From: a virus
DNA: 30,094 nt
Reading direction: 5' to 3' (one strand)
IMG/VR virus record: IMGVR_UViG_3300021957_000196
Location: 1-30,094 of that record
Part shown: positions 1 to 30,094 of the stretch, in pieces
How positions within the stretch are numbered: position 1 is the first letter of the stretch
How the letters are laid out: each line of letters starts with the position of its first letter
Made by a program: the position numbers and the translations under genes
Notes under the pieces: model-generated
What the model saw: only the letters and a program-made list of their open reading frames with translations
The model's database searches: none
Told to the model about the DNA's origin: nothing

Positions 1-1149
1 GGTTCTTACAACATCATTTTTCTTGACGAGTTTGCGTATGTCCCCTCAAACGTGGCAGAGCAGTTTTTTTCCTCTGTGTACCCCACAATTTCATCTGGTA
101 AGACAACAAAGGTAATGATCGTTTCCACCCCGCATGGTATGAATATGTTCTATAAACTATGGGTGGATGCAGAGGAAGGTCGTAACACTTATATTCCTAT
201 TGAGGTTCATTGGAGTGAAGTTCCCGGTAGAGATGAGAAGTGGAAAGAGGAAACGATTAAGAACACCTCTCAGGCTCAATTCAATACAGAGTTTGAGTGT
301 GAGTTCCTTGGTTCTATTGATACCCTTATCGCACCATATAAATTGAAACAATTGACATATCGGGCACCAATACAGTCTAGTGCTGGCCTTGATGTTCATG
401 TTGCACCACAACCAGATCGTACATATGTTCTCGTCGCAGATGTTGCAAGGGGAACACAAAACGATTATTCTGCGTTTGTGGTTGTGGATGTAAGTGAAAT
501 ACCATATAGAGTGGTCGCAAAGTTTAGAGACAATGAACTGAAACCCCTTATATTTCCATCCAAGATTTATGATGTTGCAAGAGCATACAATCAAGCATTC
601 GTATTGATTGAGGTTAATGACATAGGAGAACAGGTTGCTAGTGCGATGCAGTTTGACTTGGAGTATGACAACCTTATTATGGCAAGTATGCGTGGGCGAG
701 CGGGACAGGTCATTGGAGCAGGGTTCAGTGGTGGTCGAGCGCAGTTGGGGGTAAGAACAACTAAGGCTGTAAAAAAGATTGGTTGTTCTAATCTCAAACA
801 GTTGGTTGAGGATAATAAACTTATTCTTGAGGATTATGACTGTATCAACGAACTTTCTACCTTTATTGTCAAGGGCCAGTCATTTGAAGCAGACGATGGG
901 TGTAATGATGATTTGGTCGCATGTCTCTTTATCTTTGCATGGTTGACAGACCAGACATACTTCAAGGAACTAACTAACAACGATATTCGACGGGTCATGA
1001 TGAATGAACAACAAGACATGCTAGAACAAGATATGGCACCATTTGGTTTCATTGTAAATGGTCTTGAGGATGAGAATATCGGTGAGATGGTAGACGAATA
1101 TGGAACTCGCTGGTCACCAATTGTGAGAGATAGTTCTAAAAGTTGGTAA
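1..1149 (+). CDS. 17: Terminase large subunit gp17, C-terminal part (5' end outside the window)
   Basis: This is the packaging motor of T4-like phages: an ATPase that pumps DNA into the prohead, fused to a nuclease that cuts the concatemer. The reading frame is open from base 1, so the gene begins upstream. The first visible residues hold the Walker B motif (IIFLDEF, bases 16-36). The RNase H-like nuclease domain follows: DVARG near base 439 carries the first catalytic aspartate, IEVND near base 607 the glutamate, and the CNDDLV segment near base 902 the last acidic residues. These motifs, and gp18 next door, make the call secure. The N-terminal Walker A region is not in the window. It runs toward the leftward gene at 1154-1453, with only 4 bases between the two stop codons. 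Confidence 0.95.
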   Translation, partial: GSYNIIFLDEFAYVPSNVAEQFFSSVYPTISSGKTTKVMIVSTPHGMNMFYKLWVDAEEGRNTYIPIEVHWSEVPGRDEKWKEETIKNTSQAQFNTEFECEFLGSIDTLIAPYKLKQLTYRAPIQSSAGLDVHVAPQPDRTYVLVADVARGTQNDYSAFVVVDVSEIPYRVVAKFRDNELKPLIFPSKIYDVARAYNQAFVLIEVNDIGEQVASAMQFDLEYDNLIMASMRGRAGQVIGAGFSGGRAQLGVRTTKAVKKIGCSNLKQLVEDNKLILEDYDCINELSTFIVKGQSFEADDGCNDDLVACLFIFAWLTDQTYFKELTNNDIRRVMMNEQQDMLEQDMAPFGFIVNGLEDENIGEMVDEYGTRWSPIVRDSSKSW

Positions 1150-1153
1150 TATC

Positions 1154-1453
1154 CTAAATAAATTCTATTAGATCATGATGTTTCTTAATGTAACAGTTGT
1201 AGCATAGAATGACAGACTGATCAATTAGGTGAAATACCTCTTTGCGGCTTTCATCACTTGTTCCAACTCTCTTGGATACTTTGCGTATCTCTGCATCATG
1301 GGGGTAGAATTTAAGACAAACGTGTTCTGCCTCACCACAGTGAATACAGGATTTGTCTGTGAGAAATTCGTTTAGGAGATATACTCGTTTCTGGTAATTT
1401 CTCCGTGAAACTTTCTTGATAGTGTCTTTGTATTTTTCATAATGATTATTCAT
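1154..1453 (-). CDS. HNH-like zinc-binding protein on the opposite strand, possible homing endonuclease
   Basis: This is the only leftward gene I support, 99 residues if it starts at the ATG at 1453. The C-terminal half has CIHCGE, then FYPHD, then CYNCYIKKHHD. That layout (CxxC, a histidine, then CxxC plus histidines) matches small phage HNH nucleases. The usual NCH element reads NCY here, so the nuclease may be degenerate or only bind DNA. The N terminus is basic (KDTIKKVSRRNYQKR). An in-frame GTG at 1477 would add 8 residues, but that codon lies upstream of the late promoter core. A TATAAATA core on the same strand ends 5 bases before the ATG, and no Shine-Dalgarno is visible. Its place between two core genes fits a mobile homing gene. 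The function is inferred from motifs only. Confidence 0.7.
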   Translation of the reverse strand: MNNHYEKYKDTIKKVSRRNYQKRVYLLNEFLTDKSCIHCGEAEHVCLKFYPHDAEIRKVSKRVGTSDESRKEVFHLIDQSVILCYNCYIKKHHDLIEFI

Positions 1454-1458
1454 GATTC

Positions 1459-1466
1459 TATTTATA
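1459..1466 (-). promoter_or_regulatory. Late promoter (TATAAATA) for the HNH-like gene
   Basis: On the minus strand this is an exact TATAAATA, the T4-like late promoter core recognised by gp55. If the core spans -13 to -6, as in T4, +1 falls on the A of the ATG at 1453, giving a leaderless mRNA. It is divergent from the gp18 late promoter 43 bp away. Confidence 0.7.
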
Positions 1467-1509
1467 TGATATAACACTTATAAAAACGAGTTTTGTAAAA
1501 GAGGTTTTT

Positions 1510-1517
1510 TATAAATA
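1510..1517 (+). promoter_or_regulatory. Late promoter (TATAAATA) for tail sheath gp18
   Basis: An exact TATAAATA lies 41 bases upstream of the gp18 ATG. Predicted +1 is near 1523, leaving a leader of about 36 nt that contains the TTAGGAG ribosome site. This is the expected architecture for a leadered late gene. Confidence 0.8.
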
Positions 1518-1558
1518 TCTGTATAACAAATAACTCTCTTTAAGTTAGGAGTAAAGAT

Positions 1559-3772
1559 ATGGGATTTCTAGTTTCACCCGGCGTTCATGTACGGGAAATT
1601 GATCTTACGAATGTTGTTCCATCTGTATCTACCTCTATCGGTGCAATCGCCGGTCCTTTTGCAAAAGGTCCAGTTAGTGCGGTTACTGCGATTAGTTCGG
1701 AAGAACAGTTACTACAGACATTTGGTAAGCCAAACAGTTCAAATTTTGAGTGGTGGTTCACTGCTGCAAACTTCTTGCAGTATGGTGACGCTCTTCGTGT
1801 GGTTCGTGCAGAATCAGGCATTTTAAACGCTGGTGCAACCAGTGGTATCCTCATTCGTGACGATGACCACTATGAAGATAGTTTCTCCACAGGACAGGGT
1901 ACTCACGGTGAGTGGACTGCTCGTACCGCTGGTACTTGGGGTAACTCAATCGGTGTGGATATCTGCCCCAGCGCAAGAGCATTTACTCAACCTCTGGGTA
2001 CACTTAACCTAGTGAATGGTGCCGGTGCAATTGGTGATTTGCAAATCACAGTTGATGATCAAGATGCAACTGATGCGACAATCGCAGTCGGTGACATTAT
2101 TAAGTTTTTCACAAACAACTCTGTCACTGCAACATCTGACGGGGCAATCACAGTTCCATCTAAAACTCTTACGGTTGATGGTAACTCTGGTACAATCGCA
2201 GTTGGTCAACGTGTGATTGGTGCCGGTATCTCTGATGGTGGCATTCAGGCTAAAGTTGTAACAGTTACTTCTCAGACTTCTCTTATCCTTGATAAAGCAA
2301 TTACGGTAGCTGACAATGTGCCTCTTGCATTTGATACGGTCACCGCAGTTGAAAGTGGTAACGTAGAATACGAAGTTACTTCTGTTTCTGGTGAAGTTCT
2401 AACTATTCGTCTACTTGATGATCCCGCCGGTGGTGGACTTAAAACTATTATTCCTGATAACTCTTACATTCAACGCCGTTGGCGTTTCAGTGACCTCTTT
2501 GATGCGCCTCCTGGCACATCCGATTGGTCAACTGCAAACGGGCGGGGTGAACAAGACGAACTTCACGTTGCAGTTTACGACACAACAGGTGACATTACGG
2601 GTTATGCTGTGGATGTTAAGGGTCAGCGTGGACCTTCAGTTATCGAACTGTTCCCTGCTATGTCTAAAAACTCTGCTGCGAAGACAACACAGGGTGGAAA
2701 TAACTACTACCCAGATGTTATCTTCCGTGGTTCTAATTACATCTACTGGACGGATCACATCTCTGGCGGTACTAACTGGGGTACAGACATTGCAACAGGT
2801 ACAGACTATACACTAGTATCTGGTGTTAATGTTGACACTCTGACAGGTGGAACGGATGATTACTCCGTGACTGCTGGTGAAATTGAACGTGGCTATGACA
2901 AGTTCGCTGACACAGAAAATCTTGACATCAACCTAGTCATGGGTGGTCCAAGTTCTGGTGTTACAGATAGTGATGATGGTCAGGATACTTTTGTGACCAT
3001 GATTACTGACCTTGTTGAATCACGAAGGGATTGCGTCGGTTTCGTATCCCCTTATCGTGCTGCAACAGTTGGTGTAACATCATCCATCGCTCAAACATAT
3101 AATGTAAAGAATGCATTTGACAAATGTCCATCGTCTTCGTATATGGTATACGATAGTGGATACAAGTACATGTATGATAAATACAACGATGTGTATCGAT
3201 TTGTTCCTTTAAACGGTGATACCGCTGGACTTTGTGCATACACAGATGGTGTTGCTGATCCTTGGTTCTCACCAGCTGGTTACAATCGTGGTGGTCTTCG
3301 TGGTGCAATCAAACTTTCTTATAACCCACAGAAAGCAGATCGTGACATTCTCTATAAGTCACGGATCAACCCAGTGGTTGATTTCCCCGGTCAGGGTGTT
3401 ACACTCTTTGGTGATAAGACTGCTCTCACAAAACCAAGTGCATTTGACCGCATTAACGTGCGTCGTCTGTTCCTTGTTCTTGAGAAAGCAATTGCCACTG
3501 CTTCTAAGTTCCAACTCTTTGAGTTCAATGATGAATTCACAAGAGCCCAGTTCCGTAATCTGGTAGAACCCTTCTTGCGGGATGTGCAGGGACGCCGTGG
3601 TATTTTCGACTTTAAGGTAGTTTGTGATACAACTAATAACACTGGTGAGGTCATTGACCGTAACGAGTTTATTGGTGACATCTACATCAAACCAGCAAGG
3701 TCAATCAACTTTATTACACTAAACTTCATCGCCGTGCGAACTGGTGTTGCGTTTAGTGAGGTAGGAGGTTAA
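1559..3772 (+). CDS. 18: Contractile tail sheath protein gp18
   Basis: This is the tail sheath monomer, which surrounds the tube and contracts on infection. It has 737 residues, longer than T4 gp18 (659). The N terminus (MGFLVSPGVHVREIDLTNVV) is typical of myovirus sheath proteins. The C-terminal third (DFPGQGVTLFGDKTAL through RNLVEPFLRDVQGRRGIFDF) is the conserved polymerising domain. Residues of roughly 145-290 are a glycine-, threonine- and valine-rich beta-type stretch that looks like an added surface domain. The start is the ATG after TTAGGAG. The gene is preceded by a late promoter and followed 2 bases later by gp19, so the two are probably co-transcribed. Confidence 0.97.
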   Translation: MGFLVSPGVHVREIDLTNVVPSVSTSIGAIAGPFAKGPVSAVTAISSEEQLLQTFGKPNSSNFEWWFTAANFLQYGDALRVVRAESGILNAGATSGILIRDDDHYEDSFSTGQGTHGEWTARTAGTWGNSIGVDICPSARAFTQPLGTLNLVNGAGAIGDLQITVDDQDATDATIAVGDIIKFFTNNSVTATSDGAITVPSKTLTVDGNSGTIAVGQRVIGAGISDGGIQAKVVTVTSQTSLILDKAITVADNVPLAFDTVTAVESGNVEYEVTSVSGEVLTIRLLDDPAGGGLKTIIPDNSYIQRRWRFSDLFDAPPGTSDWSTANGRGEQDELHVAVYDTTGDITGYAVDVKGQRGPSVIELFPAMSKNSAAKTTQGGNNYYPDVIFRGSNYIYWTDHISGGTNWGTDIATGTDYTLVSGVNVDTLTGGTDDYSVTAGEIERGYDKFADTENLDINLVMGGPSSGVTDSDDGQDTFVTMITDLVESRRDCVGFVSPYRAATVGVTSSIAQTYNVKNAFDKCPSSSYMVYDSGYKYMYDKYNDVYRFVPLNGDTAGLCAYTDGVADPWFSPAGYNRGGLRGAIKLSYNPQKADRDILYKSRINPVVDFPGQGVTLFGDKTALTKPSAFDRINVRRLFLVLEKAIATASKFQLFEFNDEFTRAQFRNLVEPFLRDVQGRRGIFDFKVVCDTTNNTGEVIDRNEFIGDIYIKPARSINFITLNFIAVRTGVAFSEVGG

Positions 3773-3774
3773 TC

Positions 3775-4311
3775 ATGGCTAATATAGATGACTTTAAAGC
3801 AAGTTTAATCGGTGGTGGTGCAAGAGCCAACCAATTTAGGGTAACTATTACTCCACCATCAGGTATCGCAATCGGTCTTGATACTCGTAGAACTTCGTTT
3901 CTTGTTAAGGCTGCAGCACTGCCATCCCGTGCAATCACTCCAATTGAATTGAAATTCCGTGGTCGTACTATCTTCATGGCAGGTGATGCCGCTGTTCCAG
4001 AAGCTTGGGAAACTACATTTCTTAATGACACTGACTTTATGATTAAAAACGCAATTGAACGCTGGTCAAATGGTATCAATGATTTCGCATTGAATACTGG
4101 TGTTGTATCTCCCTCTGACTATCAGACAGACTTAACTGTTGAACAGTTGGATCGTGACGAAACAGTTCTGAAGAGTTATATTCTAAGGAATGCATGGCCA
4201 ACGACAAGTGGTTCTGCTATTCCATTAGATATGAGCACTGAAAGTACAATTGAAGAATTTACATGTTCTTGGAGCTATCAACACTTTGAAGCTTCTGGCG
4301 TAAACTTCTAA
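3775..4311 (+). CDS. 19: Tail tube protein gp19
   Basis: This is the tail tube monomer that stacks as hexamers inside the sheath. At 178 residues it is close to T4 gp19 (163). The pattern (NQFRVTITPP near the start, VKAAALPSR around residue 44, then FRGRTIFMAGD) is that of the T4 gp19 family, as is a C terminus ending in an aromatic-rich strand. The ribosome site AGGAGG lies just before the ATG, inside the end of gp18. Position directly after gp18 supports the call. A second protein of the same fold is encoded at 10242-10826. Confidence 0.95.
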   Translation: MANIDDFKASLIGGGARANQFRVTITPPSGIAIGLDTRRTSFLVKAAALPSRAITPIELKFRGRTIFMAGDAAVPEAWETTFLNDTDFMIKNAIERWSNGINDFALNTGVVSPSDYQTDLTVEQLDRDETVLKSYILRNAWPTTSGSAIPLDMSTESTIEEFTCSWSYQHFEASGVNF

Positions 4312-4320
4312 TTTGAACCT

Positions 4321-4328
4321 ACTAAATA
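4321..4328 (+). promoter_or_regulatory. Possible weak late promoter for portal gp20 (ACTAAATA)
   Basis: This sequence matches TATAAATA at 6 of 8 positions and lies in the 39-base gap between gp19 and gp20. Predicted +1 near 4334 would leave a short leader holding the TAGGAG ribosome site. The same CTAAATA core recurs at 1154, 10823 and 19430, each at a gene junction. It is a weak call. Confidence 0.35.
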
Positions 4329-4350
4329 GACGGTAGGAGATAAAAATATT

Positions 4351-5994
4351 ATGGCAGAATTATTCGGCTTTTCAATACAAAAAGCAAAAAAGGATCAGGG
4401 GCTCAGTGGAAAAACTTTCACTGACCCCACTCCTGATGACGGCGCAATTGAGATTGCAGGCGGTGGGTTCTTTTCCTCTGTACTAGATACAGATGGTCGA
4501 GAACGCAATGACCTTGACCTCATTCGTCGTTATAGAGATATTTCTATGCAATCGGAGTGTGATGCTGCGGTTGAAGATATTGTGAATGAAGGTATCATTT
4601 CAAATCTAAATGATATTCCAGTAAATATCGATTTAACAAATCTAAAATACGGCGATAAAATTAAAAATAGAATTCGAGTTGAGTTCATGGAAGTTCTAAG
4701 ACTTCTTAATTTTAATGAAAAGGGTCATGATATCTTTCGTCGTTGGTATGTTGATGGTCGTATATACTACCACAAAGTTATCGACAATAAAGACCCACAG
4801 AAGGGTTTAACCCATCTAAGATTTATTGACCCAACTAAAATTCGTAAGGTTCGAGAAACAAAAAAAGACCCTAGCGTTGACCAGAATGGCGTTGAAATGG
4901 TCAGTAAGGTAGATGAATATTTTATCTACAGCGATAAGGGTTTTGCAAGTTCGGGTTCTCAGGGTAATGATCAGGGAATTAAAATTGCTGCTGATTCAGT
5001 AGTATATGTTCCATCAGGACTCCTTGACAACAACTCTGGTCGAGTTATCTCGCACCTACACAAAGCAATCAAACCAGTTAATCAGTTGCGTATGATCGAA
5101 GATGCGATTGTTATCTATCGCATCTCTCGTGCGCCAGAACGTAGAATTTTCTATATTGACGTTGGTAATCTACCAAAGGTAAAAGCAGAACAGTATCTAA
5201 AAGATGTGATGAATCGTTATCGTAACAAGTTGGTATACGATGCAAGTACAGGTGAGATTCGGGATGACCGTAATCACATGTCTATGTTGGAAGATTTCTG
5301 GCTTCCTCGCCGTGAAGGTGGTAGAGGAACAGAAATTAGCACACTTCCCGGCGGTTCTAATTTGGGAGAGATTGATGATATCGTATATTTCCAACGGAAA
5401 CTATACCGTTCACTTAACGTGCCGATTTCAAGACTTGAAGCTGAAAACGGATTCAGTATGGGAAGGGCATCAGAAATTACTAGAGACGAACTCAAGTTCA
5501 CTAAGTTCGTACAACGTATTCGTAAGAAATTTACCCCCCTATTCACTGACTTGCTCAAAACTAACCTACTCCTTAAAGGCGTAATCTCACCAGAAGATTG
5601 GCCTCGTATGCAAGAACATATTCAGTATGACTTTATGGAAGATGGTCACTTTGCAGAGTTGAAAGACGCAGAACTTCTTAATGATCGTATTCAGACACTT
5701 GATAGCATTCAGTCCTATATTGGTACATTCTTCAGTAAGGAATATGTACTGAAAAAAGTCCTAAATATGACAGACGCAGAAATTCAAGAGATGCGAGCTC
5801 AGATGAAGAAGGAAGTTGAAACTGATCCATTGGATGGTGGTATTGATATGCCAGATGGTGGTGACGGTATCACAAGGTATCCACAGGATGGTGATGGTGG
5901 TGTGATTGCACCAGAACAGATGCCAGACTATGAGGAACCAGAACAAGATGGTAAACCAAATGATGATCAAAAATTTGGTAAAGGAGATAAATAA
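4351..5994 (+). CDS. 20: Portal vertex protein gp20
   Basis: This is the dodecameric portal through which DNA enters and leaves the capsid, and which nucleates prohead assembly. It has 547 residues (T4 gp20: 524). Recognisable parts are DLDLIRRYRDISMQSECDAA near residue 53, RRWYVDGRIYYHKVID near 130, and SRAPERRIFYIDVGNLP around 260. The last 50 residues are acidic and low in complexity (DGGIDMPDGGDGITRYPQDG). The ribosome site is TAGGAG. Its stop codon overlaps the ATG of gp67 by one base (TAATG), which suggests coupled translation. Confidence 0.97.
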   Translation: MAELFGFSIQKAKKDQGLSGKTFTDPTPDDGAIEIAGGGFFSSVLDTDGRERNDLDLIRRYRDISMQSECDAAVEDIVNEGIISNLNDIPVNIDLTNLKYGDKIKNRIRVEFMEVLRLLNFNEKGHDIFRRWYVDGRIYYHKVIDNKDPQKGLTHLRFIDPTKIRKVRETKKDPSVDQNGVEMVSKVDEYFIYSDKGFASSGSQGNDQGIKIAADSVVYVPSGLLDNNSGRVISHLHKAIKPVNQLRMIEDAIVIYRISRAPERRIFYIDVGNLPKVKAEQYLKDVMNRYRNKLVYDASTGEIRDDRNHMSMLEDFWLPRREGGRGTEISTLPGGSNLGEIDDIVYFQRKLYRSLNVPISRLEAENGFSMGRASEITRDELKFTKFVQRIRKKFTPLFTDLLKTNLLLKGVISPEDWPRMQEHIQYDFMEDGHFAELKDAELLNDRIQTLDSIQSYIGTFFSKEYVLKKVLNMTDAEIQEMRAQMKKEVETDPLDGGIDMPDGGDGITRYPQDGDGGVIAPEQMPDYEEPEQDGKPNDDQKFGKGDK

Positions 5995-6170
5995 TGAGTA
6001 AAGAATTTGTAGATGCTCTTGTAGATGGCAACAATATCGAAGCGGAAAAGGCATTTAGTATCACAATGGCTGCAAGGGTTGGTGATGCTTTAGAGGTTAA
6101 ACGTAGAGAACTTGCTAACACATTTGTCAAATATCAGAATAAGGAAGCAGATGGAAATGAAGAGGATTGA
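5994..6170 (+). CDS. 67: Prohead core protein gp67 homologue, 58 residues
   Basis: This small gene starts at the TAATG overlap with the gp20 stop and ends at TGA 6168-6170. The protein reads MSKEFVDALVDGNNIEAEKA, then a MAARVGDALEVKRRELANTF segment and an acidic tail. T4 gp67, an inner scaffold component, has the same layout: a short helix, AMAARTIDLIKEEK, and an acidic end. It also sits directly after gene 20. The match is by pattern and position. The ribosome site AAGGAG lies inside the end of gp20. Confidence 0.8.
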   Translation: MSKEFVDALVDGNNIEAEKAFSITMAARVGDALEVKRRELANTFVKYQNKEADGNEED

Positions 6171-6405
6171 GGAAATCTATGAATCTACAGTTGTAGAGAA
6201 GGATGAACACAGGAAATCTAAACAATATAAACGTCTTTCACCCAAAATGAAGGACGCAGTGGACGATTTGTTCAAAAAAATGGACTCTAAACCTTCAGAT
6301 TTCCTAAATAGTTTCGAAAGAACTATAACCGATGTATCTAAGAAATATAAAGTTCCTGAGAGGGAACTTCTTGGGTATTTTGAAAAAGAAATGTTAGCGA
6401 TCTAG
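6151..6405 (+). CDS. Conserved small basic protein in the gp68 position, function unknown
   Basis: An 84-residue protein beginning MEMKRIEEIYESTVVEKDEH, chosen at ATG 6151 because AAGGAAG precedes it and because it overlaps the end of gp67 by 20 bases. The middle is lysine-rich (RKSKQYKRLSPKMKDAVDD). The end, SKKYKVPERELLGYFEKEML, looks like a helical pair. T4 has core protein gp68 here, but I cannot see clear sequence similarity to it, so this is a positional suggestion only. Being between the portal and protease genes makes a head-assembly role plausible. Confidence 0.65.
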   Translation: MEMKRIEEIYESTVVEKDEHRKSKQYKRLSPKMKDAVDDLFKKMDSKPSDFLNSFERTITDVSKKYKVPERELLGYFEKEMLAI

Positions 6406-6414
6406 GGGATATAG

Positions 6415-6834
6415 ATGTCATTTGTAACAACAACATTAAGAGATACGATTGTGAATGCACCAGCTGCTGGTGGTATCGTAACGGTAAAGGCAATCTTTGA
6501 TAATGATACTGCTGACAATCTTATTCTTGATGCAGGCGGTCTTTCTGGATTTGCAAACGGTTGTAAGTTAGACCTGTCCCGTGCTTGGTGGGCTCTTACT
6601 CAGGGTACTGCTGCAGCAAACACTGGTGATTTGATCATTAAGTTTATCGGTTCTTCAGACAATGTAGTTGCACTACAACTTGCTGGTACAGGACACTATG
6701 ATGGTTCTGCTGGACTAATCAAGGGAACTGCAACAAATACGACTGCAACATCCTCTGATATCAACGGAGAAACAAGGGGTACTTCTGGGTTTGTTATTTT
6801 AGAATTTAAAAAAGACAACGCTTGGACGGCATAA
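6415..6834 (+). CDS. Small glycine/alanine/threonine-rich protein, probable virion component
   Basis: A 139-residue protein I do not recognise, between the gp68-position gene and protease gp21. The composition (Gly, Ala, Thr, Asn, few charges) and alternating hydrophobic stretches (GDLIIKFIGSSDNVVALQLA, GFVILEFKKDNAW) suggest an all-beta structural protein. There is no signal peptide or membrane segment. The start codon follows AGGGGATATAG. Its place in the head-assembly operon suggests a capsid-associated or decoration protein. That is inference. Confidence 0.7.
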   Translation: MSFVTTTLRDTIVNAPAAGGIVTVKAIFDNDTADNLILDAGGLSGFANGCKLDLSRAWWALTQGTAAANTGDLIIKFIGSSDNVVALQLAGTGHYDGSAGLIKGTATNTTATSSDINGETRGTSGFVILEFKKDNAWTA

Positions 6835-6844
6835 GGATAAAACA

Positions 6845-7492
6845 ATGAAACTATTTTCAGAGGCAGTCGAAGAAGTAGAGTATATCTGCGAAGCAAAGGA
6901 AGACGGTAGTAAGAACTACAAGATTCGTGGTATCTTCATGCAGGCTGACATCAAGAACCGTAATGGTCGGGTGTATCCTATGGAAGTACTTCAAAAAGAA
7001 GTTGGAAAATACAACAAGAACTTTATTAAAGAAAATCGTGCATTTGGTGAGCTTGGACATCCAGACGGACCAACCGTCAATCTGGAACGAGTGTCACATA
7101 TGATCACGTCTTTAGAACCTGATGGAAAAAACTTTATTGGTGAGGCAAAAATTATGGCTACACCAATGGGTGAGATTGTGAAGAGTCTTATGGATGAAGG
7201 TGCAAAACTGGGCGTTTCCTCACGGGGAATGGGCAGTCTAGATCAAAAAGGTGGTGCGAACTATGTGCGGGACGACTTCTATCTCGCAACAGCAGCAGAT
7301 ATTGTTGCTGACCCTTCTGCACCAAACGCTTTTGTTGAAGGTATTATGGAAGGTAAAGAGTGGGTTTGGAACAACGGAGCGTTGTTGGAAGCGGAAATGG
7401 TAGAGATGAAAAAAGGATTTGATGTTAAGGAACGTCAGAGAAACGCAACTAAGGAAGCTTTAGCATTTGCTAAGTTTCTTAAAAGACTTTAA
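6845..7492 (+). CDS. 21: Prohead core protease gp21
   Basis: This is the serine protease that cleaves scaffold and capsid proteins during T4-like head maturation (peptidase U35 type). It has 215 residues, similar to T4 gp21 (212). IRGIFMQADIKNRNGRVYP (residues 28-46) is the family hallmark. The catalytic histidine is in GELGHP (His72) and the catalytic serine in GVSSRGMGSL (Ser125 or Ser126). It starts at ATG 6845 after AAGGATAAAAC. Cleavage sites of the expected type, ending in Glu, occur in gp23 (FLSE, residue 52). Its scaffold and capsid substrates follow directly. Confidence 0.95.
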   Translation: MKLFSEAVEEVEYICEAKEDGSKNYKIRGIFMQADIKNRNGRVYPMEVLQKEVGKYNKNFIKENRAFGELGHPDGPTVNLERVSHMITSLEPDGKNFIGEAKIMATPMGEIVKSLMDEGAKLGVSSRGMGSLDQKGGANYVRDDFYLATAADIVADPSAPNAFVEGIMEGKEWVWNNGALLEAEMVEMKKGFDVKERQRNATKEALAFAKFLKRL

Positions 7493-7494
7493 GT

Positions 7495-7502
7495 TATAAA
7501 TA
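7495..7502 (+). promoter_or_regulatory. Late promoter (TATAAATA) for scaffold gp22
   Basis: An exact TATAAATA lies 2 bases after the gp21 stop. Predicted +1 is near 7508, leaving a leader of about 26 nt with the ribosome site AAGGAG before ATG 7534. Confidence 0.8.
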
Positions 7503-7533
7503 ATCATTACAGATGAAGGTAAGGAGACACCCT

Positions 7534-8802
7534 ATGTCAGAACTAGAACAAACAATTGAAGAGCTCGAAGCAGAAGTGCTTGCAGAGCTTGAAGAAGCGA
7601 GTGACGCCCAGACAAAGGGTGCTGCTCCTGCCGAAGGCAAAAAGAAAATTGATGCAGTAACACCCGGTGGCGAAGTTGCCGATGTTGGTGGTGCTGATCC
7701 AGAAGCTAAAGTTGAAAAAGATGCCGATGAAGATCGTGAAGAGAAAGCGATTGGTAAGAAGGCCGCTGCAGCTGCAAAAGCAGTTTCAGGTGATGCACAA
7801 CAGAAGGGCGCTGGTAAATCAGACGGTCCTCAGAAACTCGCTGCTGGTCATGTACCAGAAGAGGGTGAAGTTGTCACAGAAGCAAAACGCATGACGAAAG
7901 AAATGCTCAAAGCTGCAATGCATAAAAAGATGGAAGGCATGAAAGCCGTCGATCTGAAAGCCGCATATGAGAATATGATGGCCCCTGCTGAAGAAGAAGA
8001 AGAGATGGACGAAGCTGCAATGTCAGAACTCAAAAAACTTGAGGACGCAAAAGCAGAGATCGAAGAGAAGATCAAGTCCATCAATGTCAAGGAAGACGTT
8101 GACGCCCTCGTAGAAGGTGAAGACCTCTCCGAAGAGTTCAAGGACAAGGCAGCGACAATCTTTGAAGCTGCTGTTAAATCAAAAACCCGTGAGGAAATCT
8201 CTCGTATTCACGAAGATATGACTTCCGAGTTTGAAGTAAAACTGGAAGAGTCTGTTGATGCTCTTACAGAAAAAGTAGATACTTATCTCAACTACGTTGT
8301 AGAGACATGGACTAAAGAGAACGAGTTGGCAATCGAACGTGGCCTAAAGGGTGAGATTGCAGAAGACTTTATCTCTGGACTGAAACAGTTGTTTGAAGAT
8401 CACTATATTGATGTGCCTGATGAGAAATATGACCTTCTCGAAGCACAATCTGACAAAATTGCTGAACTGGAAGAGAAGGTTAACAGTGTCATGGAGCAGA
8501 ATATCTCCCTTACATCTGTTAAGTCCCAACTGGTTCGGGAACAGGTTATCTCTGAAGCTTGCGAAGAGTTGACCGATACCGAAATTGAAAAGTTCAAGTC
8601 TCTTACTGAAGATGTTGACTTTGTTGACGAAGAGTCCTTCAAAGCAAAACTCAACACCTTGAAGGAAAGTTATTTCCCTAAGACGATTGTTGAACAAACT
8701 TTTGATGATGAAGATGGTGGCACCGCACAGGACATTGATACGACTGAAGCTATGAGCGCTTACATGTCGGCAATCAGTCGTAACAAAGAGCGTGCCCAAT
8801 AA
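7534..8802 (+). CDS. 22: Prohead scaffold protein gp22
   Basis: This is the main scaffold core, degraded by gp21 during maturation. It has 422 residues starting MSELEQTIEELEAE. I chose this ATG over the one at 7513 because AAGGAG lies 8 bases before it. The protein is highly acidic and coiled-coil-like throughout. The segment VETWTKENELAIERGLKGEI, followed by FISGLKQLFEDHYIDVP, aligns well with the T4 gp22 core (EWLAENKLAVDKGIKAE, then LGGLKELFVEH). It is longer than T4 gp22 (269) because of an Ala/Lys/Glu-rich N-terminal half of about 150 residues. The order 21-22-23 confirms the identity. Confidence 0.93.
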   Translation: MSELEQTIEELEAEVLAELEEASDAQTKGAAPAEGKKKIDAVTPGGEVADVGGADPEAKVEKDADEDREEKAIGKKAAAAAKAVSGDAQQKGAGKSDGPQKLAAGHVPEEGEVVTEAKRMTKEMLKAAMHKKMEGMKAVDLKAAYENMMAPAEEEEEMDEAAMSELKKLEDAKAEIEEKIKSINVKEDVDALVEGEDLSEEFKDKAATIFEAAVKSKTREEISRIHEDMTSEFEVKLEESVDALTEKVDTYLNYVVETWTKENELAIERGLKGEIAEDFISGLKQLFEDHYIDVPDEKYDLLEAQSDKIAELEEKVNSVMEQNISLTSVKSQLVREQVISEACEELTDTEIEKFKSLTEDVDFVDEESFKAKLNTLKESYFPKTIVEQTFDDEDGGTAQDIDTTEAMSAYMSAISRNKERAQ

Positions 8803-8805
8803 TAT

Positions 8806-8813
8806 TATAAACA
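8806..8813 (+). promoter_or_regulatory. Likely late promoter variant (TATAAACA) for capsid gp23
   Basis: Seven of eight positions match TATAAATA. It lies in the gp22-gp23 gap, with predicted +1 near 8819 and a short leader containing AAAGGAG before ATG 8839. The capsid gene would be expected to have its own strong late promoter. Confidence 0.55.
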
Positions 8814-8838
8814 GATGTAATTAATAAAGGAGAAACAA

Positions 8839-10176
8839 ATGTTTCAGACAGAACATCTACAAGAAAAGTGGCAGCCAGTCCTAGAACACCCCGATCTACC
8901 AAAGATTGAGGATTCTTATAAGCGGGCAGTTACTACTCTCATCCTAGAGAACCAAGAAAAAGCAATGAAGGAAGACCGTGGTTTTCTTTCGGAAACAGCA
9001 CCAACCAACAGCATGGGTGGTGGACAGATGGACACATGGGATCCAATTTTGATCTCACTAGTTCGTCGTGCAATGCCTAACCTAATCGCTTATGACGTTT
9101 GTGGTGTGCAGCCAATGACAGGTCCAACGGGTCTGATCTTTGCTATGCGTTCAACACTTGCTTCACAGGATGGTGCAGAAGCTCTCGTTGACGAAGCTTT
9201 CCCAGACATCTCAAACCAGAATGCTGCCGGTACAATCGGTGGTGGCGACGTTGGTGCAACAGAGACTAACCCTGCTGTTCTTAATGATTCCTCGCCAGGA
9301 ACATATACTTCCGCAACAGGTATGACACGCAGTCAGGCTGAAGCACTTGGTGATAGCGGCACGAACGCTTTCGCTGAAATGGCATTCTCGATTGAGAAGT
9401 CAACGGTTACTGCCGTTTCCCGTGCGCTCAAAGCTGAGTACACGATGGAACTTGCACAGGACTTGAAGGCAATTCATGGTCTTGACGCCGAGACAGAACT
9501 CAGCAACATTCTTTCTACAGAAATCCTTGCTGAAATCAACCGTGAAGTCATTCGTTCGCTGTATGTTACAGCCGTTGCGGGTGCTCAGGTTAATACAACT
9601 GCTGCTGGTACTTTTGATCTGGACACCGACTCAAATGGTCGTTGGTCAGTTGAGAAGTTCAAGGGTCTAATGTTCCAGATCGAACGTGACGCCAATGCGA
9701 TTGGTCAACAGACCCGTCGTGGCAAGGGTAACATGCTGATCGTTTCAGCTGACGTTGCTTCTGCTCTTCAGATGGCCGGTGTTCTTGATTACACACCTGC
9801 TCTGAACAACAACCTCGCCGTTGACGACACATCTTCTACCTTCGCTGGTACAATGAATGGTCGTTTCAAGGTATATGTTGATCCCTATTCTGCAAATGTT
9901 GCTGCTAGTCAGTATTATGTTTGTGGTTACAAGGGCACATCACCTTATGATGCTGGTTTCTTCTACTGCCCATACGTTCCACTACAGATGGTCCGTGCGG
10001 TTGGTGAGAATTCCTTCCAGCCTAAGATTGGTTTCAAGACCCGTTATGGTCTTGCTGCTAACCCATTCGCTGGTGCGGGTGCGGTTGCTGCTGGTGACAC
10101 GGTTAATACCGATGCTTCACTGGATGCGAACACCAATGCTTGGTATCGTCGGGTTAAAGTTACTAACCTTATGTAA
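8839..10176 (+). CDS. 23: Major capsid protein gp23
   Basis: This is the main shell subunit (HK97 fold). It has 445 residues; T4 gp23 has 521 before cleavage. The N terminus MFQTEHLQEKWQPVLEHPDL and the block MDTWDPILISLVRRAMPNLI, then YDVCGVQPMTGPTGLIFAMR, are diagnostic. A gp21 cleavage site is expected after Glu52 (GFLSE, then TAPTNS), matching the family rule of cutting after Glu. The ribosome site AAAGGAG is strong. Codons are richer in G and C at the third position than in many neighbours, as expected for a very highly expressed gene. A strong intrinsic terminator follows 21 bases after the stop. Confidence 0.98.
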   Translation: MFQTEHLQEKWQPVLEHPDLPKIEDSYKRAVTTLILENQEKAMKEDRGFLSETAPTNSMGGGQMDTWDPILISLVRRAMPNLIAYDVCGVQPMTGPTGLIFAMRSTLASQDGAEALVDEAFPDISNQNAAGTIGGGDVGATETNPAVLNDSSPGTYTSATGMTRSQAEALGDSGTNAFAEMAFSIEKSTVTAVSRALKAEYTMELAQDLKAIHGLDAETELSNILSTEILAEINREVIRSLYVTAVAGAQVNTTAAGTFDLDTDSNGRWSVEKFKGLMFQIERDANAIGQQTRRGKGNMLIVSADVASALQMAGVLDYTPALNNNLAVDDTSSTFAGTMNGRFKVYVDPYSANVAASQYYVCGYKGTSPYDAGFFYCPYVPLQMVRAVGENSFQPKIGFKTRYGLAANPFAGAGAVAAGDTVNTDASLDANTNAWYRRVKVTNLM

Positions 10177-10197
10177 GATAAGGAAACTACTAAACTT

Positions 10198-10226
10198 GGG
10201 GGAGCATCTTGCTCCCCCTTTTTTTT
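10198..10226 (+). terminator. Strong intrinsic terminator after gp23
   Basis: A perfect 8-bp stem GGGGGAGC/GCTCCCCC with loop ATCTT is followed by eight T residues. This is a textbook rho-independent terminator. It isolates the capsid transcript from the next gene, whose late promoter begins only 3 bases later. Confidence 0.95.
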
Positions 10227-10228
10227 GT

Positions 10229-10236
10229 TATAAATA
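10229..10236 (+). promoter_or_regulatory. Late promoter (TATAAATA) for the gp19-fold tail gene
   Basis: An exact TATAAATA lies 3 bases after the T tract of the gp23 terminator. Five bases (GATAC) separate it from ATG 10242, so predicted +1 is the A of that ATG. The minus-strand late promoter at 1459-1466 has identical geometry. Confidence 0.8.
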
Positions 10237-10241
10237 GATAC

Positions 10242-10826
10242 ATGGCAACTGCACAATCACCCCTCGCAAGACAACCGGACCAGTTAGACTATGCAAGTCC
10301 AACTCAGTTCCGTTTTGGCATCAAACAATTACCAAAGGTAGAGTTCTTTACGATCAATGCAAACCTACCCGGCATCGGCGGCGCATCAGTAGATTTTGCA
10401 AACCCATTCAACAACATTCCAATCATGGGTGATAAACTCACTTATGCGGACCTTACTATCACATTTATCGTTGATGAGTATCTGGAAAATTATCAATCAC
10501 TACACAACTGGCTTACTGGTTATGGATTTCCATCCGACAGAGCTGAGTTTAGAGCGCATAGAGATGTGACCTCAAACACACCAGCTGGTGGTTCAACACC
10601 ACCTGTTGACCTTATTAGAAATATAACTCCTGATAAAGCAATGTACTCAGATGCATTTCTTATGATTTTATCGAATAAGAATAACCCAATTCTAAATGTT
10701 AACTTTCAAAATGTATTTCCTATTTCACTCAGCGGATTAGATTACACGCAAGGTGCAACAGATGTCGAATATATGACTGCCGATGTTACTTTCAAATATC
10801 AAATCTATAAATTTGAGGGTGTCTAA
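10242..10826 (+). CDS. gp19-fold tail protein in the gp3 position (tube terminator or initiator)
   Basis: A 194-residue structural protein beginning MATAQSPLARQPDQLDYASP. The pattern PTQFRFGIKQLPKVEFFTIN, followed by an NIPIMGDKLTYADLTITFIV segment, resembles the T4 gp19 tube family. It is distinct from the true gp19 at 3775. In cyanophages the gene between gp23 and uvsY is usually tail-completion gp3, so it is a candidate for gp3; a baseplate tube initiator is the alternative. The start is fixed by context: upstream in-frame codons lie inside the terminator. No Shine-Dalgarno precedes the ATG, so translation is probably leaderless. Fold is inferred from sequence pattern, role from position. 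Confidence 0.8.
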   Translation: MATAQSPLARQPDQLDYASPTQFRFGIKQLPKVEFFTINANLPGIGGASVDFANPFNNIPIMGDKLTYADLTITFIVDEYLENYQSLHNWLTGYGFPSDRAEFRAHRDVTSNTPAGGSTPPVDLIRNITPDKAMYSDAFLMILSNKNNPILNVNFQNVFPISLSGLDYTQGATDVEYMTADVTFKYQIYKFEGV

Positions 10827-10829
10827 ATA
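10822..10829 (+). promoter_or_regulatory. Candidate late promoter variant (TCTAAATA) for the ncRNA
   Basis: This matches TATAAATA at 6 of 8 positions and overlaps the stop codon of the preceding gene. Applying the T4 spacing puts +1 at 10835. That is within one base of the start of the long stem of the structured RNA, and this coincidence is the main support for it. Confidence 0.4.
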
Positions 10830-10834
10830 AGAGT

Positions 10835-10952
10835 GAGCAGATTTGGTAAGCTTTAACAATTATCAAATCTTAGACTTAATTACTGGTGACAACTCGTTCG
10901 AACTCATCAGGGTCAATATATCACAGAGAGAAACCAAACTGCTCATTTTTTT
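10835..10952 (+). ncRNA. Candidate structured RNA or attenuator upstream of uvsY (about 118 nt)
   Basis: The 140-base gap before uvsY holds no credible protein gene. TGAGCAG-A-TTTGG (10834-10846) pairs with CCAAACTGCTCA (10934-10945): 12 pairs with one bulged A, and T10847-A10933 can extend it. Seven T residues follow at once (10946-10952), like a terminator. Inside, CTGGTGA (10883-10889) pairs with TCATCAG (10904-10910). A competing local hairpin, AGATTTGGTAA (10839-10849) with TTATCAAATCT (10860-10870), uses the same 5' bases as the long stem, so the two are mutually exclusive. That is the logic of an attenuator or switch. Whether it is a free ncRNA or the uvsY leader cannot be told from sequence. 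I matched it to no known RNA family. Confidence 0.55.
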
Positions 10953-10966
10953 ATTATGAGGTAAAC

Positions 10967-11398
10967 ATGGATTTAGAGACACTAAAACGAACTGCAAGGG
11001 AAGACCTTCCCGTATCTGATCTAGAACACATTGATCAGGAATCTTTCAAAAATCAATTGATCAAACAGAAGTGGTTGGACTTCAAGGCAGACTTTGAACT
11101 GCTTTTGGTTAAAGCTAAAACTGACCACCAACTTCTATATCGACAGAAGTGGGAATACTATGGTGGTAAGGCAGATGCAAAAGTGTATGCTGCAAAACCA
11201 TTTGACATTAGGGTCATGAAGACAGACCTTACAATGTACATTCAGTCCGACGAGGACATTCTTAGAATTTCAAATAAAATTGGGTACTACGATTCATGCG
11301 TAGACTACTGCAAGGGTGTGATTAAGTCCATCGACAATCGTGGTTGGGATATTCGCAACGCTACTGATTGGAAGAAGTTTGAAGCTGGGATGATATGA
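10967..11398 (+). CDS. uvsY: Recombination mediator UvsY
   Basis: UvsY helps load the UvsX recombinase onto single-stranded DNA coated with gp32. It has 143 residues (T4: 137). The start at 10967 follows GAGGTAAAC; an upstream in-frame codon lies within the ncRNA region. The middle RQKWEYYGGKADAKVY matches the T4 segment KARLDYYSGRGDGDEF. The C terminus CKGVIKSIDNRGWDIRNATD, then WKKFEAGMI, matches T4 CSGALDAIKSRGFAIKHIQD, then MRAFEAGK. Its last 27 bases recur 1.27 kb downstream. Its stop overlaps the radical SAM start (ATGA). Confidence 0.92.
   Translation: MDLETLKRTAREDLPVSDLEHIDQESFKNQLIKQKWLDFKADFELLLVKAKTDHQLLYRQKWEYYGGKADAKVYAAKPFDIRVMKTDLTMYIQSDEDILRISNKIGYYDSCVDYCKGVIKSIDNRGWDIRNATDWKKFEAGMI
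11372..11398 (+). repeat. Direct repeat copy 1: 3' end of uvsY
   Basis: These 27 bases encode KKFEAGMI and the stop of UvsY. They match 12644-12670 at 24 of 27 positions, with an exact 14-base core (11375-11388). The two copies flank the radical SAM gene. Confidence 0.9.
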
Positions 11399-12654
11399 GT
11401 AAATTAAAAGACTTGGAGTGGTTCTGTCCTCAACCATTTATGAATACGTTGATGAATAATAATCTTGTTCCACAATCTTGTTGTGTGTTACAAGGTTGGC
11501 CAGGCGATGATTTTCTGGGTGATACGGGACAGACCTCTATTATGGAAGTTCATAATTCAGATTTTATGAAGGACTTTCGTAAAGAATTTCTAAATGGTGG
11601 TGGTCCAATCTCTGATAGATTATGCCTTGTCTGTAAGGAACAGGAGAAACATTCCCCCACAGAAAGTCATCGATTGATGTATCTAGATAAGTTTGATGAA
11701 GAACATGGAATGTATAGAGAACACTTAGAGGCTCTTGAGGATTACATTGATACAGACCAAAGCGATTCTATGTATTTGACATTTGAATATAACGCTCCTA
11801 ATAATTTTTGTAATTTGAAATGCAACATGTGTTCATCCCAACAATCTTCAACATATGCTAAAGAGAATAAAGCTATAGGTGAGCATATTCCCAATGAATG
11901 GCAACAAGAAACTCATATAAGTATTAAAGACGATATGTCGAAATATGAACCTATTCTTAAAAATCTTATAGAGTTAAAACTAGTTGGGGGAGAGACACTT
12001 GCTCTACCACAAAACTATGAGATGATGGATAAAACGATAGAGATGGGCGTGTCTAAACAGATGGGACTTGTTATAACTACTAATGCTACGCTGACTCCAA
12101 AGATGGGTAAACATGGAGATGTGTTTGATTATGTTCCTCATTTTAAAAATTGTCAAATGAATGTATCTATAGAATGTTGGGGCGAGAAGAACAACTATAT
12201 TAGATTTCCATCTAAGTGGAAAAAGATTATGGAGAATGTTGAAAGATTTTCCAAGATGCCCAGAACTAATATAATGTTTGCAACTTGTGTGAGTTCTTTA
12301 ACAATAGGATATCTCCACGAAATAGCTGAAGGCGTTGATGCCCTGATAGAAAAACAACCAGATATATTTAACGATTTTTCAACTGGCAGTTTGGTTATTG
12401 GAGAACCTAATTTATACACGGTAACAGCAATACCACTCGATATTAGAGAATTGTATTTAGAAAAAATATATAAACATGCTACTGAACGACACATTAAAAC
12501 ATTTATGAAACTGGCGAACTACTTAACAGACATGCCCTTTGACGAAAGCTTACATAACAGGATGATGATTGATGTAGCGAAACGTGATAAATTTCGAGGA
12601 ACCGTGTTGACAGATGTTTTTCCAGAGTGGAAACCTTACTATGAAAAAGTTTGA
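11395..12654 (+). CDS. Radical SAM protein with an N-terminal SPASM/twitch-like cysteine region
   Basis: A 419-residue radical SAM enzyme. CNLKCNMC (Cys139, Cys143, Cys146) is the CX3CX2C motif that binds the SAM-cleaving [4Fe-4S] cluster. Before it, Cys11, Cys29-Cys30 and CLVC (77-80) resemble the auxiliary-cluster region found in phage radical SAM proteins that modify peptides. Further family marks are LVGGETLALPQ near residue 199 and VITTNATL near 227. The substrate is unknown. The start ATG overlaps the uvsY stop. The stop lies out of frame inside a second copy of the uvsY 3' end. The gene looks more AT-rich than its neighbours (frequent ATA and TTA codons), consistent with recent acquisition. 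Confidence 0.88.
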   Translation: MSKLKDLEWFCPQPFMNTLMNNNLVPQSCCVLQGWPGDDFLGDTGQTSIMEVHNSDFMKDFRKEFLNGGGPISDRLCLVCKEQEKHSPTESHRLMYLDKFDEEHGMYREHLEALEDYIDTDQSDSMYLTFEYNAPNNFCNLKCNMCSSQQSSTYAKENKAIGEHIPNEWQQETHISIKDDMSKYEPILKNLIELKLVGGETLALPQNYEMMDKTIEMGVSKQMGLVITTNATLTPKMGKHGDVFDYVPHFKNCQMNVSIECWGEKNNYIRFPSKWKKIMENVERFSKMPRTNIMFATCVSSLTIGYLHEIAEGVDALIEKQPDIFNDFSTGSLVIGEPNLYTVTAIPLDIRELYLEKIYKHATERHIKTFMKLANYLTDMPFDESLHNRMMIDVAKRDKFRGTVLTDVFPEWKPYYEKV

Positions 12655-12670
12655 AGCTGGTATGATTTGA
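12644..12670 (+). repeat. Direct repeat copy 2: uvsY 3' end remnant after the radical SAM gene
   Basis: In one frame this still encodes KKFEAGMI and a TGA stop, exactly as at the end of UvsY. The stop overlaps the next ATG (TGATG, 12668-12672). It suggests that the SpeD-like gene once followed uvsY directly and that the radical SAM gene was inserted between them. Confidence 0.85.
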
Positions 12671-13020
12671 TGACTTGGGGTTACCATACACTTTTTGATT
12701 GCGAAGAATGTCCAGTAGAAAAATTTACTGAAGAAAATATTCGCTCATTTATTTTAAATATCGTAAAAGATATAGGTATGAAATCATATGGTGATCCGAT
12801 GATTGCTCACTTTGCATCACACAATCCTGATGTTGCAGGGTTTAGTTTCTGTCAAATGATTGAAACAAGCAATATCACAGGACATTTTGTAGATAAAACT
12901 GGTGACTGTTATATCGATATTTTTAGTTGTAAGGATTACGATAAGGGTCTTGCAACTGGAATTATTGTGGATTTCTTTAACCCTAAAGAAATTAAAATGA
13001 AATATATTGAGAGGGGTTAA
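12670..13020 (+). CDS. speD: S-adenosylmethionine decarboxylase family protein (SpeD-like)
   Basis: A 116-residue pyruvoyl-dependent decarboxylase homologue of the short bacterial SpeD type. Ser67 would be the self-cleavage site that becomes the pyruvoyl group (ETS-NITGHF). His72 and Cys87 (FSC) lie at +5 and +20 from it, the same spacing as the catalytic Ser, His and Cys of the Thermotoga enzyme. The GYHTLFDCEEC start and the C-terminal ERG also fit. It would make decarboxylated SAM for spermidine synthesis. Some SpeD homologues, including phage ones, instead decarboxylate ornithine or arginine, so the substrate is open. Its ATG overlaps the stop of the uvsY remnant, and uvsW follows 2 bases after its own stop. 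It is AT-rich. Confidence 0.85.
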   Translation: MTWGYHTLFDCEECPVEKFTEENIRSFILNIVKDIGMKSYGDPMIAHFASHNPDVAGFSFCQMIETSNITGHFVDKTGDCYIDIFSCKDYDKGLATGIIVDFFNPKEIKMKYIERG

Positions 13021-13022
13021 TT

Positions 13023-14498
13023 GTGCGTATATCAAAAAAGAACGAAGTCTATCTAGTTCTAGATGATATGACAGATTCTACTCGACAAGAGTTGACAGAG
13101 TTCTTTACCTTTGAGGTTCCCGGTTTTAAATTTATGCCAACCTACCGAAGTCGAATGTGGGATGGAAAGATACGACTCTTCTCCCCAGCTACAGGTGAGA
13201 TATATGTTGGATTGCTTCAATATATTAGGGGTTTCTGCCAGAAAAACAAAATTGAATATATATTAGAAGAAGGAGTTGAAAATGAGCGGGTTATTGTTCG
13301 TCAAGTGGTTAGAGATTTCATCAGGTCACTTAAACCAAAATCTGGGGGGAAGTCTCTCAAAGTGCGTGACTACCAAATTGATGCGGTACATCACGGTATT
13401 GCCAGAAATCGTGCTCTTCTTGTTTCTCCTACTGCTTCGGGTAAATCACTCATAATCTACTCGTTAGTTCGTTATTATCATATGATGGGATTGAAGACCC
13501 TGATACTAGTTCCTACCACCTCACTTGTGGAACAGATGTATTCAGACTTCGAAGACTACGGATGGAGCTCTGGTACATACTGTCAGAAGGTATATCAGGG
13601 ACATTCCAGTAAGGTTGAGAAGGACGTTGTTATATCGACATGGCAGTCTATCTACAAGTTACCAAAGAAATATTTTGAACAGTTCGGTTGTGTCATTGGT
13701 GATGAGGCGCATATGTTTAAGGCTAAATCTTTAACTGGTATCATGACCAAGTTACACCTATGTAAGTACAGATTCGGTCTTACAGGCACCCTAGACGGGA
13801 CGCAGACGCACCAACTTGTTTTAGAAGGTCTATTCGGTCCTGTTGAAAAAGTTACTACCACAAAGGAGTTAATTGAGAAGAAATCTCTTGCTGACCTTAA
13901 AATCAAGTGCATTATTTTAAAGCATGAGAATATACGAGAGAGAATGACTTATGCAGAGGAACTACAATATCTAGGCGAACATGAACTTAGAAACGAATTT
14001 CTTGCTGGGCTGTTGATGCATCTTCCCGGTAATACATTATGTTTATATCAATTGGTAGAAAAACACGGCAAACCTCTTTATGAGGAAGTCATGAAATCTC
14101 AAGAGGAAGGTTTCTTTGATGACAAATTGCGAAAGGTATTTTTTATCTATGGTAACACAAGTACCACAGAAAGAGAAAGGATACGATCTGTTGTGGAGGG
14201 TGAAAAAAACTCTATCACCATTGCATCCTATGGCACCTTTAGCACTGGTATTAATATTCGCAATATTCACAACATCGTGCTCGCAAGTCCGTCTAAGTCT
14301 AGAATTCGAGTGCTCCAGAGTATCGGTAGAGGATTGCGTCAGGGGGAGAATAAAGATTCCGTTTTGATATTTGATATTGCAGATGATTTGACTTTTAGAC
14401 ACCAGAGTAATTTTACACTTAACCACTTCCAAGAACGCATAAATATCTATAACACAGAACAATTCAACTATGAAATTAGTAAGGTAAACCTAAAATGA
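13023..14498 (+). CDS. uvsW: DNA/RNA helicase UvsW
   Basis: A superfamily 2 helicase that in T4 remodels recombination intermediates and unwinds R-loops at origins. It has 491 residues starting with GTG after GAGGGGTTAATT. The N-terminal domain has PTYRSRMWDGKIRLFSPATG (39-58), matching T4 UvsW. Motif I is SPTASGKS (135-142), motif II is DEAH (227-230), and GLTGTLDG is motif III. ASYGTFSTGINIRNIHNIVL and IGRGLRQGENKD are motifs V and VI. The end FNYEISKVNLK resembles T4 FNYVMKTVNL. The stop overlaps the next start (ATGA). Confidence 0.95.
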   Translation: MRISKKNEVYLVLDDMTDSTRQELTEFFTFEVPGFKFMPTYRSRMWDGKIRLFSPATGEIYVGLLQYIRGFCQKNKIEYILEEGVENERVIVRQVVRDFIRSLKPKSGGKSLKVRDYQIDAVHHGIARNRALLVSPTASGKSLIIYSLVRYYHMMGLKTLILVPTTSLVEQMYSDFEDYGWSSGTYCQKVYQGHSSKVEKDVVISTWQSIYKLPKKYFEQFGCVIGDEAHMFKAKSLTGIMTKLHLCKYRFGLTGTLDGTQTHQLVLEGLFGPVEKVTTTKELIEKKSLADLKIKCIILKHENIRERMTYAEELQYLGEHELRNEFLAGLLMHLPGNTLCLYQLVEKHGKPLYEEVMKSQEEGFFDDKLRKVFFIYGNTSTTERERIRSVVEGEKNSITIASYGTFSTGINIRNIHNIVLASPSKSRIRVLQSIGRGLRQGENKDSVLIFDIADDLTFRHQSNFTLNHFQERINIYNTEQFNYEISKVNLK

Positions 14499-14878
14499 AC
14501 ACAGATACATATAAAATCTTAAAGCTCATTAGTGGTGAGAATATCATTTGTGAGCTTTCCGAAGACAATGGTAAATACGAAATTTCAAGACCCCTGTTAA
14601 TGAATATCCAATCTAGAGTTAATCACACAGGCATGACAGAATCTTTAATGCTATCTCGTTGGGTTCAACCCTTCACAGAACAAAGACATTTTGAGCTTGA
14701 TCCTAAACATGTTATTATTATATTACCCGCCTCCCCCGGCCTAAGTGTATATTATGAAGGTATATTAAACAAACTAGATAATACAGATGATGAACCTTTT
14801 GTGGATGACTTCGAAGATGAAGAAATTTACGAAGAACTTTTAGATGAACTAGAAACAGAAAGTAAATTAATTCATTAA
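14495..14878 (+). CDS. Conserved phage protein, possibly Sm-like, between uvsW and gp55
   Basis: A 127-residue protein coupled to uvsW by a 4-base overlap. It starts MNTDTYKILKLISGENIICE, followed by a short beta-type pattern (GKYEISRPLLMNI) that recalls the first strands of Sm/LSm folds. LDPKHVIIILPASPGLSVYY follows, and the last 35 residues are strongly acidic (EEIYEELLDELETES). Similar small proteins are common in marine T4-like phages. An RNA-binding role is a guess from the Sm-like look. It is the last gene before a 147-base gap holding the gp55 promoter. Confidence 0.7.
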   Translation: MNTDTYKILKLISGENIICELSEDNGKYEISRPLLMNIQSRVNHTGMTESLMLSRWVQPFTEQRHFELDPKHVIIILPASPGLSVYYEGILNKLDNTDDEPFVDDFEDEEIYEELLDELETESKLIH

Positions 14879-14929
14879 TGTAGTTCTGATAACCAAGGAC
14901 AAGCTTAATGTAACACTATTTTCTGGTGG

Positions 14930-14977
14930 AGTCAAGGTTCCTTCAAAGATTATTTTAAGTTATAATGTTCCTTGACT
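14930..14977. repeat. Inverted repeat spanning the gp55 promoter -35
   Basis: AGTCAAGG (14930-14937) and CCTTGACT (14970-14977) are perfect 8-bp arms 32 bases apart. The right arm contains the -35 of the gp55 promoter. The left arm puts a mirror-image TTGACT on the other strand. A perfect TATAAT (14961-14966) lies between. This could be a regulator-binding site or chance. Confidence 0.4.
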
Positions 14978-15000
14978 TTATAAGTGTATTGATGTATAGT
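14972..15000 (+). promoter_or_regulatory. Sigma-70-type promoter for gp55
   Basis: TTGACT (14972-14977), a 17-base spacer and TATAGT (14995-15000) form a near-consensus host-type promoter. Predicted +1 is near 15007, with TTAAGGAG before ATG 15026. A host-type promoter before the late sigma factor gene fits early or middle expression. Confidence 0.8.
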
Positions 15001-15025
15001 GAATAAAGATTAAGGAGTATACCTA

Positions 15026-15595
15026 ATGACCAAATCAAAAGGTGAGCATTATGTAGATAATAAAGTTTTTCTACAGGCGATGATTGAGTGGAAAGAAGCG
15101 TGCAATCTTTCAAAAGAAGACGATGATGGACGGAAACCCGCTGTAACAAACTACATTGGTGAATGTTTTTTGAAGATTGCAACGCATCTGTCTTACCGCC
15201 CCAATTTTATTAACTACACATACAAGGATGATATGATTTCAGATGGCATCGAAAACTGCTTACAATATGCTTCGAACTTCAATCCAGAAAAGTCAAACAA
15301 CCCTTTCGCATACTTTACCCAAATCATCTACTACGCATTCATCCGAAGAATTCAAAAAGAAAAAAAGCAAACCCACGTTAAAAATAAAATTGTAGCGGGT
15401 AGTAACTACCAATCCTATGATACTATGCCGGGTGATTCAACTAGTTATAGTATTGATAATTCCTTTGCAATGGACAATCTTCCAATGGAAGATGTATATA
15501 AACCAAAGACGGTAGAAAAAAAAAGTAAAAAAGGACTAGAGAATTTTATGGAAGATGATATTGAAGATGTAGCGGTTCTGGGCGAAGAGCGTTGA
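15026..15595 (+). CDS. 55: Late transcription sigma factor gp55
   Basis: This is the phage sigma factor that directs host RNA polymerase to TATAAATA late promoters, helped by the gp45 clamp. It has 189 residues (T4: 185). The block YKDDMISDGIENCLQYASNF, continuing NPEKSNNPFAYFTQIIYYAF, then IRRIQKEKK, is the diagnostic sigma-region-2-like core. The C-terminal 25 residues are acidic; T4 gp55 uses its C terminus to bind the clamp. The exact TATAAATA motifs in this window are its expected targets. The stop overlaps the TTG start of gp47 (TTGA). Confidence 0.94.
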   Translation: MTKSKGEHYVDNKVFLQAMIEWKEACNLSKEDDDGRKPAVTNYIGECFLKIATHLSYRPNFINYTYKDDMISDGIENCLQYASNFNPEKSNNPFAYFTQIIYYAFIRRIQKEKKQTHVKNKIVAGSNYQSYDTMPGDSTSYSIDNSFAMDNLPMEDVYKPKTVEKKSKKGLENFMEDDIEDVAVLGEER

Positions 15596-16647
15596 AGCTT
15601 GCTATTATAACTGACACTCACTTTGGTGCTAGAAACGATAACCAAAACATTAATGACTTTTTCTATAAATTCTACAATGATGTATTCTTTCCTACCCTAG
15701 AGAAACGAGGTATTACTACCTGTATTCATATGGGTGATGTTACTGACCGTAGGAAGTTTATCAGCTTCAAAACTGCATCTGATTTTCGTAAAAAGTTTAT
15801 TGGTCGTTTTCAAGAGTTGGGTATTGACCTTCATCTTATCATTGGTAATCATGACACCTTTTATAAGAACACCAACGAAGTCAATTCAATGGAAGAGTTG
15901 GTAGGTTCTGATAGGTGTAACATCTATACTGGCCCACAAGTTGTGGAGTTTGATAATTGTCCTATTCAGTTTATGCCGTGGATTAATGCTGGTAATTATG
16001 ATGAGTCAATGTCAGCGTTGAAAAACTCTCCAGCTCAAATTCTGATGGGTCACCTAGAAGTAAATGGTTTCGAAATGCACAAGGGACATAAATCTGAAGG
16101 TGCATTTGACAAGGAATTGTTTCGTAGGTTTGACCTATGCTTTAGTGGTCACTTTCATCACAAATCAGATGATGGTCAGATATATTATCTCGGCACTCCA
16201 TATGAGATGACTTGGAGTGACTACGATGATCCGAAAGGGTTTCACATCTTCGATACAGAGAAGCGTGAACTAGAACGCATCGTAAATCCTCATACACTCT
16301 TTGAGAAGATTTACTATGACGATACTGTTAACGACTATACCAATGAGGATGTGTTTAAGTATAAAGAGAAGTATGTAAAACTGATTGTGGTCAACAAGAA
16401 AGACTTGTATCAGTTCGACAAGTTCACAGATAGGTTGTTACAGGCTGACGCATTTGAGGTCAAGATTATCGAAGACTTCTCTGAGTTGGATGCTGACAAT
16501 GTATCTGATGATATTGTGGAGAATACCGAAGACACGATGACACTTCTAGAGAAATACATTGATCAGTTGGATGTTACTTTGAGTAAGGACAGATTAAAAA
16601 ATACGATGCGGTCACTTTACACTGAAGCACAGGATTTAGAAATTTAG
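15592..16647 (+). CDS. 47: Recombination nuclease subunit gp47 (SbcD/Mre11-like)
   Basis: This nuclease subunit, with gp46, resects DNA ends for recombination-dependent replication. It has 351 residues (T4: 339). Calcineurin-like phosphoesterase motifs are all present: DTH (8-10), GD (48-49), GNHD (85-88), and SGHFHH further on. The first residues MKLAIITDTHFGAR place the start at TTG 15592, which overlaps the gp55 stop. An unusual start codon combined with overlap suggests coupled, reduced translation. The C terminus is acidic and helical, as in T4. gp46 follows after one base. Confidence 0.95.
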   Translation: MKLAIITDTHFGARNDNQNINDFFYKFYNDVFFPTLEKRGITTCIHMGDVTDRRKFISFKTASDFRKKFIGRFQELGIDLHLIIGNHDTFYKNTNEVNSMEELVGSDRCNIYTGPQVVEFDNCPIQFMPWINAGNYDESMSALKNSPAQILMGHLEVNGFEMHKGHKSEGAFDKELFRRFDLCFSGHFHHKSDDGQIYYLGTPYEMTWSDYDDPKGFHIFDTEKRELERIVNPHTLFEKIYYDDTVNDYTNEDVFKYKEKYVKLIVVNKKDLYQFDKFTDRLLQADAFEVKIIEDFSELDADNVSDDIVENTEDTMTLLEKYIDQLDVTLSKDRLKNTMRSLYTEAQDLEI

Positions 16648-16648
16648 T

Positions 16649-18361
16649 ATGATACATTTTGAGACTGTGAGATGGAAGAACTTCCTGTCAACTGGTAATA
16701 ACTTTACAGAGATACAGTTAGACAGAAATTCAACCACATTAATTATTGGAGAAAACGGTGCCGGTAAGTCTACTATTTTGGACGCTCTTTGTTTTGGTTT
16801 GTTTGGTAAGCCATTCCGTAGTATTAACAAACCTCAACTCCTAAACTCTGTCAATGGCAGTGCTGCACTGGTAGAGGTGGAGTTTCGTATTGGAACCAAG
16901 AAGGTTAAGGTTGTTCGTGGTATCAAACCAAATGTGTTTGAAATTCATGTCAACGGTAAGTTGTATAACCAAGACGCCAACTCTCGTGACTACCAGAAGT
17001 ATCTTGAACAACAAATCCTAAAGTTGAACTATCGTAGTTTCACTCAGGTTGTTATTCTTGGTAGTTCTACCTTTATTCCGTTTATGCAACTGAAATCAAA
17101 ACACCGCCGTGAGGTTGTTGAGGAAATTCTTGACATTCAGATTTTCTCACTGATGAACATGCTTCTCAAACAGCAGTTAAAGACTATCTCTGATGACATG
17201 CGTGAAGTGGACTACCAGTTCAGTTTGTCTGAAGAGAAGATTGCTCTACAGGAAAAGTATATCGCAGATGTAGAACAGAACAGAGAAAAACTGATTAAGG
17301 AAAAGACGTTTCTGATTGCTGGCAATGAGGAAGAAATTTTCAACAAAAGGTCTAGAATTACTGACCTTGAGGATGACACTTCTACGATGCATGAGAAGAT
17401 TTCTAACTCCACAAAGATTGAAGAGAAGTTCAATAAACTCAAGGACATTCAATCGCAGCTGAAAGAAAAACACAGAGCTCACACCAAACTTATTAACTTC
17501 TTTGAAACTAATGAAGACTGCCCCGTTTGTCAACAGCATATTGATGAGTCGTTCAAAGAAGATATGATTGCGAAAGAAAACTCCAAGTCAGAAAAACTCA
17601 ATTCTGGAATGGGAGAACTTCTAGAGGAATTGAAACAGACACAATCCAAAGTCAATGCTATCAGTGAGGTCAATCAGAACATACAGATAAACAGGGTTGA
17701 GATTGCCAAAGAGAATAGTTCGCTGGTTCAACTTGAGAAGTTCAATGCGACACTGCAAACAGAAATTAATGAGTTGCAGAGTTGCAAGGTAAACAAGAGT
17801 GATCATGGTAAGTTAAATGAGTTGAAAGAAACTCTTTCTGGATTTGATATGCAAAAGTCAAAGTTGCGTGAAGACAAAACCTATGCTGAAGCTGCAAAGA
17901 ATATGCTACAGGATACAGGTATCAAGACCAAGATAATCAAGCAGTATCTTCCTATCATGAACAGGCTCATTAATACCTATCTTACGTCGATGGAGTTCTA
18001 TGTGAACTTCACACTGGATGAAAACTTTGAGGAAACTATCAAGTCTCGTTATCGTGATGAGTTCTCTTATGCATCATTCAGTGAGGGTGAGAAAATGCGT
18101 ATTGACCTTGCACTGTTGTTCACATGGAGAGCGGTTGCAAAGATGAAGAACAGTACGAACACTAACCTGTTGATACTGGATGAAATCTTTGACAGTTCTT
18201 TAGATGGGACAGGTACAGATGAGTTCCTAAAGATTCTAAATACACTTGGTGATGAGAACGTGTTCGTAATTAGTCACAAACAAGATGCTCTCGCAGACAA
18301 GTTTCGAAGTACAATCAAGTTTGAGAAGATAAAAAACTTCAGTCATGTTTCAAATGGGTAA
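16649..18361 (+). CDS. 46: Recombination ATPase subunit gp46 (SbcC/Rad50-like)
   Basis: The ATPase partner of gp47. It has 570 residues (T4: 560). Walker A is GENGAGKST (34-42). Two long coiled-coil arms flank a zinc hook, CPVC (Cys291, Cys294). The ABC signature is FSEGEKMRIDLAL near residue 478, and Walker B is LLILDEIFD near 507. A late histidine (VISHKQDAL) is the H-loop. The gene follows gp47 by one base and ends inside the start of the methyltransferase gene. Confidence 0.96.
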   Translation: MIHFETVRWKNFLSTGNNFTEIQLDRNSTTLIIGENGAGKSTILDALCFGLFGKPFRSINKPQLLNSVNGSAALVEVEFRIGTKKVKVVRGIKPNVFEIHVNGKLYNQDANSRDYQKYLEQQILKLNYRSFTQVVILGSSTFIPFMQLKSKHRREVVEEILDIQIFSLMNMLLKQQLKTISDDMREVDYQFSLSEEKIALQEKYIADVEQNREKLIKEKTFLIAGNEEEIFNKRSRITDLEDDTSTMHEKISNSTKIEEKFNKLKDIQSQLKEKHRAHTKLINFFETNEDCPVCQQHIDESFKEDMIAKENSKSEKLNSGMGELLEELKQTQSKVNAISEVNQNIQINRVEIAKENSSLVQLEKFNATLQTEINELQSCKVNKSDHGKLNELKETLSGFDMQKSKLREDKTYAEAAKNMLQDTGIKTKIIKQYLPIMNRLINTYLTSMEFYVNFTLDENFEETIKSRYRDEFSYASFSEGEKMRIDLALLFTWRAVAKMKNSTNTNLLILDEIFDSSLDGTGTDEFLKILNTLGDENVFVISHKQDALADKFRSTIKFEKIKNFSHVSNG

Positions 18362-18866
18362 AAGATCAGACTTTGAACGAAAAGCTAGAGACTTCTATCC
18401 TACACCGATGGAAGCAGTAGAACCTTTATTGCCGCATTTACGAGATGGATTTGTGTTTGCAGAACCTTGTGCTGGTGATGGTGCGTTAATTAAACACCTA
18501 GAGACAAAGGGAACTTGTATGTGGGCAAGTGACATTGAACCACAAGCAAAAGGAATACATACGAGTCCATACGATAAACTAGGATTTGATGAACTTGTTG
18601 AATCAGATTATGTAATTACAAATCCGCCATGGGACAGGAAAATCTTGCATCCCATGATTGAATACTTTGTTCCAAAAATTAAAACTTGGTTGTTATTTGA
18701 TGCAGATTGGATGCATACTAAACAGAGTGTTCCCTATATGAAGATGTGTAGTAAAATAGTGAGTGTGGGAAGAATTAAGTGGTTCGGAAATATGACAGGC
18801 AAGGACAATTGTGCATGGTATCTTTTCGAAAATAGAACTAGGGAGACTAAATTTTATGGACGGTAA
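18354..18866 (+). CDS. Small SAM-dependent methyltransferase, probably DNA adenine-type
   Basis: A 170-residue class I methyltransferase. Motif I is AEPCAGDGAL (36-45), which binds SAM, and motif IV is NPPW (90-93), the catalytic signature of amino-methylating enzymes. The DFYPTP entry (13-18) is common in phage adenine methyltransferases. No separate target-recognition domain is visible, so specificity is unclear. I chose ATG 18354 over 18345; both overlap the end of gp46. No restriction enzyme partner is nearby, so self-protection of phage DNA or regulation is more likely than a restriction system. Its end overlaps the deformylase start by 11 bases. Confidence 0.82.
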   Translation: MGKRSDFERKARDFYPTPMEAVEPLLPHLRDGFVFAEPCAGDGALIKHLETKGTCMWASDIEPQAKGIHTSPYDKLGFDELVESDYVITNPPWDRKILHPMIEYFVPKIKTWLLFDADWMHTKQSVPYMKMCSKIVSVGRIKWFGNMTGKDNCAWYLFENRTRETKFYGR

Positions 18867-19401
18867 TCATTCAATAAGACCAATACCAGTATTAGGGTTG
18901 GTTCCTGTAACAGACCCAATTTTAAAGAACCCATTAGAGTCCTGCTCTATTGGTTTAGACCGCAAGGAACTACAGGGTGAATTGCATAGGGCCATGATAC
19001 ATTATCAGGGTATCGGTTTGTCTGCGAATCAGGTTGGTATTAAGGAACGTGCCTTCATCATGTATTCGGATGTGAAGAAGAAAGAAATGATCAGCTGTTT
19101 CGATCCCCTGATTACAGAGTACGGTGAGGAAAAGATCATTATGGATGAGGGTTGTCTGACGTGGCCCGGTCTGTGGTTGAAGGTGGAACGCTCAGAGGGT
19201 ATTCGGTGCGTATATAACGATGTAGATGGTGAACTGGTACAGGTACAGATGCATGGACTCGAAGCACGAATCTTTCAACATGAGTATGACCACATGGAAG
19301 GCACGAACTTTACTCAACGGGTCAGTAGACTAAAGTTGAACATGGCAAAACGTAGAGCGTCAAAGATGAGAAAGAAATCGATTCTGACCAAAACGGCGTG
19401 A
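18856..19401 (+). CDS. def: Peptide deformylase
   Basis: This enzyme removes the formyl group from the first methionine of new proteins. It has 181 residues. All three family motifs are present: GIGLSANQ (52-59), EGCLTWPG (98-105, metal ligand Cys100) and HEYDH (142-146, ligands His142 and His146, catalytic Glu143). I chose ATG 18856, after GGGAGA, over 18811 because the protein family starts about 50 residues before motif 1. Phage deformylases are known from marine T4-like phages. In cyanophages one has been linked to processing of photosystem proteins, but nothing here shows the substrate. C-terminal KMRKKSILTK is basic. Confidence 0.93.
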   Translation: MDGNHSIRPIPVLGLVPVTDPILKNPLESCSIGLDRKELQGELHRAMIHYQGIGLSANQVGIKERAFIMYSDVKKKEMISCFDPLITEYGEEKIIMDEGCLTWPGLWLKVERSEGIRCVYNDVDGELVQVQMHGLEARIFQHEYDHMEGTNFTQRVSRLKLNMAKRRASKMRKKSILTKTA

Positions 19402-19411
19402 TAGTAGTTGC

Positions 19412-19424
19412 AAAAATGTCACAC
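19412..19424 (+). repeat. Intergenic direct repeat, copy 1 (AAAAATGTCACAC)
   Basis: An exact 13-base match to 21972-21984. Both copies lie just after a gene ending GGCGTGATA and 35-45 bases upstream of a related promoter. It is a candidate operator or a duplicated intergenic cassette. Confidence 0.6.
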
Positions 19425-19469
19425 CTTCCCTAAATATCAGATAAAACGACATTAGGGGTCATTATTCTC

Positions 19470-19498
19470 TGGACTTATCCTACCCAGTATGGTACTGT
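19470..19498 (+). promoter_or_regulatory. Early-type promoter, family copy 1
   Basis: TGGACT (19470-19475), a 17-base spacer and TACTGT (19493-19498) preceded by ATGG. It aligns with the promoters at 19699 and 22020 through a shared block ATGGTA-TGTA-G. The -35 is the weakest of the three. Predicted +1 is near 19505. Confidence 0.6.
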
Positions 19499-19527
19499 AA
19501 GGTATGATAAGAAATAAGGAAATGACT

Positions 19528-19689
19528 ATGGAAACCAAAAAAGAAATCTTTGAGGATTATATGGAAGATTATGAAAACTTCCTTCATCCTGCTCCTGCTA
19601 TTGAACGGTGCATGGACCGACTGATGAAGTTGGGTTTGACTCGCTCCGCTGCTGTAGGTGCGTATCATGATTTTCTTCTTGAAGATTGA
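19528..19689 (+). CDS. Small acidic protein of unknown function before the VWA gene
   Basis: A 53-residue protein, METKKEIFEDYMEDYENFLH, with a C-terminal helix around RCMDRLMKLGLTRSAAVGAY. I know no family for it. I chose ATG 19528 because AAGGA lies 7 bases before it and the promoter's predicted +1 is at about 19505. An in-frame ATG at 19504 sits where a leaderless start would be, so two starts are possible. It has its own promoter and is followed by a second, related promoter for the VWA gene. That suggests membership of the same regulon. Confidence 0.65.
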   Translation: METKKEIFEDYMEDYENFLHPAPAIERCMDRLMKLGLTRSAAVGAYHDFLLED

Positions 19690-19698
19690 AATTAACTA

Positions 19699-19727
19699 TT
19701 GACAAAACCCTTTCCACATGGTACTGT
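19699..19727 (+). promoter_or_regulatory. Early-type promoter, family copy 2, for the VWA gene
   Basis: TTGACA (19699-19704), a 17-base spacer ending CCACATGG, and TACTGT (19722-19727) with an extended TG before the -10. The ATG at 19733 begins 5 bases after the hexamer, so the transcript should be leaderless. Confidence 0.75.
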
Positions 19728-19732
19728 AAGAC

Positions 19733-21970
19733 ATGATGAAAAATAAATCGACACTCGCAAAACTCCTCGCTGAAGAGGATATCTTCGTGGTTCACAAGAA
19801 GATGGATACCGCATACTTCAATGCGAAATCCCGTGAACTTGGTCTGCCTATCTGGAAGGATGAGGAGATGACCAAAGATATCTATGACCTGATGGTTTGC
19901 CATGAGATTGCTCACGCACTGTGGACGCCCCTAGACATGCTAGAGACGGCTCAGGTTCGTAAGATCAATCACTCTTTTGTGAATATCGTTGAAGATGCCC
20001 GTATTGAACGGATGGTGCAGGATCGGTATCCCGGCTCTGTTGCAGTTTTCAATCGTGGATATCGTGACCTGACTGCCAAGGATTTCTTCGGTATTGCTGA
20101 TAAGGATGTTTCTGAGTTGAACCTGATTGACCGTATCAATCTGTTCTTCAAGAAGCAGAAGGTTGAGTTCACTGATGAAGAAAAAGTCTGGGTCAAGCGG
20201 GTTGCAGAAACCAAGACTCCAGAAGATGTTCTGAACCTCTCTGAAGAGCTCTACGCTTGGATGGCAGAGAATGCTCCAGAAGAAGAGTCTGACGATGAGA
20301 AAACCATGGCTGACCCCAACGGTGAGTCGGGTGAAGGTGAAGAAGGCGAAACTGGTGAGGGCAATGGTCCTGCTGGTGACGATGGTGAAGAAGAAACTGG
20401 TGAGGGTGATACCCCTGCCGATGATAAAGGTGAAGAAGATGGAAATGATGTTCCTGCTGGTGGTGATGGTGACGATGGCAACGATGACGTTGATGTCGAT
20501 GCCAAAGCTGAAGAAGGCAAAAGTTCTGAAGTAGGTGGTGTAGAGTCCACTGGACGAGGTGGACCGCCGATGGCAGAAACCGATACTGATACGAACAATG
20601 CAATCGACAAGCTAGTTGATAAGAATGCAACGGAACGGACCTATGGTCGTATTCCTGCTCTCAATGAAGACCTGATTATGCCGTTCGGTGAAATCCTAGA
20701 GAAGTCTCGTCCCTCTTACGCTGTGGGCGGGTCTTGGGTTGATGCCAAGAAATCAGAGATTGCTGCCATGAAGGACGAGTCGAAGAAGACTGTCGGTTAC
20801 ATGGTCAAAGAATTTGAGATGAAGAAGGCTGCTGACCAGTATGCTCGTGCTGCTGTTTCTAAAACGGGTTCGCTCGATATGGGACGGTTACACACTTACA
20901 AATACAATGAAGACATCTTCAAGAAAGTGACTACTCTGCCGGGTGCTACGAACCACGGTATGGTGATGGTTGTCGATTGGAGCGGTTCCATGTATGAGAA
21001 CCTCAAAGGCACTCTGTCTCAGCTGTACAACTTGATTTGGTTCTGCCGCCGCACTCAGATTCCTTTTGAAGTGTTTGCATTCAGCGATTGCCGTGAGTTG
21101 TTCATTGATCCCGTGACAGGCGAATGGCCTAATCGTTATGAAATGAAGATGGATGACTTCAAGGCGGGTGACCTCGCTCTACACAGTTTCAAACTTCTGG
21201 AATTCTTCTCCAGCAAAATGTCTGCGAAAGAAGAAATCGAGATGATGGAAATCCTGTGGATGATTGCTTCATACTACGGTTTCGAAGCTGATCGTGAGAT
21301 TGCCTTTGACAAGGTTCCGTTTCCCGGTTTCCTTAACTTGGGTGGTACTCCTCTCAATGACGCAATCATTGCGATGATGGAAATTGTTCCTAAGTTCAAG
21401 CGTGACACTGGTGTTCAGAAAGTCAACACGATTTTCCTGACTGATGGTGCTTCAAATAACTTGGATGGTGTGTACGATTATCGTCTGGATACGGGCACTG
21501 GTGATCACACTGCGGTTATTGATCGTATTCGTGGGACAATGACAATATCTGACCCCAAGACCCTCAAGAATTATGAGGTTGATGGATACGATATTACTGA
21601 TGGATTGCTTCGCATCCTCAAGGATCGTGTTGATGGTATGAACCTGATTGGATTCTTTGTTGCGGGTTCTGGTCGCTCTGGTCGGGTTGACAAGCGAGCT
21701 CTCTACTCGCTGCAGCGTGACCTTGGTATGGATGCAATCATGGAACAGGTCAAGTTCATCAACAAGAACAAATATCTCGTCATCGAGTCGAAGGGTTACG
21801 ATGAGATGTATGTCCTGCCTGCCAAGGGTATGGAAGTCTCGAACGAAGGTTTGAGCGATGATCTGGTTGGTGCTTCCAAGGCAAAACTCAAGACTGCGTT
21901 TGGTAAGTCGATGAAGGGCAAGGTCGAGTCCCGTCAGCTCCTCAATAAATTCGTGAAGTTGGTGGCGTGA
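19733..21970 (+). CDS. VWA domain protein with a metallopeptidase-like N terminus (CobT-like)
   Basis: A 745-residue protein of three parts. The N-terminal part has HEIAH (57-61) and NIVEDARIE (84-92), together a zinc-metallopeptidase-like site. Next, residues of about 183-290 form a highly acidic Gly/Glu/Asp linker. Then comes a VWA domain with the metal-ion-dependent adhesion site DWSGS (Asp415, Ser417, Ser419) and FLTDGAS further on. This layout recalls CobT, the VWA partner of the cobaltochelatase ATPase CobS, and the next gene is CobS-like. No CobN is in the window, so a general AAA+/VWA remodelling machine is as likely as cobalamin synthesis. There is no ribosome site; the start lies at the predicted +1. 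Codons look richer in G and C than in the AT-rich segments to the left. Confidence 0.88.
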   Translation: MMKNKSTLAKLLAEEDIFVVHKKMDTAYFNAKSRELGLPIWKDEEMTKDIYDLMVCHEIAHALWTPLDMLETAQVRKINHSFVNIVEDARIERMVQDRYPGSVAVFNRGYRDLTAKDFFGIADKDVSELNLIDRINLFFKKQKVEFTDEEKVWVKRVAETKTPEDVLNLSEELYAWMAENAPEEESDDEKTMADPNGESGEGEEGETGEGNGPAGDDGEEETGEGDTPADDKGEEDGNDVPAGGDGDDGNDDVDVDAKAEEGKSSEVGGVESTGRGGPPMAETDTDTNNAIDKLVDKNATERTYGRIPALNEDLIMPFGEILEKSRPSYAVGGSWVDAKKSEIAAMKDESKKTVGYMVKEFEMKKAADQYARAAVSKTGSLDMGRLHTYKYNEDIFKKVTTLPGATNHGMVMVVDWSGSMYENLKGTLSQLYNLIWFCRRTQIPFEVFAFSDCRELFIDPVTGEWPNRYEMKMDDFKAGDLALHSFKLLEFFSSKMSAKEEIEMMEILWMIASYYGFEADREIAFDKVPFPGFLNLGGTPLNDAIIAMMEIVPKFKRDTGVQKVNTIFLTDGASNNLDGVYDYRLDTGTGDHTAVIDRIRGTMTISDPKTLKNYEVDGYDITDGLLRILKDRVDGMNLIGFFVAGSGRSGRVDKRALYSLQRDLGMDAIMEQVKFINKNKYLVIESKGYDEMYVLPAKGMEVSNEGLSDDLVGASKAKLKTAFGKSMKGKVESRQLLNKFVKLVA

Positions 21971-21971
21971 T

Positions 21972-21984
21972 AAAAATGTCACAC
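21972..21984 (+). repeat. Intergenic direct repeat, copy 2 (AAAAATGTCACAC)
   Basis: An exact match to 19412-19424. It overlaps the TGATA at the end of the VWA gene and lies 35 bases upstream of promoter copy 3. Confidence 0.6.
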
Positions 21985-22019
21985 TTCACGGAATTATTGA
22001 ATAAAGTGAAATTATAGTA

Positions 22020-22048
22020 TTGACAAATCCTACTCCACATGGTAATGT
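22020..22048 (+). promoter_or_regulatory. Early-type promoter, family copy 3, for the CobS-like gene
   Basis: TTGACA (22020-22025), a 17-base spacer ending CCACATGG, and TAATGT (22043-22048). The spacer end is identical to that of copy 2. Predicted +1 is near 22055. Unlike copy 2 it has a leader of about 29 nt with AAAAGGA before ATG 22084. Confidence 0.75.
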
Positions 22049-22083
22049 AGGATATAAGATGAGAAAACAGAAAAGGATTGAAT

Positions 22084-23229
22084 ATGTATCTCTCACCTCG
22101 TAAGAAACTCTTCGTTGACACTGCTACCGAAATGTTCGGTGAAGGTGCCGTGATTACCAAGTCTCAGAAGGCAGAAGCTGCTGAGAAGGCAGGTGTTCCG
22201 TTTCCCACTTGGTTCAAGGGTGAAGGTTTTTCCGTTGGTTACAATGCGTATAAATTACCTGTAGAGGGCAGTGTTCCTGCTGCTCCTATTACTGCCGCTC
22301 CTGCGAATGCAGAAGCGTCAATGGTAAATCTGATTGCAACCAATATGGAAAAACAGAATCTTATTCCCGGCAAGTTCGACGGGTTCGTTCCGTGGGGCAA
22401 CTTCTCCCTGATTGAGAAGGTTGTCAAGTCTGGAATGTTCTATCCTATCTTCATCACTGGTCTGTCGGGTAACGGCAAGACTCTGATGGTCGAACAGGTT
22501 TGCGCCAAACTGAACAAGGAACTGATCCGTGTCAACATCACCATCGAAACTGATGAGGATGATCTGCTCGGTGGGTTCCGCCTTGTGAACGGTGAAACCA
22601 AGTTCGTTCCCGGTCCTGTGATCGAAGCGATGGAACGTGGTTGCACGTTGCTTCTTGATGAGTGTGATCTGGGTTCTAACAAGTTGCTCGCATTGCAGCC
22701 TGTCCTTGAGGGTAAAGGTGTTTACCTCAAGAAGATCAACAAGTGGGTCACGCCCAAGGATGGTTTCAACGTCATGGCTACTGCCAACACTAAGGGCAAG
22801 GGTTCTGACGATGGGCGGTTCATTGGAACCAACATCCTCAACGAAGCGTTCCTTGAGCGGTTCGCAGTCACGATGGAACAGCCCTACGCTTCAGTTGCGG
22901 TTGAAACTAAGATCATCAACCTCGCCATGAAGAAGTATGGTGCTGAGGATGAAGGGTTCGCCAAGAACCTTGTGACTTGGGCTGACGTTATTCGCAAGAC
23001 CTTCTACGATGGTGGTGTTGATGAAGTCATCTCCACCCGTCGTCTGGACCACATTGTAAAAGCGTTCGCCATTTTTGGTGACAAGATGCAGGCCATCGAG
23101 CTCTGTGTCGCACGGTTTGATGAGGATACCAAGGTTTCATTCCTTGACCTCTACACCAAGATCGACGCCGGTGTTATCACTGGCGAAGATGAGATAGAAA
23201 GCGTAGTTGAAGAATACAACGCCTTCTAA
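22084..23229 (+). CDS. cobS: CobS-like AAA+ ATPase (MoxR/CobS type)
   Basis: A 381-residue AAA+ ATPase. Walker A is GLSGNGKT (126-133), Walker B is LLLDECD (189-195), sensor 1 is NVMATANT, and NEAFLERF carries the arginine finger. The first 60 residues (FVDTATEMFGEGAVITKSQK, then PFPTWFKGEGF) form a small N-terminal domain. Cyanophage homologues are annotated cobS, but the real partner here is probably the VWA protein just upstream. A TTG at 22078 is in frame, but AAAAGGA spacing favours ATG 22084. Third codon positions are rich in C and G, suggesting strong expression or a different origin. The symbol reflects family naming, not proven cobalamin function. Confidence 0.88.
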   Translation: MYLSPRKKLFVDTATEMFGEGAVITKSQKAEAAEKAGVPFPTWFKGEGFSVGYNAYKLPVEGSVPAAPITAAPANAEASMVNLIATNMEKQNLIPGKFDGFVPWGNFSLIEKVVKSGMFYPIFITGLSGNGKTLMVEQVCAKLNKELIRVNITIETDEDDLLGGFRLVNGETKFVPGPVIEAMERGCTLLLDECDLGSNKLLALQPVLEGKGVYLKKINKWVTPKDGFNVMATANTKGKGSDDGRFIGTNILNEAFLERFAVTMEQPYASVAVETKIINLAMKKYGAEDEGFAKNLVTWADVIRKTFYDGGVDEVISTRRLDHIVKAFAIFGDKMQAIELCVARFDEDTKVSFLDLYTKIDAGVITGEDEIESVVEEYNAF

Positions 23230-23243
23230 AAAAATTATGTGTG

Positions 23244-23270
23244 GGGGTTGAAATATAGTGTTTCAATCCC
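23244..23270. repeat. Inverted repeat overlapping the hsp20 promoter
   Basis: GGGGTTGAAA (23244-23253) and TTTCAATCCC (23261-23270) form 10-base arms with one mismatch and a 7-base centre. The left arm contains the -35 and the right arm ends at the -10, so a bound repressor would block the promoter. Confidence 0.55.
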
Positions 23271-23276
23271 TATATA
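23248..23276 (+). promoter_or_regulatory. Sigma-70-type promoter for hsp20
   Basis: TTGAAA (23248-23253), a 17-base spacer and TATATA (23271-23276). A perfect TATAAT lies 4 bases further on but with 21-base spacing. Predicted +1 is near 23283, leaving a leader of about 54 nt made of two hairpins. Confidence 0.6.
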
Positions 23277-23281
23277 TAATA

Positions 23282-23330
23282 GATGGATGCCATTAAGGGT
23301 CCATCGTTTAATCTTGCTTTATAAGGAGAT
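23282..23330 (+). promoter_or_regulatory. ROSE-like RNA thermometer in the hsp20 leader
   Basis: Two hairpins fill the leader. The first is GATGGA (23282-23287) with TCCATC (23300-23305). The second pairs ATCTTGCT (23311-23318) with AGGAGAT (23324-23330) around loop TTATA, leaving one bulged G. It hides the whole ribosome site AGGAG. TTGCT opposite AGGA is the signature of ROSE elements (UYGCU facing the Shine-Dalgarno, with a bulged G), which melt on heating and occur before small heat-shock genes in bacteria. The gene that follows is a small heat-shock gene. Thermal behaviour is inferred. Confidence 0.65.
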
Positions 23331-23336
23331 ACCAAA

Positions 23337-23786
23337 ATGGTTACAAGCAAAGCACTATCTATTTTCGATAATCTAAATCAACTCACACCCTATGCTGTAG
23401 GATTTGATCGGGTCTTCGATCAACTCAATACATACGCTCGCAATAATGCAACATCAACAGGGTTTCCGCCATATAACATCCGTAAAGGGGGTGACTATAC
23501 CTATGCCATCGAAATGGCCTTGGCGGGATTTAGTAAGGATGATATTGAAATTGAAGTAGCAGAAGGTTTACTTACGGTTCGTTCAGTTAAAGAGGACTCT
23601 GAAACGAATGAAGAATATGATTCCAAAATTTATCGTGGAATCTCATATCGTAAGTTCAATCGGAAATTCACTCTTGCAGATGACATTGTAGTGAACGATG
23701 CTTCCCTTGAAAATGGTATGCTTGAGATTACTCTTGAGCGTATTGTTCCAGATGCGAAGAAACCACGCAAAATTACAATCAAATAA
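23337..23786 (+). CDS. hsp20: Small heat-shock protein Hsp20 (IbpA-like)
   Basis: An ATP-independent holding chaperone that binds unfolding proteins. It has 149 residues. The alpha-crystallin domain covers about 45-140: YAIEMALAGFSKDDIEIEVA, then YRGISYRKFNRKFTLADDIV, then ASLENGMLEITLER. The C-terminal ITI tripeptide is the usual oligomerisation motif. It resembles the IbpA type. ATG 23337 lies 8 bases after AGGAG, which is buried in a ROSE-like hairpin. Hsp20 is frequent in marine T4-like phages and is thought to help virion protein folding. It is followed by an 11-bp inverted repeat that could end its transcript. Confidence 0.94.
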   Translation: MVTSKALSIFDNLNQLTPYAVGFDRVFDQLNTYARNNATSTGFPPYNIRKGGDYTYAIEMALAGFSKDDIEIEVAEGLLTVRSVKEDSETNEEYDSKIYRGISYRKFNRKFTLADDIVVNDASLENGMLEITLERIVPDAKKPRKITIK

Positions 23787-23800
23787 TTTTGAAATAATAG

Positions 23801-23832
23801 CGAAAGGGGTCTTGACTTTTAGACCCCTTTCG
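23801..23832. repeat. Perfect 11-bp inverted repeat with a -35 element in its loop
   Basis: CGAAAGGGGTC (23801-23811) and GACCCCTTTCG (23822-23832) enclose the 10-base loop TTGACTTTTA, which contains the -35 of the next promoter. As RNA it would be a stable hairpin, but only a weak U stretch follows, so a terminator role for hsp20 is uncertain. As DNA it is a good operator candidate. Confidence 0.7.
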
Positions 23833-23840
23833 TGTATTAT
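23812..23840 (+). promoter_or_regulatory. Sigma-70-type promoter for the oxygenase operon
   Basis: TTGACT (23812-23817), a 17-base spacer and TATTAT (23835-23840). A perfect TATAAT also occurs at 23843-23848. The -35 is exactly in the loop of an inverted repeat. Predicted +1 is near 23847 with TGGAG before ATG 23874. Confidence 0.7.
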
Positions 23841-23873
23841 CATATAATCAAACTTAATAATGGAGATTTAATA

Positions 23874-24731
23874 ATGGTATCATTCACAACAGGAAAAGTA
23901 GGTGATCCCGGTTTCGTTGACCCAAACAGTCCCGAAGCAAAATCAATGGTTGTTCCATCTATAGATGATGATTTTGTAGAAACATCCGATGATGCAGAGG
24001 TAAAAAATATTAGTACTGGTATTTCTGTCGCAATGCGTAATAAGCTAGCAGTCAATATTATGCGAGCAGAAATTCCGCTCAATGTTGTTGATGAGTTGAA
24101 TAATCATATTGATGAAGTAATTGTTCCATCTGCTCAAGACTTGTCGGGTGGATTAGTTGGTCAGATTAATCAGAATGAAAAATCTGGACAATGGGTATTT
24201 CCTCATGATGACGGTGGCCCCGGTGAGGAATTTGCAACTATCCTCAATACACTTGGTAAAGAATATATTAAACAGACTCTCGGTGATCTTGAGTTTGAGG
24301 GGCAATACAGGGACGTAAAAACTGATGTCCAAACTATGTGGACTGTTCATAGTTATGCTGGTGATTATAATCCTCTGCATGATCATGGCACTCGTAGTTT
24401 TGCAGGACTGTCCTGCATTCTCTTTCTAAAGGTTCCCCCACAGATTGAAGCTATTGGTCTTCCATCTGATGAAATGATTGCTGCTGGTGTAACGCCGGGA
24501 TTTCAAGGACTCAATGGTGCAAGTGGTGCGGTTGATGGATTTACTTACTTGTGTTGGGGTGTAAACGGTATGCGTGATGTTAATATGCTTCGTCCTATCA
24601 CAGAAGAATATGTCAAACCAGAAGTTGGAACTATGATTATATTCCCTGCTTGGTTGCGTCATGCTGTTATGCCATTCTCTGGTGAAGGTGAACGTAGGAC
24701 TTTCTCTGCAAATATTAATGTGGATATGTAA
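23874..24731 (+). CDS. 2OG-Fe(II) oxygenase family protein, first of three
   Basis: A 285-residue protein with a C-terminal double-stranded beta-helix domain. Iron-binding candidates are His169/His171 in NPLHDHG, with Asp170 between, and His263 in WLRHAVMPF. Arg275 in GERRTFSANI would bind 2-oxoglutarate. These fit phage oxygenases of unknown substrate. The N-terminal 50 residues are polar and probably flexible. The start at ATG 23874 follows TGGAG; an upstream in-frame codon at 23832 lies in the promoter. The stop shares one base with the next start (TAATG), so the two oxygenases are probably made together. Confidence 0.82.
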   Translation: MVSFTTGKVGDPGFVDPNSPEAKSMVVPSIDDDFVETSDDAEVKNISTGISVAMRNKLAVNIMRAEIPLNVVDELNNHIDEVIVPSAQDLSGGLVGQINQNEKSGQWVFPHDDGGPGEEFATILNTLGKEYIKQTLGDLEFEGQYRDVKTDVQTMWTVHSYAGDYNPLHDHGTRSFAGLSCILFLKVPPQIEAIGLPSDEMIAAGVTPGFQGLNGASGAVDGFTYLCWGVNGMRDVNMLRPITEEYVKPEVGTMIIFPAWLRHAVMPFSGEGERRTFSANINVDM

Positions 24732-25345
24732 TGAGCGATTTTATTCAATTGATACAGATGGAAGATGCATCATTATGTGATGATATGCTCAAGTATTATA
24801 AGAATAATTCTGAATACAAACAGGCTGGAATATCCGATGGTGGTGATAAAAAATCAACTGATGTTGTCGTTTGGCCTAACTCCAGTGATCCTAGTATTTT
24901 AAAGTATCTAGATTTTCTTAGATTGTGTGTTGATAATTATCGGAAAGAGTATGATTCTTTTACGTTTCCACTAGGGTTTGCTGAACCTTGGCTTATTCAA
25001 CATTATGAACCCGGCGAAGGATTTCCCTCTTGGCATTGTGAACGTGCTAGTCATCAAACACATCAGAGAGCTCTTGTTTTTATGACATACCTCAATGATG
25101 TCGAAGATGGTGGTGAAACTCAATGGTTGTATCAAGGTAGACAGATAAAACCTAAAAAGGGTTTGACTGCTATCTGGCCAACCGATTTCACCCACACACA
25201 TAGAGGTGTAGTATCACCAACCCAAAGTAAAACAATTGCAACTGGATGGTTTAGTTTTCTAGACTTTAGAGCTGCTCACAGTTCACTTACGAAATATTAT
25301 GAAGATATTATTGATGAAATGAAGGTTAAGGATGGCGAAAGTTAA
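24731..25345 (+). CDS. 2OG-Fe(II) oxygenase, prolyl-4-hydroxylase type, second of three
   Basis: A 204-residue enzyme of the prolyl-4-hydroxylase-like group. The iron ligands appear as WHCER (His102, Glu104), so the usual HxD reads HxE, with His155 or His157 in FTHTHRGV as the third ligand. Lys167 (QSKTIATGW) probably holds 2-oxoglutarate. ALVFMTYLNDVEDGGETQW (114-132) is the family core. Glu for Asp is a conservative change but could alter activity. The substrate is unknown: a peptide, a virion protein, or a nucleobase. The gene is coupled to the oxygenase before it and overlaps the next gene by 14 bases. Confidence 0.85.
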   Translation: MSDFIQLIQMEDASLCDDMLKYYKNNSEYKQAGISDGGDKKSTDVVVWPNSSDPSILKYLDFLRLCVDNYRKEYDSFTFPLGFAEPWLIQHYEPGEGFPSWHCERASHQTHQRALVFMTYLNDVEDGGETQWLYQGRQIKPKKGLTAIWPTDFTHTHRGVVSPTQSKTIATGWFSFLDFRAAHSSLTKYYEDIIDEMKVKDGES

Positions 25346-25610
25346 TTACAAATATAATGAAGGCACGGCACTTGCTGAACTTCAAAAGTATATCGACTCG
25401 ACATATGATGAACACTATAGCAAGAACAAGTTTCAAGCTACAGAGTTCATTATTGACGGTGGACATGGTGAAGGTTTCTGTATCGGTAACATCATGAAAT
25501 ACGCACAACGATATGGAAAAAAGGGTGGAAAGAACAGAAGTGACTTGCTAAAAGTAATTCACTATGGTATTATTGCTCTATACATTAATGAACTAGAAGG
25601 TGAAAAATAA
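25332..25610 (+). CDS. DUF3310-like small protein
   Basis: A 92-residue protein whose second half, CIGNIMKYAQRYGKKGGKNR, then SDLLKVIHYGIIALY, matches the DUF3310 pattern found in many phages. Its function is not known; some homologues are labelled nucleotide kinase without proof. It overlaps the upstream oxygenase and its stop shares a base with the gp45 start (TAATG). Being directly in front of the sliding clamp gene suggests a role linked to replication or nucleotide supply, which is inference. Confidence 0.8.
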   Translation: MAKVNYKYNEGTALAELQKYIDSTYDEHYSKNKFQATEFIIDGGHGEGFCIGNIMKYAQRYGKKGGKNRSDLLKVIHYGIIALYINELEGEK

Positions 25611-26272
25611 TGAAACTAACAACTGAAACTATCTCCGTATTGAAAAACTTCTCTACGATCAATGCCAATCTAATGGTGAAGGCGGGGTCTAGTCTTTCCA
25701 CCATGTCGGCAATGAAGAACATCGTAGCAAAGGCTGATGTCACTGAGGAATTCCCTAGTGACTTTGCAATCTATGACTTGAATGAGTTCCTATCGGCACT
25801 CTCTCTATTCGGTAAACCCGATTTAGAGTTTGGTAATGACTTTGTTATTATTACAGAAGAGGGAACATCGAAGTCTCTCAAGTATTGGTTCTCTGATCCA
25901 TCCGTGGTGACGACTCCATCTAAAGAGATTTCGATGCCCTCGACTGAATTGACGTTCAATCTGTCGAGTGACACACTCAACGAAATCACCAAGGCTGCTG
26001 CTGTTATCGGTGTTCCCGATATGGCACTTGCTGGTGGTAAGTTGATGGTGACTGACAAGAAGAACAGTACTGCAAATGCATACGAAACATCTCTAGATGT
26101 TGGTGATGTAGATGCAGAGTACAAGTTCTGGTTCAAGGTTGAGAATCTAAAAGTTATGCCTGGCGCATACGATGTTGAAGTCTCCTCTAAAAAGATTAGT
26201 CATTTTACTAACACTAAACTTGGTGTGCAGTATTGGATTGCACTGGAACCCGAATCTTCGTACAATGGCTAA
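25610..26272 (+). CDS. 45: Sliding clamp gp45
   Basis: The trimeric DNA polymerase clamp, also the activator of late transcription through gp55. It has 220 residues (T4: 228). The N terminus MKLTTETISVLKNFSTINAN matches T4 MKLSKDTTALLKNFATINSG. FAIYDLNEFLSALSLFGKPD matches T4 VAIYDLNGFLGILSL. The C terminus LGVQYWIALEPES parallels T4 YVVALEADS. The start is coupled to the DUF3310 stop, with GAAGGTG upstream. In T4, RegA represses gp45 translation; a RegA gene lies 2.3 kb downstream. Confidence 0.95.
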   Translation: MKLTTETISVLKNFSTINANLMVKAGSSLSTMSAMKNIVAKADVTEEFPSDFAIYDLNEFLSALSLFGKPDLEFGNDFVIITEEGTSKSLKYWFSDPSVVTTPSKEISMPSTELTFNLSSDTLNEITKAAAVIGVPDMALAGGKLMVTDKKNSTANAYETSLDVGDVDAEYKFWFKVENLKVMPGAYDVEVSSKKISHFTNTKLGVQYWIALEPESSYNG

Positions 26273-26289
26273 CTTGAGGAATTTATATT

Positions 26290-27225
26290 ATGGAACAATT
26301 TTTGTGGGTCGAAGAATATCGACCACGGGACATAGAGTCATGCGTACTCCCTAAGACTCTAAAAACCTCTTTGCAATCCTTTGTTGACAAGGAAACACTA
26401 CCCAATCTGATTCTCTCAGGTGGTCCGGGCGTTGGTAAGACTACTGCCGCCCGTGCCATGCTGGATCAGATTGGTGCTACCTATATGTTTATCAACGGTT
26501 CTGAGGAGTCAGGTATTGATGTTCTCAGAACCAAGATAAAGAACTTTGCGTCCACTGTGTCGCTTGAGGGTGGCAAGAAGTATCTCATTCTTGATGAGGC
26601 AGACTATCTAAATCCGCAGTCTACACAACCAGCTCTTCGTGGTTTCATTGAAGAGTTTCATAAGAACTGTGGATTTATTCTGACATGTAATTACAAGAAC
26701 CGTATTATTCCTGCACTACAATCTCGTTGTAGTGCGATTGACTTTGTGATTCCTAAATCAGAGAAGAATAAACTTGCAACTCAATTCTTCAATCGGTCTA
26801 TTCAAATACTCAACGAGAATGAAATCAAGTTCAACGAGAAGGTTGTTGCAGAACTTATAAATACTCACTTTCCAGACTGGCGTAAAGTTCTGAATGAACT
26901 ACAACGCTATTCTGTGGCTGGTGAGATTGACGCTGGTATTCTGGTTAACCTTGGTGATAAGAACATCAAAGACCTGATGGGTATGATGAAAAACAAGGAG
27001 TTCACCAATGTTCGTAAATGGGTTGTCGATAGTCTGGATAATGATTCTGACAAGTTGTTTCGTGATGTTTACGATAACCTATATGAGTATGTTGACCCTA
27101 GCAGCATTCCTCATGTGGTTGTGGCACTTGGTGAATATCAGTTTAAAGCAGCGTTTGTTGCTGATCTGGAAATCAACATGATGGCTTGTCTCACTGAGAT
27201 TATGGGTGGGGCAAAGTTCAAATGA
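26290..27225 (+). CDS. 44: Clamp loader large subunit gp44
   Basis: The AAA+ ATPase that, with gp62, opens gp45 and puts it on primed DNA. It has 311 residues (T4: 319). Walker A is GGPGVGKTT (44-52), Walker B LILDEAD (99-105), and the clamp-loader SRC motif is SRC (145-147). The N-terminal LWVEEYRPRDIESCVLP is typical. The ribosome site is TTGAGGAA. In T4 gene 62 follows gene 44 at once and is coupled to it. Here two other genes separate them, and gp44's stop overlaps the first of these by 4 bases (ATGA). Confidence 0.96.
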   Translation: MEQFLWVEEYRPRDIESCVLPKTLKTSLQSFVDKETLPNLILSGGPGVGKTTAARAMLDQIGATYMFINGSEESGIDVLRTKIKNFASTVSLEGGKKYLILDEADYLNPQSTQPALRGFIEEFHKNCGFILTCNYKNRIIPALQSRCSAIDFVIPKSEKNKLATQFFNRSIQILNENEIKFNEKVVAELINTHFPDWRKVLNELQRYSVAGEIDAGILVNLGDKNIKDLMGMMKNKEFTNVRKWVVDSLDNDSDKLFRDVYDNLYEYVDPSSIPHVVVALGEYQFKAAFVADLEINMMACLTEIMGGAKFK

Positions 27226-27653
27226 CCGATGATGAATACAGGGAAATGTTTATTCCACTAGTAGATTACTTAAAAGATATTGGGTGCGATAAACAAAAAC
27301 ATAGTGGTGGTTCTAGAAGTCTTTTACATCATTTAGTTGCGGTTAGTATACTGTTGTCTGAAAGAGGTTGTTCTGATGACCTTTGCAAAGCTGGTTTGTT
27401 TCATTCAATCTATGGAACTGCTATATTTAAACCCAAGATGGTTTCTTTAGAAGAACGAGATAAAATCAAAGACCTGATTGGTGTGTGGTCAGAAACTCTT
27501 GTTTATGAATTTTGTATGCTTCCTAAAGACAGAAGGTCGGGAATTAAAGAAATTGAAAATGTCCCTCTAAGAAACGATCTTGCTGATCTTGTTTATGCAA
27601 ACTCAGACGAGCAAAGAATATGGAAGGAGAAAAATAATGATAATGTTACATGA
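27222..27653 (+). CDS. HD-like DUF6817-type protein inserted between gp44 and gp62
   Basis: A 143-residue protein with HSGGSRSLLHHLVAV near residue 27 and CKAGLFHSIYGTAIF near 55. These spaced histidines resemble the domain named DUF6817, related in look to HD hydrolases. I cannot prove that it binds metal, because the classical HD pair is not clear. The start overlaps the gp44 stop (ATGA). Its own end overlaps the next oxygenase by 17 bases. It is an accessory gene inside a core replication operon, with no visible promoter, and depends on gp44 transcription. Confidence 0.65.
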   Translation: MTDDEYREMFIPLVDYLKDIGCDKQKHSGGSRSLLHHLVAVSILLSERGCSDDLCKAGLFHSIYGTAIFKPKMVSLEERDKIKDLIGVWSETLVYEFCMLPKDRRSGIKEIENVPLRNDLADLVYANSDEQRIWKEKNNDNVT

Positions 27654-28161
27654 TGGTGTGGTAGAAGACCATGTTGCAGAATTGATTGCTTCAGAAATTA
27701 GAAAGGTTCATTGGAGATATGAGTATCACTCTAGGGGTAAGGGAAAAGATGCACATCCCAGCACTCATTGGCATCGTCTTTGTGGAAAAAGTGGACAACA
27801 AATAATTACAAATGGTTTTGAGTGGGTGATGCCTATCTGGACGGCTGCGATGTTCAAGTATGAATTTAAAAAGAACTTTAATATTACAGGTTATGAACGC
27901 ATCTATTTAAATGCACACACGCATGGAATTGAACCTGTTCTGCATACTGACGATGGCGACTTCACGATGATCTACTATCCACGAATGGATTGGAAACCTG
28001 AGTGGGGCGGTGGTACTCTTGTCGATGGAGAACTCATTCCTTATGTTGGTAACAGTTTAGTTATATTTGACGCACATCTACCACACATGGCCATGCCCGT
28101 GACCCGTGAGTGTTATGAGTTGAGGAGTGTAATCGTATTCAAGTGCAATCGTAATGTATGA
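27637..28161 (+). CDS. 2OG-Fe(II) oxygenase, third of three, between gp44 and gp62
   Basis: A 174-residue prolyl-hydroxylase-like oxygenase. Iron ligands are His103 and Asp105 (VLHTDDGDF) and His150 (HLPHMAMP); Arg163 (YELRSVIVF) would bind 2-oxoglutarate. The middle WGGGTLVDGELIPYVGNSLV is the typical beta-helix core. The start at ATG 27637 follows AAGGAG by 7 bases, better than 27580. It differs clearly from the two oxygenases at 23874 and 24731, so these are not recent copies of one another. Its end overlaps gp62 by 8 bases. Confidence 0.87.
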   Translation: MIMLHDGVVEDHVAELIASEIRKVHWRYEYHSRGKGKDAHPSTHWHRLCGKSGQQIITNGFEWVMPIWTAAMFKYEFKKNFNITGYERIYLNAHTHGIEPVLHTDDGDFTMIYYPRMDWKPEWGGGTLVDGELIPYVGNSLVIFDAHLPHMAMPVTRECYELRSVIVFKCNRNV

Positions 28162-28549
28162 GTTAAAGGAATATCTCAAGGCTATCAATCAGACCAAAGA
28201 ACATCTGATGGATGGTGATGATGAAGAATGGGAGAGAAAGTATCCCCCGTTCATTGTCAACAAATGTGTTGGTGCATTTCCTGATACCGTTATGTTGGTG
28301 AATGAGATCAACCAACTACCAAATGTAGATAAGAAACTACAATATGATTTTTTGATAAATAGTCTGAGGCCAAGGAAGAGATTTACCCCGTGGTTGAAGG
28401 CGACGAAATTAGAGAATCTAGAGTATGTTAAAGAGTTCTATGGATATAGTAATGCAAAGGCCAAGGCCGCTCTTGATGTATTGTCTGAGGATCAACTCGC
28501 CACCATAAAAAGAAGATTATATAAAGGTGGGAAAAATGGAAGAGATTAA
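28154..28549 (+). CDS. 62: Clamp loader small subunit gp62
   Basis: The non-ATPase partner of gp44. It has 131 residues, much shorter than T4 gp62 (187) but like cyanophage versions. FIVNKCVGAFPDTVMLVNEI, then LQYDFLINSLRPRKRFTPWL, with SNAKAKAALDVLSEDQLATI later, is the recognisable pattern. T4 shows the parallel FMVENALSQFPECMPAVYAM and PRGKRYGKW. The last residues are basic (KRRLYKGGK). It overlaps the oxygenase before it and RegA after it, as in a tightly packed operon. Confidence 0.88.
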   Translation: MYELKEYLKAINQTKEHLMDGDDEEWERKYPPFIVNKCVGAFPDTVMLVNEINQLPNVDKKLQYDFLINSLRPRKRFTPWLKATKLENLEYVKEFYGYSNAKAKAALDVLSEDQLATIKRRLYKGGKNGRD

Positions 28550-28940
28550 TTGGACACAGGAGATGATGCTAGAAGTTGGGTTGAAAGAACCTGATGACTT
28601 TCTGAAAGTTCGTGAGACACTATCACGAATTGGGGTTGCCTCCCGTAAAGAAAAAAAACTATATCAGTCATGTCATATTCTGCATAAGCAGGGTAGGTAC
28701 TTTATTGTACACTTCAAGGAGTTGTTTGCTCTTGATGGTAAGAATATAAACCTGACAATCAATGATGTCTCTCGTAGGAATACGATTGCGAAACTATTAC
28801 TTGATTGGGGATTGGTTAACATCATCAGCGAGCTTGGAGAAGTTGCCCCCCTTAGTCAAATTAAGGTGTTGTCATATTCAGATAAGAATGATTGGGTACT
28901 CGAAACTAAATATAATATTGGTAAGAAAAAAGAAGTCTAA
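28536..28940 (+). CDS. regA: Translational repressor RegA
   Basis: An RNA-binding protein that in T4 blocks ribosomes at the starts of early mRNAs, including gp44, gp45 and its own. It has 134 residues (T4: 122). VGLKEPDDFLKVRETLSRIG, then KLYQSCHILHKQGRYFIVHF, then KELF, is close to the T4 sequence ITLKKPEDFLKVKETLTRMG, then VLYQSCHILQKKGLYYIVHF. The ATG at 28536 is preferred over GTG 28527 because AGGTGGG precedes it. It overlaps gp62 by 14 bases, and its stop shares a base with the ATP-grasp start. Confidence 0.95.
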   Translation: MEEINWTQEMMLEVGLKEPDDFLKVRETLSRIGVASRKEKKLYQSCHILHKQGRYFIVHFKELFALDGKNINLTINDVSRRNTIAKLLLDWGLVNIISELGEVAPLSQIKVLSYSDKNDWVLETKYNIGKKKEV

Positions 28941-30025
28941 TGGAAAAGTTCAAATCATTCATCACAGAAGCAAAAGAAGAAAAATACAAACTATTGATTC
29001 TGTCACATGATGATCCGTTTGATCCAAATGAAACTGGACCAATGGTTCGCAAGAAAGCATCTGAGTTGGGTATTGAAGTGTATCTTGCTGAGTTTTCTGG
29101 AATGTACATGGAAGACAAAGGCAAGGACCAATTGGTATATTCCTTTCCTGTGGATGATAAAGGTCAGGTAGAACTGCCCGGTATGAAAGATGATGCTGAG
29201 TATGATAAACCATTTCGCATAAATCCTGAGAATACATTGGTGATGGCTAGAGGTATTGGTTCAACGGTTAAGACAGGTAATCTGTCTTGGCGAGTTGCTT
29301 GTCTCAATCTGGAGAGTCAGGGTTACACTCTTATTAATCCTGTTATATGTCATGATATTTGCAATGATAAATGGTACAACCAGATTGTGTTTCAGCAAAA
29401 TGATATTCGTACACCAAACACAGTTCTAGTTCGTCATTCAGAAGGTGCTGAGGATGCGGCAGAAAGATTGGGTAATAAGTTCCCAATGATTCTCAAGACC
29501 GCTGTTGGGTCACGGGGTGTTGGTGTTATCTGGATTGAGAGTCTAAAAGCACTTCACAGTGTTATTCAATTGCTTCATAGGGAAGATGAGTTTGTCGATG
29601 TTCTTCTTCAAGAATATATAAAGACAGACTATGATGTTCGTGTTATTATTGCAGCTGGTGAGATTCTGGGTGCAATTAAAAGACCTGTCGTTGGAGATGA
29701 TTTCAGAAGTAACGTCTCCCAAGGATCAGAACCAGTATCCCATGAATTGACAGAACGTGAAGCACAGGAGTCTTTACGGGCAACAGAATCAGTTCAAGGT
29801 CAGGTTGTTGGTGTTGATTTTATTCCCGCAAAGAATAGGGATAAAGAAAGTCCTTATTTTATCGAAGTTAATTCTACTCCCGGCTTGATGGGTATTGAAG
29901 CAGTACTTTCGAAGTCTGCTGCAAAACCACTAATCAAAGGTAAGGATCGTAGCATCACTAAAGAAATTTTGAAGATGTATATGAATCGTGACAATTGGAC
30001 CCTTGACAAATCTACTGAAACCTGA
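28940..30025 (+). CDS. RimK-like ATP-grasp enzyme with a capsid-targeting-like N terminus
   Basis: A 361-residue ATP-grasp ligase that would join an acid and an amine using ATP. PMILKTAVGSRGVGVIW (lysine plus glycine-rich loop) binds ATP, and YFIEVNSTPGLMGIE holds the metal-binding Glu and Asn. RimK-type enzymes add glutamate or similar residues to protein or peptide ends; the substrate here is unknown. The first residues MEKFKSFITEAKEE resemble the MKTYQEFIAEA-type signal of T4 internal proteins, which are packaged in the prohead and cut by gp21 after Glu. Cleavage after Glu10 would fit. The gp43 promoter lies in its last codons. Confidence 0.85.
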   Translation: MEKFKSFITEAKEEKYKLLILSHDDPFDPNETGPMVRKKASELGIEVYLAEFSGMYMEDKGKDQLVYSFPVDDKGQVELPGMKDDAEYDKPFRINPENTLVMARGIGSTVKTGNLSWRVACLNLESQGYTLINPVICHDICNDKWYNQIVFQQNDIRTPNTVLVRHSEGAEDAAERLGNKFPMILKTAVGSRGVGVIWIESLKALHSVIQLLHREDEFVDVLLQEYIKTDYDVRVIIAAGEILGAIKRPVVGDDFRSNVSQGSEPVSHELTEREAQESLRATESVQGQVVGVDFIPAKNRDKESPYFIEVNSTPGLMGIEAVLSKSAAKPLIKGKDRSITKEILKMYMNRDNWTLDKSTET

Positions 30026-30031
30026 TATAGT
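30003..30031 (+). promoter_or_regulatory. Sigma-70-type promoter for DNA polymerase gp43
   Basis: TTGACA (30003-30008), a 17-base spacer and TATAGT (30026-30031), with TG one base before the -10. The -35 and spacer lie inside the ATP-grasp gene. It resembles promoter copy 3 in TTGACAAATC and a nearby TACT. Predicted +1 is 30038, which is the A of the gp43 ATG. Confidence 0.8.
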
Positions 30032-30037
30032 CTTTAT

Positions 30038-30094
30038 ATGAACTTTTACACAAACGTATTGCAATACGGTAACTCTATTCTTGTCCGTGAGGTC
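30038..30094 (+). CDS. 43: DNA polymerase gp43, first 19 codons (runs off the window)
   Basis: An open frame starts at ATG 30038 and runs past the end: MNFYTNVLQYGNSILVREV. The start resembles T4 gp43 (MKEFYISIETVGNNIVERYI) and even more the cyanophage polymerases. In T4-like phages gene 43 follows regA, here with one ATP-grasp gene between. No Shine-Dalgarno precedes the ATG, which lies at the predicted +1, so the mRNA should be leaderless. Only the first 19 residues are visible, so the rest of the gene cannot be judged. Confidence 0.8.
   Translation, partial: MNFYTNVLQYGNSILVREV

Follow-up and report, generated by a model that had tools for sequence, protein, structure and literature searches.

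A conserved two-hairpin ROSE-like element, a candidate RNA thermometer, in the hsp20 leaders of marine phages

The ibpA leader of Pseudomonas is a proven two-hairpin ROSE-like thermometer with a U(U/C)GCU core, in which hairpin II alone senses the temperature while hairpin I stays closed, and in which single-nucleotide deletions yield a heat-stable hairpin II (PMC3669281). RNA thermometers have also been described in phages, namely in lambda cIII, in the fourU element of SPbeta blyA and in the sigma70 fourU elements of gut Caudoviricetes; they resemble the case presented below in that the structure of a phage leader sets the access to the ribosome-binding site by temperature, but they are neither ROSE-like nor located 5' of a chaperone gene, and cIII closes upon heating (PMC4166951, PMC10586365, PMC11182007). 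An earlier note on this DNA had known of no described phage example; this is incorrect for phage thermometers in general, but holds for those that are ROSE-like or precede a chaperone gene. Another structured leader, the manA motif (RF01745) from marine metagenomes and cyanophages, including T4-like ones, precedes ibpA chaperones among other genes (PMC2864571), and differs from our element in comprising 192 positions. In T4-like cyanophages hsp20 is a core gene (PMC3037559), for which our literature search found no mode of control. A full-text search of openly licensed papers returned no report of a ROSE-like element in any phage; judging by these papers, the thermometer proposed below would be without a ROSE-like precedent in phages.

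The window (the whole stretch of 30,094 bases analysed here) belongs to a T4-like marine phage and contains a T4-like gene set: tail sheath, portal, major head protein, helicase, SbcCD-like proteins, CobS-like ATPase, gp45 clamp and gp44 clamp loader. Its hsp20 gene (23337..23786, on the plus strand like all features with coordinates below, unless stated otherwise) encodes an IbpA-type small heat-shock protein of 149 aa, in line with the earlier naming of the gene as Hsp20 (Pfam HSP20 3.6e-18; PHROG 432 Hsp20 1.2e-40; NCBIfam IbpA 8e-35, the latter under the equivalog cut-off). The 107-base gap between the end of the CobS-like gene (23229) and the start of hsp20 (23337) comprises, from 5' to 3', an inverted repeat, a TATATATA box, hairpin I and hairpin II. 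On the other side of hsp20, at 23801-23832, there is a 12-bp GC-rich inverted repeat with a terminator-like score on the minus strand only. We propose, with a probability of roughly 0.85, that a late-type phage promoter starts the hsp20 mRNA at hairpin I or a little upstream of it, and that the 5' UTR of this mRNA, formed by the two-hairpin ROSE-like element, opens on warming and raises the level of Hsp20. In the cold, the Shine-Dalgarno sequence AAGGAG would be held in hairpin II by CUUGCUU, with one G bulged out, and ribosomes would be blocked; on warming, the weak helix of this hairpin would loosen stepwise and translation of Hsp20 would go up. Hairpin I, which repeats the bulged-G module, would serve as a stable 5' cap that aids folding or mRNA stability.

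Hairpin I (23282..23305) consists of a variable 6-bp stem (G23282-C23305 through A23287-U23300), the pair U23288.G23299, the bulged G23289, two C-G pairs (C23290-G23298 and C23291-G23297) and the loop AUUAA. In hairpin II (23311..23330) the arm AUCUU-G-CUU is paired with AAGGAGAU and the ribosome site is covered; the outer half is formed by A23311-U23330, U23312-A23329, C23313-G23328, U23314-A23327 and U23315.G23326, and the inner half, beyond the bulged G23316, by C23317-G23325, U23318-A23324 and U23319-A23323 with the loop UAU. The Shine-Dalgarno sequence AGGAG (23324..23328), recognized from the sequence, lies 8 nt 5' of the ATG. The earlier note had placed this sequestered site, the single bulged G and the second hairpin at 23282-23305 exactly to the base; it had missed the module Y-G-C / G-G, with its bulged G, that is common to both hairpins. 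The bulged G at position 23316, part of the ROSE-type core UUGCU/AGGA, recurs in all distinct arm pairs compared, for which YGC was part of the search pattern, and also in the leaders of relatives listed without that pattern. The minimum-energy fold computed from 23280 consists of the two hairpins, with modest statistics for a single leader (z -1.6; 14 of 200 shuffles as good), and with 20 more upstream bases a different structure becomes slightly better. Since the longer 5' sequence favours another fold, it takes comparison with relatives to support the two-hairpin structure. R1, a covariance model trained on related leaders from the window's clade only, recovers this leader as the sole significant site in the window (63.8 bits at E 3.5e-17, against 11.6 bits for the next best).

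For this comparison 80 IMG/VR loci were gathered through the Hsp20 protein alone, with no selection for the motif. Every locus with enough upstream sequence has TCTTGCTT 5' of AAGGAG, and nearly all of the leaders so collected contain a GCC..GGG hairpin directly 5' of TCTTGCTT. In a few leaders (L064-L071, L078) an additional hairpin (TGACCA..TGGTCA) stands between hairpins I and II. Among 43 leaders with 29 distinct stems of hairpin I, the Y-G pair and its four outward neighbours are formed in all 29, by two to six pair types each; 193 of 232 cells are paired, compared with 53/203 or 66/203 when one arm is slid. On the alignment A4, 94.1% of hairpin I is paired versus 45-61% in the slid versions, with double changes at six pairs. 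The strict form of hairpin I occurs in 107 of 130 distinct leaders, compared with an average of 0.41 in shuffles, and in 1 of 29 negatives, i.e. chance coding matches to the core pattern.

Hairpin II is invariant on A4, partly because the rows were chosen by the hairpin II core. A further 160 loci were fetched with the Hsp20s of cyanophages and of HTVC103P-like phages, and their leaders, read directly, show GGUUGCC-UUCG-GGGACC with CUCGCUU..AAGGAG and also GUAAUGCCCAUUAGGGAUUAC with AUCGCUU..AAGGAU. The change from CUYGCUU/AAGGAG to AUCGCUU/AAGGAU swaps a C-G pair for A-U, and ACUUUGCUU/AAGGAGGU in HTVC008M, Mosig and L497 swaps U-A for C-G. Counted over 38 distinct arm pairs, 98 of 114 cells of the three outer pairs are paired versus 48-64 in the slid versions; only the outer pairs are informative here, since YGC and GG were set by the search pattern. 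Within the window's clade hairpin II hardly varies and its compensatory changes appear between clades, so the covariation of hairpin II rests on the between-clade comparison.

Both hairpins are found in three phage lineages, again in leaders collected only through the Hsp20 protein. By eye, 18 of 20 isolate loci carry the element, including S-PM2, syn9, P-SSM2, P-SSM4, P-HM1, S-RIM2, HTVC008M, HTVC103P, Melnitz, Mosig and the Pseudomonas jumbo phage Callisto; of the remaining two, Salicola phage SCTP-2 is ambiguous and Vibrio phage PWH3a-P1 lacks the element, which is therefore not universal. The covariance model of the window's clade detects 14 of the 20 isolate hsp20 leaders at E < 0.01. In P-HM1 the annotated GTG start of hsp20 (L334:244) is at the foot of hairpin I, and the true start is probably the ATG 3' of the Shine-Dalgarno sequence. 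The earlier note had named loss of the hairpin in related phages as a result that would speak against it; instead both hairpins are kept and hairpin I covaries. Judged by these sequence comparisons, the two-hairpin element is real and conserved in marine phages.

The element is also specific to hsp20. A strict two-hairpin test recovered it at 179 of 283 hsp20 starts, compared with 1 of 1410 other SD-preceded ORFs (lengths to roughly 500 aa) and with none of 5660 shuffled leaders; the resulting 63% for hsp20 is a lower bound, because of the strict pairing rules and of the alternative starts counted among the 283. Among the IMG/VR matches listed for the exact core pattern, 86 of 121 sites lie directly 5' of hsp20, four 5' of dnaK and one 5' of groES, and among those listed for bacterial and archaeal genomes none of 118 lies at hsp20 and one at dnaK. 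A genome search with RF02523, which missed the site in the window and matched chance places in all 14 controls, was left out of this distribution. On a 58.6-kb viral contig (L142), an alphaproteobacterial-type tmRNA in permuted form is found together with a groES-groEL-hsp20 cluster (L142:3178-3493, L142:10752-13254), with the thermometer core 5' of groES and the full element 5' of hsp20. On another viral contig (L132:5626-8079) the element precedes dnaK, which is followed by hsp20, and at L154 it also precedes dnaK. The sole non-chaperone case is a full element (L124:4182-4404) 5' of a 65-aa protein (MQANYINGLVDQ...) with no Pfam match.

With respect to the features of the ROSE-like motif, UUGCU (23314-23318) in the 3'-proximal hairpin faces AGGA (23324-23327) of the Shine-Dalgarno region, and UUGCU or UCGCU occurs in every phage lineage examined, in agreement with U(U/C)GCU. 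The bulged G opposite the ribosome site, G23316, is unpaired in folds of both the isolated hairpin and the whole leader and is conserved in relatives; the covarying hairpin I provides the upstream hairpin, of which such elements have at least one (two to four hairpins in all); and the gene at 23337 is hsp20. Among 4227 Rfam families the best for the window leader is ROSE_3, aligned over its full length (E 0.006), at 23.1 bits versus the cut-off of 43; Melnitz reaches 34.1 bits (E 7e-4) and C48C1 26.8. At the gathering threshold no family matched anywhere in the window, ROSE, ROSE_2 and ROSE_3 matched neither the window nor 15 related loci nor any phage leader tested. The cyanophage copies went undetected by ROSE_3. 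The Rfam ROSE/ROSE_2 search proposed earlier as a check was thus negative at cut-off, and the designation of the site as a ROSE-like thermometer stands on UUGCU/AGGA, the bulged G, the upstream hairpin and the small heat-shock gene, but not on Rfam membership. A fourU thermometer was rejected, as the Shine-Dalgarno sequence faces CUUGCUU, broken by the bulged G, rather than four consecutive U; RF01745 gave no match in the window, nor any at E<=1 in nine isolate loci.

The phage element shares with the Pseudomonas ibpA thermometers two hairpins, a stable hairpin I, U(U/C)GCU on the Shine-Dalgarno sequence in the 3' hairpin, a leader of about 60 nt and a small heat-shock gene (PMC3669281). It differs in being phage-borne, in its AU-rich, weak hairpin II, in a putative late-type promoter rather than a sigma-32 one, in its score below the Rfam cut-off and in its covarying bulged-G hairpin I. 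ROSE_3 (RF02523) has a similar hairpin I, GAUGCC..GGGUC with the same bulged G, as well as the ACUYGCU core and the position of the AUG.

The isolated hairpin II of the window folds as described above, with predicted energies of -7.65 kcal/mol (5 C), -5.95 (15 C), -4.23 (25 C) and -2.2 (37 C). Between 0 C and 45 C, its C-G pair within the leader is predicted to drop from 0.90 to 0.27, and the opening of AGGAG to go up no further than from 0.008 to 0.19. As a consistency check only, this predicted melting covers seawater temperatures and agrees with a graded thermometer; nearest-neighbour melting did not distinguish the window leader from other genes in the window, which are equally closed or temperature-dependent, and since these are predicted alike the melting curves are not counted as evidence. 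The energy model leaves out the non-canonical contacts at the bulged G, and for the relatives L325 and L328 it favours other folds. It is from the design of the element and the company it keeps that we infer an opening of the Shine-Dalgarno sequence with a rise of translation on warming, i.e. that melting would act as the switch and would yield more Hsp20 in warm infected cells. The gradual predicted melting would also suit a structure that merely damps translation or shields the 5' end of the mRNA and involves no switch, as would the position of hairpin I at the predicted 5' end, where a stabilising role has been proposed for Pseudomonas ibpA (PMC3669281); however, such a structure would have no need for the UYGCU/AGG core with its bulged G, which is kept across phage lineages and bacterial heat-shock genes, and we regard this explanation as very improbable.

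The bulged-G module of hairpin I, being conserved, resembles more than a plain stem, and this is one argument for a mainly autoregulatory leader, on which free Hsp20 would repress its own translation until misfolded protein titrates it, like E. coli IbpA; such a leader would sense the chaperone load, and temperature indirectly. All seven phage and alphaproteobacterial Hsp20s that we aligned with IbpA (its sequence entered by hand) possess an equivalent of Arg93, the residue on which the repression of the ibpA mRNA through its 5' UTR is reported to depend (PMC10474464). Nonetheless, the ROSE core that covers the Shine-Dalgarno sequence is conserved as well and accounts for direct sensing, with which a putative binding of Hsp20 to the leader could coexist. 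We therefore consider a mainly autoregulatory role improbable and retain direct opening of the leader on warming as the preferred explanation.

The late-promoter part of that explanation derives from the region directly upstream of hairpin I. The T4 late promoter is TATAAATA, and the window has a similar putative -10 box, TATATATA (23271..23278), assigned by the position of the motif in relatives. WAAATA or TATATA is present in 124 of 148 distinct stretches 5' of hairpin I, compared with 18.5% of shuffles, and ends 3-5 nt from the hairpin in 106 of the 124. As most T4-like leaders have a TATAAATA-like box at this distance, the element would seem to be the entire 5' UTR of a late transcript, with late-promoter use and a start at hairpin I suggested by sequence. 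The HTVC103P-like leaders have TTGACA and TATAAT in place of the late-type box. Farther upstream is the inverted repeat GGGTTGAAA..TTTCAATCCC (23245..23270), whose arms vary together in relatives (TTGTAA/TTACAA in L029, L040 and L075) and which could be a terminator, an operator or a promoter. Starting inside this repeat is a sigma-32-like string (23248-23275), TTGAAA (23248-23253) followed after N14 by CCCTATAT (23268-23275), and the bacterial copies of hsp20 have CTTGAAA upstream. The late-promoter-like box overlaps this string, so both promoter readings are possible; the claimed independence from host sigma-32 is not established, because of the string in the window and of CTTGAAA in the bacterial relatives.

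The alphaproteobacterial hsp20 and rpoH leaders (L509-L516, L532-L537) have the same two bulged-G hairpins, with AACUUGCUU or AAUCUUGCUU facing AAGGAG or a close variant; they differ in the sigma-32-type CTTGAAA upstream of several and in that rpoH is also a carrier. In 289 sampled alphaproteobacterial genomes (the class of a Thalassospira locus), 21 match the covariance model at E 0.01, and of the matches that could be placed, 11 are 5' of hsp20, two of rpoH and one of dnaK; in one genus the element is present in 7/7 genomes. Both rpoH products (L515, L516) score best against sigma-32 models, and as these two genes have the same two-hairpin bulged-G leader, the sigma-32 gene itself may be under a ROSE-like element. 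One further bacterial locus (L258) is from Woeseiaceae, which we take to be Gammaproteobacteria; 2 of 274 genomes of its class matched, both at hsp20. In the cyanobacterial phylum 1 of 146 genomes matched, with no hsp20 found at that site, although cyanophages do carry the element; such bacterial absences are weak evidence, because the model was trained on the window's clade. The occurrence of the same element in bacterial genomes also argues against a binding site for a phage translational repressor such as RegA, whose gene is just 5' of hsp20 in S-PM2, S-SSM7 and P-HM1 but is replaced by other genes in further carriers (a cobS-like gene in the window, a hypothetical one in P-SSM4); we find this extremely improbable.

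In the Hsp20 tree, bacteria appear in several places with phages beside them: L510, L512 and L514 join the large clade of the window (92/88), and L511 and L513 join HTVC008M and Mosig (94/96). The hsp20 gene seems to be passed between phages and alphaproteobacteria along with its leader, and such transfer is likely, short of proof because neither fork reaches the starred level. It is tempting to go further and to consider a mobile thermometer family shared by marine phages and some alphaproteobacteria, which would move with hsp20, groESL and dnaK, and in bacteria sit on rpoH; phages would have exchanged sigma-32 for late promoters, so that the chaperone supply tracks temperature at particle assembly, and the module of hairpin I may add a second input, e.g. 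the binding of Hsp20. We offer this wider scenario tentatively, as possible but rather unlikely in its entirety.

The proposal is immediately testable, because the element sits in model phages sequenced years ago. The element may represent a new RNA family, and it is probably an instance of a thermometer that has been transferred along with its gene between phages and hosts. If it is a working thermometer, abundant viruses of the ocean would tune a chaperone to the temperature of the water through translation, which would bear on the response of infection to warming.
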